From Eubacteriaceae bacterium ES3 (lineage in GTDB: Bacteria > Bacillota > Clostridia > Eubacteriales > Eubacteriaceae): a stretch of DNA of 64,000 nt. The notes under the pieces are model-generated. The model ran no database searches and was not told the origin of the DNA. It saw nothing but the letters and a program-made list of their open reading frames with translations. The DNA is taken from positions 1,668,680-1,732,679 of the forward strand of contig CP130741.1 in the NCBI GenBank assembly GCA_030586155.1. The letters run 5' to 3'. Positions 1-64,000 of the stretch are shown here, in pieces (within the stretch, counting starts at the first letter, position 1; every line of letters begins with the position of its first letter). Made by a program: the position numbers and the translations under genes.

Positions 1-940
1 CATCATATACTCCTGGGAATAAGGATTCTGGTCCCCCCATGACCAGGCAGGGAATGTAATAAAGTTTTCCACATTCTTTACAAGCCCGATCTACATTCAG
101 TTTTATTTCTTCTTGGGTCCAGTTGGGTTTATCAAGTTTGCCATTATCGATATCGCCCATAAATGAAATTTTTCCACCAAATTCTTTTACTAAATCTGGC
201 ACATTATTAGTAGACATACAGCCCTGCCAGATATCCAGTCCCATCTCTATCATTGAAGGTACAAAAGTTGCTGCATAACTATCACAATGATGAACAATGA
301 CTTCAACTCCATTTTCTTTGTAATAGCCATAAATTTTTTTATATGCGGGCTCAATAAATTCAGCAAACATCTCAGGCGAAATAAACGTTGATTTTTGTGT
401 TCCCCAATCATCATGGTGAAACAATGCATCTGGATGTAAATATTTAATTGACTCTTTAGCAAAATTAATTTCGTATTCAACTAAATAATCAATTAATTCA
501 TGTAGCGCTTCAGGTTCTTCGTAGAAAGCCATTAAAGCATTTTCCATCCCCATCAGATAATGCAGTTGTTCAAATATCCCGGTAAAATAGCAAGAAGTGA
601 CAAATTTTTCACTGCGATCAATGGCGTTAGCATGTTGAATAGCTGCTTCCCAAGCCTCTTGCGGTCTCTCTAGTGAAGGCATCTTAACCTGTTCTTTCCA
701 CTTTGTAATATCTTTCAATACAATGTGTTCTTCATCATGAACTGGGAATGGACCCGGTTGTCCCTCAAGCCATTGTATAGTAACCCCCCAACCATTTTTA
801 CCTATTGAACCGGGGCCTGCAATTCCAAAATCGAGAATCGGCGCTTCCATAATTAAATCCAGAAATTCGTACTGTTTTACAAATCTATCCGGATTACCAC
901 CATTAATTGTTTCCAGTAAGTTCTGCCTAATTGATAACAT
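1..940 (-). CDS. UroD-family protein (MtaA/MtbA-like), C-terminus cut by window edge
   Basis: Reading the minus strand from ATG at 940 gives 313 residues with no stop before the window edge. A GGAGG sequence lies 5 bases upstream of the ATG. The protein has the uroporphyrinogen-decarboxylase fold pattern used in acetogens and methanogens by cobamide-dependent methyltransferases rather than for haem synthesis. It carries an H-x-C pair (His217, Cys219) and a later Cys298. These match the zinc ligands known in MtaA/MtbA-type methylcobamide methyltransferases, which true UroD enzymes lack. A role in moving methyl groups between a corrinoid protein and a carrier is therefore inferred. The substrate cannot be read, and no corrinoid protein gene is visible nearby. 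It lies downstream of the dikinase-like gene on the same strand but has its own promoter. Confidence 0.8.
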   Translation of the reverse strand, partial: MLSIRQNLLETINGGNPDRFVKQYEFLDLIMEAPILDFGIAGPGSIGKNGWGVTIQWLEGQPGPFPVHDEEHIVLKDITKWKEQVKMPSLERPQEAWEAAIQHANAIDRSEKFVTSCYFTGIFEQLHYLMGMENALMAFYEEPEALHELIDYLVEYEINFAKESIKYLHPDALFHHDDWGTQKSTFISPEMFAEFIEPAYKKIYGYYKENGVEVIVHHCDSYAATFVPSMIEMGLDIWQGCMSTNNVPDLVKEFGGKISFMGDIDNGKLDKPNWTQEEIKLNVDRACKECGKLYYIPCLVMGGPESLFPGVYD

Positions 941-992
941 CTTAGCCTCCATGTATTGGAAATTAGAATATGCGCGCATTTATTTCATTTAT

Positions 993-1021
993 AGTCTAAC
1001 ACGAATGAAAACGATGGTCAA
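993..1021 (-). promoter_or_regulatory. Promoter of the UroD-family gene
   Basis: On the minus strand TTGACC (1016-1021) is followed by 17 bases and TAGACT (993-998). The predicted start of transcription lies about 45 bases before the gene's ATG at 940. The gene upstream ends at 1075, so the UroD-family gene can be transcribed on its own. Confidence 0.5.
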
Positions 1022-1074
1022 TTTAAATTTGTATATATTTAATATTTACGAATAGATTTTTTCATAGATAAACT

Positions 1075-4000
1075 TTATTCTTCGCGAATTCCAATTGAAT
1101 AGATACCCCGATAAATATTACCTAGATTTCCATCAATTGAAATAGGTTCACAGGAACGGAAAACAAAGTCGTTAATTCGACACACATTATTTTGGTCATC
1201 TACGATAAGTCCACGACATTGAACAATACATACTTTGCCGATACTAACGGCTGTTACAGCTGCATGAGATGTTACCCCTCCTTTAGCTGTAATTAACCCA
1301 TCACAGGAAAAGATAAGCGGAATATCGTCTGGAACGGTGTCTGGTCTGATCAATATTACTGGCCTGTTACTTTTAAATGATCTGATTCTATTTATATCAT
1401 CAAGATCAAAAGCCAGATATCCGGAAAGTACTTCGTGACTCATTCCAATCCCATGCCCTACGAGTTCCATTTCTTGCGGTGATGGAATAAAGTAGCTTAC
1501 GGACTCTTTTTTTCTGATTTTCTGGTTTCTTGTTTGTAGAATATATAAATCTTTGGGATTTTCAGATTCAAAAGTAAATTCAATTTCCTGGTGAACATAA
1601 CCGTACTGATTAATTAAACGGTTTGCATACTCTGCTAGTTGTTTGAAAATTTCGGGGAATCGACTTTCAAGAGAAAAAGTCCCTTCTTTATAATGGTTTC
1701 TTTGTGCTTCACTAATTGGTAATGTACTTACCAGCCCTGAAACAACATCCTCTCCTTGAGAGCATAGCGAAAAATCACCATATAAATTTACACCAGGTTC
1801 ATCGGAAAAGGGACTGCTGGTAAAAACTACACCTGTACCAGAATTAACCGATTGATTACCCATAACCATTTGCTGAACAATTACAGCAGTTCCCCAGTCA
1901 TCTGCAATTTGCAGGTGATTGCGATAGGATTTAGCACTTTCTGAAGACCAGGATTCAAGAACGGCAGAAATTGCTTGTTTGAGTTGAATAAATGGGTCAT
2001 TTTCAAATTCAATATGATAATCGGATAATACCTGTTTATACTCGAATGCAATATTTTTCATTTGTAGTGGTGTAAAATCAATTTTCAATTGGATACCATT
2101 TTTAGTTTTATTTTCTGAAATAATATCATCAAAAATATCACGATTTAAACCAAAGGCCATGCCCCAACTTTGAAGGAAACGTCGATAACAATCCCAGGCA
2201 GTCCATTCAAACCCAGACTTTTGACTAAAAGCTAAAGCTATTTCATCATTCATCCCAACATTTAAAAATGTTTTCATGGCACCTGGTAATGAAATTGAAG
2301 AACCAGAGCGAATTGAGTAGAAAATCGGATTATTTGAACAGCCAAATTTCTTACCAGTAAAGTTTTCAATTCTAGTTAAATAATATGATAGTTGTGCATT
2401 AAAATCCTCCTGAATGATAGGATGTTTATTGATAATATCTTTGTGTCTGAAAACTTCTGTTGTCAAAACAAAACCAGCAGGCACATTAAATTTATATGAA
2501 ATCAGTTTTTTAAGAAAAAAAGCTTTTGCGCCAAGGAAAACAGGATTATCAATGTTATCTGTTTTCTCAGTTAATAAATCGAAAGAGATATCAGGATCAT
2601 ATGTCAACATACTTTTCAGGCTTTGTTCAGAATAATTTAATACTAAATGTCTTAAACTACTAATAATATCAGTTATAAAATTATCCAGGTCCTGAATCAA
2701 GAAGGCAGTTGCCAGGTTATCCCTTAAAAATCTCTCCGATTGCATATGCTTGAATCCCTTTGTTTCCGCATCTAAGTTTTCACTAATTTGAGGTATTATC
2801 ACATTAAGCGGTTTTTTGAATAAATCATAAAAGTATTCTTGAATAATTTGACGAATATCATTCGCCATGAACGAAAATAAGTTAATATACTGTTCAATCG
2901 AAAAACTTGGTGAAACAAGTCCGTATTTTAACATATCTAAATGTGAATTAAATCCTTGATTGACAATCCCATCAAGTTCAAGCCCCTCCTGAAAAAGAAG
3001 CAAAATCTGATGTATATTACGGAATGTTTTCACAGTAACATATTCAGCTTTAAATGGTTGGGTAATTTTTCGCATAAGTTTAGATACAAATTTTTCTAGA
3101 CGATATGTTAGTCCTAATGCGTCAAACTTTGCTTCGACGTACTCACCATACATTGAAGGGATATCTGCGGCTATATGACGTTTGTAGTAGATATTTTCAT
3201 TCGCTTCACTAGCTTTTTTCTCGGTTATGACAGTTTTTAAACGATGCATAATTTGATAAATAGCTTTTATAGAGCCATAATTGTCATTATCATTAAAACA
3301 TTTTTTTAACAGGTCGCGTTCTTTTACGAGATTTAAGTTATATGGATGAAGTATTTTGAAGACATCATCAGCTTCTAAAGAATATTTTTCGAGTAAATAA
3401 AAATACACATTAAATATCAGAAAAACTCGGCGATAATCCATATTTTGATCTGCTTCAAACTTGTCTGAGTTAGCAATCAAATACTCAATATTTTTAGTCA
3501 ATACTTGATTGGGATTTAAGGATAATCTTAAACATATTTTTTTTATTGCATCATGGACGCCTTTATACCATACTCCATCATTATCAAGGTTTTTATAAAT
3601 GTCCTTTGGTATTATACTTTTTAGTGGTTCTCTATTACCATCATACCAGTAATTAATTATTCTTTTCGTCAATTCTATATGCGTATTATTACTTTCAATA
3701 TGAATTTGTTTTCTTAAAAAATGTATTAGCCGGTCCTTTCGTCGTGATAACTCATCGATTTCTGTTGTTGCATCTCTTAATTCACCTTCGGCTCCGATTT
3801 CACGAAAATAAACTGGGAATATTCTTGCCAACTGTTTAATATCTCGATAAACTGGTTCAATATTGACATTTAAGAGCTTTGTAACATCTCTTTGAAAGAG
3901 GTCAGTATCGGATATAAATATTCCTCCTAATTTTAAATTAACGATCAATGCAGCTAGCAGTTCTCGCATAACTTTTGGGTCTTGTTCAATCAGTTCCATC

Positions 4001-5154
4001 CATATACGAATATTTTTAACATGGTTAAAATGTCCTAAAATTTGCCAATCTTCATTTAGAACAAGCCTTCCAGGGTATACGAAGCCTAGTTTAATTAATG
4101 ATTCCACAAAATAATTGATACTCAGGGAATCTTTTGTTTTAATAATTTCGGTCCCAAGGGTCTTAATACAGTCGAGAACCATATCACCATGCATTTCGAT
4201 GAGTGCGTTAAATTCACAAAATAGGGTATCCAAAAATGAAAATTCATCAATCGTTTCAGGTTCGTCAAATATATTTCGTAGATTGCGATTCATATCATAG
4301 ATTAGGTGATCCTTAAAGGGAATCATTCCGGGCAAGTGCAATAGATATATTAAATAATAAATGCTTTCATGATGAGATTCAAATTTATTGCTAAATCCTC
4401 TGAAATGGTTTGCTATATCATTGTAGTACCACTGAGACTTGAGCTTGGAAAAGGTGTTTGCATCACGACATTTTTGTTTAAGATGATTAAAAAAAGGCTT
4501 TCCAATTTCCCTAATTTTATTCTTATCGACATGGATAAATAAGTCCTTTTTTGTTTCAAACCATTGTTCGGCTTTGGTTGATTCTTCCCAGAAATTTATA
4601 CAACGCAATAGGATATCTTTCATAATCTGAACGATTTGGTTTGAGAATTCTTGAAAGCTACTAACTTTTTCGAAACTTATGCTTAATAAACCAGAGTTTT
4701 TAAGATATATGATTTGATAATCACTTAGATTATTTTCGAAAAGAATAATTAGTTCATTAATCGCTGCTAGCGGAACTTTCTTAAAGCCCGCAAGACGATC
4801 AATAAATCGAATATGGATTTGTATCAAATGCTCAAGTTGCTGGTCATTAAGTTTTAAACTGTAAACCTGGTTTATTATTTTAACCATAAATGTGTAGGCT
4901 TGTTCAGATTCTTCCATTTTTTCATATATCCAGCTATCATCTAAACAAATAATTTGTAATGTATTAATAACATAATTTTTATCACAATAACTGTGGTTCA
5001 ATTCAATGAGAAATTCATGGATACGATTGTAAATTCCAATATATTCTTTTGATAATTCTCCAAACCATTGTTGCCTTTCGGGAATAATAATATTTGTATC
5101 TCTAGTTTGGGACAGGTTAGCGCTTAATGCTTTAGATGAAAATTTTTTGTCCAT
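1075..5154 (-). CDS. Large dikinase-like protein (PPDK_N ATP-grasp plus phosphohistidine domain, no PEP barrel)
   Basis: A 1359-residue protein. Residues 1 to about 870 resemble nothing I recognise and look mostly helical. From about 880 it has the pyruvate phosphate dikinase/PEP synthase nucleotide-binding domain, including a YSIRSGS-type motif near 946 that ends in PGAM. A C-terminal swivelling domain has GGVTSHAAV at 1292-1300, with the phosphorylatable His at 1297. The protein ends about 60 residues after this motif, so the PEP/pyruvate TIM barrel of true PPDK and PpsA is missing. That layout recalls glucan water dikinases and rifampicin phosphotransferase, where ATP's phosphate passes through the histidine to another acceptor. 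The acceptor is unknown. IS110 copy 1 is inserted in its ribosome-binding site, leaving GAGGAG 7 bases before the ATG and separating the gene from its original upstream region. Confidence 0.75.
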   Translation of the reverse strand: MDKKFSSKALSANLSQTRDTNIIIPERQQWFGELSKEYIGIYNRIHEFLIELNHSYCDKNYVINTLQIICLDDSWIYEKMEESEQAYTFMVKIINQVYSLKLNDQQLEHLIQIHIRFIDRLAGFKKVPLAAINELIILFENNLSDYQIIYLKNSGLLSISFEKVSSFQEFSNQIVQIMKDILLRCINFWEESTKAEQWFETKKDLFIHVDKNKIREIGKPFFNHLKQKCRDANTFSKLKSQWYYNDIANHFRGFSNKFESHHESIYYLIYLLHLPGMIPFKDHLIYDMNRNLRNIFDEPETIDEFSFLDTLFCEFNALIEMHGDMVLDCIKTLGTEIIKTKDSLSINYFVESLIKLGFVYPGRLVLNEDWQILGHFNHVKNIRIWMELIEQDPKVMRELLAALIVNLKLGGIFISDTDLFQRDVTKLLNVNIEPVYRDIKQLARIFPVYFREIGAEGELRDATTEIDELSRRKDRLIHFLRKQIHIESNNTHIELTKRIINYWYDGNREPLKSIIPKDIYKNLDNDGVWYKGVHDAIKKICLRLSLNPNQVLTKNIEYLIANSDKFEADQNMDYRRVFLIFNVYFYLLEKYSLEADDVFKILHPYNLNLVKERDLLKKCFNDNDNYGSIKAIYQIMHRLKTVITEKKASEANENIYYKRHIAADIPSMYGEYVEAKFDALGLTYRLEKFVSKLMRKITQPFKAEYVTVKTFRNIHQILLLFQEGLELDGIVNQGFNSHLDMLKYGLVSPSFSIEQYINLFSFMANDIRQIIQEYFYDLFKKPLNVIIPQISENLDAETKGFKHMQSERFLRDNLATAFLIQDLDNFITDIISSLRHLVLNYSEQSLKSMLTYDPDISFDLLTEKTDNIDNPVFLGAKAFFLKKLISYKFNVPAGFVLTTEVFRHKDIINKHPIIQEDFNAQLSYYLTRIENFTGKKFGCSNNPIFYSIRSGSSISLPGAMKTFLNVGMNDEIALAFSQKSGFEWTAWDCYRRFLQSWGMAFGLNRDIFDDIISENKTKNGIQLKIDFTPLQMKNIAFEYKQVLSDYHIEFENDPFIQLKQAISAVLESWSSESAKSYRNHLQIADDWGTAVIVQQMVMGNQSVNSGTGVVFTSSPFSDEPGVNLYGDFSLCSQGEDVVSGLVSTLPISEAQRNHYKEGTFSLESRFPEIFKQLAEYANRLINQYGYVHQEIEFTFESENPKDLYILQTRNQKIRKKESVSYFIPSPQEMELVGHGIGMSHEVLSGYLAFDLDDINRIRSFKSNRPVILIRPDTVPDDIPLIFSCDGLITAKGGVTSHAAVTAVSIGKVCIVQCRGLIVDDQNNVCRINDFVFRSCEPISIDGNLGNIYRGIYSIGIREE

Positions 5155-5163
5155 AGAAATCTC

Positions 5164-5173
5164 CTCGTATTAT
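5164..5173 (+). promoter_or_regulatory. Left half of the IS110 circle-junction promoter
   Basis: TATTAT at 5168-5173 makes a -10 box only when the element ends are joined. The right end supplies TTGACT at 6733-6738. Thirteen bases to 6751 plus CTCG (5164-5167) give a 17-base spacer. Promoters formed at joined ends are known for circular IS110-family intermediates. Copy 2 has the same halves at 60975-60984 and 59410-59415. Confidence 0.65.
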
Positions 5174-5214
5174 ATAGTAGTAGTGTTTATAGTCCCTCTC
5201 CAAGGACTGTATGC

Positions 5215-5375
5215 TATACTTTTTGGAGATACTGTGGATTGGTTCTCATCTCCTACCACTAGATGGTTTTCGAAAGGCTCCAACCACAGGCTCTTTGTAT
5301 ATTTGTTAATCAGTTAGATACCGCATGACGGTTTATTTAGAACGAGGTTACAATCGCAGGGAGTACCCGTGGGTT
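5215..5375 (+). ncRNA. Predicted IS110 bridge RNA, copy 1
   Basis: The leader upstream of the transposase folds into two looped stems. The first has stem CTGTGGaTTGG (5232-5242) with CCAACCACAG (5280-5289) and an apical hairpin ACCA-CTAGA-TGGT (5255-5267). One side of its internal loop carries TCATCTCCT (5246-5254) and the other CGAAAGG (5271-5277). The second has stem TTGTA (5295-5299) with TACAA (5349-5353) and apical hairpin ACCG-CATGA-CGGT (5320-5332), with AGTTAG (5312-5317) and ACGAG (5342-5346) in the loop strands. The first loop matches the reconstructed target, the second the element's own ends. This is the architecture known for IS621-type bridge RNAs. The outer limits are approximate. 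Confidence 0.7.
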
Positions 5376-5410
5376 CCAAACAGTATTAAATTTATTCAAG
5401 GAGAACTGTT

Positions 5411-6586
5411 ATGATTTATGCAGGAATTGATGTTGCTAAAGATAAGCATGATTGCTTTATTACTAACTCAGATGGAGAGATACTCTTTAAAGCCTTTACC
5501 ATTATGAACAACCGTGATGGTTTTGATGATTTTTTTCAGAAGATTTCCTCTGTTGCAGAAGATTTAACTAAAGTAAAAGTAGGGCTGGAAGCCACAGGAC
5601 ATTACAGTTACAATCTTCTCGGTTATCTCGTTGATAAAGGTCTCGCCACCTATGTTATCAATCCGTTACATACCAATCTGTACAGAAAAAGTCTAAGCCT
5701 TAGACAGACGAAAACGGATAAGGTAGATGCCCGAACAATTGCTTCTATGATTATGTCTGATGTGAACTTAAAGTCCTACTCAGACACATCTTACCACAAT
5801 GAAGAATTGAAGTCATTAACCCGCTATCGTTTTGATAAAGTAAAGCAACGTTCGAAACTTAAACAATCTATTTCCAGACTTGTTACAATTCTTTTCCCTG
5901 AATTGGAAAAACTTGTTCCTACTCTTCATTTAACTTCTGTTTATGCATTGCTTTCTGAATTCCCGGGTGCTAGTGCTGTTGCGTCTGCTCACCTTACGCG
6001 GCTTTCCAAACTCATTGAAACAGCCTCTAAAGGTCGATATTCCAAAGATACCGCTGTTCGTTTCAGAGAAGCCGCTAGAACTTCTATTGGCTCAAATATG
6101 CCGGCTAAATCACTGGAACTAAAACACACCATTAAGCTTATTCAGGAACTTGATTGTGAAATTGATGAAATAGAATCTGAAATCAAAATCATAATTGATG
6201 AAATAAATTCTCCCATTCTTAGCATTCCTGGAATCAGTTATCGTATGGGGGCTATGATTATTGCTGAAATCGGTGATTTTAAACGCTTTGATACTCCTGA
6301 CAAAATACTTGCTTATGCTGGTCTGTCGCCATCAACTTACCAATCAGGACAACTTGATGGTGCCTATTCCCATATGGAGAAACGAGGCTCCAGATATCTT
6401 CGCTATGCATTATTTAATGCAACTAAATTTGTTTGTAACTGGGATCCAATATTTGCAGCTTATCTTGCAAAGAAACGTTCTGAAGGAAAACACTACAATG
6501 TCGCAATATCTCACGCGGCCAAAAAGCTTGTAAGAGTCATTTACCAGTTGGAAAGATCTGGGCAAACATACATTAAATCAGCTTAG
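5411..6586 (+). CDS. IS110-family transposase (DEDD/serine recombinase), copy 1
   Basis: A 391-residue protein with the two-part IS110 layout. The N-terminal RuvC-like domain starts with YAGIDVAKDKHDC, carrying the first catalytic Asp. The C-terminal Transposase_20 domain spans roughly 260-350, with the conserved SIPGIS motif and a Ser-rich SPSTYQSG stretch that holds the catalytic serine of the family. It would cut and rejoin DNA under guidance of the bridge RNA encoded just upstream. AAGGAG lies 6 bases before the ATG. The reading frame is intact and the protein is identical to that of copy 2, so the element is probably active or was until recently. In the inserted state it lacks an obvious complete promoter of its own. 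Confidence 0.95.
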   Translation: MIYAGIDVAKDKHDCFITNSDGEILFKAFTIMNNRDGFDDFFQKISSVAEDLTKVKVGLEATGHYSYNLLGYLVDKGLATYVINPLHTNLYRKSLSLRQTKTDKVDARTIASMIMSDVNLKSYSDTSYHNEELKSLTRYRFDKVKQRSKLKQSISRLVTILFPELEKLVPTLHLTSVYALLSEFPGASAVASAHLTRLSKLIETASKGRYSKDTAVRFREAARTSIGSNMPAKSLELKHTIKLIQELDCEIDEIESEIKIIIDEINSPILSIPGISYRMGAMIIAEIGDFKRFDTPDKILAYAGLSPSTYQSGQLDGAYSHMEKRGSRYLRYALFNATKFVCNWDPIFAAYLAKKRSEGKHYNVAISHAAKKLVRVIYQLERSGQTYIKSA

Positions 6587-6612
6587 ATTTTTTTAATAAA
6601 TATCTCTTTTTT

Positions 6613-6637
6613 GAGCACCTGCAAAGATGCTCTTTTT
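6613..6637 (+). terminator. Terminator of the IS110 transposase
   Basis: GAGCACCT-GCAA-AGATGCTC (one mismatch) followed by TTTTTG, 27 bases after the transposase stop. It lies inside the element and is repeated in copy 2. Confidence 0.7.
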
Positions 6638-6840
6638 GTCATGCAGTTTTCAATGTTCAGTTAACTCATTTTCAGTTCTTAACTTATCTGAACTGCATTT
6701 CTGCAATTCATTCAAATAATGTCAATTTAGACTTGACTTTTAATAGTTAGTCTTTCATATAGAATTTTCTGTGAAAAATATTTCCATTTATGACTTATAT
6801 ACCCAGAAAGAGTATTAACATAAAAAATATGATAAAATAT

Positions 6841-6869
6841 TTGAATACTACAAATAAACTCGTTATAAT
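6841..6869 (+). promoter_or_regulatory. Promoter now cut off from the 81-residue gene by IS21
   Basis: TTGAAT (6841-6846), 17 bases, then TATAAT (6864-6869). The only gene it faces, apart from the inserted IS21, is the small gene at 9494. Removing IS21 and one target duplication puts this promoter about 50 bases before that gene's ATG, with AAAGGA as ribosome-binding site. It may now drive IS21 transcription. Confidence 0.6.
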
Positions 6870-6901
6870 GAGATTATCAGTATAACTGAAATTTTGAAAA
6901 G

Positions 6902-6909
6902 GACGAGAC
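6902..6909. repeat. IS21 target-site duplication, left copy
   Basis: GACGAGAC directly abuts the left end of the IS21 element and is repeated at 9484-9491 on the right. Eight bases is within the 4-8 bp usual for the IS21 family. Confidence 0.9.
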
Positions 6910-7061
6910 TGTTTAGTGTAAGCTATAAATACAGAAAGTTGCAAAAGCAAAATCCAGAGTATTGCAAGCTGCAAAATCCAGAATAATGCAAAAATCCATT
7001 GCGGGCAAAACTCAAATCAAATATCCTTGTATCTGACCAAAGAACAAGGAGGAAATGGAGA

Positions 7062-8594
7062 ATGCTCACAATGGATCAAATACATGATATCAGATTTCGG
7101 TTTTATGAGAAAGGGGAAAATATTTCACAAATCGCTGAAGCACTGCACATGGACTGGCGGACTGTCCGCAAATATATTGATCAGACGGATTTCAACGAAC
7201 CGGCACCCAGGCCGGCAGTTGAAAAAAAATTCTGTCCCAAGTTAGAACCTTATAAAGCGATCATCGATGAATGGCTGCTCAATGACAAATCTGCTCCCAG
7301 AAAACAGCGTCATACCGCCAAACGGGTGTTTGAACGTCTGCAGAAAGAAACACCCGGTTTTGACTGTTCCTATCGGACCGTTGCCAGTTATTATGCAGAA
7401 AAACACAAAGAAATTTTTAAACAGAACCCAAAAGCATTTCTGCCACTGGTACATCAACCAGGCGAAGCGCAGGTCGATTTTGGCACTGCTGAATTTTATG
7501 AAAATGGCCGCAAGCTGACCGGAAAATACCTGGAGGTCTCTTTTCCGTACAGCAACAAAGGTTATCTTCAGCTGTTCTACGGCGAAAACATGGAATGCCT
7601 GCTGGAAGGACTTGATGCCATCTTTCGGCATATCGGGTGTGTTCCGGCTGAACTCTGGTTTGACAACACAAAAGTTATTGTTACGGACATTATCCGTGGC
7701 GGTGGGCGTAAACTCACCGAAAAATTCGAGCGTTTCCGGGAACATTACGGTTTCAAGGCAGTCTTCATGAATCCAAACGAAGGCCATGAAAAAGGCAATG
7801 TTGAGAACAAGGTCGGCTATCAGCGCCGTAACTTTCTGGTGCCGGTTCCGCACTTTCTGTCACTGCCGGATTATAATCGTGGTTTGTTTAATCAATGCGA
7901 GGAGGATGCACAGCGGGATCATTACCGGTACGATGAGACGATTGAATCGCGTTTTCAGGCTGATCTGAAGGCATCGCGCGAATTGCCGTCTGTTCCTTTT
8001 AATCTTAATGGGCATAAGACCCTGAAAGCCGACAAATGGGCAAAGGTTTATCTGAATAAAGGCAGGCATGCCTATTCAGTGGCCCCTAAATATGCCCAGT
8101 GTTCGGTTCATCTGGTACTGACGTCAGCTGCTGTTATCATTCAGGATGAAAACTTTAGAGAAATCGTCCGCCATCGACGATTATACGGTGACAGCAAACA
8201 GGAACAGATGGACTGGCTGCCCTATCTGAAGCAGTTATCTCAGCGACCACGAGCGGTCAAATATTCGGGAATTTATGAAATGATGCCCGAAACCATGCGG
8301 TCTTTTTTGGCCTCCTGCTCAGACAGTGAAACCGCTCAGGTCATCAGACTGCTTTCAGAACTGACCAATCGATCCGGTTTTGAGAGCGCTCTGAATACAG
8401 TCGATCATGCCATTGCCTGTCAGGTAAAGGATGCTGACAGTCTTGCAAGTCTCTACCGGAGGCTGTATGCCGATGTTCCTGAACTTCCGGCCATGAATCT
8501 GCAGCCCGGAATTCCTCAAATGCAGCCGCTGATGCCGAATCTGGATGCTTATGACCGGCTACTTAATCAGAAGGAGGTTAGCCCCCATGCTTGA
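7062..8594 (+). CDS. istA: IS21-family transposase IstA
   Basis: A 510-residue DDE transposase. An N-terminal helix-turn-helix (about 15-45) binds the element ends. The catalytic triad lies in the motifs VDFG (first Asp), WFDNTK (second Asp) and GNVENKVG (Glu). I start it at ATG 7062 because AAGGAGG lies 10-16 bases upstream. The longer frame from 6999 has no ribosome-binding site and would add residues absent from the family. Its end overlaps the istB start by 8 bases, so the two are translationally coupled. IstA joins the DNA ends to the target, with IstB choosing and bending the target. Confidence 0.93.
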   Translation: MLTMDQIHDIRFRFYEKGENISQIAEALHMDWRTVRKYIDQTDFNEPAPRPAVEKKFCPKLEPYKAIIDEWLLNDKSAPRKQRHTAKRVFERLQKETPGFDCSYRTVASYYAEKHKEIFKQNPKAFLPLVHQPGEAQVDFGTAEFYENGRKLTGKYLEVSFPYSNKGYLQLFYGENMECLLEGLDAIFRHIGCVPAELWFDNTKVIVTDIIRGGGRKLTEKFERFREHYGFKAVFMNPNEGHEKGNVENKVGYQRRNFLVPVPHFLSLPDYNRGLFNQCEEDAQRDHYRYDETIESRFQADLKASRELPSVPFNLNGHKTLKADKWAKVYLNKGRHAYSVAPKYAQCSVHLVLTSAAVIIQDENFREIVRHRRLYGDSKQEQMDWLPYLKQLSQRPRAVKYSGIYEMMPETMRSFLASCSDSETAQVIRLLSELTNRSGFESALNTVDHAIACQVKDADSLASLYRRLYADVPELPAMNLQPGIPQMQPLMPNLDAYDRLLNQKEVSPHA

Positions 8595-9348
8595 CAATGA
8601 AATCTCTGAATGCTGCCGGAAACTGCGTCTCAGCCGGAACCTGGCCGAATTGGCTCAGACTGCCGAAGGTGACAGTCATCAGGAATATCTGTACCGGATT
8701 CTCAGCGAGGAACTCCAGTATCGGGAGATCTCCCGGACTGAAAAGCTGGTCAACAGTGCCGGATTCTACAGCCGTCAGACTTTTGAAGGCTACCGCTTTG
8801 ACGAAATCACGCTGCCTGCGGATCTGACCCCTGAAAGCCTGAAATCACTTGCTTTTATTAATGACCACAAAAATATCATCATGTACGGCGGTACCGGAAC
8901 CGGTAAAACCATGTTGTCAACCGCCCTTGGTGTGGCAGCCTGCCTTCAGGGTATACCAGTTAAATTTTTTCGAACAGCGGCACTGGTCAATAAGCTTTCT
9001 GAAGCAAAAGCAGCCGGAACATTGACTGCTTTTCTTAAAAAACTGAATAAAGCTGAGTTGCTTATTCTCGATGAATATGGCTATGTGCCGCTGGATCGGA
9101 CGGGCTCCCAGCTGCTGTTTGAGATTATCTCCGACTGTTATCAGAACAGAAGTATTATTCTTAATACCAATCTGGAATTTTCCCGATGGGTCAATGTCCT
9201 TTATGATGAACAGATGACGGCTGCCATGCTGGATCGGTTGCTGCATCACTGTCATCTGATTTTATTCCCGGGTCCCAGTAACCGGATGCGAGAATCCAGC
9301 ATTAATGACTTATATCGATCGATTTCGGAGAATCAGCCGAAAAACTGA
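8587..9348 (+). CDS. istB: IS21-family ATPase helper IstB
   Basis: A 253-residue AAA+ ATPase related to DnaC. Walker A is GGTGTGKT (about residues 100-107) and Walker B is LLILDEYGY. IstB assembles on target DNA and stimulates IstA. I start it at ATG 8587, preceded by AAGGAGG and overlapping the istA stop. The in-frame ATG at 8545 lies inside istA and lacks a ribosome-binding site. It is full length and intact, so the element could still move. Confidence 0.93.
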   Translation: MLDNEISECCRKLRLSRNLAELAQTAEGDSHQEYLYRILSEELQYREISRTEKLVNSAGFYSRQTFEGYRFDEITLPADLTPESLKSLAFINDHKNIIMYGGTGTGKTMLSTALGVAACLQGIPVKFFRTAALVNKLSEAKAAGTLTAFLKKLNKAELLILDEYGYVPLDRTGSQLLFEIISDCYQNRSIILNTNLEFSRWVNVLYDEQMTAAMLDRLLHHCHLILFPGPSNRMRESSINDLYRSISENQPKN

Positions 9349-9483
9349 CAAACATTGCCTGCAATGCGGTAATTTCTGCTGAAATTGCTTTGTATTTCAG
9401 TTTGCAAAACTATGGATTTTCCAGAATGCAACATTCTGTATTTTTCACTTGCAACTTTCTGCAAAAAGAACTTGCAAAAAACA

Positions 9484-9491
9484 GACGAGAC
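9484..9491. repeat. IS21 target-site duplication, right copy
   Basis: GACGAGAC, identical to 6902-6909. It ends 2 bases before the ATG of the 81-residue gene, so the insertion happened between that gene's Shine-Dalgarno and start codon. Confidence 0.9.
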
Positions 9492-9493
9492 AT

Positions 9494-9739
9494 ATGAAAA
9501 GTGAAGAATTAATTAAAATTTTTAATGAAGTTCAGGAAAGACATGAAGAAGTACTCAGTGAAAATTATTACCTGGAGCGTTTAGAACCCTATGCGAATGA
9601 AGAAGGCTATATTGATTATCACAAACTGGCCATGTTTGCCCATAACGAAGCACTTTCGTCCGCAAAAGGATTTATGTTTGATATTCTTTTTGAACTTTTG
9701 GTTGATGATAAGGAAGATAACGAAAATATAAGCGATTAA
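9494..9739 (+). CDS. Small acidic hypothetical protein, separated from its promoter by IS21
   Basis: 81 residues starting MKSEELIK. It is acidic, probably helical, with no signal peptide or membrane segment. I do not recognise the family. The start is ATG 9494. The longer in-frame start at 9449 lies within the IS21 right end and cannot be original. Before insertion the gene had AAAGGA 8 bases before the ATG and a good promoter at 6841. Both now lie 2.6 kb away on the other side of IS21, leaving only a weak GACGAG upstream. The reading frame itself is undamaged, so it is a candidate for a silenced but intact gene. Confidence 0.6.
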   Translation: MKSEELIKIFNEVQERHEEVLSENYYLERLEPYANEEGYIDYHKLAMFAHNEALSSAKGFMFDILFELLVDDKEDNENISD

Positions 9740-9771
9740 GAGAGTCGCTTTAATCCCAGTATATTATAATA

Positions 9772-9804
9772 AAAGGCTTCAGCTGTTTTCAAGCTGAAGC
9801 CTTT
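9772..9804. terminator. Bidirectional terminator between the small gene and dapL
   Basis: A 13-bp stem AAAGGCTTCAGCT / AGCTGAAGCCTTT around a short loop, with T-rich and A-rich flanks. It serves the convergent 81-residue gene (plus) and dapL (minus). Confidence 0.8.
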
Positions 9805-9811
9805 ATTATCC

Positions 9812-11047
9812 CTATATTTTAAACTTTTTTGCGAATCTTTCGATTGCTTCTTCAGTATTTTCTTTTGTACCAAATGCTGTGAGTCTAAAGTAGCCCTCGC
9901 CACTTGGACCAAAACCAGCACCCGGAGTTCCGACAATGTTAACTTCATTTAGTAACTTATCGAAGAATGCCCAAGAATCCAGACCTTCTGGTGTCTTAAG
10001 CCAGATATAAGGAGCATTGATTCCACCAAACACCTCAATACCTGTACTTGCAACCCCTTCACGTATGAGTTTGGCATTAGACATATAATAGTCTACAAGT
10101 GTTTTAATTTGTGACTGACCTGCTGGTGTATATACTGCTTCAGCTCCCTTTTGAATAATATACGGCGTCCCGTTGAATTTTGTACATTGTCTTCTGTTCC
10201 ATAAACCATTTAGAGAAATGGCTTCACCTGCAGCTGTAAAGCCCATACATTCTTTAGGAACAACTGTATATGAGCATCGAGTTCCTGTAAAACCGGCGTT
10301 TTTAGAAAAACTTCTAAATTCGATGGCTACTTCCTTTGCACCTTCTATTTCGTAAATTGAGTGTGGAACTTCGGCTTCAGTTATGTACGCTTCATACGCA
10401 GCGTCGTAGAGGATGATTGCCTGATTTTCTTTTGCATAATCAACCCATTTCTTTAGTTCTTCCTTAGAAATTGTTGTCCCTGTAGGATTGTTTGGGAAAC
10501 AAAGATAAATCAGATCAACCTTTTCAGTTGGCAATTCAGGAATAAATCCATTTTCAGCGGTACAGGGAATATATACCATGTCTGACCACATACCATCAGT
10601 TCCTAAATTACCACTTCGCCCTGCCATAACATTACTATCAACATAAACTGGATAGACTGGATCGGTAATGGCAATCGTATTATCAATACCAAAAATCTCT
10701 TGTATATTAGCAGTATCGCTTTTTGATCCATCACTGACAAAGACTTCGTCAACAGATAGATTAACCCCAAAAGGTGCAAAATCGAATTCAATGATTTTTT
10801 CGATTAAAAAATCATATCCCTGTTCTGGTCCATACCCTCTAAAGGTACTTGCATCAGCCATTTCGTCAACTGCCGCATGAAGTTCTTTGATAACTGCTTC
10901 CGGTAGAGGCTTTGTGACATCACCTATACCCAAGCGAATAATATTCGCATCTGGATTTTCATCTTTAAAAACATTGACTCGTCTGGCAATTTCAGAGAAT
11001 AAATAACTGCCGGGTAATTTTAAATAATTTTCATTAATATGTGCCAT
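9812..11047 (-). CDS. dapL: LL-diaminopimelate aminotransferase DapL
   Basis: A 411-residue class I/II PLP aminotransferase. It converts tetrahydrodipicolinate directly to LL-diaminopimelate with glutamate as amino donor, a one-step bypass of the acyl routes in lysine and peptidoglycan synthesis. The N-terminus ([17 protein letters not shown]) and the motif [15 protein letters not shown], with the PLP-binding Lys249, are characteristic of DapL. It follows lysA by 29 bases in one transcription unit. Its ribosome-binding site is TGAAAGGA, the same octamer hit elsewhere by IS110 but intact here. Length matches the family. Confidence 0.95.
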
Positions 11048-11076
11048 TTTTCTTTCCTTTCAAATTTAAATAATTG

Positions 11077-12330
11077 CTATTTTTCCCATTTGGAAAAATC
11101 AAGGGTACCAAAATAATCGGCTGGTGTTTCTGCCCGTCTGATTAATTCTGTACTTCCATCTTCTTTTAACAGTACTTCAGCAGAGCGCAGTTTACCATTG
11201 TAATTATAGCCCATTGCAAAACCATGAGCGCCTGTATCATGAAGAACGACTAAATCGCCAATTTCTATTTCTGGAAGTTCTCGATCGATAGCAAATTTAT
11301 CATTATTTTCACATAAGCCACCCGTTACATCATAAATGTGATCTAAAGGAGCACCCTCTTTACCCATTACTGTTATGTGATGGTATGCGCCATACATTGC
11401 GGGACGCATCAAGTTGGCAGCACAGGCATCTAAACCAATATATTCTTTGTGTATATGTTTTTCATGAAGTACTCTGGCTACAAGATGTCCAAACGGTGCT
11501 AACACGTAACGGCCCAACTCAGTATAGATGTTAATATCATCCATTCCTTCTGGAACTAAAACATCTTCAAATGCTTTTTTCACACCTTCGCCAACTTCGA
11601 AAATATTGGTGGCTTCCTGTTCTGGTCGATATGGAATTCCAACCCCGCCAGATAAATTAATGAATGAGAAGTGTGCATCTGTTTCTTTTTTTAACTCTAC
11701 GGCAGTTTCAAAAAGAATTCTAGCAAGTGCAGGATAATATTCATTAGCAATTGTGTTACTAGCTAAAAAAGCGTGGATTCCAAAATGTTTAACGCCTTTC
11801 CCCATCAGAATTTTTACAGCTTCAGACATCTGTTCTCGAGTCAGACCATATTTTGCATCTTGAGGGGTATCCATAATCGCATTATCAATAACGAAGTTAC
11901 CACCAGGATTAAATCGCAAACTAATTGTTTCAGGTAGTCCCGCAATTTCTTCCAGATAATCAATATGGGTAATATCATCAAGAGTAATGAGTGCATTTAA
12001 TTTTCGTGCTAAAGCAAAATCTTCACGCGGTGTTACATTGGAGGTAAACATAATATCCTCACCTGTAAAACCGACAGTATCCGATAGCATCAACTCCGTT
12101 AATGATGAGCAGTCAACTCCGCATCCCTCTTCTTTTAATATATCAAGTATTGTAGGGTTTGGAGTCGCTTTAACAGCGAAATACTCTTTATAACCAGGAT
12201 TCCAAGAAAACGCTTTTTGAAGATTTCTTACATTCTCCCGAATACCTTTTTCATCATATAGATGAAAAGGGGTTGGATATTCACTAACGATAGTTTCAAG
12301 TTGTTCTTTTGTCACAAACGGTTTTTTCAT
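11077..12330 (-). CDS. lysA: Diaminopimelate decarboxylase LysA
   Basis: A 417-residue fold-type III PLP decarboxylase making L-lysine from meso-diaminopimelate. The PLP lysine is in EYFAVKATP (Lys54). The glycine-rich phosphate loop (SGGVGIP) and the C-terminal barrel with GGLCENND, supplying the shared active-site Cys, are present. The start is one base after the stop of the trmB-type gene, with AAAGGGA upstream, so translation is probably coupled. With dapL this gives the last part of lysine synthesis; the epimerase gene dapF is not in the window. Confidence 0.93.
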   Translation of the reverse strand: MKKPFVTKEQLETIVSEYPTPFHLYDEKGIRENVRNLQKAFSWNPGYKEYFAVKATPNPTILDILKEEGCGVDCSSLTELMLSDTVGFTGEDIMFTSNVTPREDFALARKLNALITLDDITHIDYLEEIAGLPETISLRFNPGGNFVIDNAIMDTPQDAKYGLTREQMSEAVKILMGKGVKHFGIHAFLASNTIANEYYPALARILFETAVELKKETDAHFSFINLSGGVGIPYRPEQEATNIFEVGEGVKKAFEDVLVPEGMDDINIYTELGRYVLAPFGHLVARVLHEKHIHKEYIGLDACAANLMRPAMYGAYHHITVMGKEGAPLDHIYDVTGGLCENNDKFAIDRELPEIEIGDLVVLHDTGAHGFAMGYNYNGKLRSAEVLLKEDGSTELIRRAETPADYFGTLDFSKWEK

Positions 12331-12331
12331 A

Positions 12332-13027
12332 TTAATTCCCTTTCATTATCTCAATTAATTTTATTTCATTTTTCATTGAATCTTTAAATAAATCTATAAG
12401 GTTTTTCTTTCTTGAGTAGAGACAGGTAGACTGATCTCCATAATTAAGATCACCTGTTAAAACATTGGTTGAATCAACAATTAACCTGATTTGATTTAAG
12501 GGCTCTTCAGCATGATAAATTATGGCGCCCTCTATTTTTATGTTTTTGCTGGTAATCAATACGACTTTGATTTTTCGAACTATCGATGTTTCAAGCTCAG
12601 GAAGTAAGATTTCAAGGATCGAATCAGACACTGATAGATATACTCGTTCCTTAGCATTCAATATCATGTTTCGAAGCTTATCCAGAATATTATTTTCCCC
12701 TTTTATGGTTATATAACCATCTGTAGTATCAATTTTATCTGGAGCATTACTGATCAAATCATCTTCAATTTTTTGAAGCCGCTTAATCTTATTTTCACAA
12801 AAATCTTTAACCGCAACAGGACAATACCTGATTGCTGTTTCTTCAATTGTATATGCGCCACCTTTTTCAACTAGTGATGCAAGTGAAGAATAAGTGTTTG
12901 AACGGGCAATCCCTGTAATCTTAGCTGTCTCATATCCATTGAGGGGACCATTTGTTAATAAAGCCAGATATATGGATGCTTCATGACGGGTTAAGCCAAA
13001 CTGCATCAATTGTTCAATAATATCCAT
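12332..13027 (-). CDS. TrmB-family transcriptional regulator
   Basis: 231 residues. The N-terminal winged helix (about 1-75, LTRHEASIYLALLTNGPLNG) is the TrmB DNA-binding domain. A phospholipase-D-like effector domain follows (about 105-225) without the HKD catalytic motif, as in other TrmB proteins. TrmB regulators usually sense sugars and are best known in archaea. Here it is first gene of a unit with lysA and dapL, so control by lysine or diaminopimelate is inferred. An inverted repeat overlapping its own -10 box is a plausible site for autoregulation. Confidence 0.85.
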   Translation of the reverse strand: MDIIEQLMQFGLTRHEASIYLALLTNGPLNGYETAKITGIARSNTYSSLASLVEKGGAYTIEETAIRYCPVAVKDFCENKIKRLQKIEDDLISNAPDKIDTTDGYITIKGENNILDKLRNMILNAKERVYLSVSDSILEILLPELETSIVRKIKVVLITSKNIKIEGAIIYHAEEPLNQIRLIVDSTNVLTGDLNYGDQSTCLYSRKKNLIDLFKDSMKNEIKLIEIMKGN

Positions 13028-13061
13028 TTTATCAGTCCTCTCTATATTAAACAGACAATCA

Positions 13062-13112
13062 AGTAGTATTTCTCTTCAGAACTACTATAGCTGATTTAAG
13101 ATAGTTTGTCAA
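13062..13112 (-). promoter_or_regulatory. Promoter and possible operator of the trmB-lysA-dapL unit
   Basis: On the minus strand TTGACA (13107-13112) is followed by 17 bases and TATAGT (13084-13089). AGTAGT (13062-13067) and ACTACT (13081-13086) form an inverted repeat with a 13-base centre that overlaps the -10 box, a position suited to repression. That the TrmB protein binds it is inference. Confidence 0.55.
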
Positions 13113-13261
13113 GTATATCAAACATATTTTTTATTTTCATTAATAACTAAGAATTATTCTAGGCCTCAAGAAATGTTTCAGAATTTGATGGTTAAATTGA
13201 GTATACATTAGTTATCAATACTTTTATTAAACATTATCATAATCAGTTTTAGGAGATTAAT

Positions 13262-14221
13262 ATGTCTGAACTTAATAACAAATTAAAAACAGTACCACAT
13301 CGAGCTGGTATTTATCAGATGTATAATAAGAGTGGTCAGATTTTATATGTCGGTAAGAGCATGGATTTGAATAAACGAGTCAGGACTTATTTTAATAAAT
13401 CCAAGAAATCATATAAGATTGAACAAATGATGGGATTGGTAACAGACTTTTCTTTTACAATGACAGATACCCATCTTGAAGCACGTTTGCTGGAATGCGA
13501 AATGATCAAATCACTTAAACCACACTTCAATACTCAAATGAAGAATGATAGCCGTTATACATATTTAAAAATAACTGATAACCCAAGACAACAACCTCTG
13601 ACTATTATGGATGAATATAGTGAAAATACCTATGGACCATTTCGAAGCCGAAACCAGGTAAATAATTTCATAACAAATTTTTCACACTTATTCCCCATTA
13701 TATATAAATCTGGTCAGTTTGAATTAGATTATCAGATATTACCAAAAGGATTAAACGTTTCAGAGTTTTTCGAGAATCGTGATAATCTGATTTCGATATT
13801 TTCTTCTTCTTTTGAAATGAATCAATTGATATCAATTATTAAAGAAAAAATGATGCTAACAGCTGAAAAACACCAGTTTGAACAGGCGGCAGTTTATCGT
13901 GATATTTTTAAAAGACTAGAAACAATCAGTAGAATTCTTTTTAAGATACCCAAGCTTTTAGCAGAAGAATTTATTCTGTGCATACCTGTTAACGGCGGTT
14001 CCAAGCTTTTTTTTATTCGGGATGGAATTATAATAAGTAAATCTAAGCTGCTTGTAAAATCAAAACAGGATGTTTGTGAATTTTTTGAGCAAAACACATC
14101 TAAAGAATTTACAAACCAATGGAGTGATAAGGCAAACCTAGACTTTTTAGAGATTCTACTTAGCGAAATACAAACTTATCCAGAAGAATGGATTTATTCT
14201 AGAAGCAAACTTTTCTCATGA
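13262..14221 (+). CDS. UvrC/Cho-like GIY-YIG endonuclease lacking the UvrC C-terminal nuclease
   Basis: 319 residues. Residues about 14-95 form the GIY-YIG nuclease domain of UvrC (AGIYQMYN, then LYVGKSMDLNKRV), with the downstream catalytic-type Glu in EARLLECEMIKS. A UVR motif that binds UvrB lies near 199-230 (AEKHQFEQAAVYRD). The RNase H-like second nuclease and the C-terminal HhH domain of UvrC are absent, as in E. coli Cho, which makes the 3' incision only. It probably acts in or beside nucleotide excision repair. It stands alone between oppositely transcribed units, with AGGAG before the ATG. A full uvrC elsewhere in the genome is expected. Confidence 0.8.
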   Translation: MSELNNKLKTVPHRAGIYQMYNKSGQILYVGKSMDLNKRVRTYFNKSKKSYKIEQMMGLVTDFSFTMTDTHLEARLLECEMIKSLKPHFNTQMKNDSRYTYLKITDNPRQQPLTIMDEYSENTYGPFRSRNQVNNFITNFSHLFPIIYKSGQFELDYQILPKGLNVSEFFENRDNLISIFSSSFEMNQLISIIKEKMMLTAEKHQFEQAAVYRDIFKRLETISRILFKIPKLLAEEFILCIPVNGGSKLFFIRDGIIISKSKLLVKSKQDVCEFFEQNTSKEFTNQWSDKANLDFLEILLSEIQTYPEEWIYSRSKLFS

Positions 14222-14286
14222 TTTAAAAACGACACAAATTCATAACGCAATTTTATAACATGAACTTTGATTTTTAGATTAAAAAA

Positions 14287-14306
14287 AGAGCAGGAAGGCC
14301 TGCTCT
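14287..14306. terminator. Terminator between the GIY-YIG gene and the TetR gene
   Basis: AGAGCAGG-AAGG-CCTGCTCT flanked by A7 on the left and A5 on the right. The A-run on the left gives a U-run for minus-strand transcripts, so it mainly ends the TetR-side transcript while also blocking read-through. Confidence 0.65.
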
Positions 14307-14364
14307 AAAAAATTAATTAGTTTAGCAATTTGAACTTTAACGTCTAATCTGTCGTAATTACCAA

Positions 14365-14958
14365 CTATCTATCTAGTTGAAAAAAGCTCGAAGCAGCATA
14401 TAATTTAGAACCACTGATAATTTCCCTAATACTCTCTGTAATTTCTGCAGGACTTTGGCGCATACCATTTTTAGCCCAGGAAACTATCATTCCAACCACT
14501 CCGTAAGAAAGAAATTCAGCAATGAACTGCTTCTTTTGATCATCTATTTTTAACTGATTTTTATCAACAGTAGTTGAAATTTGGCCAATAGAATCAATCA
14601 TCGCAACAAAAATTTCAGTAGTTACAGAGAATAAATAATTTTGAAACTCAGAACCTTCAGTATTTTTTAAAGTCTTTTGGTAAAACAAATGATCGTTTTT
14701 CATAATTGATAATAAATCAAATACTTTATGATCCCAGTTTTCAATGGTTAAACCTTCTTTTATAACAAGAATTCCTTCATGATATACGATCCAGTTAATT
14801 AAGTCATATTTATCCTGAAAATGATAATAAAAAGTTTGACGATTTAAACCGCAATGAGCTGTAATTTCTGAAATAGTAATCTTCTCAGGGGTTTTGCTTT
14901 TAAGTAAAAATTTAAAAGCTTCAGCAATTGCAATTTTGGTTATTGAAGAATCTGACAT
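14365..14958 (-). CDS. TetR/AcrR-family regulator (DhaS-like)
   Basis: 197 residues. The N-terminal helix-turn-helix has the hallmark ITISEITAHCGLNRQTFYYHF (about 26-46). The rest is a helical ligand domain of the TetR_C_8/DhaS type often linked to YhgE/Pip genes. I start it at ATG 14958, preceded by GAGGTG; the frame open from 15000 has no ribosome-binding site. It lies 86 bases downstream of the YhgE/Pip gene on the same strand and probably represses that gene and itself. Confidence 0.85.
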   Translation of the reverse strand: MSDSSITKIAIAEAFKFLLKSKTPEKITISEITAHCGLNRQTFYYHFQDKYDLINWIVYHEGILVIKEGLTIENWDHKVFDLLSIMKNDHLFYQKTLKNTEGSEFQNYLFSVTTEIFVAMIDSIGQISTTVDKNQLKIDDQKKQFIAEFLSYGVVGMIVSWAKNGMRQSPAEITESIREIISGSKLYAASSFFQLDR

Positions 14959-15044
14959 GATGCACCTCGGATATAATACAAATATTATATCATTTATCAT
15001 ATCAAAGTAAAACCTGTAAACGGATTCTAGTTATAGTTAGTTAA

Positions 15045-17000
15045 TTAGACATTGATAGAATACGCTCTTTTTTCTTTTAATCGTTTCTTTAGAAATGACA
15101 GTATTAGGGTGGCGGTAAAAAATACTAACAAAAATATTAGCAAAATTCCAAAAGAACGCCAAAAATCATTACTAATCTGACCAGTAATTGTGTCTTTAAA
15201 GACGATAACGGAATAGGTCATTGGCATATAAGGATATAATATCTGGAAAAATTTTGGTACCGTTTCAATCGGAAAGGTTCCTCCGCATGAGGTGAGCTGA
15301 AGAATCAATAATGCCAGAGACACAAATTTGCCAATATCACCCATATGGACTATACAAAACTGAACAATGGATAGGAACACCATTGATACCAGACAGATTG
15401 AAATAAAATATAAGCCGTTATGTTCAATTTCAAGACCCAAGGCGTATTTTATAATTAAACCTAAAAGAATGGCCTGACAGAAACCAAGAAATAAATAGAT
15501 AAAGCTACGGAGTGTCTTTTGAGAAGACTCTCTGGACAATATTCTAAATTTTTGATCAGCGTCAAAATAGATTCCAAAGAAAATAATCAGTGCGCCTACC
15601 CACAATGATAAAGACATAAAATACGGGGAAAAATAGGTTCCGTAATTATCTATTGGTTCGATAATGTCATCTTCAATACTCACTGGTTCGCTTACAAATT
15701 CATTGATACCTTCCAGTTTCGGCAATTCTGCATTCGCATTGTTTATAGCAGTTTGCACTCCATTTTGAGCTTCGGTTATACCAGCATTCAGTTGTGTTTG
15801 TCCGTCTGTAAGCTCATCCACACCTGCAGATAATGTACTAGCTCCTGTAGCTAGTGTATCAGCACCTTTAGATAGTTGGGAAGCACCATTAGAAATATCA
15901 CCTGCCGCAGTAGCCAATTGTTCAGATGCTGATTTTACTTCAATCATGCCACTATTTAAATTTTCTGTTCCTGCCGCAAGTAATGATGCACCTTCTGCTA
16001 TAGCTTGTGAAACCTGTGTTAGCTGTTGACCTGCGGTTTCTAGCTGTGCAAGACTAGAAATATTATCTTCAGAAGAAAGATTTGCGATAAACGCTGCAAA
16101 TTGCGGATCATTCATTAACTCAGGGTGACTATATACAAACGATTCTATAAATGATGAGGTTGAACCTACATTAGTTATTAGCTGTTCTACACCTGCACTA
16201 TACGTTTCAATCGCTGAGTTTAATTGCAAACTACCGTCAGACAAGTTTTGAGCACCATTATTAATTTGGCTTGAACCATTTTCAAGAGTTGATAAACCAT
16301 CATTAAAAAGCGCAAATTGGGTGCTGAATTCTTCAGTTCCGGCTTCTAATTCATTTGTTCCTGTTGCCAGTTTATAAGCCCCCGATTCTAGCGACTGGCT
16401 TCCGGATGCTATGCTCTCAGTACCAGTGACAAGTTGACTGGAACCATCTGAAAGATCTTGTAGACCATCATCGAGTGTATTTAACTGGTCTGGAACTTCT
16501 TCAATTTCTGCGGTTAGGTTGTCAACTATCTCTGCTGAAATGCTTTCTCTTAGACTTGATTCCATTTCCAGCTCTGCTCGACTTAGAATCTGACTTGCAA
16601 GATAATTTTTCTTTTCATTTGACGAAAATATGATATTTGCTGTCTGCTTATTAATATCTCCTGCTGAAGCGATGTCTGCTGTAAACTCTTGTGGTACTAA
16701 AATCAAAGCATAATATTCAGAATTTTCTGTTCCAAATCGTCCATCTTTTTCATTAGTTATCACATAATCAAATGAGTTGTCTTCAGATAATTCATCGATG
16801 AATTCTTCCCCCAAATTTCTTTGCGTTCCATTTATAATAGCGCCTTGATCTAAATTAACAACTGCTATTGGTAGGGTATCTAGTCTGGAATATGGATCCC
16901 AGAAAGCACAAAGATAAAAAAAACTATACATTAGTGGAATAATAATTACGCCAATAATAACAATCAATGGCAGAATCTTTTTTTTGCTTATTTTTTTCAT
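15045..17000 (-). CDS. YhgE/Pip-type membrane protein
   Basis: 651 residues. One N-terminal transmembrane helix (about 11-33) is followed by a large extracytoplasmic region (about 40-460) rich in regularly spaced Ser/Gly heptad-like repeats such as GASQLSKGADTLATGAS. C-terminal membrane helices of the ABC-2 permease type follow (about 465-640). This is the phage-infection-protein/EsaA-like family, whose members serve as phage receptors or take part in export; the biochemical role is unsettled. ATG 17000 is the start: AAAGGAG lies 5 bases upstream, whereas the TTG at 17015 lies upstream of and overlapping the ribosome-binding site. Confidence 0.85.
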   Translation of the reverse strand: MKKISKKKILPLIVIIGVIIIPLMYSFFYLCAFWDPYSRLDTLPIAVVNLDQGAIINGTQRNLGEEFIDELSEDNSFDYVITNEKDGRFGTENSEYYALILVPQEFTADIASAGDINKQTANIIFSSNEKKNYLASQILSRAELEMESSLRESISAEIVDNLTAEIEEVPDQLNTLDDGLQDLSDGSSQLVTGTESIASGSQSLESGAYKLATGTNELEAGTEEFSTQFALFNDGLSTLENGSSQINNGAQNLSDGSLQLNSAIETYSAGVEQLITNVGSTSSFIESFVYSHPELMNDPQFAAFIANLSSEDNISSLAQLETAGQQLTQVSQAIAEGASLLAAGTENLNSGMIEVKSASEQLATAAGDISNGASQLSKGADTLATGASTLSAGVDELTDGQTQLNAGITEAQNGVQTAINNANAELPKLEGINEFVSEPVSIEDDIIEPIDNYGTYFSPYFMSLSLWVGALIIFFGIYFDADQKFRILSRESSQKTLRSFIYLFLGFCQAILLGLIIKYALGLEIEHNGLYFISICLVSMVFLSIVQFCIVHMGDIGKFVSLALLILQLTSCGGTFPIETVPKFFQILYPYMPMTYSVIVFKDTITGQISNDFWRSFGILLIFLLVFFTATLILSFLKKRLKEKRAYSINV

Positions 17001-17052
17001 TTGAACTCCTTTCAATTATCTAAAGGAGTATAGCATTTAATGGTGTATCTGT

Positions 17053-17093
17053 ATTTATACAAATAACTAATTTTGTCTGTTATTTATACAAAT
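17053..17093 (-). promoter_or_regulatory. Direct repeats upstream of the YhgE/Pip gene, possible TetR sites
   Basis: ATTTATACAAAT occurs at 17053-17064 and again at 17082-17093, 29 bases apart (about three helix turns), each preceded by TCTGT or TCTGTT. They lie just upstream of TATACT-like sequence (minus strand) near 17030. Binding by the TetR protein of this unit is an inference. Confidence 0.35.
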
Positions 17094-17133
17094 TATGCGA
17101 TTTGTTTAATAGATTTTTTGAAGATTGGCATAA

Positions 17134-17169
17134 TAAAAAATTGCGCAGCAGTTGATAACTACTACGCAA
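17134..17169 (-). terminator. Terminator of the UbiD-Hyu-UbiX-LpdD unit
   Basis: On the minus strand a 12-bp stem (17141-17152 with 17158-17169, two G-U pairs) is followed by TTTTTT (17134-17140). It lies 12 bases after the stop of the LpdD-like gene. Confidence 0.75.
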
Positions 17170-17180
17170 TAGTGTCTAAC

Positions 17181-17537
17181 TTATTGGGCCTCATCAAAAA
17201 AAGACTCTTTTTCAATCAAATCAAGTAAATTTTCAACCCCTATTTCAGAATTTTTTACAATTTCTTTAATTTGATCTCTTGTGATGTTATCCAGATGAAA
17301 ACCGGCCACTACTGTGCAAATGCATTGATGTCTTTCAGAAATTGCTTTAGCTAATGGAATAGCAAGTGTATCATCACGATGATGTAATGGTGTATAACTC
17401 ACGACTCGACCACTATCTCCAATAGCAGTGCAGCCGATGTGTGATTCACCGCCAGTTAGGATCACCAAATAATCAGAACCTATTTGTGTGACTTTATAAT
17501 ATAGGGTTGTTTCACCTATGCCTACAGATAAATTCAC
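17181..17537 (-). CDS. LpdD-like protein (UbiD-associated, prenylated-flavin chaperone type)
   Basis: 118 residues resembling the small D subunit that accompanies UbiD-type decarboxylases, such as LpdD of gallate decarboxylase. These are thought to help load or stabilise the prenylated flavin. Visible features are a compact alpha/beta pattern and HIGCTAIGD and HHRDDTLAIPLAKAI motifs. Its start overlaps the ubiX stop by 4 bases, which supports function with UbiX and UbiD. It is the last gene before the terminator. Confidence 0.7.
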   Translation of the reverse strand: MNLSVGIGETTLYYKVTQIGSDYLVILTGGESHIGCTAIGDSGRVVSYTPLHHRDDTLAIPLAKAISERHQCICTVVAGFHLDNITRDQIKEIVKNSEIGVENLLDLIEKESFFDEAQ

Positions 17538-18094
17538 GACTCATGTCCCCATCTTTCGAATAAGGAGTGGGAAATGCCAAGTAAGTCAAAAACTTTTCCA
17601 ACACTCTGATTGATCAGTTCATCTATGGTTTGAGGATGATGATAAAAGGCTGGCATAGGAGGAAGAATAATTCCGCCGGCTTCTGTGACTGTTGTCATAT
17701 TACGCAAATGTATAATTGTCAAAGGTGTTTCCCTGGTCATTAGAATGAGTGGCTTTCTTTCTTTTAATGCGACGTCGCTCATTCGTACAATTAAATTATC
17801 GCTAAATCCATTTGCAATTCCAGCAAGAGTCTTCATGCTGCAAGGAGAGACGATTGTCTTATCAATGCCGTATGAACCACTTGAAACAGCGGCAGCCATG
17901 TCTGTACTTTCATAAACGGCATCTGCTAAATCAGTAACAGATTCTATAGAATATTGAGTTTCCAGTTCAATGGTTTTTGCTCCCCATTCACTAATCACTA
18001 AGGATACATGATGGTCAGTTTTAGCTAATGACTCAAGAAGGCGAATTCCATAGATCACACCAGAAGCGCCAGTAATGCCCAACGCAATTTTCAT
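17534..18094 (-). CDS. ubiX: Flavin prenyltransferase UbiX
   Basis: 186 residues. It attaches a dimethylallyl group to FMN, producing the prenylated flavin cofactor that UbiD-family enzymes need. The N-terminal GITGASGVIYGIRLLESL phosphate-binding loop, the SPCSMKTLAGIANG segment and the LMTRETPLTIIHLRNM segment are typical. It overlaps hyuB by 4 bases (ATGA) and lpdD by 4 bases, so the genes are translated as a coupled set. Confidence 0.93.
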   Translation of the reverse strand: MKIALGITGASGVIYGIRLLESLAKTDHHVSLVISEWGAKTIELETQYSIESVTDLADAVYESTDMAAAVSSGSYGIDKTIVSPCSMKTLAGIANGFSDNLIVRMSDVALKERKPLILMTRETPLTIIHLRNMTTVTEAGGIILPPMPAFYHHPQTIDELINQSVGKVFDLLGISHSLFERWGHES

Positions 18095-19821
18095 GAGGAT
18101 TTTCTCCGTTCTAAAGTTTTTTTCATATTGATACCTGACTCATCGATAATGACACCATATATTTTTTCAGCAGACTCATTCGAGATAATACCATCAAGTA
18201 CATCATTATAAACCTTTTCTGGGGAACGTTTTAGAGGGTCTCCCCAACCACCTCCACCGCTGGTATTCAAATAAATCTGATCGCCTTTAACTGCTTTTCT
18301 TGGAGCTTCTTTGCTTTCCATAATAACTTCTTTTCCCTGACTGACAAAAACACTGCGATTTAAACTCCCTGATTTTCCACCTCTTAATCCATAAGGAGCG
18401 TGTTTAATGCCATCCCCAAAATTCACAATATCAGTTCGGTCAGCAGTTACCTGGAAAGCATATTTCATACCGCAACCTCCGCGATATTCTCCAGCTCCTG
18501 CAGTATCAGGGTCCATTTCATGGTAAAGTGTTAAATGGGGGTATTGAACCTCATTCGATTCAATATTAGGTGCTTTGACGCCGCCAAAATTCGACAAAGT
18601 CGCCATATAAGGCTTTCCGTCATGTCCTTCCATTGCTCCACCACTACCTAATGAACAAAAGGAAAAGCCAACAAAATACCGATCGTTTCTCGGATCAACA
18701 CCATAGAAGGACGGACCCAGATAACGATGGTAACCTGCTGAAACTCTTCCTGTTTCGGCCTGATCCAGGGCTTTAAAGATAGTTCCAATTATTTCACTGG
18801 CAGGTGTTAATGTGCAAAGTGTCATAGGTGCCGGAAGGTTAGGGTTAACCAAAGAACCTTTGGGTAGATTAACGTTAATACAACCAAATGCACCGCCATT
18901 CCGAGGAATATCTTTCCCTAAAAACCAAAGGGCGGCTATCCCAGAGGCACAAGTTGCGGTTACAACTGAGGTATTAATAAAACCTGTTACCTGATTATCA
19001 GTCCCCTGAAAATCTATTAGCATCTGATCACCGGTGATTTTGACAGCCACTTCTATTCGTATCGGTTCCTTCTGAAAACCATCATCATCTATAAAATCGT
19101 AGGCTCGGTAAATTCCATCGGGAACTTGACTGATTCTTTTTTTAGTTAAATCAGCAGCCATTTTTAAAGAATCATGAACAGCATTTTTAACAATTTCAGG
19201 AGAAAAGGATAAAAGCATCTCTTGAATTCTCTTCGCAGCTAGGCGATTTGAGCCTATTTGTGCTAAAAAATCGCTGGTGAGCATCTCTGGATTACGGGTG
19301 TTGATACGAATCAGGTCAAGAATATCCTCTAGCATTTCATTGTTTTTCATCAGGCGAGTTGGTGGAATTCTAATTCCTTCCTGATAAATTTCCGTCGCTT
19401 TAGGGTTGTAACTACCTGCTGTTGAGCCGCCAATGTCGCCATGATGCGCTCGACTTACACAGAAGAATAGTAGTTCATCATGCGAAAAAACAGGCGTAAT
19501 AATACCAATATCAGGCAAATGATTTCCACCATTATATGGATCATTGATAATAAACACATCACCATCATGAATTTTGTGTCCAAATTTGCGAATAACTGCT
19601 TTAACACTAAAAGAACCTGCAGTTGCTAAAATTGGAATACCATTAAGCTGAGAGACAAGTTCGCCATTTGCATCACATATGCAGCAGGCAAAGTCACAGG
19701 CTTCTGCAAAAATTGGAGAGTGAGCAGAACGCTCAAGTGCAATCCCCATTTCTTTGGTGATACTATCAAGACGATTCAAAATCACGGTTCTGTTAATAAT
19801 CGTTTCAGTTCGTAAATCCAT
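18091..19821 (-). CDS. hyuB: Hydantoinase B/oxoprolinase-family subunit
   Basis: 576 residues of the HyuB family, including the conserved GDVFIINDPYNGGNHLPDIG and the glycine-rich C-terminal end GGGGWGDPLKR. HyuB pairs with HyuA in N-methylhydantoinase, 5-oxoprolinase and acetone/acetophenone carboxylase type enzymes. I start it at ATG 19821, with AAAGGAG upstream and a 17-base overlap with hyuA; a longer frame to 19890 has no ribosome-binding site. Family membership is clear but the substrate cannot be read. Confidence 0.88.
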   Translation of the reverse strand: MDLRTETIINRTVILNRLDSITKEMGIALERSAHSPIFAEACDFACCICDANGELVSQLNGIPILATAGSFSVKAVIRKFGHKIHDGDVFIINDPYNGGNHLPDIGIITPVFSHDELLFFCVSRAHHGDIGGSTAGSYNPKATEIYQEGIRIPPTRLMKNNEMLEDILDLIRINTRNPEMLTSDFLAQIGSNRLAAKRIQEMLLSFSPEIVKNAVHDSLKMAADLTKKRISQVPDGIYRAYDFIDDDGFQKEPIRIEVAVKITGDQMLIDFQGTDNQVTGFINTSVVTATCASGIAALWFLGKDIPRNGGAFGCINVNLPKGSLVNPNLPAPMTLCTLTPASEIIGTIFKALDQAETGRVSAGYHRYLGPSFYGVDPRNDRYFVGFSFCSLGSGGAMEGHDGKPYMATLSNFGGVKAPNIESNEVQYPHLTLYHEMDPDTAGAGEYRGGCGMKYAFQVTADRTDIVNFGDGIKHAPYGLRGGKSGSLNRSVFVSQGKEVIMESKEAPRKAVKGDQIYLNTSGGGGWGDPLKRSPEKVYNDVLDGIISNESAEKIYGVIIDESGINMKKTLERRKSS

Positions 19822-21883
19822 TCGTTTGCTCCTTTCGCATAATAATAACACCGTCCTCCTCCTGTTGACAAAAGAAGCCTGCAGGAACAACGATAGTTGT
19901 GTAGGTTAAGTCGATCAGCGCTGGACCTGTAAATCCATTCTGCAGACACGCTTCATTGATCGAAGCAACTTCGATATCGTCTTTTAATCCAAAAATCTCT
20001 CCTGATACCAAATGCTTGTTTTGCTTATTTGTGGAGTTGTTTAAAGGGAAAAGTGTATTATCGTTTTTAGCCTCAGAACAGGCCAAATGAAGATCAATAA
20101 TTTCCCATTCTTTATCTCTTTCAGCATATTCATATATCGCCTGGTGTGCATCATAAAAAGCCATTTCAACCTCAAGAATGTCTGTCTGTTCAAAATGAGC
20201 TTTTGTCCAAGGGACACTAATTTCATGATGCTGGCTGACATAGCGCATTTCCAGGGTTAAATCAAATTCCTGCCGATCATAATCAACCCCTAGTCTAGAT
20301 AAATGCTGTTTCCCATCAGCTTGCATTTCCTGTAATTTGATATTAAGTTTCTTTGCATCAAAATTCTTTTTTTCCATAATGACACTAGCAGTAAGATCTG
20401 TTCGGCATGATGCACCAAGCATTCCCCATGAGCAAAAGACAGGACCTTGCACTGGGATTATAATTTCTTGCATATTAAGTGATTCCATTACACGTGCTGC
20501 AAATAATCCAAATGCTCCACCTGCACTGATTAGACTGTATTTACGAGGATCATTTCCCTTTTGTGTAGTTACAAGCCGCATGGCATCAGCCATCATTTCG
20601 GCTGCAATAGTATAGATCATTCTGGCTGCTTCACTAACAGAAATTCCAAGAGGTTCAGCAATTTTCTTTTTTATTGCTGATTCTGCCAATTCAGCCGATA
20701 AACGCATTTTCCCTCCGAGAAAACGTTCAGCATTAATCAGTCCGAGAACCAGAAGTGCATCAGTAACTGTTGGAGCTTCACCACCTAGATTGTAGCATGC
20801 CGGACCAGGGACAGAACCTGCAGAATCAGGACCTACATTAACCTGTCCGCCATCTGCAACTTGAACAATACTTCCCCCACCGGCACCAATTGAATGAATA
20901 TCAATCATCGGTATTGTTAAAGGATATCCTTCCAGTTCAGTTTGAGAAGCAAGTTGAGTTTTTTCATCACTAACAACATGAAGATCAAAACTCGTTCCTC
21001 CCATATCCGCTAAAACGCAATGTGTTCTTTTAAGCAGTTTTGAAAGGCTTTCGTTACCTACTGCACCACCGGCCGGACCTGATAAAAGTGTCTTTACGCC
21101 AAATTCTTTTGTGTCGATTGTATCACTAAGACCACCACTGTTTTTCATAATATAGAGTGGCCGATTCCAACCCAGAGTGTTTAATTCTCTTTTTATTTCC
21201 GAGAGATAATCGGATAACACTGGAGTGCAATAGGCATTAATAACGGTTGTTGTGGTACGTTCGTATTCTCTGATTCGCGGTGAAACATCTGATGAAAGAG
21301 ATACAAAAATTTCAGGACATTCTGTTCTGATAATTTCAGCAGTTTGCTTTTCATGCTCAGGGTTTAGAAATGAAAAAAGATATGAAACTGCAATTGCTTT
21401 TACGCCAGCATCCTGACACGAATGACAGGCAGAAATAACGGCTTCGCGATTTAAACATTTTATGACATCACCTTTGTAATCCAAACGCTCTTCAATGCCA
21501 AATCTTAGCCGGCGGGGAACAAGAACTTCAGGTGTTTTAATTGCCAGATCCCATTGATTAGACAATTGAGAACGTCTAATTTCCAGTGCATCACGAAAAC
21601 CGGCAGTGGTAAATAAAGCGGTTTTGACACCTTTCTTTTCCAGTAAAGCATTTAATGCCAATGTAGTTCCGAGAGAAATCTTTTCAGTCTTTTCTAATAG
21701 CTCACTGAGAGTAGTCCCCCATGAATCAGCCAGTTCATAGAGTCCCTCGAGAATTCCCTTGGCCGGAAAAGTATGATTAGTTGGGTTCTTAACGGCAATT
21801 TTTTTTTCGTCTCCGTTTTTCAAGCTACCAACAGAAGTAAAATCAGTAAAAGTACCACCTGTATCAATTGCAATTTTTATCAT
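19805..21883 (-). CDS. hyuA: Hydantoinase A/oxoprolinase-family ATPase subunit
   Basis: 692 residues with the acetate/sugar-kinase-like fold. The N-terminal IAIDTGGTFTD phosphate motif and the MGGTSFD motif near the middle are clear. Known members use ATP to activate an amide, lactam or ketone group, in 5-oxoproline or hydantoin opening or in ketone carboxylation. It starts 25 bases after the UbiD-family gene and overlaps hyuB, so the two form one enzyme. Whether it is a ring-opening amidase or a carboxylase is undecided; the UbiD-UbiX partners make a carboxylated or decarboxylated intermediate attractive. Confidence 0.9.
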   Translation of the reverse strand: MIKIAIDTGGTFTDFTSVGSLKNGDEKKIAVKNPTNHTFPAKGILEGLYELADSWGTTLSELLEKTEKISLGTTLALNALLEKKGVKTALFTTAGFRDALEIRRSQLSNQWDLAIKTPEVLVPRRLRFGIEERLDYKGDVIKCLNREAVISACHSCQDAGVKAIAVSYLFSFLNPEHEKQTAEIIRTECPEIFVSLSSDVSPRIREYERTTTTVINAYCTPVLSDYLSEIKRELNTLGWNRPLYIMKNSGGLSDTIDTKEFGVKTLLSGPAGGAVGNESLSKLLKRTHCVLADMGGTSFDLHVVSDEKTQLASQTELEGYPLTIPMIDIHSIGAGGGSIVQVADGGQVNVGPDSAGSVPGPACYNLGGEAPTVTDALLVLGLINAERFLGGKMRLSAELAESAIKKKIAEPLGISVSEAARMIYTIAAEMMADAMRLVTTQKGNDPRKYSLISAGGAFGLFAARVMESLNMQEIIIPVQGPVFCSWGMLGASCRTDLTASVIMEKKNFDAKKLNIKLQEMQADGKQHLSRLGVDYDRQEFDLTLEMRYVSQHHEISVPWTKAHFEQTDILEVEMAFYDAHQAIYEYAERDKEWEIIDLHLACSEAKNDNTLFPLNNSTNKQNKHLVSGEIFGLKDDIEVASINEACLQNGFTGPALIDLTYTTIVVPAGFFCQQEEDGVIIMRKEQTNGFTN

Positions 21884-21908
21884 TTCTAAACCTTCTTTTT
21901 ATTTATGT

Positions 21909-23270
21909 TTATTTTACGTATTTGAATAAACGCTGTACATCAGATATGACATTTTCATCAATATCGATTTTAGGAGAGAAACCGCTCAAGGGCTTGGTAG
22001 CATCGATTCCTAATTTGGCCGTTCGACTTAGCTCATCAGTGGATGGATCGAGGGTTTCACCCATCATATTTGGGAACACCATAACGCCCCGATCTGCCTG
22101 GAGTCGAGTTGCCATGGCCCATAGGACTTCCTGTTCATTAAAGACATCTACATCTTCATCGACAACGACAACCATTTTTATATGATGATCCATTCCTAAT
22201 GTTGTCAGAATTACTTGTTGCGCCTGACCTTCAGCTGTTTTTTTCATCGATACATAACAGTGAAATATACCGCAGGATGAAAGCGGTGAATGAACTGCTT
22301 TAATATTAGGCAAATTCTGTTTTAAAAATTTCTCAATATCGCCTTCTCGTTGAATTGAGACAATCGTGATATGTTCACTGCTCATCGCAGGGGTTATATC
22401 GTGAAAAATCGCGTTTTCCCTGTATCTAATTGCATTAACCTGAAAAACATTCTCGGTACTTCTAAAACAGGCATAATTTGTATACTCGGCAAATGGACCT
22501 TCTGGCTCTCTAACATTGGCCAATACTTCCCCTTCCAGTACAAATTCAGCGTATGTCGGAATATTTAAATCGATGGTATGACAGGGTGAAACTTCAAGCG
22601 GTTCACCAAATAATCCGCCAATCGCACCAAATTTTCCTAAATGATAAGGAACAGAAGCTTGTGAACCTAATGAAATATTAGGATGAACACCGATGCAAAT
22701 AGCTGCTTTCATATTTTCACCGCGTTCTTCACTACGTCTAAAGTATTCCCACATTCTTTGACGTGAATGGAATGAAATCCCCAATTTGTTTTTGCCTTTT
22801 AATTGAAGACGATGGTATCCTAATGTTTCTGCCCCAGATTCTGGATCTTTAGCCACACATAGTCCCGATGTGATGTATGGGGCAGCATCGATCGGAAAAT
22901 GTTTAAGAATTGGCAGTTTAGTAAGATCTACATCATCTCCTTCAATAATATTCGCATTACATGGAGGATTATCGATGATTTTCAGATCATCAAACCGATC
23001 TTTGATTTTTTCTCCAAAAGCTTCTGAAACTTCAGAAGCTTTTACCTTCATACCTCTTGCGAAACGTTCTTTTGTACCAAGAATATTCGTAACCACTGGA
23101 AAATCGCTTTCTTCCACATTGTCGAACCACATCACCGGAAACTGATGTTTTTTTTCCAATTCCATCATAAAAGTACTAATTTCATAGTTTCTTTTAACTT
23201 CTTCAGTGACGTGAATGATTTCACCGTCATTTTCTAAATCTTTTAAAAAGTCTCGTAAATCCTGACTCAC
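21909..23270 (-). CDS. UbiD-family (de)carboxylase
   Basis: 453 residues, usual length for the family. It uses prenylated FMN to remove or add a carboxyl group on an aromatic, heteroaromatic or alpha,beta-unsaturated acid. The family's metal- and flavin-binding core (SLGSQASVPYHLGKFGAIGGLFG) and catalytic-type Glu and Arg in EFVLEGEVLANVREPEGPFAEYT are seen. UbiX and an LpdD-like protein are in the same unit, so cofactor supply is local. A ubiquinone role is unlikely in this kind of anaerobe. A hairpin (23307-23342) separates it from the S component gene upstream. Confidence 0.9.
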   Translation of the reverse strand: MSQDLRDFLKDLENDGEIIHVTEEVKRNYEISTFMMELEKKHQFPVMWFDNVEESDFPVVTNILGTKERFARGMKVKASEVSEAFGEKIKDRFDDLKIIDNPPCNANIIEGDDVDLTKLPILKHFPIDAAPYITSGLCVAKDPESGAETLGYHRLQLKGKNKLGISFHSRQRMWEYFRRSEERGENMKAAICIGVHPNISLGSQASVPYHLGKFGAIGGLFGEPLEVSPCHTIDLNIPTYAEFVLEGEVLANVREPEGPFAEYTNYACFRSTENVFQVNAIRYRENAIFHDITPAMSSEHITIVSIQREGDIEKFLKQNLPNIKAVHSPLSSCGIFHCYVSMKKTAEGQAQQVILTTLGMDHHIKMVVVVDEDVDVFNEQEVLWAMATRLQADRGVMVFPNMMGETLDPSTDELSRTAKLGIDATKPLSGFSPKIDIDENVISDVQRLFKYVK

Positions 23271-23306
23271 TATTGTTCTCCTTACTTTGTCTTTTAAAAT
23301 CGAAAT

Positions 23307-23342
23307 GCTTTGGCACTAGATTATTGAATCTAATACCAAAGC
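23307..23342. other. Intergenic hairpin between the S component and UbiD genes
   Basis: A 16-bp stem (GCTTTGG at 23307 with CCAAAGC at 23336, two G-U pairs on the minus strand) with a 4-base loop. On the minus strand no U-run follows directly, so it may limit or process rather than end the transcript. On the plus strand T6 follows closely. Confidence 0.5.
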
Positions 23343-23371
23343 TAAGTTTTTTCGTATTAATAATATTTGAA

Positions 23372-23929
23372 TTATTTAATTAGACCAGACTTCATAATAG
23401 CTTCATATGCAACTTTCGTTGCAAGGGTTGAAAACACCCAGTTTACAGCTATTAAAATTAGAGTTTCAATAATTGCTACATTAACAGGTACGCCAAGAAT
23501 AAGAACAAGACCAACTGCAACGATCAAATTTCCAAGAATGCATACCCCACCTTGAGCCATAATATGATGAGACCATTTTGTCATATCATACTTTGAGGCA
23601 ATCAAGGATACCCATATGGAAGCTACTCCGTTGGCGAAAACAAATGCAATCCATAGCGGTGAATAAAGTACAGAAATAACTGCCTCTACCTCTGCTGCAA
23701 TTAAGCCACCTGGCTGCTTATACAATAAAGTCAACAGACCGGTGAAAAAGGCCCATACTGTTCCGTTGATCAGGTACATTCCCATTTTTCCCCAAGGCAA
23801 AAGATTGTCAATCTGGCCTGTAATCTGACAAGCCAGTACAAAAACAATGCCCATAACTACTGAACCGATTAATGACTTTGTATCGGTTTTAAAAATCTGA
23901 TTTCTTCCCAAAACTTGTTCTTTTTCCAT
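23372..23929 (-). CDS. ECF transporter substrate-binding (S) component, YkoE-like
   Basis: 185 residues, about five or six membrane helices from residue 18 on. The segment PGGLIAAEVEAVISVLYSP recalls the conserved helix of YkoE-type S components. It would bind a vitamin or precursor in the membrane and pass it to the energising module encoded just upstream (EcfT and the double ATPase). The gene order ATPase fusion, T, S and the fused ATPase resemble YkoEDC. A B12 riboswitch rather than a thiamine riboswitch leads the cluster, so a corrinoid, its lower ligand or a precursor is as likely as thiamine. A 184-base gap separates it from ecfT. Confidence 0.75.
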   Translation of the reverse strand: MEKEQVLGRNQIFKTDTKSLIGSVVMGIVFVLACQITGQIDNLLPWGKMGMYLINGTVWAFFTGLLTLLYKQPGGLIAAEVEAVISVLYSPLWIAFVFANGVASIWVSLIASKYDMTKWSHHIMAQGGVCILGNLIVAVGLVLILGVPVNVAIIETLILIAVNWVFSTLATKVAYEAIMKSGLIK

Positions 23930-24113
23930 TTTTATCTCCCTTTGTTTAATTGAGTAATTGCTATCATAAACATTTAAATAAAAAATAATATTTAGTATAA
24001 ATTATCATCGCAGGTATTTAAAATGTATCATTTTTGAAGATAAGTGCAATGAAGTAACAATTACCATTATTTATATTAAGATTTTGACAAACAAAACCTA
24101 AATACCAATCATT

Positions 24114-24800
24114 TTATTTATCACCGTAATCAACTGAAATATCGAGTACTCTTTCTTGAGTGCAACTTCGAGTTTGGTAACGTCCATATCCACGAAGTTC
24201 TGCTGATAGAGCCGCATCAGATGAAATACGCAGTGCCCTGTAGATGAGTGGTAAAATCGAAGATGGTAAATTTTTTATTTTTTCTAACACTATATCATTT
24301 GGTACTCCCCTCGCGGATTGGCTATTACTGATTGATTTATATTCGTTAATCATTACTGGTAAGAAGCGGTCAATCATTGGTACCAGCATTGCATATCGAT
24401 ATGGTATTTTCCATTGAATAAGGGTTTGTGCCATATCCATTGACTCTGTGTGTATAGCAAATTGAAAAGCTGATAAGGAAATGATTGATATTTTTAGTGT
24501 TCCCTGTAACGTAGTCATTAAAAAGCCACTGTAAATTCTTAATATCCCAAATGTATAAATAATCTGACCAGATCGACCAAAGAAAATATTTATAACTAAT
24601 ACCTGACTAGCAACAATTAATATCAGAATGGCCAGCGTTTTAAATGCTTTCAAGGAACGTTCAGAAACAAGTTCCATAAATAGGATGACTATTATAAGTA
24701 GTGTATTTAAATATATATTTTGGGATATAAGACCAATTAAGATTGTCAGCAAGCAAAGGACAAATTTCAAACCTGAATCCCAGTTTTTTAAATCCATCAT
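24114..24800 (-). CDS. ECF transporter transmembrane (T) component
   Basis: 228 residues with four or five membrane helices in the first 130. The cytoplasmic coupling helices follow, with the characteristic Arg motifs in NSQSARGVP and SAELRGYGRY that contact the ATPases. It begins 2 bases after the double ATPase gene, so the two are made together. It scaffolds the ATPase and the S component in the membrane. Confidence 0.88.
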   Translation of the reverse strand: MMDLKNWDSGLKFVLCLLTILIGLISQNIYLNTLLIIVILFMELVSERSLKAFKTLAILILIVASQVLVINIFFGRSGQIIYTFGILRIYSGFLMTTLQGTLKISIISLSAFQFAIHTESMDMAQTLIQWKIPYRYAMLVPMIDRFLPVMINEYKSISNSQSARGVPNDIVLEKIKNLPSSILPLIYRALRISSDAALSAELRGYGRYQTRSCTQERVLDISVDYGDK

Positions 24801-24802
24801 TT

Positions 24803-26287
24803 TTATAGAACTCCTCTTAAAATTTCATACTCAATCAATTCTTTTTCATAATTCATTAAATTTTCTGCTTCACAATCGAAAACTAATCGATGATTATGCA
24901 TCATCACAATCCGATTGGAATAATTTTGAGCCTCTACCAGATTATGCGTAACAAGGAGAATTGAAATTTGTTTACTGGAAAGTTCTGAAAGTTTATCCAT
25001 AATAACTTGACCTTGAGCTTCACTTAAACCTGAAGTGGGTTCATCTGCAATAATTAACTCAGGATCTCCTACTATCACAGATCCCAATGCCAATAGCTGT
25101 CTCTGTCCACGACTAAGTCTTTGTGGGTGAACATCTTCTAATCCCTTTAAACCGATAAATTCTATGATGTCATTAATTTTCAATTGTCTTTCTGCATCAC
25201 TAAGTGTACTGGATTTAAGAATATATCCAATTTCATCTCTAACAGAACTTAAAAAAATCTGATCGTCTGGATTCTGAAACAAAAAACCTATTCGCCTTCT
25301 TAGTGGCCCAATATTTTTTTTAGTAATTTTCTGTCCGAATAATTCAACTTGACCATTGCTTGGTTTTAATAATCCTTCAATTAACTTTAGCATTGTAGAT
25401 TTACCAGATCCATTTTGGCCAATTATTGCTGTAAATTCGCCTTTTTTCAAAGAAAAATCGATAGAATCACAGCCAACAATACCACTTTTATAAATATGTG
25501 ATACTTGTTTTAAGGAGATTAATTCTGTACCGGTGTCTATAGCTAAGGGTTTTTTGTTGTTTGTTTTTTTTATAGTATATTTATTCTTATATTGTCCTGG
25601 AGACAAATCATCAATAATTGTGCCTTCTTCCATCACTATTACTCTATCAACACCATGAAGTATTTCATCTGAACGATCCATAACGATAATAATCGTTAAA
25701 TTATTTTCCTGATTTAGCTTTCTTAAATAGCTGTATAGTTCACTGCTGGTTTTTGGATCAAGCTCAGCAGTTGGTTGATCCAGTAATAAGATGGGAGTTC
25801 TCATCGCCAAAACACTACCAAGTACAACTTTTTGGGCCTGTCCTCCAGAAAGTGAATCAGTTGTACGATGGGTAAAATTTTGCATATTTAAAAAATCAAC
25901 AATCGCTGCAATCCGATTTTTAATTTCATATGGATCCAGGTTCATATTTGAAACTCCAAATGAAAGCTCGTCTTCAATATGTCGATTAAGCATTTGATGT
26001 TGCGGTTCCTGCATCATATAGCCTACAAAATCTGACATTTCATTTAATTCCAATTCATTAATATCCTGACCTTTAATTTTCACCCAACCGTCGATTTTAC
26101 ATGGAAAGAATTTTGGTGCAGCTGAAGTAATTGTATGTAATAGCAGCGTTTTCCCCGATGCTGCACTTCCTGTAATTGCAATCATTTCACCCTGACTAAT
26201 GTCCAATTTAATATTTTTCAGTGCTGGTTTGTTTTCATCCGGAAAGACTAATTCATTAATCCGAACTTGTATATCTGTTTGTATCAT
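24803..26287 (-). CDS. ECF transporter double ATPase (EcfA-EcfA' fusion, YkoD-like)
   Basis: 494 residues with two ABC ATPase domains. Domain 1 (about 1-230) has Walker A GSAASGKT, signature LSGGQAQ and Walker B LLLLDQPTAELD, where the catalytic Glu is replaced by Gln. Domain 2 (about 255-490) has GQNGSGKST, LSRGQRQ and a complete IIADEPTSGLS. Probably only one of the two composite sites hydrolyses ATP efficiently. First gene after the B12 riboswitch, so its expression should fall when cobalamin is plentiful. Confidence 0.9.
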   Translation of the reverse strand: MIQTDIQVRINELVFPDENKPALKNIKLDISQGEMIAITGSAASGKTLLLHTITSAAPKFFPCKIDGWVKIKGQDINELELNEMSDFVGYMMQEPQHQMLNRHIEDELSFGVSNMNLDPYEIKNRIAAIVDFLNMQNFTHRTTDSLSGGQAQKVVLGSVLAMRTPILLLDQPTAELDPKTSSELYSYLRKLNQENNLTIIIVMDRSDEILHGVDRVIVMEEGTIIDDLSPGQYKNKYTIKKTNNKKPLAIDTGTELISLKQVSHIYKSGIVGCDSIDFSLKKGEFTAIIGQNGSGKSTMLKLIEGLLKPSNGQVELFGQKITKKNIGPLRRRIGFLFQNPDDQIFLSSVRDEIGYILKSSTLSDAERQLKINDIIEFIGLKGLEDVHPQRLSRGQRQLLALGSVIVGDPELIIADEPTSGLSEAQGQVIMDKLSELSSKQISILLVTHNLVEAQNYSNRIVMMHNHRLVFDCEAENLMNYEKELIEYEILRGVL

Positions 26288-26387
26288 TGATTATCTTCTT
26301 TCGTGAGTTTGTGACAAATCTATTTTTCTACATAAAAACATTCAATTGTTATAAAGATAAACATCTGTCTAAGTGATTTTGCAGAAA

Positions 26388-26428
26388 TAAAAAAAGTTTC
26401 GGCTATCACAAAAGATAGCCGAAACTTT
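26388..26428 (-). terminator. Terminator of the B12 riboswitch expression platform
   Basis: A perfect 15-bp stem (AAAGTTTCGGCTATC with GATAGCCGAAACTTT, 26393-26428) followed on the minus strand by a U-rich run. It lies between the riboswitch and the ECF ATPase ATG at 26287, as in transcription-attenuating riboswitches. A competing antiterminator was not worked out. Confidence 0.8.
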
Positions 26429-26455
26429 ACCGTCATTTCGAATTATTAAAATATT

Positions 26456-26602
26456 GGCAGGTCTCCTGACTGATGCTTATCTGTCCTTAAGTCTTCCCGT
26501 TGCCAGTGACATTTATAAAGACAAAGCAAATTACAGTGATGGGTTCGTTCAGGATTTACACCTGATTCCCTATTCTCCTTTAAAAGGCACCAATATCCTT
26601 TA
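26456..26602 (-). ncRNA. Cobalamin (B12) riboswitch
   Basis: Read on the minus strand it has the class hallmarks in order: AATCAGGTGTAAATCCTGAAC, then ATCACTGTAA, then the B12-box-like TGTCACTGG and GGGAAG, and finally AGTCAGGAGACCTGCC. It ends 27 bases before the terminator and heads the ECF transporter genes. Binding of adenosylcobalamin or another corrinoid should switch the transporter off. Confidence 0.93.
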
Positions 26603-26725
26603 AATATTTATTGATACTATATTAACGTTTATTTCGACTGCTGTCAATAAATATTTAACATTAGTAAAAAAATTAGTAAGATACAAATTTCATCTTTGTT
26701 TTGAACCTCAAAACTATCATTTTCT

Positions 26726-26754
26726 TTGATTTCTTTTCAATTGATGGTTATAAT
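26726..26754 (+). promoter_or_regulatory. Promoter of the methyltransferase-DUF2284 gene
   Basis: TTGATT (26726-26731), 17 bases, TATAAT (26749-26754), about 34 bases before the ATG at 26788. It faces away from the riboswitch. Confidence 0.6.
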
Positions 26755-26787
26755 ATAGCCATTAATCTAAGAAAAAGAGGAAAAACA

Positions 26788-28266
26788 ATGATCCCAACAG
26801 ACTATAATTTAAGCGACTATGATCCTCATACTGACGGTTTTAATTATTTAAGCGATATAGCAAATGCCTCTATGCTTTCAGAAATTTTGAATACCTCGAT
26901 TGCCCTTAATATTTTTGAAATAATTGATCAATTTGGGGATGATGGTGTAGAACTAGAAATGCTTAGTTATAAAGTAAATATTAAAAGTGAAATTCTTGCT
27001 GAATTCTTAATTGTATTAAAGCAAATGGGTTTTCTTTTCGAGTGGCAAGGTAATTATTCAAATTCTTTATTATCTAAACAATATTTACTGCCAGAAAGTA
27101 TCGATTTTGTCGGAGGTTTAGAGGCCATTCAAAGAACGAACCTAAATAATTGGAAGAAGTTTAAGAACAGACTCTTGTCTAATCAGAAAGAAAGCATCGT
27201 TGAATCAAATATTCAAAATCAACATTGTAAGATAATCAATCAGCATATTTCCAATAGCTGTACAGAATTCTTTGAGGATTTTGAAGGGGCTATCCTGATT
27301 ATTGGAAATCATACTGCTCCCATAATTTCTGCTTTCCTTCAAAAATTTCCACAATCAAAAGTAACAGTTAAAGATCCTTGTTATGATCCAACTATGATTG
27401 ACAGTACTGTGTCTGGAAAAGTCGTCTCATTAAATTCTCTAACAAAACAGAACAATAAATTTAAACTTATTTTTATAACGCTTACTGATTTATCCCCTGA
27501 AAGTATAAGTGATTATTGCAAAAGTTTAACACAGGATGGAATTCTAATGGTTCATGATTACTTTAGAGAGCATAAACCTTTAAAATCAGCTTTAAATTCG
27601 ATAAATCAGCTCTTGCAGGAAGCTTTGCCGGTTAGATCCGCAGCTAGACTAAATGGAATACTTTCAAATTATCAAATGACATCACTTAAACTTGTTCCGT
27701 TGGAATCAGATACAGCAATATATTTTGCAGCTAAAAACATGGAGCCATTATCTAAACTCAAGCTTTCAATTATTCAGCAATTAAAGTATCCGCTTCTAGA
27801 AATTGGCTTTGAAGACGTAATTAAAATTAATCCTGATACAGTTGTAACAACAGAGTTTGCTAAAAACAAATGTACTTTTGGATGTTCATCAGCTGAACTC
27901 AAACATTGTGAAAGAAACCATATGCCTCTTGAAGAAACAAGAAATTTACTTGATTCGTATTCCATTGCCTTTCTTTTAAAAGGTGCGCCAGGTACCGGTG
28001 AATTTCAGAGGAAAGTTCTAAAAGCTGAGGCTTTAGCATTTAAAAAAGGCTATCATAAGGCATTTTCCTTTTGGGCTGGTCCATGTTCAATTTGTCCAGA
28101 ATGCGATTTGTTTAAACCTTGTTCAAATACTAAAAATAGACGACCTTCTATGGAAGGTTCAGGAATCGATGTTTTTGAAACTGTCAGAAACAATGGTGAG
28201 AATTTAAAAACTTTATCTGAGCGCGGAGAATTTGTTAAATACTATGCCTTGCTTTTGCTTAAGTAG
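26788..28266 (+). CDS. Methyltransferase-like protein fused to a DUF2284 metal-binding domain
   Basis: 492 residues. Residues about 20-100 look like the winged-helix dimerisation domain of O-methyltransferases (LSEILNTSIALNIFEII). About 165-310 follow a Rossmann pattern, but the first motif reads ILIIGNHTAP where a SAM-binding GxGxG is expected. About 335-492 match DUF2284, a Cys-rich presumed metal-binding domain, with CTFGC, HCER and CSICPECDLFKPC. Function unknown; DUF2284 proteins are common in anaerobes and methanogens. I start at ATG 26788 (AGAGGAAA upstream); a TTG frame from 26701 would overlap the promoter. Confidence 0.75.
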   Translation: MIPTDYNLSDYDPHTDGFNYLSDIANASMLSEILNTSIALNIFEIIDQFGDDGVELEMLSYKVNIKSEILAEFLIVLKQMGFLFEWQGNYSNSLLSKQYLLPESIDFVGGLEAIQRTNLNNWKKFKNRLLSNQKESIVESNIQNQHCKIINQHISNSCTEFFEDFEGAILIIGNHTAPIISAFLQKFPQSKVTVKDPCYDPTMIDSTVSGKVVSLNSLTKQNNKFKLIFITLTDLSPESISDYCKSLTQDGILMVHDYFREHKPLKSALNSINQLLQEALPVRSAARLNGILSNYQMTSLKLVPLESDTAIYFAAKNMEPLSKLKLSIIQQLKYPLLEIGFEDVIKINPDTVVTTEFAKNKCTFGCSSAELKHCERNHMPLEETRNLLDSYSIAFLLKGAPGTGEFQRKVLKAEALAFKKGYHKAFSFWAGPCSICPECDLFKPCSNTKNRRPSMEGSGIDVFETVRNNGENLKTLSERGEFVKYYALLLLK

Positions 28267-28406
28267 TTGATGATCAATATAATTAGTAATTTATATGAAT
28301 ATAAATGGATTATTTGAAGTTTTTATTAATTTCTGGGTATGAATTAATAAAGGACTTTTTTTGAATTACTGCTAAGGCTTATAAATTATAAAAATGGGGT
28401 CTTCGA

Positions 28407-30821
28407 TTGAAAATAAGAGCAAGAATTTTAATATATCTTTTTATCAGTCTCATTATTGGAACGATTGTAGCTACATTTGCTGTTTCAATGATATCAATCT
28501 CATATATCCATCAGGAAGAAGAAATTGACATCACTAAAAATATTAAAAATGCCAATTCAATTCTGTCATCCAGAATGGCTATGATAGAAGCTATTCTAGT
28601 AGACTGGACAAACTGGGATGACTCGTATCAGTTTATGAACGGTGAATATGAGTCTTATATTGATATTAACTTAGGGTCTGGAACTCTCGAAAATTATAAT
28701 TTATCTTCTATGGTTTTTCTTACAAAGAACTATACAGTAAAACATGTGGACTATTCAAGTGAGAGTCAATTAGATTTAATTACCCCCTTAATTAATAATG
28801 AAGCCTTAATGAAAGCATATTTAACTGATGTTGATAATGTTGATCTTCATACTGGAATCACAGTTGTTGATGGTGATCTATATTTGATTTCTGCCAGCGG
28901 GATTACTGATTCGACCGGCAATGAACCAGCTAATGGGTATCTGATTTTGGTCCAGCAGCTAGGAAATGAATTTTTATCAAATATCGAAGAACTTCTTGAA
29001 ATCGATATGGATTACTTTTATTCAACGGACGTTATAACAGACAATTCCATTAGTGAGCTTCAGTATGAATCAAGTATTCGGGAAAATAGGCAACTGATTA
29101 CGACTACTTACTTAGAAGATGTATTGACAGGTGAAACCATTTATTTTATAGCTACAAACACTCGAATCTCTTATATAAATGCGATACAAACATTATTAAT
29201 GGTTTCTTTATCTATCACTTTAATTTTTATTATTATCATATTTGCTTCATATTATTCTTTAAACCGAATTGTGATTTCTAGAATTTTGAAACTTGCAAAA
29301 TTTCTAGATAAGGTAATAAGTGAGAATAATTTGACTTTACGGATCAATCCAACTGGCAATGATGAAATTACCTTTTTAACAAGAGGTCTAAATAGAATGT
29401 TGGAAATGTTAAACCAGGATTTTGATAAATTAATCGAAAATGATGAACGACTGCATTTGTTATTGGATGCGACTAGTGATGGTTACTTGGATTATTTCAG
29501 AAAAACTGGTACTGTTATTGTTAGCAATAATTTTCTAGTTCATATGGGTTATCACTTTGAATCCAATCAGCTTACATATGATCAGGCTTGCAGCTTTATA
29601 AATAAAGCTGACATGGTTGACTTTAGAGCAAAAATAGATACTTATCTTAAAGATAATAGCTCAGGCTTTAATGCTGAAGTGCGTGTGAAAAAAGCAGACG
29701 GACAGTTTGCCTGGATTTTGGTTCGTGGAAAAACAGTAGAGTTTGATGCTGCTGATATCCCCTCTCGCTGGATAGCCAGTCTTTTAGATATAACAGAAGA
29801 TAAAAAAAAGAGCGAAGAAATTATTTATCTGCTACAAACAGATCCTGTCACACAGCTACAAAATAGAAACTATCTTGAAGGTATACTTGTTGATTTAGAA
29901 CAATCATCGAAAGAATATTATTGCATTATTATGATCGACGTTAATGCCCTTAAATTGACTAATGATGCATTTGGTCATAAGGAAGGCGACCAACTTTTAA
30001 GAATTGTAGGTGATACGCTTAAACATCATTGTAGTGACACAGATTATCCAGTTCGCTGGGGTGGTGATGAGTTTTTAATATTAGTCCGCAATAATGCAAA
30101 TTATGCCAGAGAACTAATTAAAGGCATTAAGGCAGATTTGGATCGGTACGTCGATTTCCTCATAAATGTCAGTGTATCAATCGGTCTGGCCTGTTATCGG
30201 GAAACAGATAAGAGTATTGACAATGTAATTAAACGAGCTGAAGATAGAATGTATCATGAAAAAATTTCTGAAAGCAGCAGAATAAAAGAAGAAATATTAG
30301 AAGAGCTTTCTGTTCGTTTAAAAAAGAAGATTCCCTCGGATTTTGAAAAGTTTCCTTATCTACTTAAAAATCTAAATCTATTGGGTACAGCAGCGGGATT
30401 ATCGCAACACCAATTGAAGAAGCTGTCATTACTGGCAACCTATTATAATATTGGAAAAATTACATTACCAGATGAGCTCATTAACAAAACAACAGATACA
30501 ATTACTGATGAGGACTGGAAAGTCTTTCGAACACATCCAGAGGCGGGCTATCGAATCGCACGACAATTACCCAAACTGTCATCAATTGCTGATGAAATAC
30601 TTTGCATACATGAACATATAGATGGTTCTGGATATCCCAATAATCTTGAAGGCGATGAAATTCCCCTGTTATCTCGGATTTTATTAATCGTTTTAATGTA
30701 TTGTACTGAAATGAATGTATTTAATATGGACTCACGAAAAGTAGCCGCGAATTTTCAAAAATATGCAGGAAAAGAATTAGACGGCCGGTTAGTTGAATTG
30801 TTTTTAAGCCTTAAAAAATAA
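28407..30821 (+). CDS. CHASE4-HAMP-PAS-GGDEF-HD signalling protein with degenerate HD motif
   Basis: 804 residues, TTG start. Membrane helices at about 7-30 and 253-283 bracket an outer CHASE4 sensor domain (DWTNWDDSYQFM near 67). HAMP (about 285-335), PAS (about 350-465) and GGDEF (about 475-625) follow. The GGDEF motif RWGGDEF (550-556) is intact, so c-di-GMP synthesis is plausible. The C-terminal HD-GYP-like domain keeps GKI, HPEAG and DGSGYP. However, the metal-binding HD pair is Tyr680-Asn681, so phosphodiesterase activity is unlikely and the domain may only sense or bind. It is a single-gene unit. Confidence 0.85.
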   Translation: MKIRARILIYLFISLIIGTIVATFAVSMISISYIHQEEEIDITKNIKNANSILSSRMAMIEAILVDWTNWDDSYQFMNGEYESYIDINLGSGTLENYNLSSMVFLTKNYTVKHVDYSSESQLDLITPLINNEALMKAYLTDVDNVDLHTGITVVDGDLYLISASGITDSTGNEPANGYLILVQQLGNEFLSNIEELLEIDMDYFYSTDVITDNSISELQYESSIRENRQLITTTYLEDVLTGETIYFIATNTRISYINAIQTLLMVSLSITLIFIIIIFASYYSLNRIVISRILKLAKFLDKVISENNLTLRINPTGNDEITFLTRGLNRMLEMLNQDFDKLIENDERLHLLLDATSDGYLDYFRKTGTVIVSNNFLVHMGYHFESNQLTYDQACSFINKADMVDFRAKIDTYLKDNSSGFNAEVRVKKADGQFAWILVRGKTVEFDAADIPSRWIASLLDITEDKKKSEEIIYLLQTDPVTQLQNRNYLEGILVDLEQSSKEYYCIIMIDVNALKLTNDAFGHKEGDQLLRIVGDTLKHHCSDTDYPVRWGGDEFLILVRNNANYARELIKGIKADLDRYVDFLINVSVSIGLACYRETDKSIDNVIKRAEDRMYHEKISESSRIKEEILEELSVRLKKKIPSDFEKFPYLLKNLNLLGTAAGLSQHQLKKLSLLATYYNIGKITLPDELINKTTDTITDEDWKVFRTHPEAGYRIARQLPKLSSIADEILCIHEHIDGSGYPNNLEGDEIPLLSRILLIVLMYCTEMNVFNMDSRKVAANFQKYAGKELDGRLVELFLSLKK

Positions 30822-30903
30822 GAAAACTTGTTTAACTATTTTTCCCCACTAGATTTCTTTTTATGCTATAATTTTTATATAAAAACACTGTAAAGGAAAC
30901 AAT

Positions 30904-31926
30904 ATGAAACAGAATGCTTCGTATTATATGCCACCGGAATGGGCTCATCATGAACGCACACTTATCGAATGGCCGGTGAAAGAGTCATTAGTATTCCCTG
31001 CGAATTTTGAAGAAGTACTGGATGGTTATACTCAAACAATTTTAGCAATTTCAGAATTTGAACCAGTTACGCTCATTGTAAATCACGATGCTTTCAAAGA
31101 TGCAAAATCCCGATGTGGCAGCCATATTGACTATGTTATTATTTCTCATAATGACGGCTGGTGCCGAGATAATGGTCCAACTATAGTAATCAATAAAAAT
31201 GGTGAGCGCAAGGGAATCAATTGGAAGTTTAATGCTTGGGGCGAAAAATATAAACCATTTGATTTGGATAATGAAGTTGCACCTAAAATTTTAAAAAGCT
31301 ATGATATTCCCTGCATTGACTCTCCATTAGTTCTCGAAGGAGGATCAATTCATGTTGATGGAGAAGGTACGCTTCTGACTACTGAAGAATGTTTATTAAA
31401 TAAAAACCGTAATCCTCTTTTTTCCAAGAGCTTAATTGAACGAGAACTAAAAAATCAGCTGGGTGTATCACAAATTATCTGGTTAAAACGTGGTCTATAT
31501 GGTGATGAGACGGATGGACATATCGATAATGTAGCCTGTTTCTCAAAACCAGGGACAATTCTGACCCAAACATGCTCAAATTCAGGGGATATCAATCATG
31601 GTCGTACGATGGAAAATCTGGATATTTTAGAAAATACTCGTGATGCCTCAGGACGTTCACCTGAAGTAATTCACATCGAACAACCACCAGCCCGTGTTTA
31701 TAAAAAGACACTTCTACCACTTAGTTATCTGAATTTTTATATCGTTAATTATGGGATTATTTTACCTGTTTTTGGTGATGATGCAAGAAAATCGGATGAA
31801 AATGCAATTTCAATTCTAAAAGAAGCTTTTCCTGGATATCAAGTTGTTTCAGTAGATGGTATGCCGCTTATTAAAGAAGGCGGAAACGTACATTGTATAA
31901 CTCAACAGATTCCTTCCGGAAAATAA
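30904..31926 (+). CDS. aguA: Agmatine deiminase AguA
   Basis: 340 residues of the guanidino-group-modifying family. It hydrolyses agmatine to N-carbamoylputrescine and ammonia. Motifs WCRDNGP, EGGSIHVDGEGT and GDETDGHIDN are present, and the nucleophile is Cys331 in GGNVHC near the C-terminus. TATAAT at 30867-30872 and AAAGGA serve it. aguB follows 12 bases later. Together they turn agmatine into putrescine, for polyamine supply or nitrogen and energy use. Confidence 0.95.
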   Translation: MKQNASYYMPPEWAHHERTLIEWPVKESLVFPANFEEVLDGYTQTILAISEFEPVTLIVNHDAFKDAKSRCGSHIDYVIISHNDGWCRDNGPTIVINKNGERKGINWKFNAWGEKYKPFDLDNEVAPKILKSYDIPCIDSPLVLEGGSIHVDGEGTLLTTEECLLNKNRNPLFSKSLIERELKNQLGVSQIIWLKRGLYGDETDGHIDNVACFSKPGTILTQTCSNSGDINHGRTMENLDILENTRDASGRSPEVIHIEQPPARVYKKTLLPLSYLNFYIVNYGIILPVFGDDARKSDENAISILKEAFPGYQVVSVDGMPLIKEGGNVHCITQQIPSGK

Positions 31927-31938
31927 GAAAGGAAAACT

Positions 31939-32808
31939 ATGAGGCATGTAAAAATTGCTGCAACTCAAATGCGTTGCACAAGTGACTTACACACAAATAT
32001 AAAAACAGCAGAATCAATAGTTAGAGAGGCTGCAGCTCAAGGTGCTCAAATAATTTTATTACAGGAATTATTTGAGACTCTTTATTTCTGTCAAAAAGAA
32101 AACCCGAATTATTATCAGATTGCTTCAACAGTTGAAAGTAACATCGCAATCAATCATTTTAAAACAATTGCCAGAGAGCTTTCAGTTGTTTTGCCAATCA
32201 GTTTTTATGAACGAAAAAATAATGCCTTATTTAATTCAATCGTTGTAATAGATGCTGATGGGAGCATTTCCGACACCTACCGTAAAAGTCATATTCCCGA
32301 CGGACCTGGCTATGAAGAAAAATACTATTTTTCGCCTGGAGATACAGGTTTTAAAGTATTTGAGACAAAATATGCGAAAATTGGCGTTGGAATCTGCTGG
32401 GATCAGTGGTTTCCAGAAGCAGCCAGAGCAATGGTTTTAATGGGTGCAGAACTTTTATTCTATCCGACGGCGATTGGTTCGGAACCGGAAAGTCCAGAAA
32501 TCGATTCAAAAGATCACTGGCAACGATGCATGATTGGACATGCTGCATGTAATCTGGTTCCTGTTATTGCTTCTAATCGGATCGGTGAAGAAACAATTGA
32601 AAATTCAACAATTACATTCTATGGATCTTCTTTTATTGCCGGAACGACAGGCGAAATAATTAAGGAAGCCGATCGAAGTACTCAAACCGTTATTACTGTT
32701 GATTTTGATCTGGACAAGTTGGTAGAACAGCGTCTTGAATGGGGACTTTTTAGAGATCGAAGACCAGAATTATATGAAATTTTGTCAAGTCTTGATGGAA
32801 CAATTTAA
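31939..32808 (+). CDS. aguB: N-carbamoylputrescine amidase AguB
   Basis: 289-residue nitrilase-superfamily hydrolase. It cleaves N-carbamoylputrescine to putrescine, CO2 and ammonia. The Glu-Lys-Cys triad is visible: Glu in LLQELFETLYF, Lys in YRKSHIPDG and Cys153 in GICWDQWFPEAAR. It follows aguA directly and is closed by a strong terminator, so the two form a complete operon. Confidence 0.95.
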   Translation: MRHVKIAATQMRCTSDLHTNIKTAESIVREAAAQGAQIILLQELFETLYFCQKENPNYYQIASTVESNIAINHFKTIARELSVVLPISFYERKNNALFNSIVVIDADGSISDTYRKSHIPDGPGYEEKYYFSPGDTGFKVFETKYAKIGVGICWDQWFPEAARAMVLMGAELLFYPTAIGSEPESPEIDSKDHWQRCMIGHAACNLVPVIASNRIGEETIENSTITFYGSSFIAGTTGEIIKEADRSTQTVITVDFDLDKLVEQRLEWGLFRDRRPELYEILSSLDGTI

Positions 32809-32809
32809 A

Positions 32810-32843
32810 AACCCCCCCTGAAACACTTAATGTTTCAGGGGGA
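32810..32843. terminator. Bidirectional terminator after aguB
   Basis: CCCCCTGAAACA-cttaa-TGTTTCAGGGGG, a perfect 12-bp stem between convergent aguB and the PfpI-like gene, flanked by A4 and AATTCTT. Confidence 0.85.
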
Positions 32844-32847
32844 ATTC

Positions 32848-33366
32848 TTATTGTTCGCTCAATACCTTAATATAATCTCTCATATATTCTGGTAAATCTG
32901 GTGGCCGACGACTAGAAACAATGTGACCATCAATAATTGAAGGAACATCATGCCAGGTTGCTCCGGCATTTGTCATATCATCTTTAATACCCGGAGTGCT
33001 GGTAACATTTTTACCATTAAGGATATCAGCAGAGATTAGAACCCAACCTGCATGGCAAATTTGACCAATAGCCCGTTTCCTTTCATTCATATTTTTAACT
33101 AAATTAATGACTTCAGGCAAACGACGTAGTGCATCAGGAGCCCATCCTCCTGGAACCAATATACCATCATAATCTTCAGGATTTATATCTGTAAATGAAT
33201 AATCAGATACACATGGTACGCCATATTTTCCAATATATGTTTTTCCGGCTTCATCACCGACCACATGAACCACTGCCCCTTCTTCACGCAGGCGAAGAAC
33301 AGGATACCATAATTCCAGATCTTCAAAATCCTTGCTGATTAAAGCAATAATTTTTTTTGTTTTCAT
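32848..33366 (-). CDS. DJ-1/PfpI-family protein
   Basis: 172 residues of the class I glutamine-amidotransferase-like fold. The nucleophile elbow IGQICHAGWVLISA carries the conserved Cys, and Glu is in KDFEDLELWYP. Relatives are general stress proteins such as YhbO/YraA, with glyoxalase, deglycase or chaperone activity reported for some. I start at ATG 33366, preceded by AGGAGGT; the earlier in-frame codon at 33411 has no such signal. Confidence 0.85.
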   Translation of the reverse strand: MKTKKIIALISKDFEDLELWYPVLRLREEGAVVHVVGDEAGKTYIGKYGVPCVSDYSFTDINPEDYDGILVPGGWAPDALRRLPEVINLVKNMNERKRAIGQICHAGWVLISADILNGKNVTSTPGIKDDMTNAGATWHDVPSIIDGHIVSSRRPPDLPEYMRDYIKVLSEQ

Positions 33367-33453
33367 TTTTACCTCCTGAATTTTATTAAAGTGTTCGAAA
33401 TTATCGAACAAATAAACGCATTTATTTGTATTTGTAGAAATGCGTATTATTTT

Positions 33454-34029
33454 TTAGGCATTACCCCTTGAACCTGGTTTTACAACAGGTATTTTATTTT
33501 CTTTACAAACCGGGCATTCATCTGGTTCCCAGGCAGTTATTTCCAGTTTGATCGCAGAATAGATTGGCATATCGATCTCGACTCCCTGGGCTCGCCGATC
33601 AGCGATGCAAGCAACGCCCAAAACCTCAGCTCCTAAAGATTCCAGAACCTTTTTTGTTTCAATGGTAGATTTTCCGGTAGTAACTACATCTTCAGTAATA
33701 ATTACCTTTTCACCTGGTTTAATTTCAAAACCGCGTCTAAGCTCCATTTTTCCATCTTTTCGTTCAGTAAAAATAGACTCTTTACCAAGTTGTCGTCCAA
33801 TCTCATAGGATACAACAACACCGCCCATAGCCGGACCTACCACTTTATCAATCTGGAGATCTTTAAGTTGTTCAACAACTGGTTTTAAAACTTTTTCTGC
33901 CTGATTAGGAAATCTCAATACTTTTGCACATTGTACATACTGATCACTGTGCTTTCCGGATGACAAAAGAAAGTGTCCTTCTAAAAAAGCATCGGTTTCT
34001 TTTAAAATTTCTAAAATATCTTGACTCAT
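33454..34029 (-). CDS. pyrE: Orotate phosphoribosyltransferase PyrE
   Basis: 191 residues. It joins orotate and PRPP to give orotidine 5'-phosphate. The PRPP-binding loop [13 protein letters not shown] is clear, as is the VGPAMGGVV loop. A C-terminal CPVC motif with Cys pairs is seen in some clostridial PyrE. It is the last gene of the pyrimidine unit, 30 bases after pyrD. Confidence 0.95.
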
Positions 34030-34059
34030 TATAATCCTCTTTTCTGTAATTTTTATAAA

Positions 34060-34965
34060 TTATATAATGCCACGAATGCTAGATATATTATCCAGTTTTT
34101 CGTCTTTACAATATTTTTCTAGACCATCAATAATTGAAATAGCCACATTGGGATTGTTAAAATTAATTGTTCCAATTTGTATACAGGTTGCACCAACCAT
34201 TATAAACTCTAAGGCGTCTCGCCAGTCAGATATTCCCCCCATAGCCATGATCGGTATATTTACAGCCTGACAAACCTGGTGAGTCATTCTTAAGGCTATA
34301 GGTTTAACTGCCGGTCCTGACAAACCGGCATATAAATTATCGAACACAGGTTGTTTCTTTTGATAATCAATGGCCATACCCTGAACTGTATTAATTAAGG
34401 ACAGTCCAGAAGCACCAGCAGCTTCACAGGCTTTGGCAATTTCTGTTATAGATTCTCCATTAGGTGAAAGTTTAACCATGATCGGATGTTTAGAAATTGA
34501 AACAACCTTTTTTGTAATGTCTTCAGCCATTGATGCTTTAATACCATAGGCCATGCCACCAGCTTTGACATTTGGGCAGGAAATATTGAGCTCGATCAGT
34601 TGTACATCTAAATCATTAAGTTTTTCGACCGCGTCAAGATAGCTGGTTTCATCTTTTCCCCCTACATTAACAATTGTTACAGTATCAAGAGCTTTTAAAT
34701 GAGGCCATTCATTGCTGATAAAAGAATCAATTCCTGGATTTTCCAGACCAATACTATTCATCAGTCCTGCCGGGGTTTCCCATAAACGCATACCTTTATT
34801 GCCTGGTCGGGGCTCAAGCGTAAGCCCTTTTGTGCATAAGCCACCGAGTTTGTCCAAATCATAAAAGGTTTCGTATTCTCTGCCAAAACCAAAAGTTCCA
34901 GATGCTGGAACAACCGGATTTTTAAATTCAATTTCATTAAATTTCGTCACCAAAGGATTAGACAT
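34060..34965 (-). CDS. pyrD: Dihydroorotate dehydrogenase B, catalytic subunit PyrD
   Basis: 301 residues, class 1B. It oxidises dihydroorotate to orotate on FMN and passes electrons to NAD through PyrK. ISCPNVKAGG holds the catalytic Cys of class 1 enzymes, and GGISDWRDALEFIM is the FMN phosphate site. I start it at ATG 34965 with AGGAGGT upstream; the frame open to 35064 lies inside pyrK. It overlaps pyrK by 8 bases. Confidence 0.95.
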   Translation of the reverse strand: MSNPLVTKFNEIEFKNPVVPASGTFGFGREYETFYDLDKLGGLCTKGLTLEPRPGNKGMRLWETPAGLMNSIGLENPGIDSFISNEWPHLKALDTVTIVNVGGKDETSYLDAVEKLNDLDVQLIELNISCPNVKAGGMAYGIKASMAEDITKKVVSISKHPIMVKLSPNGESITEIAKACEAAGASGLSLINTVQGMAIDYQKKQPVFDNLYAGLSGPAVKPIALRMTHQVCQAVNIPIMAMGGISDWRDALEFIMVGATCIQIGTINFNNPNVAISIIDGLEKYCKDEKLDNISSIRGII

Positions 34966-35662
34966 CAAAAACCTCCTCTCGTAAAAAAACAGGACCGTCT
35001 TTACACACTTTTTTATTCCCGCTTTTCGTCTGACAAGTACAACCAAGACACGCACCGATACCACAAGCCATGTGAGCTTCTAATGAGACATAAACCGGAG
35101 TTGTGGCAGGTATGATATTTGAAAGGGCTTTCATCATAATTTCTGGGCCACATGTCATGACAGTATCACTTTCAGAAATTTTTACATCATCAGTAATAAT
35201 TCCACCAACATTTACGGTTATCTCATCACAAATTGATTCAAACAGATTAACAGTATAAGGAATGTCGCGAAAACCCAAATATGCACGACATTGTTTAGTC
35301 GGGTTTTTAATTTTAAAATTTTTAGCCAGATAAAATAAGGGTGCTACACCAATTCCACCACCAACAATTACCAAATTATTGTCAATTTCCGGAAATCCAT
35401 TTCCATAAGGTCCCTGAATTTCTACAGAATCCCCAACATTTAATTTTTGAAATATCTGAGTTCCTTTACCGACAACCTGATATAGAAATACCAATTTCCC
35501 CGGTTCAAAATCAAAAACACTAATTGGTCTTGATAATAAAGGGTCTTTATCCCAAGCTCTTAACATAAAAAATTGCCCAGGCAAGACGTTATTTTCCTGA
35601 TACTCAAGGGTCATTTTCATGATACCGGGTTGCATCATTACATTTTCAAGTATTATAGCCAT
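34958..35662 (-). CDS. pyrK: Dihydroorotate dehydrogenase B, electron-transfer subunit PyrK
   Basis: 234 residues with a ferredoxin-reductase-like FAD domain (RPISVFDFE), an NAD-binding part (GGGIGVAPLFYLAK) and a C-terminal [2Fe-2S] motif, CGIGACLGCTC plus a later Cys in KVCKDGP. It links PyrD to NAD. It overlaps pyrF by 10 bases and pyrD by 8, so subunit production is coupled. Confidence 0.95.
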   Translation of the reverse strand: MAIILENVMMQPGIMKMTLEYQENNVLPGQFFMLRAWDKDPLLSRPISVFDFEPGKLVFLYQVVGKGTQIFQKLNVGDSVEIQGPYGNGFPEIDNNLVIVGGGIGVAPLFYLAKNFKIKNPTKQCRAYLGFRDIPYTVNLFESICDEITVNVGGIITDDVKISESDTVMTCGPEIMMKALSNIIPATTPVYVSLEAHMACGIGACLGCTCQTKSGNKKVCKDGPVFLREEVFDV

Positions 35663-36504
35663 TTAAGGATGTCCTCCTTCATGGCAAGGGTCGCATTCCG
35701 AACATGATCAGCAAAAAGTTCCCCTTCACAACCAACCTTTTGGTGGGCAGTAATTAAACCACGCGAAGAATTAACAACTGCACAGGATGATTTTTTCAGA
35801 ATTTTTGCAATATCTTCACCGGTTCCACCTTGTGCACCATAACCAGGCACTAGAAAATAGGTATGTGGTGAAAGCTTTTGAATTTGTTCAAATTCTTCAG
35901 GACACGTTAAACCCACAACTGCACCGATTGAAGAAAATCCAGATTCACCTCTAAAAGATTCCCCCCATTTTTCGATTTTTTCACCAATTACTTCGTATAT
36001 CGTTTTGCCTTCAGAATCTCTATTTTGCAAGTCGGCAGCAGACGGATTAGAGGTTCTCTGCAAAACGAAAAGACCCTTTTCTTTTAGATATGGGTAATAT
36101 GGTGAAACAGCGTCTTCTCCCATATAGGCGTTAATAGTCATGATATCTACTTCAAAATCACCGGTAAAATGTCCCTTAGCGTATTGTTCCCCTGTAGAAG
36201 AAATATCACCTCGTTTAACATCGCCAATAACAATGTTACCTTTGTTTCTAGCATATTTTACAGTCTCACTGTATGCTTTAAGTCCATCAAGGCCAAGAGC
36301 TTCATAGCAGGCGATTTGCACCTTGTAACAGGCAGCAAGATCAGATGTTGCATCAATAATGTTTTTATTGAATAATAAGATCTTTTCGCCATCAGTAAGG
36401 TCCTGTTCCACTAAATATTTTGGTAGAAATTTTACAGTGGAATCTAGGCCTACGCAGATAGGTCCTCTTTTTATAGCTTCATTATACAAACGATCCATTA
36501 TCAT
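35653..36504 (-). CDS. pyrF: Orotidine 5'-phosphate decarboxylase PyrF
   Basis: 283 residues, the longer class 2 form typical of clostridia. It makes UMP. The catalytic DVKRGDI motif is near residue 97, and the phosphate-gripping VPGYGAQGG and NSSRGL segments follow. Its start overlaps the end of pyrC by 23 bases; ATG 36504 is preceded by GGGGGAAA. Confidence 0.95.
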   Translation of the reverse strand: MIMDRLYNEAIKRGPICVGLDSTVKFLPKYLVEQDLTDGEKILLFNKNIIDATSDLAACYKVQIACYEALGLDGLKAYSETVKYARNKGNIVIGDVKRGDISSTGEQYAKGHFTGDFEVDIMTINAYMGEDAVSPYYPYLKEKGLFVLQRTSNPSAADLQNRDSEGKTIYEVIGEKIEKWGESFRGESGFSSIGAVVGLTCPEEFEQIQKLSPHTYFLVPGYGAQGGTGEDIAKILKKSSCAVVNSSRGLITAHQKVGCEGELFADHVRNATLAMKEDILKWL

Positions 36505-37651
36505 ATTTTATTTCCCCCTTCGCGATTGTCATTTTAATTATTCCGTTAAGCGTTTCATTTCCGAATGGATTATTATGACTTTTTGAAACAAACTCTTTAG
36601 GATCTATCTTACCACTCCAATTTAAATCAACTAAAACCAGGTCAGCAGGATAATTGTCTTTAATGAGTCCAGCTTTTAGTCCAAGTCTTTTTGCAGGTGC
36701 AAGGCTAAGCATTTCACTTAGTTTTTCGATCGAAATATTGTTTTGTTTAAAAACTGTATAGTACATGGAAAATGCAATTTCAAAGTTGTCAATTCCCGGA
36801 GCTCCCTTTAATTTATCTTCTGCTGAATGAGGCGCATGATCAGTTCCACACATATCAACAATCCCCTCTTTAATTCCTTCTATTAAAGCTCGGCGATCGG
36901 GATAAGTTCTAAATGAAGGGTTCACTTTATAATCCATTCCTGAAGCAAATAGGTGATGGGGCGTTACCTCACAGCTGATATTCAGACCTTTCTCTTTTCC
37001 TGTACGAATAAGATTGAGGGTATCCTTTTTACTAATATGACAGACATGTAAACGACCGCCATATTCTTCCAGCAACTTTAGGTCACGGGCTACCAATTCA
37101 GTTTCTGGCTGGCAATGAGTAAGTAAAATAAAGTTGTTATCCAGCGATGCTTTTAACCCTTCAACCATACGCTCCTTTGAGAAAACAGAGACACCATCAT
37201 TTGAGAATACTGGGGTTAAAGGGCGAATATTTTCAATGTCAACAAGTTCGTTGTCACCAAAAGATTTTGTCAGTGCAGATACCTGTATCAGTTGGCAGAG
37301 ATTTAATGTTTCAGCTTTATTCAGGTTGTTTTTGATAGCTTCAGCATTATCCATAATCGGTTTAGTGTTTGCCATTGCAACTAGAGAAGTGAACCCACCT
37401 TTTAATGCTGCTTTCATACCAGTTTCCAGAGTCTCTTTATACTCATAACCAGGCTCTCTCAAATGACAATGCATATCAATAAATCCAGGCATTAAGGCAT
37501 AGCCGCAACCATCGATCTCACAATCGTATTTTGATTTTACCATACCCTTTTCTTTATAAACTTTTTTAATACGCTGATCTTCAATCAATACTTTTCCTGG
37601 CCTGCTGCCATCAGCATCAATTATCTCAATATTTGTGATTAAAGTTCTCAT
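36482..37651 (-). CDS. pyrC: Dihydroorotase PyrC
   Basis: 389 residues, amidohydrolase superfamily. It cyclises carbamoyl aspartate to dihydroorotate. Metal ligands are seen in DMHCHLREPG (His-x-His), LTHCQPET, HVCHISK and CGTDHAPH. I start it at ATG 37651 with AAAGGAG upstream, rather than the TTG just before. Confidence 0.95.
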   Translation of the reverse strand: MRTLITNIEIIDADGSRPGKVLIEDQRIKKVYKEKGMVKSKYDCEIDGCGYALMPGFIDMHCHLREPGYEYKETLETGMKAALKGGFTSLVAMANTKPIMDNAEAIKNNLNKAETLNLCQLIQVSALTKSFGDNELVDIENIRPLTPVFSNDGVSVFSKERMVEGLKASLDNNFILLTHCQPETELVARDLKLLEEYGGRLHVCHISKKDTLNLIRTGKEKGLNISCEVTPHHLFASGMDYKVNPSFRTYPDRRALIEGIKEGIVDMCGTDHAPHSAEDKLKGAPGIDNFEIAFSMYYTVFKQNNISIEKLSEMLSLAPAKRLGLKAGLIKDNYPADLVLVDLNWSGKIDPKEFVSKSHNNPFGNETLNGIIKMTIAKGEIKYDNGSFV

Positions 37652-37679
37652 CAATTTCTCCTTTTCTCATAAGCTGATA

Positions 37680-38114
37680 TCAGTCTGTTTCAATGAAAGT
37701 CGTATATGCATCGCAATATTCACAACGATACTGTCTTTTTTCATCATTAACCAGATAAAATCTGATATCTTTAATCTCCTCATATTGGGTAATGCAACGG
37801 GGATTTTTGCAAGTCATGATTCCTTTTACAACTTTTGGTAAAGAAAGTTTGATTTTTTTGACCATTTCACCATCTTTGACAAAATTGATAGTTACATTTG
37901 GATCAATAAGACCCAAAACATTCATATTGATTTCCATATCAGTTTCAATTTTAATCAGATCTTTTTGACCCATCTTTTTGCTGGGTATTTTTTTTAGTAA
38001 GACAACGACATCATCAATATCATTTAAATAAAGTGCTTTGAAGATCTCAAAACCGTGACCTGCCTCAATATGATCAATAATTATACCTTTTTTTAGTTTT
38101 GATACATTAATCAT
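37680..38114 (-). CDS. pyrI: Aspartate carbamoyltransferase regulatory subunit PyrI
   Basis: 144 residues. The allosteric nucleotide-binding domain is followed by a four-Cys zinc site (CKNPRC and CEYC) that docks on PyrB. It makes the transcarbamoylase sensitive to CTP and ATP. I start at ATG 38114 with GGAGGA upstream; it overlaps pyrB by 8 bases. A PyrI in a Gram-positive-type pathway is less common but known in clostridia. Confidence 0.95.
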
Positions 38115-39036
38115 TTTCTTCCTCCATTCCAAGTAGTTTTGCGATCAGTGCCATACGCACATACATTCCCATCTTTGCCTGTTTAAAATAAACTGATCGT
38201 TTATCTTCATCAACTTCCTGGGCTATTTCATTAACTCTTGGTAAGGGATGCATGACAATCATATCATCTTTTGCTTTTTTCATTTTTTTATTATCTAAAA
38301 TATAATAATTTTTCAGGCGCAGGTATTCTTCTTCATTGACAAACCGTTCTCGCTGTACGCGAGACATATATAAAATATCCAGTTCTCCAATCACTTCATC
38401 CAGATTATCAGTTTCTTCATAACAATCTGGATTTAAATGGTTTAGAATATGTTCAGGCATTTTTAGTTCTTTAGGTGAAATAAAGACAAAATGAATATTT
38501 TCATATCGATTTAGAGTTTTTACTAAAGAATGGATTGTTCTGCCAAACAAAAGGTCACCACAAACACCAACTACATGATTGTTACAAGATCCTTTGAAGT
38601 TTCTGATAGTTAAAATATCTGTTAGTGTTTGAGTTGGGTGCTCATGGCCACCATCACCGGCATTAATAATTGGCATTTCATTTGCATATTTTGATACAAG
38701 TTTTGCAGTTCCTTCGCGAGGATGTCTAATCACAGCAATATCTGCATAGCATTCAATTGTTCTGATTGTATCCCCCAGACTTTCTCCCTTTGAAACAGAA
38801 GAATTATTAGGATCGTCAAATCCAATCAGCTGACCACCAAGTCTAAGCATTGCCGCTTCAAAACTGAAACGGGTACGTGTAGATGGCTCATAAAAAAGGC
38901 TGGCCAATAATTTCCCTTTACAAATCATAGAATAATTTTCTGGATTTGCAATTATTTTATCAGCCAGCTGCATAATTGATTCAATTTCATTTATTTCAAA
39001 ATCCCCAGGTTCAATCAAATGTCTACCTTTTAACAT
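38107..39036 (-). CDS. pyrB: Aspartate carbamoyltransferase catalytic subunit PyrB
   Basis: 309 residues. It condenses carbamoyl phosphate and aspartate. [10 protein letters not shown] binds carbamoyl phosphate and HPLPRVNEI binds substrate. The start is ATG 39036, with AGGAGGA upstream; a frame from 39066 reaches into the leader terminator region. First gene of pyrB-I-C-F-K-D-E. Carbamoyl phosphate synthetase genes are not in the window. Confidence 0.95.
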
Positions 39037-39064
39037 GGACTTCCTCCTATTTTCATTATCGGGC

Positions 39065-39090
39065 AAAAAACTAGCCGCTTAGTTAGCGGC
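39065..39090 (-). terminator. Attenuator-like terminator in the pyr leader
   Basis: On the minus strand GCCGCT-aact-AAGCGGC is followed by TAG and TTTTTT, between the promoter and pyrB, 29 bases before the ATG. A terminator here can only make sense if it is sometimes bypassed. The rest of the leader (39091-39168) shows no recognisable PyrR-binding stem. Confidence 0.65.
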
Positions 39091-39174
39091 ATACATAGTT
39101 TAAGGTCATTTCCTCATCATGTTTAATTCATACCCATACGCCACACCCTCAAGCATGCATATAATATTATTGTA

Positions 39175-39203
39175 ATAATAATTTAAAACTGCTGTTTTGT
39201 CAA
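39175..39203 (-). promoter_or_regulatory. Promoter of the pyrimidine operon
   Basis: TTGACA (39198-39203), 17 bases, TATTAT (39175-39180) on the minus strand. Transcription would begin near 39168, giving a leader of about 130 bases that contains the attenuator-like hairpin. Confidence 0.7.
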
Positions 39204-39259
39204 CAATCTTTCATTGTAAGATACAGTTAATATCAGATATTATTTTGTAAAGACATGTG

Positions 39260-39288
39260 TTGGAAAAGAAAGATAATCATGATATGAT
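39260..39288 (+). promoter_or_regulatory. Promoter of the FAH-family gene
   Basis: TTGGAA (39260-39265), 17 bases, TATGAT (39283-39288), 23 bases before the ATG at 39312. Confidence 0.5.
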
Positions 39289-39311
39289 TATCAAAAAGGA
39301 GTTTCAGAAAA

Positions 39312-40205
39312 ATGAAATTTATAACTTATCAATTTAAACAATTTAATGAAGGTGGTATTTTAAATTCTGATGATTCGAAGGTAATTCCCTTTAAAACAAT
39401 AGGAAAATATTTAAATATCAATATGCCAGAGAAAATGTCTGATTTTATATCTATTGCTAGCGATGAATTGATAACCAGGTTAAAAAGTATTAAGGATGAT
39501 CCGTCAGTTCCTGGCATTTCAATCAGTCAGATTCGGTTGTTAGCACCTATTCCTAGACCTTCGAGAAACATATTTTGTCTTGGAAAAAACTACGCCGAAC
39601 ATGCCAGAGAAATTAAAAATATACCCACTTTAGTCGATCTTCCTGAAAACCCTATTTACTTTTCTAAATTGCCAACAACTGTAACAGGTCCAGATACTGT
39701 AGTTTTATCACATCCCAATGTAACTAAACAAATTGATTACGAAGTTGAGCTAGCTGTCATAATCGGAAAAGAAGGTTCTAATATTCCAATCTCACTTGCT
39801 GAAGAATATATTTTTGGCTACACAATTGCTAATGATATAACTGCAAGAGATTTACAAAAAAAACATTCTCAATGGTATAAAGGAAAAAGTCTTGATACAT
39901 TTTGTCCTCTGGGACCAGCTATTATCCATAAGTCAGCTCTTCCATTTCCTATTAAACTTGATATTACCAGTCGGGTAAATGGAGAATGCCGACAATTTTC
40001 CAACACCAGTCAGATGATATTTGATATTCCGACAATTATTAATAATTTATCCCAAGGTGTCACGCTTTTACCGGGGGACATTATTTTAACAGGAACACCT
40101 GCTGGAGTCGGATTTGCTATGAATCCTCCACAATTTTTAAAGCGCGGAGATCAGATTGAAGCTGAAATTGAATCAATAGGCATTCTTCATAACACTATTG
40201 AATAA
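39312..40205 (+). CDS. Fumarylacetoacetate hydrolase-family protein
   Basis: 297 residues. The FAH core starts near 75 (RNIFCLGKNYAEH). Metal-binding acids are in DYEVELAVIIG and ANDITARDLQ. Known relatives hydrolyse or decarboxylate acylpyruvates and oxaloacetate or hydrate dienoates; the substrate here cannot be read. It is a single gene, convergent with the ABC permease gene one base away, and there is no hairpin between them. Confidence 0.85.
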   Translation: MKFITYQFKQFNEGGILNSDDSKVIPFKTIGKYLNINMPEKMSDFISIASDELITRLKSIKDDPSVPGISISQIRLLAPIPRPSRNIFCLGKNYAEHAREIKNIPTLVDLPENPIYFSKLPTTVTGPDTVVLSHPNVTKQIDYEVELAVIIGKEGSNIPISLAEEYIFGYTIANDITARDLQKKHSQWYKGKSLDTFCPLGPAIIHKSALPFPIKLDITSRVNGECRQFSNTSQMIFDIPTIINNLSQGVTLLPGDIILTGTPAGVGFAMNPPQFLKRGDQIEAEIESIGILHNTIE

Positions 40206-40206
40206 A

Positions 40207-41007
40207 CTAAATTGGTAGTCGTTTCATGAAAAAAACACCCAGGCTAAGTGCTAGCGACAAAACAATGGCACCAGCAAAAAAAGTAATCATTGCCGATATA
40301 TCAGCTTGACCCACACCGATGGCAGGTCCATTGTAAATACTATAAATCGAAAAGTTTTTTAGTGAGACAAAGCGTTCTGAAAGGCCGCTTAAAAAAGTCA
40401 GCATAAAAAATATAACCGGAAATCCTGCCGAAAAAATCATCGTCATCCTGGTATCACTAAAAATACTTCCAAAAAAGAAATTAATCATCGCAATTGCCGC
40501 GGTCATAAAAAATGCCCCAATATTCATTTGGGCAAAAATATCTGTATTCAGCACACCAGAATACATCTGCTCACTTAATTGAATTCCTGTAATATGGATA
40601 CTTAAGAACAGCAAACCAATCGATAGTAAAAGATAAATAGCCTGCGTAGTAATAATTTTTATACGACTGTTAGGAGTTGATAAGAAACAGGCAAAAGAAC
40701 CATCATATACATACTTCGTAACTAAACGATTTCCCATCACTATACAATAAATCATTGGAAAGACATAAATGGGTAAACCATAAAAAAGACCTCCCAAAAA
40801 TCCGGTCATACTGCTGTCAATTGTAGACAACGCAAATAGAGTTACTAATCGATTTGGCAATAACGAAACCATATCATTAAAGGCGCCCATTCCTGCTGGA
40901 TCGTACATATAAATCAGAACAGCTAAGTAGATATTCATCAGGAATGCAAAAAGTAATAAAAAAAGAAAATGATCTTTAAAATTTTTGATAAAAAGCGGTA
41001 AACTCAT
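40207..41007 (-). CDS. ABC-2-type transporter permease
   Basis: 266 residues with six predicted membrane helices (first at about 17-34, last at about 237-260). Its start shares one base with the ATPase stop (TAATG), so the two are coupled. With the ATPase it forms an exporter of unknown substrate. Confidence 0.8.
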   Translation of the reverse strand: MSLPLFIKNFKDHFLFLLLFAFLMNIYLAVLIYMYDPAGMGAFNDMVSLLPNRLVTLFALSTIDSSMTGFLGGLFYGLPIYVFPMIYCIVMGNRLVTKYVYDGSFACFLSTPNSRIKIITTQAIYLLLSIGLLFLSIHITGIQLSEQMYSGVLNTDIFAQMNIGAFFMTAAIAMINFFFGSIFSDTRMTMIFSAGFPVIFFMLTFLSGLSERFVSLKNFSIYSIYNGPAIGVGQADISAMITFFAGAIVLSLALSLGVFFMKRLPI

Positions 41008-41906
41008 TAAATTTCCTCAACTTTCCGCGAATAAAAATTCTGGAATGATTCTTCCAGGGTTTGCTCATTTGAATTAAAAATCAATACATTTTCATGGGAT
41101 AAAACTTTAATCAAAGCATCAATTCTATTTCCTGGGGCGAAGATTTCAAAATCTTTTGCATCGATACGCTTGTATCCAAACCCAAATTTTTTAAACTGAT
41201 CAAGATTCGGCGATTTAGAAAATTTCACCCGATAAGATTTAATCTCTTTAGCTTTTAATGTAATTACATCATCAAGTTCCAGAAGACGGCCCGACCGCAG
41301 CAGCGCTACCCGATCAGCAACTCGTTCAACTTCTGAAAACATTTGAGATGTTAAGAAAAAGGTTTTTCCCTTTTTCTTTTCCTCTATAATTAGATTTGCC
41401 AGTTTGCTTTCAAGGGCTGGATTTAAATGTTTAAATGGTTCGTCAAAAATATAGATTTCAGGATCATGCATAAAGGCTGCAACAATCGATAGCTTTTGCT
41501 TGTCTTCACTTCCCATTCTGTCAATCCTGGCAGATTGATCCAAATTGAAAATTTCTGATAATTCATTGCGGCTTTGTTTAACTTCAGCTGAATTTGTTCG
41601 CCGGAGCCTGCTCATGAAATCAAGGTATGATTTAACTCTCATACCTTCGAAAAAAGCGGGATCTTCAGGTATGTAACCAAGATTTTTTTTGATAGCAGAG
41701 GCTTTTAAAAATGTGTTCATTCCATTGATTAATGCTTGCCCCCTACTGCTTCTGTGAAATCCCATAAGAAGTCTGATTATTGTTGTTTTACCAGCAGTTT
41801 CGGGGCCGATTAAGCCAACAACTTCACCTTTTTTTACTAAAAAATTTAGGTCGAATACACCATTACCATTTAAATATTTCAAAGTTAAATCTTGTACTTC
41901 AATCAT
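41007..41906 (-). CDS. ABC transporter ATP-binding protein
   Basis: 299 residues. Walker A is GPETAGKTT and Walker B IYIFDEP. The signature reads MGSEDKQKL instead of the usual LSGGQ, which is unusual and could lower ATPase activity. The C-terminal 80 residues are the extension seen in exporter ATPases of the CcmA/BcrA type. It starts 2 bases after rsmA; the link to rRNA methylation is probably only positional. Confidence 0.88.
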   Translation of the reverse strand: MIEVQDLTLKYLNGNGVFDLNFLVKKGEVVGLIGPETAGKTTIIRLLMGFHRSSRGQALINGMNTFLKASAIKKNLGYIPEDPAFFEGMRVKSYLDFMSRLRRTNSAEVKQSRNELSEIFNLDQSARIDRMGSEDKQKLSIVAAFMHDPEIYIFDEPFKHLNPALESKLANLIIEEKKKGKTFFLTSQMFSEVERVADRVALLRSGRLLELDDVITLKAKEIKSYRVKFSKSPNLDQFKKFGFGYKRIDAKDFEIFAPGNRIDALIKVLSHENVLIFNSNEQTLEESFQNFYSRKVEEI

Positions 41907-41908
41907 TT

Positions 41909-42778
41909 CTATCTCCTCAAACCGTCCAGAATATTAAAATAATTTGACAATAATGCAAATTCCTGACCTGTTAAAGCTTCACCACGGACATTTAAAGCAA
42001 TCCCACAATGTTCAAGTGCTTCAACTACCTGTTCTTTAGAAAAAGAAGTATTAGTCGTTAAGCTGTTTATCAGTGTCTTTCTGCGATTAATAAAACCAGC
42101 CTTTACTATTTTGAAAAATGTTTCCTTATTATCGACTATTAGATCAGGTGATTTTTTCTTTTTCATTGAAACAACAATGGAATCAACCTTTGGTTTAGGC
42201 ATAAAAACATTTGCCGGTACTAAAAATTCAATTTTGACATCCGCGTAAAATTGAGCGGCAATACTCAAAGATCCATAGGCTTTAGTGCCAGGCACTGCAC
42301 ATAGCCTTTCTCCTACTTCTTTTTGTATGAGAAACACCATTTTTTCAATTGCTAGATCCATTTCCAGAAATCCCATAATAATTGGTGTTGTAATATAATA
42401 GGGTAAATTTGCTACAACTTTTAAATTGTTGTAAGTATCTTTTTCTATTAATGACTTGATATCGGTTTTCAGGATATCGTTTTGAATAATTTCAACATTA
42501 TTATATTCATTTAGCGTTTCGGAAAGAACCGGGATTAACTTCTTATCGATCTCTACACTATAGACTTTATTTGCCTTTTCGCATAATACTGCTGTTAAAG
42601 TTCCAATCCCAGGTCCTATTTCAATTATAAGATCATCCGGTCCTATATCACCAGTGTCAGCAATTTTTTTAACAATGTTATCATCAATTAAAAAATTTTG
42701 ACCATAGCGTTTATTGAAATGCAGATCATATTTATTTAAGACTGATTTAATCACCTTTGGTGATGTCAATTTCTCCAT
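41909..42778 (-). CDS. rsmA: 16S rRNA dimethyladenosine transferase RsmA (KsgA)
   Basis: 289 residues. It dimethylates two adjacent adenosines near the 3' end of 16S rRNA. The SAM-binding IEIGPGIGTLT and the catalytic NLPYYITTPI are both present, as is the N-terminal KRYGQNFLID. Its ribosome-binding site is TGAAAGGA, an unoccupied match to the IS110 target. Confidence 0.95.
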   Translation of the reverse strand: MEKLTSPKVIKSVLNKYDLHFNKRYGQNFLIDDNIVKKIADTGDIGPDDLIIEIGPGIGTLTAVLCEKANKVYSVEIDKKLIPVLSETLNEYNNVEIIQNDILKTDIKSLIEKDTYNNLKVVANLPYYITTPIIMGFLEMDLAIEKMVFLIQKEVGERLCAVPGTKAYGSLSIAAQFYADVKIEFLVPANVFMPKPKVDSIVVSMKKKKSPDLIVDNKETFFKIVKAGFINRRKTLINSLTTNTSFSKEQVVEALEHCGIALNVRGEALTGQEFALLSNYFNILDGLRR

Positions 42779-42936
42779 TAATTTCCTTTCAATAGTTACT
42801 GTTAAATTTCAAATCAATTGCTGTCTATTATACCTTTTATAAGCTTTTTATTGAAGCCTTTAATCAAATCAATACAATTTTTTTACAAGTAAGTATTAAG
42901 TCTATTCGCTACACAACCCATTCTTAACTACAATTT

Positions 42937-43644
42937 TTATATTTCTGATAATTTTTCCTCAAATATATTCGTTCCAGGATTAGCAAACTTAACAGTTTCG
43001 TAACTTGACTGCTTTTTTTTGACAATTTCTATTAAATTCCACAAATCATCTATCATATAGGTAGGATTGCATTGTTTTAGAGCACTGGGACTATTATATC
43101 CCCATTCTACAGCAGCAACATCTACGCCAACCTTCTGACAGGCTTCAATATCACGTGTTTCGTCGCCGACATATAACATTTCTTCCGGTTTTATTCGCGA
43201 CCATCTCATAACTTTTCGAATTTTTTCAGCTTTAGACATTAAGGCAGAACATTTAACAAATTTTATTTCATCTTCCAGGTAATATTTTTTCAAAAAGTGA
43301 TTGACGGTTTTTTTTATGTTTGATGTTAAAATTCCGCAAAATTCAACCTGTTTATTCAACTCAATGAAAAAATCATGAATATCTGTATTGAAAGCATGAA
43401 TTTCAGAAGATTCCAGTCTAAGCATTTTTTGACCTTCTTTAATTACTTTTGGAAAATGATGCAATGGTATATCTACAATTTCCAAAATTTCTTTAATATG
43501 CAAATTTTTGATATGTTGCAATTCTTCCATTGTAACTTGACTGTAGTTGTATTTACGAGCCAAACGATTATATATTTCGAATGCTTTCTCTTCAGTATCA
43601 GCTAGAGTCCCGTCAAAATCAAAAATAACACATTTATACGGCAT
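42937..43644 (-). CDS. HAD-superfamily hydrolase
   Basis: 235 residues of the phosphoglycolate-phosphatase type. Motif I is FDFDGTLADT with the nucleophilic Asp, motif II is LTSN, and motif IV YVGDETRDIEA. Substrate unknown. AAAGGAGG precedes the ATG. It lies downstream of the PAS-GGDEF gene on the same strand, 22 bases away, and may be co-transcribed. Confidence 0.85.
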   Translation of the reverse strand: MPYKCVIFDFDGTLADTEEKAFEIYNRLARKYNYSQVTMEELQHIKNLHIKEILEIVDIPLHHFPKVIKEGQKMLRLESSEIHAFNTDIHDFFIELNKQVEFCGILTSNIKKTVNHFLKKYYLEDEIKFVKCSALMSKAEKIRKVMRWSRIKPEEMLYVGDETRDIEACQKVGVDVAAVEWGYNSPSALKQCNPTYMIDDLWNLIEIVKKKQSSYETVKFANPGTNIFEEKLSEI

Positions 43645-43666
43645 ATAAGCCTCCTTTATAATAAAA

Positions 43667-45451
43667 CTAAGTTAACAGTTTAGCGACCCCTTTATCCTCA
43701 GTTGCAAAATCTCCCAACATTATATCCGAAAAATACAATATACTTATATTCTCTCTTTGCGCTTTATGCATTGCAATCCCGGCATAGCGCACCAGATCTT
43801 CAGGATTAGAGGTGTGAGTGGGAAACTGAGCAATCCCCACAAAAGGACTTAATTTTACATCATAACGCTTAATATAAAATTGAGTATTAAAACCAACCTT
43901 TATTGCCTGGCAAATTTCTGAGATTTTCTCCTTGTTATCATCAGGGAAAAAGAAAGCAAACTGGGTTGAAGTTTGTTTTGCTAATAATCCATACTTCCCA
44001 ATTTTTTTATTTAATTCCTTCATGGATTCTTTCATTATTTTATCAACCAGTAATTGACCACCTGCATCTGCAATTTCTTCGATTCCTGACACAACAAATG
44101 TAATTAATGTCAGTGGTTTATCATTTCGACATCCATTTTTTTTAAAGTAATTAGTTAGCAGTCCGTTTAATTTTCGGCGATTTGGTAATCCTGTAATATT
44201 ATCATTAAGAAGCGCTTCCTCCAAAGCTTTTCGCTGATCGATAGTTTCGGTAACATCAAGTCCAAGTAGAAGATTTAGGATTTGTCCATCTTTTAGATTA
44301 ATTGTAGAATGATCCCATTGAATATAATGAATTTTTCCGTTTTTGTCCTTTAATGGCAATGGACCTTTAAAGTCAAGGTTCTCATTTATCTGTTTTCGAT
44401 GACTTCGACTTAAATTACCAAAAGCACTCATCAATGAATCTCCAACAAGTTCTTCTTCACTTATACCACTTAATTCAGAAATTAATTTGTTAACAGAAAC
44501 TATTACAAAACGATTCGTGAAAGATATAAAAAGTAAATGACTGTTACTTAGTATTGCTTCAGTATAAACTTGTTGTAAATCAAGTTCTTCTTTTAACTCA
44601 ATTTGTTCACTAATATCCTGAATCATCCCAATTGTCCGTATATGTTCATTAGTCTCTGAAAAGAAATGTCGTATTCTTAAAAAGATCTCCATTGTCACGC
44701 CACGGTGGTTTTTTAACCGATAGTGAATATCAACCTTTTCCTGTGCCTGAAAAGCATTTAGAAAGGCTTTCCAAACGCGGCTTTGATCATCTTGATGAGC
44801 CATAAAATGAATGAAGTCCAGATTGGGTTCTACTTCTTTTTCGTCATAACCCAGCAAACTATAGAGTTCCTTTGACCAATAGATTTTTTTTGTATGGTAG
44901 TGCATTTCCCAATAACCGATATTCGCCAAATGCTGAATTTCAAAAAGTTCATCATTTTTTTCGCAAATAATTGCTTCTTTTTCCGAGATAGTTTTTGTAC
45001 TGACAGCGGAAATTCCATAATACGTCTTATCTTGATCTCGATAAATTGTGATTTTTACCAGCAGAGGAACCATCACTTCATTTTTTAAGAAAAGATTGAG
45101 TGAAAACTCGTAAAATCCATTTTCTGCAAAACTTCGTAACATTTGTTGTCGATGTTCATGAAATTCGAAGTCAATCTGAAAATGAAGAACACTTTTACCA
45201 ACAACTCGCTCCATAGGCTTACTTAGCAGCTCTAAAAATGCAGAATTAACTTTTAAAATAATTCCTTCATCATTGGTAAGCAAGACATATTCATTAGTCT
45301 GATTGATCAGGTCACCCCAAATTTTAAGTTGACTGTTTTTTTTCTCAAGCGCTGAAATGCGAGAGTATGTTATAATAAATGCAATTGCACTACCTAATAA
45401 TAATCCAATAGTCACAACTATGAACCAGGAATTTACACTTAAAGTACCCAT
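43667..45451 (-). CDS. Membrane PAS-PAS-PAS-GGDEF protein with degenerate GGDEF
   Basis: 594 residues. One membrane helix (about 9-29) is followed by three PAS-like domains (about 45-160, 170-295 and 300-415) and a GGDEF-fold domain from about 425. The domain keeps TGLPNRR, but the active-site motif RxGGDEF is replaced by KQTSTQF. It probably cannot make c-di-GMP and may serve as a sensor or binding protein. Confidence 0.85.
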   Translation of the reverse strand: MGTLSVNSWFIVVTIGLLLGSAIAFIITYSRISALEKKNSQLKIWGDLINQTNEYVLLTNDEGIILKVNSAFLELLSKPMERVVGKSVLHFQIDFEFHEHRQQMLRSFAENGFYEFSLNLFLKNEVMVPLLVKITIYRDQDKTYYGISAVSTKTISEKEAIICEKNDELFEIQHLANIGYWEMHYHTKKIYWSKELYSLLGYDEKEVEPNLDFIHFMAHQDDQSRVWKAFLNAFQAQEKVDIHYRLKNHRGVTMEIFLRIRHFFSETNEHIRTIGMIQDISEQIELKEELDLQQVYTEAILSNSHLLFISFTNRFVIVSVNKLISELSGISEEELVGDSLMSAFGNLSRSHRKQINENLDFKGPLPLKDKNGKIHYIQWDHSTINLKDGQILNLLLGLDVTETIDQRKALEEALLNDNITGLPNRRKLNGLLTNYFKKNGCRNDKPLTLITFVVSGIEEIADAGGQLLVDKIMKESMKELNKKIGKYGLLAKQTSTQFAFFFPDDNKEKISEICQAIKVGFNTQFYIKRYDVKLSPFVGIAQFPTHTSNPEDLVRYAGIAMHKAQRENISILYFSDIMLGDFATEDKGVAKLLT

Positions 45452-45611
45452 TTTGGTCCCCTTTGTACATATAATATTTTTATCCAGAACCCTTCTGTTT
45501 TAAACATTATAACCGATTCATCATGATTAAGGAAATTTTAAGGAGTTAATTTTTCGTAAAGAATATTTTGTAGATGTAAAAAATATTTACAACTTCATTA
45601 AGAAATAGTCT

Positions 45612-45639
45612 TTGACATTCTCGATTTTTATGCTAAAAT
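45612..45639 (+). promoter_or_regulatory. Promoter of the histidine operon
   Basis: TTGACA (45612-45617), 16 bases, TAAAAT (45634-45639). The predicted start lies at about 45646, at the edge of the palindrome. Confidence 0.65.
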
Positions 45640-45648
45640 ATAGTCATT

Positions 45649-45674
45649 ACTTTATCGTGCTAACGTGATAAAGT
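45649..45674. promoter_or_regulatory. Palindrome before hisZ, possible operator
   Basis: ACTTTATC (45649-45656) and GATAAAGT (45667-45674) form a perfect 8-bp inverted repeat with a 10-base centre GTGCTAACGT. It lies between the -10 box and the ribosome-binding site, where a repressor would block transcription. A TrpR/YerC-type (HisR) regulator is one candidate; none is encoded in the window. Confidence 0.55.
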
Positions 45675-45687
45675 ATAAGGAGGAAGT

Positions 45688-46923
45688 ATGCTTTTTAATT
45701 ATACTATTGAAGGCTTTGAGACAATTCAACCACAAAATAGCTTTGCTTTTTCAAAAATTGTTTCTGATTTGACAGACTTATATAATTTATATGGTTATCA
45801 GCAAGTTTTTATACCAACATTCGAAGCCTATGACTTATATGTAGATGAAGATTCCATTCCCAGTGATGATTTATTTAAAATGATTAGCCACCATGGTAAG
45901 GTATTAGCACTTAAACCTGATGCTACGTTACCTATTACGCGAATGGCTGCTATTAATCATCCTAATCCCAGGGAAATTATAAAGTTCTCATATCAAACGA
46001 GTATTTATCGAAATTTCTCTGCTTCAGACAGCATTAAAAAAGAAATTAATCAAATCGGTATTGAATACTTTGGAAATGATAGTCCTGAATGTGATGGTGA
46101 AATAATTGGTCTCTCAATTTTATCTTTACTTACTGCCGGAATAAAAGACATTCATATTGACTTAGGACATGTTGGTTTTATAAACTGTCTTTTTGAGGAA
46201 TTGGATTTTTCACCAGAACAACAAAATACACTTTTTGAATATATTGAAAATAAAAACATTGGTGACATTACTGCTTTTCTGAAAGAAATGAAAATTGGCT
46301 CTGAACTCCGTGAAGTTATCACTAAGCTCCCCGTACTTTATGGAAAACCGAGTGATGTTATTAAAGACATGAAAGCAATATGTATCAACAAAAAAATGGA
46401 AGAAGTAGTTTTGAAAATTTCTGAAGTCTATAATCATTTGCAAACCATGGGTTTTGATCAATATATCAATTTTGATCTTGGATTTACCAATCAGATGAAT
46501 TACTATTCTGATACTATTTTCAAGGTTTATATCAACAATTGGGGTGAACCAGTTATCAGTGGAGGAAGATACAATAATCTTTCAGAAAAATTTGGTATAT
46601 CAAGACCAGCCTGCGGCTTTGCTCTTGATGTAATGAAAGTTTTAAATTATATGGACCAAAATAATATGTTGCCACAGAGTAACTTCCTTAGAACTATCAT
46701 TGTTTATGAACCCGAGCAAAAAAGCCAAGCTTACAAAATGGGATGCAAACTTAGAAATGATGGAAAAGTTGCAGAGCTTTTCATTGCGCAGAAAAATGTA
46801 TTGGGGCAGATAGAGTTTTTAAAATCAAATCCACTTTATCAGAATATAGAGGTTTTTTATCTAAAAAACAATGAACTTTTTGAGCTTGATGGTCAACAAT
46901 TTAAAAAACTTGAAAGAAGGTAA
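45688..46923 (+). CDS. hisZ: ATP phosphoribosyltransferase regulatory subunit HisZ
   Basis: 411 residues, a catalytically silent relative of histidyl-tRNA synthetase that activates the short form of HisG. It keeps the class II motifs (LKPDATLPITRM, SGGRYNNLS, CGFALDVMKV). AAGGAGGA precedes the ATG. First gene of the histidine operon; hisG begins 4 bases after its stop. Confidence 0.93.
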   Translation: MLFNYTIEGFETIQPQNSFAFSKIVSDLTDLYNLYGYQQVFIPTFEAYDLYVDEDSIPSDDLFKMISHHGKVLALKPDATLPITRMAAINHPNPREIIKFSYQTSIYRNFSASDSIKKEINQIGIEYFGNDSPECDGEIIGLSILSLLTAGIKDIHIDLGHVGFINCLFEELDFSPEQQNTLFEYIENKNIGDITAFLKEMKIGSELREVITKLPVLYGKPSDVIKDMKAICINKKMEEVVLKISEVYNHLQTMGFDQYINFDLGFTNQMNYYSDTIFKVYINNWGEPVISGGRYNNLSEKFGISRPACGFALDVMKVLNYMDQNNMLPQSNFLRTIIVYEPEQKSQAYKMGCKLRNDGKVAELFIAQKNVLGQIEFLKSNPLYQNIEVFYLKNNELFELDGQQFKKLERR

Positions 46924-46927
46924 AAAA

Positions 46928-47560
46928 ATGGCAATTAAATTTGCGCTTGCTAAGGGACGGGTTGCTAAAAAGGCAATTGAATTACTGATTGATCTGGGCT
47001 ATAAATTCAGTGACTATTCTGAAAAAAGCCGAAAACTGATTTTTGAAGACACTACTGGTGAAATTGCATTTTTTCTGGTAAAATCTCCTGATGTAGCAAC
47101 TTATGTTGAAAAGGGCGCTGCTGATATTGGAATTGTTGGAAAAGATGTCCTACTTGAACATCCCGCAAAAGTATATGAGATGCTAAATTTAAATATTGGG
47201 AAATGTCGAATGTGTGTCGCTGGTTATCAGAATCGTCCATTAGCTTATGGCAAAAAACTGGTAGTTGGAACAAAATATCCGGTGATTGCCAAAAATTATT
47301 TTCAGTCAAAAAAACAATTAGTTGATATAATTAAATTAAATGGATCTGTGGAGCTTGCACCAATTATTGGGCTCTCTGATTGTATTGTCGATATTGTTGA
47401 AAGTGGCAGTACATTAAAAGAAAATGGCCTTGCTGTTCTTGAGGAAATTTGTGAGATTAGTTCCCGACTGATTGTTAATCAGGTTAGCTTAAAAACAAAA
47501 AGAGAATCTATCGATCCAATCATCAAAGCGTTTGAAACACAGTTAACGACTGAAGTCTAG
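46928..47560 (+). CDS. hisG: ATP phosphoribosyltransferase HisG, short form
   Basis: 210 residues. It commits ATP and PRPP to histidine synthesis. The short form lacks the C-terminal histidine-binding domain and depends on HisZ, which is present. The PRPP loop is IVDIVESGSTLKENG. I start it at ATG 46928; the frame open from 46871 runs inside hisZ. Confidence 0.95.
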   Translation: MAIKFALAKGRVAKKAIELLIDLGYKFSDYSEKSRKLIFEDTTGEIAFFLVKSPDVATYVEKGAADIGIVGKDVLLEHPAKVYEMLNLNIGKCRMCVAGYQNRPLAYGKKLVVGTKYPVIAKNYFQSKKQLVDIIKLNGSVELAPIIGLSDCIVDIVESGSTLKENGLAVLEEICEISSRLIVNQVSLKTKRESIDPIIKAFETQLTTEV

Positions 47561-47571
47561 AAAGGACTGTT

Positions 47572-48852
47572 ATGAAACTCATTAATTATAAAAATAATCT
47601 AAATGTTAATACCATCTTAAAACGTGATGACGAAGATAAAGAAGACATCAGAAACGCGGTTCTGGAAATTCTTAAAGGTGTGAAAAGAGACGGAAATGCT
47701 GCACTCTTGTATTATACGAAAGCGCTTGATAAATGCGAACTTACAAGTTTAAAAGTCACATCTGAAGAAATTGAAGAAGCTTATGCTTCTGTTTCCCCAG
47801 ACCTAATAAAAATTATGGAAGAAGCAGCTTTAAATATCAGAAGTTTTCATGAAAAACAATTGGAAAAAACATGGACTTACTCTCCTCAGGCAGGTGTAAC
47901 ACTTGGTCAGCATATTACTCCCCTTGAAAGAGTCGGTTTATATGTTCCGGGTGGCAAGGCTACTTATCCCTCGACTGTTTTGATGGATGCTATTCCAGCT
48001 CTGGTTGCTGGTGTTGAATCGCTTGCTATGGTAACACCACCAGATAAAAACGGGCTAATAAATCCAAACATTTTAGCTGCGGCTAAAATAGCTGGCGTGA
48101 CAGAAATCTACAAGATTGGCGGTGCTCAGGCTGTAGCTGCACTAGCATATGGAACGGAAACGATAAAACCGGTAAATAAAATTGTTGGTCCTGGTAATAT
48201 TTATGTTGCAACTGCAAAAAAAGAAGTATTTGGGACAGTTGATATCGATATGATAGCAGGCCCCAGTGAAGTGTTGATTATTGCTGATGAAAATGCTAAT
48301 CCGGTTTTTATTGCTGCCGACATGTTATCACAAGCTGAGCACGATGAAATGGCTATGTCTGTCCTTGTTACGCCTTCAGAAAAATTAGGTCGGGCAGTAA
48401 TAGAAGAAGTATATCGACAAATCAGCGAAGACCTTAATAGAAAAGAAATTGCGAAGCAATCAGTAGATGAATTTGGCTTTGTATTTGTAGTTAACGATAT
48501 GGATGAAGCATTTGAATTATCAAATGAAATTGCTCCGGAACATCTTGAACTGATGATCAATAATCCTATGGACACGTTGGAAAAGGTACGCAATGCCGGC
48601 GCCATTTTTATGGGGGCTTATAGTCCTGAACCCTTGGGTGATTACTTTGCTGGTCCTAATCATACACTACCAACTTCAGGGACAGCAAAATTCTCTTCTC
48701 CACTTGGCGTCTATGATTTCTTAAAGAAATCCAGTATCCTTTCCTATGATGCTGAATCTCTTCAAGAAATATCGCAAAGAATCGCTGCATTTGCCCGCTC
48801 TGAAGGCCTGGATGCTCATGCTAAAGCTGTTGAAAGGCGGTTTGAAAACTAA
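47572..48852 (+). CDS. hisD: Histidinol dehydrogenase HisD
   Basis: 426 residues. It oxidises histidinol to histidine in two NAD-dependent steps. YVPGGKATYPSTVLM, AGPSEVLIIAD and the zinc-site SQAEHDE are the expected motifs. Its stop overlaps the hisC start by one base. Confidence 0.95.
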   Translation: MKLINYKNNLNVNTILKRDDEDKEDIRNAVLEILKGVKRDGNAALLYYTKALDKCELTSLKVTSEEIEEAYASVSPDLIKIMEEAALNIRSFHEKQLEKTWTYSPQAGVTLGQHITPLERVGLYVPGGKATYPSTVLMDAIPALVAGVESLAMVTPPDKNGLINPNILAAAKIAGVTEIYKIGGAQAVAALAYGTETIKPVNKIVGPGNIYVATAKKEVFGTVDIDMIAGPSEVLIIADENANPVFIAADMLSQAEHDEMAMSVLVTPSEKLGRAVIEEVYRQISEDLNRKEIAKQSVDEFGFVFVVNDMDEAFELSNEIAPEHLELMINNPMDTLEKVRNAGAIFMGAYSPEPLGDYFAGPNHTLPTSGTAKFSSPLGVYDFLKKSSILSYDAESLQEISQRIAAFARSEGLDAHAKAVERRFEN

Positions 48853-49916
48853 TGAAAAATTTTACACGCGAAAATATTAAAAAGCTGGTTGCATATAAAG
48901 TTGATGCTCCACAATATGAAATAATTGTTAATGCAAATGAAAGCGCTTATGATTTTCCGATGATTTTGAAACGACAATTTTGCGATGAAATCTGCAATAC
49001 CGATTTAAATCGCTATCCGGAAGCCTGTTTTCCCGAGTTGCTTGAAGCACTGTCGGAATATACAGGCGTCCCTACTGATGGGATTATATGTGGGTCAGGG
49101 TCCGATGAAGTGATTGCTCAAATTAATCAGGCCTTTATCGATCCTGGAGATGTAATTGTTTCACATTCACCTTCTTTTAGTATGTATGAAATCTGGTCCT
49201 CGATTGCCAATGCAAATTATGTTCCCGTTCCTGACTTGGACGGACATATCCCGGATCTTAAAGGTATTATTGAAAAAGCTAATGAAATGGATGCTAAAAT
49301 AATATATTTATGTAATCCCAATAATCCAACTGGATATGTATTCTCACGTAAGCAGATTATTAAAGTATTAGATTCGGTATCATCACTGGTTATTCTTGAT
49401 GAAGCCTATATTGAGTTTTTCGGTGAATCGTCAGTTGACTTATTAGATAGTTATCCTAATCTGATGATTTTAAGAACCTTTTCAAAAGCTTTCGGACTAG
49501 CAGGAATTCGATGCGGTTATGCCCTCGGAAGCAGAGAAATTATTGATGTTCTTTATAAGGTTAAAGGCCCATATAACCTTAATGTCATGACTCAAAAAAT
49601 TGCTGTCATCGCTTTAAAAAATCGCGGAAAAATTTTATCACACCTTGATGAAATTCGTTCTGAACGAGACTTTATTAAAGCGGAGTTGGAAGCACTCAAT
49701 TCCTTTAAAATATACCCATCTGGCTCTAATTTTATTTTCTTTGAGACACCATTGGCTGAAAAAATATACCAGGAACTTTTAGAAAACAATATACTAATCA
49801 AGTGGTTTAAAGACACCAGCAGACATCCTGGAAGTATCCGGTTTTCAATAGGAAAACCGCAGGAAAATAAACAAATCCTTTCAATTATTAAAAAGGTTGT
49901 GGAAAATAATGCGTAA
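48852..49916 (+). CDS. hisC: Histidinol-phosphate aminotransferase HisC
   Basis: 354 residues, PLP-dependent. Motifs are NANESAYDFP, CNPNNPTG and RTFSKAFGLAGIRCGY with the PLP lysine. Its end overlaps hisB by 8 bases. Confidence 0.95.
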   Translation: MKNFTRENIKKLVAYKVDAPQYEIIVNANESAYDFPMILKRQFCDEICNTDLNRYPEACFPELLEALSEYTGVPTDGIICGSGSDEVIAQINQAFIDPGDVIVSHSPSFSMYEIWSSIANANYVPVPDLDGHIPDLKGIIEKANEMDAKIIYLCNPNNPTGYVFSRKQIIKVLDSVSSLVILDEAYIEFFGESSVDLLDSYPNLMILRTFSKAFGLAGIRCGYALGSREIIDVLYKVKGPYNLNVMTQKIAVIALKNRGKILSHLDEIRSERDFIKAELEALNSFKIYPSGSNFIFFETPLAEKIYQELLENNILIKWFKDTSRHPGSIRFSIGKPQENKQILSIIKKVVENNA

Positions 49917-50493
49917 AATAAGTTTGCAAAGAGAAACGGCAGAAACTCAAATAAGTTTGACATTAAATCTTGATGGTACAGGAATAAGTAATATATCTAC
50001 TGGAAGTGGTTTTTTTGATCACATGCTGATTCTTTTCTCTAAGCATGGGCGTTTTGATCTGACTATCAATGCTCAGGGAGATAATGTTGACAACCATCAC
50101 GTTATAGAAGATATTGGCATTTTATTAGGTAAAGCCTTTTATGAAGCGCTTGGTGAAAAAAAAGGTATTAACCGATATGCTTTTTCTTTTACTCCTATGG
50201 ATGAAGCTTTATGTCGAATCTGTATAGACATCAGCGGCCGAAGCTATCTAGTTTTCGATGTTAATCTTGAACGCGAATTCATTGGTGACTTTGAGACTGA
50301 AATGCTGGAAGAATTTTTTGTCGCTTTTACCTCTAATAGTAAAATTACACTTCATATACAGTCTTTGTATGGTAAAAACAATCATCATATTGTTGAGGGA
50401 ATCTTTAAAGGTTTTGGTCGAACGTTAAATCAGGCTTGTGCTATTGGTGAATTCACAAATGAAATACCTTCGACTAAAGGGATTATTGAATAA
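49909..50493 (+). CDS. hisB: Imidazoleglycerol-phosphate dehydratase HisB
   Basis: 194 residues, single-function form. The manganese ligands are in GFFDHML, DNHHVIEDIG and KNNHHIVEGIFK. I start it at ATG 49909 inside the end of hisC; the ATG at 49897 has poorer context. Confidence 0.95.
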   Translation: MRKISLQRETAETQISLTLNLDGTGISNISTGSGFFDHMLILFSKHGRFDLTINAQGDNVDNHHVIEDIGILLGKAFYEALGEKKGINRYAFSFTPMDEALCRICIDISGRSYLVFDVNLEREFIGDFETEMLEEFFVAFTSNSKITLHIQSLYGKNNHHIVEGIFKGFGRTLNQACAIGEFTNEIPSTKGIIE

Positions 50494-50504
50494 AGGAGTT
50501 AATA

Positions 50505-51113
50505 ATGATAGCTATTGTAGATTATGATGTAGGAAATTTAAAAAATGTCTATACTGCCCTAAAAGATGTCGAACTTGATGGCATCATTACACGGGATAAA
50601 AATATTTTAAATGATGCAGATGCAATTATTCTTCCAGGTGTAGGTGCATTTTCTGATGCTATGGAAAAACTAAAAGAATTTGATTTAGTTGAAAGCTTAA
50701 ATCAAAATGTAAAAAAAGGAAAATTACTGTTGGGAATCTGTCTCGGAATGCAGCTTCTTTTTGATAAAAGTTATGAAGATGGTGAGTTTTCAGGATTATC
50801 CTATATTCCCGGTGAAATTGTTAGATTTCCCCAATCAGAACTAAAGATACCGCATATGGGATGGAACAATTTAATCAAAAACGTTGATTCTCCCTTACTT
50901 AATCAGATTGGAACTGACGACTATGTCTATTTTGTTCACTCTTATTATGCGGATCCACTTGATTTTAATGATGTGATCGCTTATGCTGAATATGGAGTCA
51001 AAGTTCCTGGCATTGTACAAAAAAACAATGTAATTGGGATGCAATTTCATCCAGAAAAAAGTGCCAGAGTTGGAAAACAATTACTGACTAATTTAAAGGA
51101 GATGATAAAATGA
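50505..51113 (+). CDS. hisH: Imidazole glycerol phosphate synthase glutaminase subunit HisH
   Basis: 202 residues. It feeds ammonia to HisF. The catalytic Cys is in GICLGMQLLF; His and Glu are in MQFHPEKS. AAGGAG precedes the ATG; the end overlaps hisA by 4 bases. Confidence 0.95.
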   Translation: MIAIVDYDVGNLKNVYTALKDVELDGIITRDKNILNDADAIILPGVGAFSDAMEKLKEFDLVESLNQNVKKGKLLLGICLGMQLLFDKSYEDGEFSGLSYIPGEIVRFPQSELKIPHMGWNNLIKNVDSPLLNQIGTDDYVYFVHSYYADPLDFNDVIAYAEYGVKVPGIVQKNNVIGMQFHPEKSARVGKQLLTNLKEMIK

Positions 51114-51835
51114 TCATATTTCCAGCAATTGATTTAAAAAACGGAAAATGCGTTAGACTACTTCAAGGTCAAAAGGATGCAGAAACAGTATACTTTAATG
51201 ACCCCATTGAAGTAGCCCTTAAATGGCAGTCGAAAGGTGCGGAATATCTTCATCTGGTAGACCTTGATGGAGCATTTGATGGCGCACCTAAAAACAAAAC
51301 GCTTATCAAAAACATTGTTGATGCTCTTGATATACCTGTAGAACTAGGTGGCGGGATAAGAACTTTGGATATTGCTAAAGACTATATTGACGCTGGAGTA
51401 AGCCGGATCATTATTGGAACACAAGCAGTAAAAGACTTATCTTTTATTGAAGCTCTTTTATCACTCTACGATGAAAAGGTATGTGTTTCCATTGATGCTA
51501 AAAACGGTTTAGTCTGTACTGAAGGTTGGGTTGAAAGTAGTAATCTGGAAGCTCTGGAGTTAGCTGCAAGCCTTGAAAGACTCGGTTTGTCAACCTTAGT
51601 TTATACTGATATCTCAAAAGATGGAATGATGTCTGGACCGAATTTTGAAATGCTTGAGGTTCTAAATAATCATTTAAATATCGATATTATAGCCTCTGGT
51701 GGTATTTCATCGACTTCTGATGTGTTAAAAGCTAAAGAAATGAATCTATATGGTGCGATTATTGGCAAAGCACTTTATGAAGAAACGATTGATTTGGAAA
51801 AATTGTTAAAAGAGGATTTAAAAAATGCTAACTAA
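51110..51835 (+). CDS. hisA: ProFAR isomerase HisA
   Basis: 241 residues, TIM barrel. [14 protein letters not shown] holds the first catalytic Asp and YTDISKDGM the second; GGGIR and ASGGIS bind phosphate. The end overlaps hisF by 11 bases. Confidence 0.95.
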
Positions 51836-52583
51836 ACGAATTATTCCCTGTCTTGATGTCGATCATGGACGGGTTGTTAAAGGGAAAAAATTTAAAGATA
51901 TTCAGGATGTAGCGGATCCGGTCGAACTTGGTAAATATTATTCCGATCAAGGAGCTGATGAACTTGTTTTTTATGACATAACTGCTTCTAGTGAAGAACG
52001 TGATATTTTTATTCACATAGTTGAAAAAGTTGCTGAAGCTATCCGTATTCCATTCACTATAGGTGGAGGAATAAGTCGCGTTGAGGATTTTAGGAAAGTA
52101 CTGATGGCAGGTGCTGATAAAGTATCAGTTAACTCAGCTGCTGTTAAAAATCCTCAGTTAATAAAAGAAGCGGCACTAAAATTTGGTGCTCAGTGTGTGG
52201 TTTTATCGATTGATGCCAAACGTAATCAGACAGGTTCCTGGGATGTTTATGTTAAAGGTGGACGTGAAAATACTGGGATTGATGCAATAGAATGGGCTAA
52301 ACAAGGGCAGGATTTGGGTGCAGGTGAAATTTGTATCAATTCGATTGATGCAGACGGTATAAAAAAAGGATATGATATTGAACTCAATCAAAAACTATCC
52401 AGCCTTTTAACTATTCCTGTTATAGCTTCAGGTGGGGCTGGGAAAATGGAAGATTTTTCTGAAGTCTTAAAGGCTGGAGCAGATGCGGCATTAGCAGCTT
52501 CAGTTTTTCATTATAAAGAAATTCCTATCCCTGATTTGAAGAAATTTCTTTCGGCCGAAGGTATTTTTATGAGAAAGGTTTAA
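51825..52583 (+). CDS. hisF: Imidazole glycerol phosphate synthase cyclase subunit HisF
   Basis: 252 residues, TIM barrel. [14 protein letters not shown] and INSIDADG carry the catalytic Asp residues. With HisH it makes IGP and AICAR. Confidence 0.95.
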
Positions 52584-52585
52584 AA

Positions 52586-53209
52586 ATGGATTTTAACAAT
52601 ATTAAATTTAATGAAGCCGGTCTTATACCGGCGATTGTACAAGATTATCACACTCGCGAAGTTCTGATGATGGCCTGGATGAATGAAGAAACCCTTAAAA
52701 TGAGTGTCGATTCTGGAATAGCTACTTTCTATAGTCGCAGCCGTCAAGAAGTTTGGATAAAAGGTGAAACTTCAGGAAATAAACAGCATATTATTAGTAT
52801 TGAATATGACTGTGATGGAGACACACTCTTACTCCAAGTCGTCCCTGATGGACCAGCTTGCCACACAGGAAGTATTTCATGTTTCTATAGGACTTTAAAA
52901 AATAACACGGATCTCAATAAAGGAAATGTGGACATTTTATTCAATTTAGTAAGATTACTCGAAGATCGTCGTGAAAATCCTAAGGAAGGCTCTTATACTA
53001 ACTACCTTTTTGAAAAGGGTGTCGATAAGATATGTAAAAAAATTGGTGAAGAAGCTGCTGAAACAATTATTGCTGCCAAAAATAACGATCCTATTGAACT
53101 GACTTATGAGGCATCAGATTTAATTTATCATCTACTTGTTCTTATGAATAATCAGGATGTCGCTCTTGATTCTATTTTTGAAGAGTTAACGAAACGTCAT
53201 CAAAAATAA
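52586..53209 (+). CDS. hisI: Bifunctional phosphoribosyl-AMP cyclohydrolase/phosphoribosyl-ATP pyrophosphatase HisIE
   Basis: 207 residues. The N-terminal HisI part (about 1-110) has the metal-binding DYDCDGD region and the CHTGSISC motif. The C-terminal HisE part (about 115-207) has [15 protein letters not shown]. Last gene of the operon, which thereby lacks only hisN/HolPase. Confidence 0.95.
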
Positions 53210-53286
53210 TTCTGAATTAATTCTTAAATAGGAGTCATTGAGCTCCGTTCAAAGTAATTCTAAAGGTTAGAATTTTATTATATAGG

Positions 53287-53312
53287 TGAGATTTAAATAT
53301 CTCTCCTTTTTC
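53287..53312 (+). terminator. Terminator of the histidine operon
   Basis: GGTGAGAT-ttaa-ATCTCTCC-like stem followed by TTTTTCTTTT, about 75 bases after the hisI stop. The stretch 53210-53286 before it holds nothing I recognise. Confidence 0.65.
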
Positions 53313-53361
53313 TTTTCATTCCTAATATAAAAAAGCAACGAAGAATATTCGTTGTTTTTTA

Positions 53362-53390
53362 TTGCATTATTTTATCATTTATTGTATAAT
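53362..53390 (+). promoter_or_regulatory. Promoter of the Moco-like RNA
   Basis: TTGCAT (53362-53367), 17 bases, TATAAT (53385-53390). The predicted start near 53397 coincides with the 5' side of the RNA's closing stem. Confidence 0.65.
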
Positions 53391-53394
53391 TAAC

Positions 53395-53510
53395 TAACCT
53401 GAAGTTTATCTTTCTAAGGCTTGCTATGAAAGTAAAACCGTTAGGGTGTAATCGGAAACGATTATATCTCCCATTGTGGAAAGGGTCAAAAGGTTAATAA
53501 CCTTATTTTT
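53395..53510 (+). ncRNA. Moco-riboswitch-like RNA with no gene behind it
   Basis: The middle reads AGGG, a hairpin TGTAATCG-GAAA-CGATTATA, then CTCCC and TGGAAAGG. This is the order remembered for the 3' half of the E. coli moaA molybdenum-cofactor RNA (AGGGCGAAG ... CTTCGCCTCCC ... TGGAAAGG). TAACCT (53395-53400) can pair with AGGTTA (53491-53496) as closing stem. That same 3' strand can instead form AAGGTT-AAT-AACCTT followed by ATTTTT, a terminator, so a switch is readable. No plus-strand gene of notable size follows before 58809. Similarity is from memory and only partial on the 5' side. Confidence 0.5.
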
Positions 53511-53534
53511 CGTGCATTTAGAAAAATGCAGATT

Positions 53535-53567
53535 AAAAAGACCATTCTTCCCAGGAGTGGTCTTTTT
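53535..53567. terminator. Strong bidirectional terminator
   Basis: AAAAAGACCA and TGGTCTTTTT (10 bp) around a 13-base loop, with T-rich flanks on both strands. It ends the Moco-like RNA transcript and probably the convergent moaD transcript. Confidence 0.8.
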
Positions 53568-53585
53568 ATTTTTCCCGTCCTTGAA

Positions 53586-53603
53586 TCTATTTATTTGTAA
53601 CCA
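53586..53603 (-). repeat. 18-base repeat of the aor leader, downstream copy
   Basis: TCTATTTATTTGTAACCA occurs here and at 55821-55838, where (minus strand) it lies directly before the ribosome-binding site of the aor gene. Here it lies past the moaD stop and could be a relic of a duplicated leader. Confidence 0.5.
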
Positions 53604-53632
53604 CAATAATGATAAAGGACATCCCTTTTAGG

Positions 53633-53667
53633 TCAGAGTTGGACTAACCAACCAGCTCTGTTTTTTT
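53633..53667 (+). terminator. Second plus-strand terminator
   Basis: CAGAG-TTGG with CCAA-CCAG-CTCTG followed by TTTTTTT. It faces the plus strand although no plus-strand gene lies before it except the RNA at 53395, so it may be a back-up terminator. Confidence 0.6.
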
Positions 53668-53691
53668 GTACCTTAAATTAGATTTATCTAA

Positions 53692-53928
53692 TTAACCGCC
53701 AGCTACAGGTGGGAAGATTGCCAGGTAGCCATCCTCTTTGATTGGCACTTTAAGCATATTCTCAACTTTTCCATCGACTCCATCGACGATCAGTGCAGCA
53801 ATCTCAGGTGCAGTAATTCCCAGTGAATCTATAACATTTTGAGCAGTCATTCCAGGTTTGTATTCCATTTCCACAACCTTACCTCTTCCCACTCTGAATG
53901 TAGCAAATAGTTTAACAGTGATCGCCAT
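53692..53928 (-). CDS. MoaD/ThiS-family sulfur carrier protein
   Basis: 78 residues with a ubiquitin-like fold and a C-terminal Gly-Gly (PPVAGG) at the thiocarboxylation site. MoaD delivers sulfur for molybdopterin, the cofactor also used with tungsten. It lies 76 bases after the aldehyde oxidoreductase gene on the same strand; such pairs are common for tungsten AORs, so a dedicated cofactor role is inferred. Confidence 0.88.
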   Translation of the reverse strand: MAITVKLFATFRVGRGKVVEMEYKPGMTAQNVIDSLGITAPEIAALIVDGVDGKVENMLKVPIKEDGYLAIFPPVAGG

Positions 53929-54004
53929 AATTCCTCCTTCAACATCGATATTTAGAATTATTTATACCCGAAAAAAAGGGACGAAAACTCGCCCCTTAAA
54001 ATTC

Positions 54005-55804
54005 TTATAATAATCCCAACTGTTCAAGTTTTTCTTCTGTTGGAATTCCGTCTTCATCCCAGCCACGTTCTTTATAATATAATGGCAGCAGCTCATCAAG
54101 CTTGGCCACCCAACCTTTTGTAGGACCATCAGGCATTTCTTCCTCGAGGAATCGCGGTGGTAAAGTGTCTTCCTCTGGCATAACACCGGCCTCAAGATTA
54201 AAGAGTTTTTCCAGATTCCAGATTCTATCTCCAGCTAATAAGATATCATCGGCTGACCATTCAGTTCCTAATACTTCATTGACCATATCTGCGTACTGCT
54301 GAGCACCCAGCGCAAATGATGTAAACAAACATAATCCTAAAGAATCAATGACTGCTGTTAAATCCTGGAATATTTTTACCCAAGTTGGTTTGCCAGCTAA
54401 ATCGAATCGCTCCAGTTTTTCCGGTAAAGCTAGGATTTCAGGAGAAATCAGGTATCCACGGACATGGCACCCGCCGCGATTTGAAGTTGCATACTGCAAA
54501 GCCTGGCCTTGCACACCACGCGGATCATAAGCTGGTAAATCCTGCTTTTTAACTGACATAGATAATTCAGGTGCACCATAATAATCTGCCAATCTGTAAG
54601 ATCCTCTAGCAAGCATATCGCCAAAGCCTTCTCGATTCCCCATTTTTTTAAGCCAATGAACAACAGATTCTTCATTACCAAACTCAAGTTTGATATCATC
54701 ATCAAGATCCTCATCGGTAATATATCCGCGTTGATATAATTCCATAGCAGCAGCTAATGTAGCCCCGGCAGAAATTGTATCAAGACCTAGTTCATTACAC
54801 CAGTAATTGGCATCAATAACTATTTCCATGTTATTAATTCCTAAGTCTCCGGCAAATACCCAAAGAGTTTCGTATTCAGGACCACCAATTCCATCTGGAT
54901 GTTTCTTACTTTTAACGAAACGTCCGCAACCGATCGGACAGTGATGGCAAGGATTTCTTTTGATCAAATATTCTTCAGTAAGGGTTTCACCACTAACAGC
55001 TTCCGCGCCAGGATCATACCCTCCCTGGAAATTGTTAGTCGGATAAATCCCATGTTCATTAATAATGTTTACCAGAACAGCTGTTCCATATGTAGGTAGG
55101 CCGCCACCAGTAACACCGTTCTCTTTAATCAAACCACGACATTCTTTTGTCACTGCTTTCAAACCGTCGGGATTAGCAATAACCGGTTTCTGTTTTCCAT
55201 AAACTGTAATAGCTTTCAGGTTTTTTGACCCCATAACAGCACCGACTCCGGAACGGCCAGCTGCACGATCATCTTCATTCATGATTGCTGCCATCTGCGA
55301 TAACTTTTCACCGGCAGGTCCAATTGTCATAACTTTAGCGTCTGGATGTTTTTCACGAAGCATATTACTTGCTTCTATCGTGTATTTACCCCAAAGATCC
55401 AATGCTGGTAAAATTTCAACCTTATCTTCTTCAATGTTAATATAGACAGGTAGACTTGCCTTTCCTTCAACAATAACAGCATCATAGCCGGCATATTTTA
55501 AGAATGCCCCCCATTCACCACCTGAGTTTGATGATGCAATCGTCCCAGTTAATGGAGATTTTGTCACAACCATATAGCGACCACCTGTTGGTGTCGCTGT
55601 TCCTGACAAAGGACCATTAATAAAAACGATCTTATTTTCAGCAGCGTAAGGATCAACCTGTGGATCAACCTCATCCATATAAAGTTTAGTTCCTAAACCA
55701 CGTCCACCAATATACTTTTTAGCCAGTTCAAAATCAAGATCTTCAGTTGTAATACTGCCTGTCGTTAAATTCACACGCAGAATTTTTCCCATGTAACCAA
55801 ACAT
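54005..55804 (-). CDS. aor: Tungsten-containing aldehyde:ferredoxin oxidoreductase
   Basis: 599 residues, usual AOR length. It interconverts aldehydes and acids with ferredoxin. The N-terminal domain has GKILRVNLTTG and GGRGLGTKL; cofactor-binding motifs follow. The [4Fe-4S] cluster ligands are Cys286, Cys289, Cys293 (CHHCPIGC) and Cys492. In acetogens AOR can reduce acids to aldehydes for alcohol formation or detoxify aldehydes. Start ATG 55804 with AGGAGGA upstream. The 231 bases between it and gshF contain no recognisable riboswitch. Confidence 0.93.
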   Translation of the reverse strand: MFGYMGKILRVNLTTGSITTEDLDFELAKKYIGGRGLGTKLYMDEVDPQVDPYAAENKIVFINGPLSGTATPTGGRYMVVTKSPLTGTIASSNSGGEWGAFLKYAGYDAVIVEGKASLPVYINIEEDKVEILPALDLWGKYTIEASNMLREKHPDAKVMTIGPAGEKLSQMAAIMNEDDRAAGRSGVGAVMGSKNLKAITVYGKQKPVIANPDGLKAVTKECRGLIKENGVTGGGLPTYGTAVLVNIINEHGIYPTNNFQGGYDPGAEAVSGETLTEEYLIKRNPCHHCPIGCGRFVKSKKHPDGIGGPEYETLWVFAGDLGINNMEIVIDANYWCNELGLDTISAGATLAAAMELYQRGYITDEDLDDDIKLEFGNEESVVHWLKKMGNREGFGDMLARGSYRLADYYGAPELSMSVKKQDLPAYDPRGVQGQALQYATSNRGGCHVRGYLISPEILALPEKLERFDLAGKPTWVKIFQDLTAVIDSLGLCLFTSFALGAQQYADMVNEVLGTEWSADDILLAGDRIWNLEKLFNLEAGVMPEEDTLPPRFLEEEMPDGPTKGWVAKLDELLPLYYKERGWDEDGIPTEEKLEQLGLL

Positions 55805-55820
55805 TTGATTTCCTCCTAAA

Positions 55821-55838
55821 TCTATTTATTTGTAACCA
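55821..55838 (-). repeat. 18-base repeat in the aor leader
   Basis: Same TCTATTTATTTGTAACCA as at 53586-53603. In this copy it sits 4-5 bases upstream of the ribosome-binding site of aor. Confidence 0.5.
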
Positions 55839-56035
55839 ATATCATTATATGCATTCTTCCTAAATAATTCAATTGATTTAATAAAAGAAGTACAAAAAAA
55901 ACAAATATTTTTCATGATATGCTCAATAATTATACACGCAACAACCCCAAACCGCTAAATGATGATAAAATACTAACCAGATAATTAAAATCATACTAAA
56001 CAAGATTAATCTGTTAGTTTTTCGCTCTCCCAACA

Positions 56036-58342
56036 CTAAATCAAATTTAGTGTTTTCAAAATATTGAATCCAAGACGCCTTTGCTTTCCCTCATATGGGA
56101 AAGCCTGCATAGAAATCATGGGATTAAAGTTCATTTCAATAATCGAGAATGCCGAATTCTCGTCTTTATAGTCTTCAATAATCATATCAACCCCACAAAA
56201 AACAGCATTCATCGCTTTTGCTGCTCGAAGGGATACCTGTTTAAAGTTTTCACAGATCAAATCTGTGTAATCAATACTATCTCCACCGGTACTGATGTTC
56301 GAATTACCTCGTAAATAGATTCTTTCGCCTAGCGATGGAATATAGTTTTCATCCAAATTCTGTCTTTCTAGATAAGCACATGACAGTTCATCAAGTTCGA
56401 TAATTTTTAGAGGAGTAGTTTTACCGTCACCACGGTATGGGTGTTCATTTTTTATAGAGATTAAATCCTTTATCGTGTTTATCCCATCACCTAACACATT
56501 AGACGGTCGTCGATGCAAAACAGCAACCATTTCGTCACCAATAATCAGAAATCGAAATTCCATGCCTTTAACAAAATTTTCTATCATCGCAACAGAGTCG
56601 TGTTTTAAAGCTAAAGTAACAGCATGGATAAGCGAATCAATGCTAGCGCCATTTTCAAAAACCGAAATACCAATCCCATAATTAGTCGACTTTGGCTTGA
56701 TGACAAGTGGTTTGTTAACGTATTTTAACAAAATTATTTTCGCTTCTTCTAAAGATGTAACTGTTACATCATCTGGAACCGGTAAGCCCTTTTCTTTTAG
56801 AACCCACTTTGTGACAAGTTTATTTTCCATAACAAGTGGGGTTATATAGGAGTCTGCACTAGTTTTAGTTGCTTGCTTTATAATCTCCTGATGTGAATTT
56901 TTCTGCAGACAAATGATGTTATCTGACATATCTAGTGGTAAAACACGTATTCCTCTTGTTATTGCTTCTTTAATCAAAATTTGTGTAGAAAGTTCCCAGT
57001 TTTCAAAACCTTTTAAAGAGTGATTCATTTCAATAGCTTTTTTTGAATGTCTTGATGCCAGAACAAGATGTGCTTCAGTAAATCCATTTCGCAAATGCTT
57101 CTTAAATTGATATGCATGAGTCTTGTTAATATTATTTGTTCGAGTTAACATCTCTTTAATTACAACATCTTTTCCTAGATTAAGGTAATCATTTATTTCC
57201 ATCATCTTTTCTAGAATATCTTCTGACCATCCCTGCCTGGATGTCCATTTCTGATGGTCTAAAAGTTCTAAACTTTCATCTAATCCATGCTCTGCAACAT
57301 TAACTTCATTGAGCATTGCTTCCTGTTGCCAGGTCGGATAAAGAGTTTCTCCTTCCAATAAACAGAAAAGCATTAAGAGATTCAGAAATTCACAATCTGT
57401 TTTTGAAATGCCACGTTTTTCAAAAGGATTAAGATCAAGCGTTCTGATCTCCAGATACTTGATTCCATCCTTTTGAAGTGAATCAAGAGGGTTTTGGGGG
57501 TCACTGGCTTTGAGCCGAATTTGACTATATAATTCCTTTGCTTCAGATATCTCACCATTTCCAATGAATTTTTGCACACTTTTAATATAAGAATCAAGAG
57601 TGGAGTAATCAGGATATAAATCAATGCGATTTTTATATCCTGTCGTACTGCCATTTCTCATCGAAATACCATTTTTAAAGCTGTATCCTTCACTTCCGAT
57701 ATCTGACATTGAAGAAATTTGTTCTGTATCATAAGACTTATGTATAGCAGGTGATGCACCAGTAAGATAGATTACTAACCAGCGATATTTCAGATAATTC
57801 CTAACAGTTTTCAAATAAATTCGATCTAAAAAAGATTGATATGATTCATCAGGTGAAAGTTTTACCCATAAAAACTTAAGCATTTCCTCATTAAAAGAAA
57901 AATTATAATGTAATCCCGATATTAATTGTCGTTTTCCGCCATATTTCTCTTTCAGTTCTTTTCGATATTGATACGCTTTTTCTCCACTGATACCTTGATA
58001 CACAGCTATGGGTATTTTTTCTTCATCATCAATTGCGCAAGGCATGGATTGAGGCCATAGCCACTCATCCTGATTAGATATTTCATAGAGAACAATATCT
58101 GTTAAGGCTTCCAAAAAATCACAGGCTTCCGCACAAGAATCAAATACTGGCGTGATCATTTCGACCTGGCTTTCTGAGAAATCAGTTGTAATATATGGGT
58201 TAGTGAGTTTATCACCAAAAATTTCCGGATGTGCCGTTAATGAAAGTTTTCCTTCATGGGTAACTCTTAAACTTTCGCGTTCCAAACCTATTCCTGATTT
58301 TAAAATTGTTTCCGGCTGAAGTTTTTTTAATAAATCGATCAT
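56036..58342 (-). CDS. gshF: Bifunctional glutamate-cysteine ligase/glutathione synthetase GshF
   Basis: 768 residues. Residues about 1-450 are a gamma-glutamylcysteine ligase (GLERESLRV, then GASPAIHKSYD). About 480-768 form an ATP-grasp domain (KPLVIKPKSTNYGIGISVF, then EMNFNPMISMQ) that adds glycine. The fusion is known mostly from streptococci, Listeria and some clostridia and is often spread horizontally. It is a single-gene unit. A glutathione-making enzyme in a strict anaerobe is notable. Confidence 0.93.
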   Translation of the reverse strand: MIDLLKKLQPETILKSGIGLERESLRVTHEGKLSLTAHPEIFGDKLTNPYITTDFSESQVEMITPVFDSCAEACDFLEALTDIVLYEISNQDEWLWPQSMPCAIDDEEKIPIAVYQGISGEKAYQYRKELKEKYGGKRQLISGLHYNFSFNEEMLKFLWVKLSPDESYQSFLDRIYLKTVRNYLKYRWLVIYLTGASPAIHKSYDTEQISSMSDIGSEGYSFKNGISMRNGSTTGYKNRIDLYPDYSTLDSYIKSVQKFIGNGEISEAKELYSQIRLKASDPQNPLDSLQKDGIKYLEIRTLDLNPFEKRGISKTDCEFLNLLMLFCLLEGETLYPTWQQEAMLNEVNVAEHGLDESLELLDHQKWTSRQGWSEDILEKMMEINDYLNLGKDVVIKEMLTRTNNINKTHAYQFKKHLRNGFTEAHLVLASRHSKKAIEMNHSLKGFENWELSTQILIKEAITRGIRVLPLDMSDNIICLQKNSHQEIIKQATKTSADSYITPLVMENKLVTKWVLKEKGLPVPDDVTVTSLEEAKIILLKYVNKPLVIKPKSTNYGIGISVFENGASIDSLIHAVTLALKHDSVAMIENFVKGMEFRFLIIGDEMVAVLHRRPSNVLGDGINTIKDLISIKNEHPYRGDGKTTPLKIIELDELSCAYLERQNLDENYIPSLGERIYLRGNSNISTGGDSIDYTDLICENFKQVSLRAAKAMNAVFCGVDMIIEDYKDENSAFSIIEMNFNPMISMQAFPYEGKQRRLGFNILKTLNLI

Positions 58343-58548
58343 GCTTGTGCCTTTCTAAACGTTTTATTCAATTAGAATCATTATACCATACACAGATTTT
58401 TAATGTGTAAACAAATCTTTTCAAATACCTAATAATCATCAGGAAAAAAAGGATATTAAATTTTCTTCAGGTACCTGGAATTACAAAGTGAATCAGATAT
58501 TTATTATTATATATTTGTCGAATCGATAATATCTACATTTCGCCTGGG

Positions 58549-58613
58549 TTTATGACAACTTAAAGGGCAGCAAAAGAAATAATTTCTTTTGCTGCCCTTT
58601 AAGTTGTCATAAA
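58549..58613. repeat. Perfect 31-bp inverted repeat with 3-base loop
   Basis: Left arm 58549-58579 and right arm 58583-58613 are exact complements, beginning TTTATGACAACTTAAAGGGC. No T-run follows on either strand, so it is not a simple terminator. It lies in the 318-base gap between gshF and the tRNA gene. Read on the minus strand it would be in the leader of gshF. The rest of 58343-58548 shows nothing I can name. Confidence 0.8.
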
Positions 58614-58631
58614 AGACTTTTGGACAAAATA

Positions 58632-58651
58632 AAAAACCTGAAACAGGTTTA
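58632..58651 (-). terminator. Terminator of tRNA-Pro
   Basis: On the minus strand AAACCTG-TTT-CAGGTTTTTTATTTT, starting 10 bases after the tRNA's CCA end. Confidence 0.75.
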
Positions 58652-58660
58652 TTACATCAA

Positions 58661-58737
58661 TGGTCGGAGTGAGAGGATTTGAACCTCCGGCCTCATGGTC
58701 CCGAACCAAGCGCTCTACCAAGCTGAGCCACACCCCG
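58661..58737 (-). tRNA. tRNA-Pro (anticodon CGG)
   Basis: 77 bases with an encoded CCA. Acceptor stem CGGGGTG/CACTCCG, D stem GCTC/GAGC, T stem GGAGG/CCTCT and T loop TTCAAAT are all formed. The anticodon loop TTCGGGA gives CGG, with the G37 usual for proline tRNAs. The anticodon stem CTTGG/CCATG has a T-T mismatch at the second pair (28-42). Confidence 0.93.
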
Positions 58738-58764
58738 AAATATGTTTGCATTTCTGACTTACCT

Positions 58765-58793
58765 ATTGTAAACTATAATCATAAAAATATCAA
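58765..58793 (-). promoter_or_regulatory. Promoter of tRNA-Pro, overlapping the divergent small-gene -10 box
   Basis: On the minus strand TTGATA (58788-58793), 17 bases, TACAAT (58765-58770). On the plus strand TATAAT lies at 58774-58779, 30 bases before the small gene at 58809, so the two promoters overlap. Confidence 0.55.
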
Positions 58794-58808
58794 TACTTGG
58801 AGGAAAAA

Positions 58809-58901
58809 ATGCATAGAAAAAATAAAGCTCATCGCATTGGTGCGCTGGTACTAGTAGCTGCTCTTGCTTTGAGCATGATCGTTGTATACGGCGGATTTTA
58901 A
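58809..58901 (+). CDS. 30-residue membrane peptide coupled to rlmH
   Basis: MHRKNKAHRIGALVLVAALA and then LSMIVVYGGF, ending TAA at 58901. GGAGGA lies 5 bases before the ATG. Residues 1-9 are strongly basic and 11-27 form one hydrophobic helix, a typical single-pass small protein with the N-terminus inside. The stop and the rlmH start share one base (TAATG), so translation of rlmH depends on it. It may be a functional small membrane protein or a leader that mainly passes ribosomes on. I know no family for it. Confidence 0.7.
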   Translation: MHRKNKAHRIGALVLVAALALSMIVVYGGF

Positions 58902-59380
58902 TGTATGTTCAAATAATCTGTCTTGGAAAAATTAAAGAAAAATTCATGAAACAGGCTATCGATGAATATTCAAAACGGCTTTCATCATATTGTCGTCTGG
59001 AAATTATTGAATTAAAAGACGAAATAATTCCGGAAAAAGCAAGTGACGCAGATTACCTTCAACTAATTAATAAAGAAGGTGAACGAATTTTAGGAAAGAT
59101 AAAAAACGGTGCCTACGTTATTTGTCTGGATCTTTCTGGTCAACAATTAGATTCACAGGAATTTTCACGAAAGATCGAAAACCTCGGAATTCAAGGAAAA
59201 AGTCATATAATCTTTATAATTGGCGGTTCATTAGGCTTGTCGGAATCAATAAAAAACAGAGCTGATTTGAAGCTTTCGTTTTCAAAAATGACTTTTCCGC
59301 ATCAACTTTTTCGGGTAATGCTACTTGAACAGATTTATCGCAGTTTTAAAATTATCCATAATGAAACATATCATAAATAA
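58901..59380 (+). CDS. rlmH: 23S rRNA (pseudouridine1915-N3)-methyltransferase RlmH
   Basis: 159 residues, SPOUT fold with a deep knot. It methylates pseudouridine 1915 in helix 69 of 23S rRNA. The motif IIGGSLGLSESIK binds SAM and the C-terminal MTFPHQLFRVMLLEQIYRSF is diagnostic. No ribosome-binding site of its own is evident, because the upstream small gene overlaps its start. IS110 copy 2 starts 10 bases after its stop. Confidence 0.95.
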   Translation: MYVQIICLGKIKEKFMKQAIDEYSKRLSSYCRLEIIELKDEIIPEKASDADYLQLINKEGERILGKIKNGAYVICLDLSGQQLDSQEFSRKIENLGIQGKSHIIFIIGGSLGLSESIKNRADLKLSFSKMTFPHQLFRVMLLEQIYRSFKIIHNETYHK

Positions 59381-59510
59381 CATTTAGGTTTGAAAGACTA
59401 ACTATTAAAAGTCAAGTCTAAATTGACATTATTTGAATGAATTGCAGAAATGCAGTTCAGATAAGTTAAGAACTGAAAATGAGTTAACTGAACATTGAAA
59501 ACTGCATGAC

Positions 59511-59535
59511 AAAAAGAGCATCTTTGCAGGTGCTC
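59511..59535 (-). terminator. Terminator of the IS110 transposase, copy 2
   Basis: Mirror of 6613-6637: an imperfect GAGCACCT/AGATGCTC stem and TTTTT on the minus strand. Confidence 0.7.
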
Positions 59536-59561
59536 AAAAAAGAGATATTTATTAAAAAAAT

Positions 59562-60737
59562 CTAAGCTGATTTAATGTATGTTTGCCCAGATCTTTCCAA
59601 CTGGTAAATGACTCTTACAAGCTTTTTGGCCGCGTGAGATATTGCGACATTGTAGTGTTTTCCTTCAGAACGTTTCTTTGCAAGATAAGCTGCAAATATT
59701 GGATCCCAGTTACAAACAAATTTAGTTGCATTAAATAATGCATAGCGAAGATATCTGGAGCCTCGTTTCTCCATATGGGAATAGGCACCATCAAGTTGTC
59801 CTGATTGGTAAGTTGATGGCGACAGACCAGCATAAGCAAGTATTTTGTCAGGAGTATCAAAGCGTTTAAAATCACCGATTTCAGCAATAATCATAGCCCC
59901 CATACGATAACTGATTCCAGGAATGCTAAGAATGGGAGAATTTATTTCATCAATTATGATTTTGATTTCAGATTCTATTTCATCAATTTCACAATCAAGT
60001 TCCTGAATAAGCTTAATGGTGTGTTTTAGTTCCAGTGATTTAGCCGGCATATTTGAGCCAATAGAAGTTCTAGCGGCTTCTCTGAAACGAACAGCGGTAT
60101 CTTTGGAATATCGACCTTTAGAGGCTGTTTCAATGAGTTTGGAAAGCCGCGTAAGGTGAGCAGACGCAACAGCACTAGCACCCGGGAATTCAGAAAGCAA
60201 TGCATAAACAGAAGTTAAATGAAGAGTAGGAACAAGTTTTTCCAATTCAGGGAAAAGAATTGTAACAAGTCTGGAAATAGATTGTTTAAGTTTCGAACGT
60301 TGCTTTACTTTATCAAAACGATAGCGGGTTAATGACTTCAATTCTTCATTGTGGTAAGATGTGTCTGAGTAGGACTTTAAGTTCACATCAGACATAATCA
60401 TAGAAGCAATTGTTCGGGCATCTACCTTATCCGTTTTCGTCTGTCTAAGGCTTAGACTTTTTCTGTACAGATTGGTATGTAACGGATTGATAACATAGGT
60501 GGCGAGACCTTTATCAACGAGATAACCGAGAAGATTGTAACTGTAATGTCCTGTGGCTTCCAGCCCTACTTTTACTTTAGTTAAATCTTCTGCAACAGAG
60601 GAAATCTTCTGAAAAAAATCATCAAAACCATCACGGTTGTTCATAATGGTAAAGGCTTTAAAGAGTATCTCTCCATCTGAGTTAGTAATAAAGCAATCAT
60701 GCTTATCTTTAGCAACATCAATTCCTGCATAAATCAT
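59562..60737 (-). CDS. IS110-family transposase, copy 2
   Basis: 391 residues, identical in sequence to the protein at 5411-6586, with the same YAGIDVAKDKHDC and SPSTYQSG motifs. Full length with its own AAGGAG. Identity of both copies means a recent transposition or homogenisation. Confidence 0.95.
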   Translation of the reverse strand: MIYAGIDVAKDKHDCFITNSDGEILFKAFTIMNNRDGFDDFFQKISSVAEDLTKVKVGLEATGHYSYNLLGYLVDKGLATYVINPLHTNLYRKSLSLRQTKTDKVDARTIASMIMSDVNLKSYSDTSYHNEELKSLTRYRFDKVKQRSKLKQSISRLVTILFPELEKLVPTLHLTSVYALLSEFPGASAVASAHLTRLSKLIETASKGRYSKDTAVRFREAARTSIGSNMPAKSLELKHTIKLIQELDCEIDEIESEIKIIIDEINSPILSIPGISYRMGAMIIAEIGDFKRFDTPDKILAYAGLSPSTYQSGQLDGAYSHMEKRGSRYLRYALFNATKFVCNWDPIFAAYLAKKRSEGKHYNVAISHAAKKLVRVIYQLERSGQTYIKSA

Positions 60738-60772
60738 AACAGTTCTCCTTGAATAAATTTAATACTGTTTGG

Positions 60773-60933
60773 AACCCACGGGTACTCCCTGCGATTGTAA
60801 CCTCGTTCTAAATAAACCGTCATGCGGTATCTAACTGATTAACAAATATACAAAGAGCCTGTGGTTGGAGCCTTTCGAAAACCATCTAGTGGTAGGAGAT
60901 GAGAACCAATCCACAGTATCTCCAAAAAGTATA
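60773..60933 (-). ncRNA. Predicted IS110 bridge RNA, copy 2
   Basis: Same sequence as 5215-5375. The target loop strands lie at 60894-60902 (TCATCTCCT on the minus strand) and 60871-60877 (CGAAAGG). The first matches this copy's left target TCATTTCCT at 8 of 9 positions. Confidence 0.7.
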
Positions 60934-60991
60934 GCATACAGTCCTTGGAGAGGGACTATAAACACTACTACTATATAATACGAGGAAATGA

Positions 60992-61870
60992 ATGACTAGA
61001 GATTATTTAATTAAAGGTACTGCCGCCCAAAATCAGATACGAATTTTGGGTGCCGTAACAACAAACCTTGTTCAAAAATCCATCGTTCTTCATCAAACAT
61101 CCCCTACAGTATCAGTTGCAATGGGACGATTGCTGACTGCAGGCACTTTAATGGGAGCAATGATGAAGAGTGAAGATGAATTATTGACATTGAAAGTTCT
61201 TGGTGAAGGCGAACTTCAGGGAATGCTTGTTACTGCTGACTCAAAAGGTTTTGTTAAGGGTTACCCATATGTTAAGATCCTAAAACCGGATCCTTTGGAA
61301 GCTATCAGCGTTTCTTCCGCAATTGGAAATGGATCTTTGACTGTAATTAAAGATATAGGTTTAAAAGAGCCCTATATCGGATATTCCCCTTTAGTAACGG
61401 GTGAAATAGCTGAAGACTTAACCTATTATTATGCTAAATCGGAGCAAATACCGACCTCAGTTTCACTGGGAGTACTGATGGATTCTCAAACAACTGTAAA
61501 ACAGGCTGGTGGCTTTATTATCCAATTAATGCCAGATACTAATGATGACGTTATTTCTGAGTTGGAAAAAGCATTATCACAAATGCCTTCTATGACTAAA
61601 CTATTAGAGGCTGGTCAAACGCCCGAAGAGATTTTCACTGACCTCTTTGCTAATCTTGGTTTTAAAGTAAATGAAACTCAGGAAATTGCCTATCATTGCA
61701 ATTGCTCGCTTGATAAAGTGACGAAAGCACTTATTTCTTTAGGGTCTGAAGAAATTGAAAAAATGATTTTAGAGGATAAACCGATCGAGATGCACTGTGA
61801 TTTTTGTGAAACAAATTATCCTTTTACAACAAACCAACTTAAAACAATTTTACAGGAAATAGAAAATTAA
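60992..61870 (+). CDS. hslO: Redox-regulated chaperone Hsp33
   Basis: 292 residues. Oxidation activates this holdase chaperone against protein aggregation. The zinc-binding redox switch is CNC (CNCSLDKV) and CDFC near the C-terminus. The start is ATG 60992. The IS110 end supplies CGAGGA directly upstream, replacing part of the ancestral AAAGGA. An ATG at 60988 ends after three codons. It now has no native upstream promoter unless rlmH transcripts read through the element. Confidence 0.93.
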   Translation: MTRDYLIKGTAAQNQIRILGAVTTNLVQKSIVLHQTSPTVSVAMGRLLTAGTLMGAMMKSEDELLTLKVLGEGELQGMLVTADSKGFVKGYPYVKILKPDPLEAISVSSAIGNGSLTVIKDIGLKEPYIGYSPLVTGEIAEDLTYYYAKSEQIPTSVSLGVLMDSQTTVKQAGGFIIQLMPDTNDDVISELEKALSQMPSMTKLLEAGQTPEEIFTDLFANLGFKVNETQEIAYHCNCSLDKVTKALISLGSEEIEKMILEDKPIEMHCDFCETNYPFTTNQLKTILQEIEN

Positions 61871-61880
61871 GAGGTGAAAA

Positions 61881-63410
61881 ATGGCTCTTTCTATGCGTTG
61901 TAGTGGTGTCTTGCTGCCTGTATTCTCTCTTCCGGGACAGTACGGGATTGGTACATTTGGTCGCGAGGCCAGACAGTTTCTTGATTTGTTAGTAAAAATG
62001 GGCTTTTCTTATTGGCAGATGCTTCCATTATGTCCAGTAGATGAGTTTTATTCGCCATATAAAAGTACGTCGGCATTCGCTGGAAACCCACTTTTCATTG
62101 ATCTTGAAATTCTTAAAGATTGGGGGCTTCTGGATGTAGATGATCTTGTTGAAATAAAAGAATTTGCCGACCCTTATCAAGTCAATTATCTTGCAGTTCA
62201 AAAGCACCGTCAGTCTCTTTTTGAAAAAGCCTATCGAAGGATTAGTCCTCAAATCGAAAAAGAATTAAACACTTTCATTATGAAAGAATCTTTTTGGCTT
62301 GAGGACTATTGCTTATATATAGTCCTTACTGAGTTTTACAATAATCCTGACTGGTCCCAATGGCCAGATCACAAAGTTAAAAGCCGTAACTCTAATATGC
62401 TTAAAAATTTAAAAATCAGATTTAGCGAAGAAATTAGTTTTCTTTCGTTTTTGCAATTTTGTTTTTACAAGCAATGGAAAGACTTGAAAGCCTACGCTAA
62501 TAATGCAGGCATTGAAATTATTGGTGATTTACCAATTTATGTTTCTTTTGAAAGCGCTGATGTCTGGGCAAATCCAGAATATTTTCAACTTGATAAAAAA
62601 TATCAACCACTAAATGTTGCCGGAGTTCCTCCTGATTACTTTTCTGAAACCGGACAGTTATGGGGAAATCCTCTGTATAATTGGGATAAGCTTAAAGTCG
62701 ATAATTATTCATGGTGGTTTAATCGTCTCAACAAAGAGTTGGAAATCTATGATCTGGTCAGAATCGATCATTTTCGCGGCTTTTCTGCTTATTGGTCTGT
62801 TCCTGCTAATTCTAAATCGGCTATTAGTGGTGAATGGGTTGATGGGCCAGGAAAAGTTTTCTTCGATACCTATAATCAAAAATTTGATACTTCGAGAATA
62901 ATTGCAGAAGATTTAGGGGTACAGGATGAAAACCTTACAACATTACTTTCGCAAACTGGATTTCCAGGTATGCGGATAATGACTTTTGCCTTTTTGGATC
63001 AAGAAAACAATATTCATCTACCCCACAATTATGAAAAAAATATGATTGCATACACAGGAACTCACGATAATAATACTATACTCGGTAGTTTATTTGAATA
63101 CAATGAAGTCCAAAGGGAATATGGTCTCTCCTATTGTCAGTACCAAGATGAAACTCAAGATTCCTGGAAAAATGGAGGATTTAAAAGTCGTTCATGTCGT
63201 TCATTTATCGAAACACTTTGGAAAAGTGCGGCTAATGTTGCTATTTTACCAATTCAGGATATGTGCGGCTTTGGTAAGGATACAGTCTTTAATCAACCAG
63301 GAACTACGACTACCAACTGGCGATTTAGAATAACTGCAGAAGCATTATCGAACATTGACCATCAATGGTTTTATTATTTAAATAAACTTTATCACCGTCT
63401 TAGGCTTTAA
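61881..63410 (+). CDS. malQ: 4-alpha-glucanotransferase MalQ
   Basis: 509 residues, GH77 amylomaltase. It transfers glucan segments between maltodextrins. RIDHFRGF holds the catalytic Asp nucleophile, IIAEDLG the acid/base Glu, and TGTHDNNT the third acid. It lies 10 bases after hslO, so the two are probably one unit. Glycogen or maltodextrin use is implied, but no other such genes are in the window. Confidence 0.95.
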   Translation: MALSMRCSGVLLPVFSLPGQYGIGTFGREARQFLDLLVKMGFSYWQMLPLCPVDEFYSPYKSTSAFAGNPLFIDLEILKDWGLLDVDDLVEIKEFADPYQVNYLAVQKHRQSLFEKAYRRISPQIEKELNTFIMKESFWLEDYCLYIVLTEFYNNPDWSQWPDHKVKSRNSNMLKNLKIRFSEEISFLSFLQFCFYKQWKDLKAYANNAGIEIIGDLPIYVSFESADVWANPEYFQLDKKYQPLNVAGVPPDYFSETGQLWGNPLYNWDKLKVDNYSWWFNRLNKELEIYDLVRIDHFRGFSAYWSVPANSKSAISGEWVDGPGKVFFDTYNQKFDTSRIIAEDLGVQDENLTTLLSQTGFPGMRIMTFAFLDQENNIHLPHNYEKNMIAYTGTHDNNTILGSLFEYNEVQREYGLSYCQYQDETQDSWKNGGFKSRSCRSFIETLWKSAANVAILPIQDMCGFGKDTVFNQPGTTTTNWRFRITAEALSNIDHQWFYYLNKLYHRLRL

Positions 63411-63471
63411 TACTACTATTTTCTTCTGAATCACTATATTCGCTTATAGCTAGATTGTGAATAACTTAATC

Positions 63472-63500
63472 TTGCGTATTAGTCTGCATATTGATATAAT
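63472..63500 (+). promoter_or_regulatory. Promoter of the substrate-binding lipoprotein gene
   Basis: TTGCGT (63472-63477), 17 bases, TATAAT (63495-63500), 41 bases before the ATG at 63542. Confidence 0.6.
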
Positions 63501-63541
63501 ATCTGCAGATAAAATTAGGAATAAAAGAAAAAGGAGGATTT

Positions 63542-64000
63542 ATGAAAAAAGTATTTGCTTTATTGCTCTGCCTAACCTTGACAATTACAATGCTCTCAGG
63601 TTGTGGTGGATCAACAACTTCTTCAAGTGAAGATAGTGATGTAATTAAAATCGGTGTTTTTGAACCATTAACTGGTGCTAATGCAGCTGGTGGTGAATTA
63701 GAAGTTGAGGGTATTGAGCTGGCAAACCAGCTTCGACCAGAAGTCCTGGGTAAAAAAGTTGAACTTGTTGTGGCTGATAATAAATCAGATAAAGCTGAAG
63801 CAACAACTGCAGCTGCGAGATTGATTGAAAAAGATAACGTTGTTTCCCTTCTTGGTTCATGGGGATCTTCTTTGTCAATTGCAGCTGGTGATGTTGTGAA
63901 AAGCAATGAAGTTCCTGCTGTAGGTGTTTCTTGTACTAACCCACAGGTAACCCTTGGAAACGATTACTATTTCAGGGTTTGTTTCCTTGATCCTTTCCAG
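63542..64000 (+). CDS. ABC-type branched-chain amino-acid-like substrate-binding lipoprotein, 3' end missing
   Basis: 153 residues visible, running off the right edge. A lipoprotein signal (about 1-20, lipobox LSGC with Cys21) is followed by a Ser-rich linker. The Periplas_BP_6/LivJ-type domain follows (IKIGVFEPLTGANAAGG, then LGSWGSSLSIAAGDV). It captures a solute, often an amino acid or small amide, outside the membrane for an ABC importer whose genes would lie beyond the window. AGGAGG precedes the ATG. Confidence 0.88.
   Translation, partial: MKKVFALLLCLTLTITMLSGCGGSTTSSSEDSDVIKIGVFEPLTGANAAGGELEVEGIELANQLRPEVLGKKVELVVADNKSDKAEATTAAARLIEKDNVVSLLGSWGSSLSIAAGDVVKSNEVPAVGVSCTNPQVTLGNDYYFRVCFLDPFQ

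What the first reader, a model, noticed from the sequence alone, without database searches (positions are those of the whole stretch)
5162..6757. IS110 element targets the Shine-Dalgarno octamer TCCTTTCA at both insertion sites
With CT as the junction dinucleotide, deleting either copy leaves the same sequence. Copy 1 gives ATCTC-CT-TTCATA and copy 2 gives ATTTC-CT-TTCAAA. The shared TCCTTTCA is the complement of TGAAAGGA, and in each case it is the ribosome-binding site of the gene at the left flank (dikinase-like at 5154, hslO at 60992). Two independent insertions with the same relation to a start codon point to a guide aimed at translation-initiation sites, an unusual niche because the motif is abundant and usually upstream of genes.
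Basis: partly seen in the sequence, partly recalled or inferred. Interest (0 to 1): 0.85.

Follow-up and report, generated by a model that had tools for sequence, protein, structure and literature searches.

The report
Jumping gene guided to ribosome-binding sites
This bacterial jumping gene carries a short guide RNA whose target-reading part copies the ribosome's own mRNA-recognition sequence, so it inserts next to the start codons of genes; the same habit was described for the mycobacterial element IS900 in 1997, but here the guide behind it can be read off the DNA and followed across a whole clade.

Summary
The element is 1588 bp (5166-6753 +; identical copy 59395-60982 -), is in the IS110 family, and duplicates only the core CT. 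The genome holds six copies (one frameshifted, one interrupted). All six lie in the Shine-Dalgarno (SD) box of an ORF on the left flank, start codon 9-15 nt from the core. A sister species has three of the sites intact. The exact octamer is wrong: the target is about TCTCCT|TTC; TCCTTTCA occurs at 3 of 6 sites.

The cause is visible. The 5' non-coding end encodes a bridge RNA with conserved folds. Its target loop carries TCATCTCCT and, reverse-complemented, CCTTTC, which together resemble the 16S anti-SD tail. Over 100 sites of relatives, both guide halves covary with the flanks (0 of 20,000 permutations as good); donor guides covary too. All 82 guide pairs keep CCT (=AGG) in the left guide, while right guides diverge.

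Specificity is for sequence, not for translation starts: 19 of 27 empty TCTCCTTTC sites in the genome are also SD boxes. RBS targeting by an IS110-family element is already published (IS900, motif CATGN6TCTCCTT), so this is a new member of a known kind. The additions are the mechanism read from sequence and its clade-wide persistence.

The parts
5166..6753 (+). IS110-group insertion sequence, copy 1, 1588 bp (CGTATT...GTTAGTCT), includes one copy of the core CT; the other core CT is 5164-5165
   Evidence: exact repeat ends; empty sites in sister species
59395..60982 (-). copy 2 of the same element, 100% identical
5411..6586 (+). IS110 transposase (391 aa): DEDD_Tnp_IS110 + Transposase_20; D7/E60/D103/D106 and S312 align with IS621
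59562..60737 (-). transposase of copy 2
5180..5385 (+). predicted bridge RNA (ends approximate): 5' stem-loop, target-binding loop, donor-binding loop
   Evidence: MFE -59.1, z -2.0; 42 relatives, 56 consensus pairs, 17 with compensatory changes, 95% standard pairs
5231..5290 (+). target-binding loop: stem 5231-5242/5280-5290, apical hairpin 5255-5267
5246..5254 (+). left target guide TCATCTCCT (same letters as the target top strand; anti-SD-like)
   Evidence: covaries with left flanks over 90 sites
5272..5277 (+). right target guide GAAAGG (reverse complement CCTTTC = -1, core, +1 to +3 of the target)
   Evidence: covaries with right flanks over 87 sites
5291..5363 (+). donor-binding loop; left guide about 5309-5319 (AGTTAG matches the right end), right guide AACGAGG 5341-5347 (reverse complement CCTCGTT matches the left end CT-CGT)
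   Evidence: left ends CTCGT, CTTGT, CTACT, CTGCT go with right guides CGAG, CAAG, GTAG, GCAG (one exception, L083)
6733..6738 (+). -35-like TTGACT in the right end; in the excised circle it stands 17 nt from TATTAT at 5168-5173 (junction promoter)
   Evidence: sequence; conserved in relatives; activity not tested
5168..5173 (+). -10-like TATTAT in the left end, completed by circle formation
   Evidence: sequence
5158..5165 (-). SD half left attached to target gene 1 (AGGAGATT on the minus strand) with core CT 5164-5165
1075..5154 (-). target gene of copy 1: PPDK-like (PPDK_N + PEP-utilizers mobile domain), start codon 5152-5154
60992..61870 (+). target gene of copy 2: hslO (HSP33)

Best explanation
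This is an IS110-group insertion sequence that probably moves as a circle and is placed by a bridge RNA encoded in its 5' non-coding end. The left target guide (TCATCTCCT) pairs with the bottom strand and the right target guide (GAAAGG) with the top strand of a site reading about TCTCCT|TTC around a CT core. That sequence is the complement of an SD box (GAAAGGAGA) and resembles the 16S anti-SD tail (TCACCTCCTTTC), so insertions land in ribosome-binding sites, with the tnp strand reading away from the target gene. Because the left half of the target stays next to the gene, the gene keeps AGGA(G), spacer and start codon but is cut off from upstream DNA. Shown from sequence: boundaries, six copies, empty sites for three, RNA fold covariation, guide-target and guide-donor covariation. 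Inferred: RNA expression, circle formation, chemistry, and that the RBS niche is kept by selection.
For: Family: PF01548 and PF02371; IS621 and ISCro4 are the only solved relatives, with DEDD residues and the serine aligned to IS621. Six of six genomic copies in SD boxes. Empty sites in sister species G012 for three copies, 2-bp overlap only. Guide-target match in 100 non-redundant sites with 49 distinct left guides and 36 distinct right guides: left -2 to -7 has 400 matches against 234 +/- 10 permuted; right +1 to +4 has 300 against 170 +/- 7.6; 0 of 20,000 permutations reach either. Forty sites whose right guide is not TTC match 3.4 of 4 bases, against 1.45 mispaired. Donor guides follow the left-end sequence. 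Consensus RNA with compensatory pairs. All 82 distinct guide pairs keep CCT in the left guide; when the base next to the core changes (CCTCACT, CCTTCT), an upstream CCT is present. Relatives at 49-60% identity also sit at SD boxes (L145, L148, L149, L152, L151, L155).
Against: No RNA or protein data. The interrupted copy (L006/L007) has CTC instead of TTC on the right, so the right guide tolerates mismatch. About a third of family sites show no in-register ORF of 50 codons or more, and some are clearly not SD boxes. Five 16S-like 3' ends (TCACCTCCTTTC), which match the guide as well as typical real sites do, are intact in this genome; the model needs purging or inaccessibility to explain that.
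Confidence: 0.93

Rival explanations
1. The transposase recognises translation-initiation regions as such (AT-rich spacer, start codon, open DNA at active genes) and the RNA matters little.
For: 6/6 copies lie at starts; offsets from core to start cluster at 11-13 nt.
Against: Guide letters covary with the flanks over many relatives; unoccupied TCTCCTTTC sites are SD boxes 70% of the time anyway; CAT is not part of the guide and its distance varies from 9 to 15 nt; one lineage (G190) with a changed guide sits in a repeat instead.
Confidence: 0.04
2. The flanking CCT belongs to the element or is fixed by the recombinase, and the SD association is a by-product plus survivor bias: insertions in coding sequence are lost, those in RBS persist.
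For: CCT before the element is nearly constant; survivorship must act on any set of observed insertions.
Against: Sister species carry the CCT (AGG) without the element; the position next to the core changes to A or T in some relatives together with the guide, and the guide keeps another CCT; the guide itself has the SD complement, which survivor bias on insertions does not create.
Confidence: 0.05
3. The guide works as described, but is SD-like only because the founding element happened to have it; the niche is inherited, not selected.
For: All relatives share ancestry, so 82 guides are not 82 independent choices; one lineage (G190) did leave the niche.
Against: Right guides have diverged widely (31 distinct tetramers at +1 to +4) while all left guides keep CCT; SD placement persists at 49% protein identity.
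Confidence: 0.3

Closest known systems
IS900 (IS110 family, Mycobacterium avium subsp. paratuberculosis)
   Same: Target motif CATGNNNNNNTCTCCTT (PMC8141618): reversed start codon, spacer, SD complement. Doran et al. 1997, cited there, reports by its title that IS900 targets translation initiation signals.
   Different: IS900 is from actinobacteria; its motif includes CATG at fixed distance, whereas here the distance varies and CAT is not in the guide. The passages read here do not mention a guide RNA for IS900. Sequence relation to this element was not tested (IS900 not on hand).
IS621 / bridge-RNA IS110 group
   Same: DEDD + serine recombinase, upstream non-coding RNA with target and donor loops, CT core, split left and right guides, junction promoter (PMC11208160).
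   Different: IS621 targets REP elements; this clade targets SD boxes. The transposase is 391 aa and only distantly similar (E 4e-20).
IS110/IS1111 seekRNA elements (ISEc11, ISEc21, ISPa11)
   Same: RNA-guided target choice and natural reprogramming between relatives (PMC11187229).
   Different: IS1111 members have the RNA downstream of tnp and subterminal inverted repeats; here it is upstream. The targets named in the passages read (for example REP sequences for ISPa11) are not SD boxes.

Membership tests
IS110 family | Transposase with N-terminal DEDD (PF01548) and C-terminal Transposase_20 (PF02371) domains | tested here: met
   148.8 and 80.3 bits, above both cut-offs
IS110 family | Catalytic D, E, D, D and serine | tested here: met
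   D7, E60, D103, D106 and S312 align with IS621
IS110 family | No terminal inverted repeats; no target duplication beyond the core | tested here: met
   2-bp CT overlap only; no TIR seen by eye at the ends
IS110 group with bridge RNA | Structured RNA in the longer upstream end, with target and donor loops | tested here: met
   245 nt upstream against 167 nt downstream
IS110 group with bridge RNA | Split guides match target and donor DNA and covary with them | tested here: met
IS110 group with bridge RNA | Junction promoter in the circle drives the RNA; the RNA is expressed and bound | not testable with these tools
   Sequence TTGACT-17-TATTAT is present; no expression data
IS1111 group | Guide RNA encoded downstream of tnp | tested here: not met
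   Guide region lies upstream of tnp
IS900-like RBS-targeting | Insertion between start codon and upstream half of the SD box | tested here: met
   6/6 own copies; 56 of 85-86 family sites
IS900-like RBS-targeting | Common ancestry with IS900 within IS110 | not tested

The most novel reading that the evidence does not exclude
A clade of IS110 elements, down to 49% identity in this sample, keeps by selection a bridge-RNA guide that imitates the 16S anti-SD. The left guide half always carries the SD complement, so the hit gene keeps its ribosome-binding site after insertion, while the right half drifts freely and retunes which genes are hit. The SD box would serve as a universal address that works in any host.
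Probability: 0.5. Interest if true: 0.62.

Novelty: new member of a known kind. Interest (0 to 1): 0.48.

Why it matters
It explains by sequence alone how an IS110 element comes to target ribosome-binding sites, a habit reported for IS900 long before guide RNAs were known in this family. A guide resembling the anti-SD gives a mobile element target sites in most bacterial genomes. The clade supplies many natural guide-target-donor triples for testing pairing rules of bridge RNAs, including an apparent natural retargeting to a repeat.

Tried and rejected
Own-genome start-site sensing beyond motif: rejected, 19/27 unoccupied motif sites are SD boxes. Avoidance of 16S by guide choice (anti-SD left guides paired with non-TTC right guides): suggestive direction, not significant (Fisher p 0.15). 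Avoidance of the element's own tnp RBS by its guide: no signal. Outward promoter driving the target gene: none found on the minus strand of the left end; TATAATACG|AGGAG would start transcription inside the SD. Rfam: no credible match. Same genus and family search for further copies: only the window's own genome has it, so relatives came from other families.

Full report
What is there. The window holds two identical 1588-bp copies of an IS110-family element, 5166-6753 (+) and 59395-60982 (-). Each encodes a 391-aa transposase with the DEDD_Tnp_IS110 and Transposase_20 domains. The only solved relatives found are IS621 and ISCro4, and the catalytic D/E/D/D and serine positions align with IS621. 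The genome carries six copies in all: four intact, one with a 1-bp frameshift (L005), and one interrupted by an 877-bp insertion (L006/L007). None of 18 other genomes of the genus and none of 21 others of the family has it. The nearest relative found is in Mobilisporobacter (92% protein identity), so it was probably acquired horizontally.

Insertion sites. All six reconstructed empty sites have the core CT and lie in the SD box of an ORF on the left flank; the start codon is 9-15 nt from the core. In a sister species (G012) three of the sites are present without the element and read as plain SD boxes: TTGAAAGGAATTTAATG (hslO), AACGAAAGGAGTTTTTTATGG and AAAAGGAGGTATTGACCATG. This shows that AGG and its flanks belong to the host and that only two bases are shared. 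The other three sites were not looked for in relatives.

The guide. The 5' non-coding end folds into a 5' stem-loop, a target loop and a donor loop. A consensus over 42 diverse relatives keeps 95% standard pairs and has compensatory changes at 17 of 56 pairs. The target loop has TCATCTCCT on its 5' side and GAAAGG on its 3' side, which is the split-guide layout of IS621. I read the same two stretches in 105 elements. In 100 non-redundant sites the left guide agrees with the left flank from -1 to about -8, and the right guide with the right flank from +1 to about +5. Permuting guides among sites never reached the observed agreement in 20,000 tries. Many right guides are quite different from TTC and still match their own site: CCATTAA/CCATTTT, GTTAGAA/GTTATGC, CGTATGA/CGTATTT, TAATCAA/TAATCTC, ATTCTAA/ATTCTTT. 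The donor side behaves alike: left ends CT-CGT, CT-TGT, CT-ACT and CT-GCT go with donor guides whose reverse complements begin the same way, with one exception (L083). The target prediction is therefore well supported without any experiment; the RNA itself has not been observed.

Why ribosome-binding sites. The target TCTCCT|TTC is the complement of GAAAGGAGA, and the guide differs by one base in nine from the 16S 3' tail TCACCTCCTTTC. A control settles how far this goes: of 27 unoccupied TCTCCTTTC sites in the genome, 19 are themselves SD boxes by the same test. The six occupied sites therefore need no further attraction to start codons. Across the family 56 of 85-86 non-redundant sites have an in-register start with an ORF of at least 50 codons, against 8-12% at random positions and 22% for AGGAG words in the same loci. 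The opposite side of the same sites scores 5 of 85. Core-to-start distances peak at 11-13 nt.

Persistence of the niche. All 82 distinct guide pairs keep CCT in the left guide, while +1 to +4 of the right guide takes 31 different forms. In lineages where the base next to the core is A, G or T (guides ending CCTCACT, CCTCGCT, CCTTCT, CCTCTCT) the guide still carries a CCT a few bases further left, and most of the sites read AGTGAGG, AGAAGG or AGAGAGG, several of them just before a start codon. Relatives at 49-60% identity also sit at SD boxes. This looks like a kept niche, but shared ancestry could account for part of it and no rate test was done. Since the left half of the target stays attached to the gene, the gene keeps its SD and start codon, though it is separated from upstream DNA by 1.6 kb. 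Whether that lessens the harm was not tested.

An apparent exception. In one genome (G190: L137, L150, L153) the left guide reads TTACACCCACCT, and the three copies sit in a palindromic repeat (CATCACACCCACCT..AGGTGGGGTCACA). The right guide does not match well there. This looks like a natural move of the guide to a dispersed repeat, the kind of niche IS621 uses.

What is known. IS110-family elements use bridge RNAs (PMC11208160; PMC11187229). IS900, of the same family, has the target motif CATGNNNNNNTCTCCTT, and a 1997 paper cited there states in its title that it targets translation initiation signals (PMC8141618). I found no paper in the held library that ties RBS targeting to the guide RNA, but that library is incomplete. 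The finding is therefore a new member of a known kind with an unusually clear sequence-level explanation.

Noticed in passing
L137, L150, L153 (genome G190): Three copies of a 75%-identical relative sit in a palindromic repeat CATCACACCCACCT..AGGTGGGGTCACA, with a left guide TTACACCCACCT that matches it: probable natural retargeting from SD boxes to a REP-like repeat.
   Followed up: partly
L066, around the left end of the element: One copy is inserted exactly at the left-guide DNA (..GTACATTCCTCCT) of another copy of the same element, as expected because the left guide has the same letters as its target.
   Followed up: partly
G000:C1:41464, 88312, 781506, 800314, 2223874: Five TCACCTCCTTTC sites, probably 16S 3' ends, match the guide as well as real sites (8/9 + 3/4) yet are intact; whether such hits are lethal or inaccessible is open.
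   Followed up: partly
G000:C1:1514977-1517441 (L006/L007): Sixth copy interrupted within its 5' part by an 877-bp insertion that looks like another insertion sequence; not identified further.
   Followed up: no
window 6999-9348: A Mu-type transposase ORF plus a 267-aa ORF, arranged like an IS21 pair, lie directly beside copy 1, so two unrelated insertion sequences adjoin.
   Followed up: no
L009, L013, L016 and others (left end 110-113 nt before the target loop): A subclade carries an extra hairpin (TCATAGTC..GACTATGAT) of about 45 nt between the 5' stem-loop and the target loop of the bridge RNA.
   Followed up: no
L120-L136: Seventeen relatives occur on contigs classed as viral in IMG/VR, so phages or prophages may carry this element between hosts.
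   Followed up: no

What the first reader, a model, noticed from the sequence alone, without database searches (positions are those of the whole stretch)
5215..5375. Readable bridge RNA with target and donor guides in the IS110 leader
The target loop holds TCATCTCCT (5246-5254). It equals the top strand of the left target at 8 of 9 positions for copy 2 and 7 of 9 for copy 1. CGAAAGG (5271-5277) has GAAAGG complementary to the right half CCTTTC. The donor loop holds AGTTAG (5312-5317), equal to the element's right end at 6745-6750, and ACGAG (5342-5346), complementary to CT-CGT at the left end. Each guide pair sits on opposite strands of an internal loop capped by a small hairpin. This fits the bispecific bridge RNA design known for IS110-group elements, here with a Shine-Dalgarno-directed guide.
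Basis: partly seen in the sequence, partly recalled or inferred. Interest (0 to 1): 0.8.

Follow-up and report, generated by a model that had tools for sequence, protein, structure and literature searches.

The report
Bridge RNA aimed at ribosome-binding sites
A small jumping gene carries a guide RNA that sends it to the ribosome-binding sites just before genes, and its relatives across the Clostridia do the same with changed but matching guides, so a known kind of RNA-guided mobile element has found a landing site that nearly every gene offers.

Summary
Window 5164-6753 is an IS110-family element; its 247-nt leader folds as a bridge RNA with target and donor loops. The host genome holds six copies. 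All six sit in the Shine-Dalgarno (SD) sequence of a gene, pointing away from it and leaving AGGA(G) and the start codon in place. In about 100 relatives (68-92% protein identity, mostly Lachnospiraceae and other Clostridia) the fold is conserved: 16 of 29 pairs show compensatory changes. The target guides change together with the targets (87 sites, 70 guide classes, z about 16 for each guide), and the donor guide changes with the element's left end. Uninterrupted orthologous sites confirm scarless insertion at a CT core. Of 86 sites, 57 have an ATG start 7-18 nt downstream in gene sense, against 13.5% for AGG triplets in the same flanks. Elements with only about 30-42% protein identity do the same in 22 of 24 sites. 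One relative has switched to another repeat with a matching guide. Bridge RNAs are known; I found no report of SD-directed ones in the held literature, which has no bioRxiv. No RNA or transposition data were available.

The parts
5164..6753 (+). IS110-family element, copy 1, including the CT core at both ends (5164-5165 and 6752-6753)
   Evidence: Ends set by comparing six genomic copies and by uninterrupted orthologous sites
5411..6586 (+). IS110 transposase (RNA-guided recombinase), 391 aa; DEDD residues D7, E60, D103, D106 and S312 conserved
   Evidence: Pfam PF01548 + PF02371; NCBIfam NF033542; alignment to IS621 structure 8wt6; invariant columns
5198..5228 (+). predicted 5' stem-loop of the bridge RNA
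   Evidence: Minimum-energy fold
5232..5289 (+). target-binding loop (stem CTGTGGATTGG / CCAACCACAG with inner hairpin ACCAC...GATGGT)
   Evidence: Helices 1 and 2 of the covarying consensus
5244..5254 (+). left target guide TCTCATCTCCT, last CT = core; equals the top strand of the left target (complement of an SD)
   Evidence: Covariation with left target in 87 sites, z 16.4
5268..5276 (+). right target guide TTTCGAAAG, AG pairs with the core CT; complementary to the right target CTTTC
   Evidence: Covariation with right target in 73 sites, z 16.6; atypical guides
5293..5361 (+). donor-binding loop
   Evidence: Helices 3-5 of the consensus
5312..5317 (+). left donor guide AGTTAG, equals element right end 6745-6750
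   Evidence: AGTTAG in nearly all; matching changes AGTCAG (L135) and AGTTGG (L013)
5340..5346 (+). right donor guide GAACGAG, complementary to the left end CTCGT
   Evidence: Left ends CTCGT, CTTGT, CTACT, CTGCT go with guides ACGAG, ACAAG, AGTAG, AGCAG
6733..6738 (+). -35 box TTGACT in the right end; with -10 TATTAT 5168-5173 in the left end it makes a 17-nt-spaced promoter only when the ends are joined in a circle
   Evidence: TTGACT/A-17-TATTAT or TATAAT in 85 of 95 parsed elements
5152..5165 (-). target in copy 1: in gene sense AGGAGATTTCTATG, SD and start codon of the PEP-utilising-enzyme gene 1075-5154; SD kept after insertion
59395..60984 (-). copy 2 of the element; inserted in gene sense AGGAAATGA-ATG before ORF 60992-61870 (+), which by my own reading is Hsp33-like
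   Evidence: uninterrupted site in G006

Best explanation
The leader encodes an IS110-type bridge RNA. Excision joins the two ends in a circle and completes a promoter that transcribes the leader and the transposase. [quoted passage not shown] The two guides of the donor loop do the same with the joined element ends, and the transposase exchanges strands at the shared CT dinucleotide without duplication. In this lineage the target guides spell the complement of a Shine-Dalgarno sequence, so the element inserts just before start codons, in one orientation, pointing away from the gene. In the window's register the cut lies upstream of AGGA(G), so the gene keeps SD and start codon but is parted from its promoter by 1.6 kb. 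Shown by sequence: the copies, ends, targets, fold, covariation and SD position. Inferred: transcription, RNA binding, pairing with DNA, circle formation, and the benefit of the SD as a common landing site that spares the coding sequence.
For: Six of six copies lie in an SD. The fold covaries: 16 pairs with both-side changes against 5.4 in shuffles. Left guide/left target identity is 73% against 48% when permuted, and right guide/right target 68% against 41%. Of 32 sites whose right guide is atypical, 26 match at 4 or 5 of 5 positions. Donor guides covary with the ends. Orthologous sites in another species of the genus are uninterrupted with one CT. ATG start 7-18 nt downstream: 57/86 sites, against 13.5% at AGG and 25.5% at AGGAG. 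Distant relatives: 22/24. Guides in other registers still land on an SD, for example L069 AGTGAGGTGAGAAGTATG. Active-site residues conserved.
Against: No small-RNA or transposition data. The window's own guide matches its targets at only 53 of 78 positions. The permutation test does not correct for relatedness. About a third of sites lack a clear ATG start at the expected distance; some of these have TTG or GTG starts with long ORFs, others look intragenic.
Confidence: 0.92

Rival explanations
1. The leader is a bridge RNA, but SD specificity is an effect of survival: insertions occur at many guide-matching or A/T-rich sites, and those inside genes were lost.
For: About a third of the host's 27 exact TCTCCTTTC sites are not before a start codon, and mismatched sites are used.
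Against: The guides themselves are SD complements: 77% of 64 distinct left guides share 5 or more nt with the complement of the 16S tail, against 20% when shuffled. They stay so across changed registers. Survival cannot make guide and target covary.
Confidence: 0.15
2. The leader is an ordinary structured 5' UTR that controls transposase translation or termination, and its likeness to targets is chance.
For: It precedes the transposase and ends in a good SD.
Against: Both loops vary exactly where they match target or ends, and vary together with them; stems compensate. Chance of one such guide pair about 0.0008.
Confidence: 0.02
3. Site choice is made by the protein recognising SD-like DNA; the RNA only helps.
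For: Many elements share SD-type targets and related proteins.
Against: A relative with 42% identity (G213) has the guide ACACCCACCT and sits in a CACACCCACCT repeat instead. In one genome two guide versions go with two right-half targets (L059/L065 against L060/L061).
Confidence: 0.03
4. Besides guiding insertion, the SD-complement guide pairs with SDs of host mRNAs and represses translation in trans.
For: The guide resembles the 16S rRNA tail.
Against: The guide is short and lies inside a structured loop; nothing tested here supports it.
Confidence: 0.04

Closest known systems
IS621 bridge RNA (IS110 group; Durrant et al. 2024, PMC11208160; structures in PMC11208158)
   Same: Leader-encoded RNA with target and donor loops, left guide pairing with bottom strand and right guide with top strand, CT core, junction promoter, DEDD + serine active site
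   Different: IS621 targets REP elements in E. coli; this lineage targets Shine-Dalgarno sequences and lives in Clostridia
ISEc21 / IS1111 seekRNA elements (Siddiquee et al. 2024, PMC11187229)
   Same: Noncoding region gives a guide RNA; guide changes go with target changes (ISEc11/ISXne4, ISEc21/ISMch6); IS110 type has the region upstream
   Different: Targets reported there are other sequences (for ISEc21, codons within IS3-family transposase genes); the text holds no mention of Shine-Dalgarno targets
REP-targeting IS elements (Tobes and Pareja 2006, PMC1525189)
   Same: A repeated extragenic motif used as landing site
   Different: REP palindromes, not translation signals
TnGBS / ISLre2 / some ISKra4 elements (PMC3942029)
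   Same: Oriented insertion just upstream of genes at an expression signal
   Different: DDE transposases, protein-directed, 15-17 bp upstream of sigma-A promoters, no guide RNA

Membership tests
IS110-family element with bridge RNA (IS110 group) | DEDD RuvC-like domain plus Tnp domain with catalytic serine | tested here: met
   PF01548, PF02371, NF033542 above cut-off; IS621 D11/E60/D102/D105/S241 align with D7/E60/D103/D106/S312
IS110-family element with bridge RNA (IS110 group) | Long noncoding left end upstream of the transposase, short right end | tested here: met
   247-nt left end, 167-nt right end
IS110-family element with bridge RNA (IS110 group) | Target-binding and donor-binding internal loops, conserved | tested here: met
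   Covarying consensus in 50 sequences
IS110-family element with bridge RNA (IS110 group) | Target guides match the insertion target on bottom and top strands | tested here: met
   Covariation z about 16 for each guide; atypical guides
IS110-family element with bridge RNA (IS110 group) | Donor guides match the joined ends | tested here: met
   Left-end and guide variants change together, one exception
IS110-family element with bridge RNA (IS110 group) | Scarless insertion at a shared core dinucleotide, one orientation | tested here: met
   Six copies and two uninterrupted orthologous sites
IS110-family element with bridge RNA (IS110 group) | Promoter formed at the joined ends | tested here: met
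   TTGACT/A-17-TATTAT or TATAAT in 85 of 95; sequence only
IS110-family element with bridge RNA (IS110 group) | RNA is made, binds the transposase and directs recombination | not testable with these tools
   Needs small-RNA sequencing and transposition assays
IS1111 group (seekRNA) | Noncoding guide region downstream of the transposase | tested here: not met
   The guide region is upstream of the transposase; subterminal inverted repeats were not examined

The most novel reading that the evidence does not exclude
The Shine-Dalgarno sequence is a recurrent, evolved landing site for RNA-guided transposition in Clostridia. Diverse IS110 elements (down to about 30% protein identity) carry SD-type guides, in the left guide or, in a sister set, apparently in the right guide. 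One more distant element, with a guide-like region downstream of its gene, sits at SDs in the opposite orientation. The lineage thus uses a motif found before most genes as a generic target while sparing coding sequences.
Probability: 0.7. Interest if true: 0.75.

Novelty: new variant of a known kind. Interest (0 to 1): 0.68.

Why it matters
Bridge RNAs are known and programmable, but the natural target best described in the papers read here is a single repeat, the REP element. A widespread lineage that aims at ribosome-binding sites shows how an RNA-guided element can use a signal present before most genes while leaving reading frames whole. It makes a testable question of how guides evolve: what keeps them on the SD while register and flanks drift. 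It also gives about 70 natural guide/target pairs for bridge-RNA design rules, and warns that insertions just before start codons in Clostridia are likely to alter gene expression.

Tried and rejected
Rfam: no relevant family matched the leader. Selection against guides that match the 16S rRNA 3' end (itself an SD complement): no signal, 7 observed against 7.3 expected. Outward promoter in the left end that could drive the gene: none found; no intrinsic terminator found by the scan either. Solitary bridge RNAs without transposase in the own genome: none, the model finds exactly the six copies. Literature for SD-directed IS110: none in the held library.

Full report
WHAT IS THERE. The finding lies in the leader of an IS110-family element at 5164-6753 (+). 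The transposase (5411-6586, 391 aa) matches PF01548, PF02371 and NCBIfam NF033542, 'IS110 family RNA-guided transposase'. A profile of its family matches the solved bridge recombinases IS621 (8wt6) and ISCro4 (9t56), and the IS621 catalytic residues D11, E60, D102, D105 and S241 (PMC11208158) align with D7, E60, D103, D106 and S312.

COPIES, ENDS AND EMPTY SITES. The genome (3.39 Mb, one contig) holds six copies: four with an intact gene, one with a one-base deletion that splits the gene, and one interrupted by another insertion sequence. The common part runs from CTCGTATT to TTAGTCT, so the shared CT is the core. The target is (..ATCTC)-CT-(TTC..) and the joined element ends are AGTTAGT-CT-CGTATT. 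A species of the same genus (G006) has the uninterrupted counterpart of two of the sites, with a single CT and no duplication or loss at the junction.

THE TARGET IS A SHINE-DALGARNO SEQUENCE. Read in gene sense the six left flanks are AGGAGATTTCTATG, AGGAGATTTTTATG, AGGAGGTTTTATAATG, AGGAAATGAATG, AGGAGATAAATATG and AGGAGATGAATTTCTATG. Every copy lies in the SD of a gene, in the same orientation, transposase pointing away from the gene, with AGGA(G) and start codon kept on the gene side. In the whole genome TCTCCTTTC occurs 27 times, and by my count 16-18 of these lie just before an ATG or GTG start, so this guide is by itself largely specific for ribosome-binding sites.

RELATIVES AND COVARIATION. 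A scan with an alignment of five relatives brought 80 loci from bacterial genomes (72-92% identity, mostly Lachnospiraceae and other Clostridia) and 20 from viral contigs. With few exceptions all have the same leader plan. On 50 leaders the consensus has 29 pairs; 98.2% of cells pair, and 16 pairs have both-side changes (shuffles 5.4, slid structures 0-5). For 87 distinct sites in 70 guide classes the left guide matches its own left target at 73% of positions (permuted 48%, z 16.4), and the right guide its right target at 68% (permuted 41%, z 16.6). The permutation does not correct for relatedness, so the clearest evidence is the 32 sites whose right guide predicts an unusual target: 18 match at 5/5 and 8 at 4/5. 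Examples are RTG TTAAGTTAG with CT-AACTT (L049, L050), RTG TATTTATAG with CT-ATAAA (L057), RTG TCATACGAG with CT-CGTAT (L070, L078, L083). The donor loop follows the ends in the same way: CTCGT/ACGAG, CTTGT/ACAAG, CTACT/AGTAG, CTGCT/AGCAG, with one exception, and at the right end AGTTAG, AGTCAG, AGTTGG. A promoter of TTGACT/A, 17 nt, TATTAT or TATAAT is completed only when the ends are joined, in 85 of 95 elements.

SD TARGETING IS A TRAIT OF THE GROUP. Of 86 sites, 57 have an ATG with an open frame 7-18 nt after the core in gene sense; in the same flanks the rate is 13.5% at AGG (p = 2.6e-29) and 25.5% at AGGAG. Some of the rest have TTG or GTG starts with long frames. Of 64 distinct left guides, 77% share at least 5 nt with the complement of the 16S tail (20% when shuffled). 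Some guides have shifted register and still meet an SD: L069 AGTGAGGTGAGAAGTATG, L077 AGAGAGGACGATAGTTTG, L054 AGAAGGTGAAGCAGATG. In five genomes with several copies of elements of only about 30-42% identity (G289, G146, G280, G239, G248), 22 of 24 sites lie just before an ATG. G289 and some single-copy relatives appear to carry the SD part in the right guide (GGAG), so the SD is split there (my reading). G213 (42%) instead sits in a repeat CACACCCACCT that its guide ACACCCACCT matches: a natural retargeting that argues against a protein-only explanation.

HOW IT LIKELY WORKS. As in IS621 (PMC11208160): excision to a circle, transcription from the junction promoter, pairing of the two loops with target and joined ends, strand exchange at CT. 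In this lineage the target loop reads ribosome-binding sites. Shown by sequence: copies, ends, empty sites, fold, covariation, SD position. Inferred: transcription, RNA-protein binding, pairing, and the advantage of sparing coding sequences. Whether the gene is still expressed is open; no outward promoter and no intrinsic terminator were found by simple scans.

NOVELTY. The bridge RNA makes this a member of a known kind. The SD-directed target class was not found in the held literature, which lacks bioRxiv and most subscription journals and whose supplements could not be read; an earlier report cannot be excluded. I rate it a new variant of a known kind.

Noticed in passing
L116, left flank of the match: A copy is inserted in the left target guide of another, related copy (TGTGGATTGGTATAAGCCCC|CTTGTATTAT), as expected because the guide equals half of its own target.
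   Followed up: partly
L006 / G000:C1:1514959-1517444: The sixth copy is interrupted after element position about 302 by an 874-bp insertion sequence with a DDE-type transposase in two frames (IS5-like by eye).
   Followed up: partly
L005 / G000:C1:1533289-1534896: One-base deletion splits the transposase frame of this copy (1-212 and 209-391).
   Followed up: no
L218-L221 (G198): A more distant IS110-like element (29% identity) sits 4 of 4 times with AAGGAGG and then an ATG beyond its right end, in the same orientation as the gene; a guide-like TAGGAGGTTTG lies in the region downstream of its transposase. Possible independent SD targeting.
   Followed up: partly
L199-L201 (G213): Relative (42%) retargeted to a repeat with CACACCCACCT and AGGTGGGGTCACA; guide ACACCCACCT matches.
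   Followed up: partly
L059-L067 (Chakrabartyella piscis CP092441): Two right-guide versions (TTAAGTAAG and TTAATAAAG) coexist in one genome with correspondingly different right targets.
   Followed up: partly
L039, L041, L044, L047, L118 and others: A subset of leaders is about 45 nt longer (about 292 nt) with an additional hairpin region before the target loop.
   Followed up: no
window 6999-9348: An IS21-like gene pair (531 and 267 aa, by eye) lies directly beside copy 1.
   Followed up: no
window 5411-6583: Weak sub-threshold match of the transposase to the TIGR-Tas endonuclease model (24 bits, cut-off 100).
   Followed up: no
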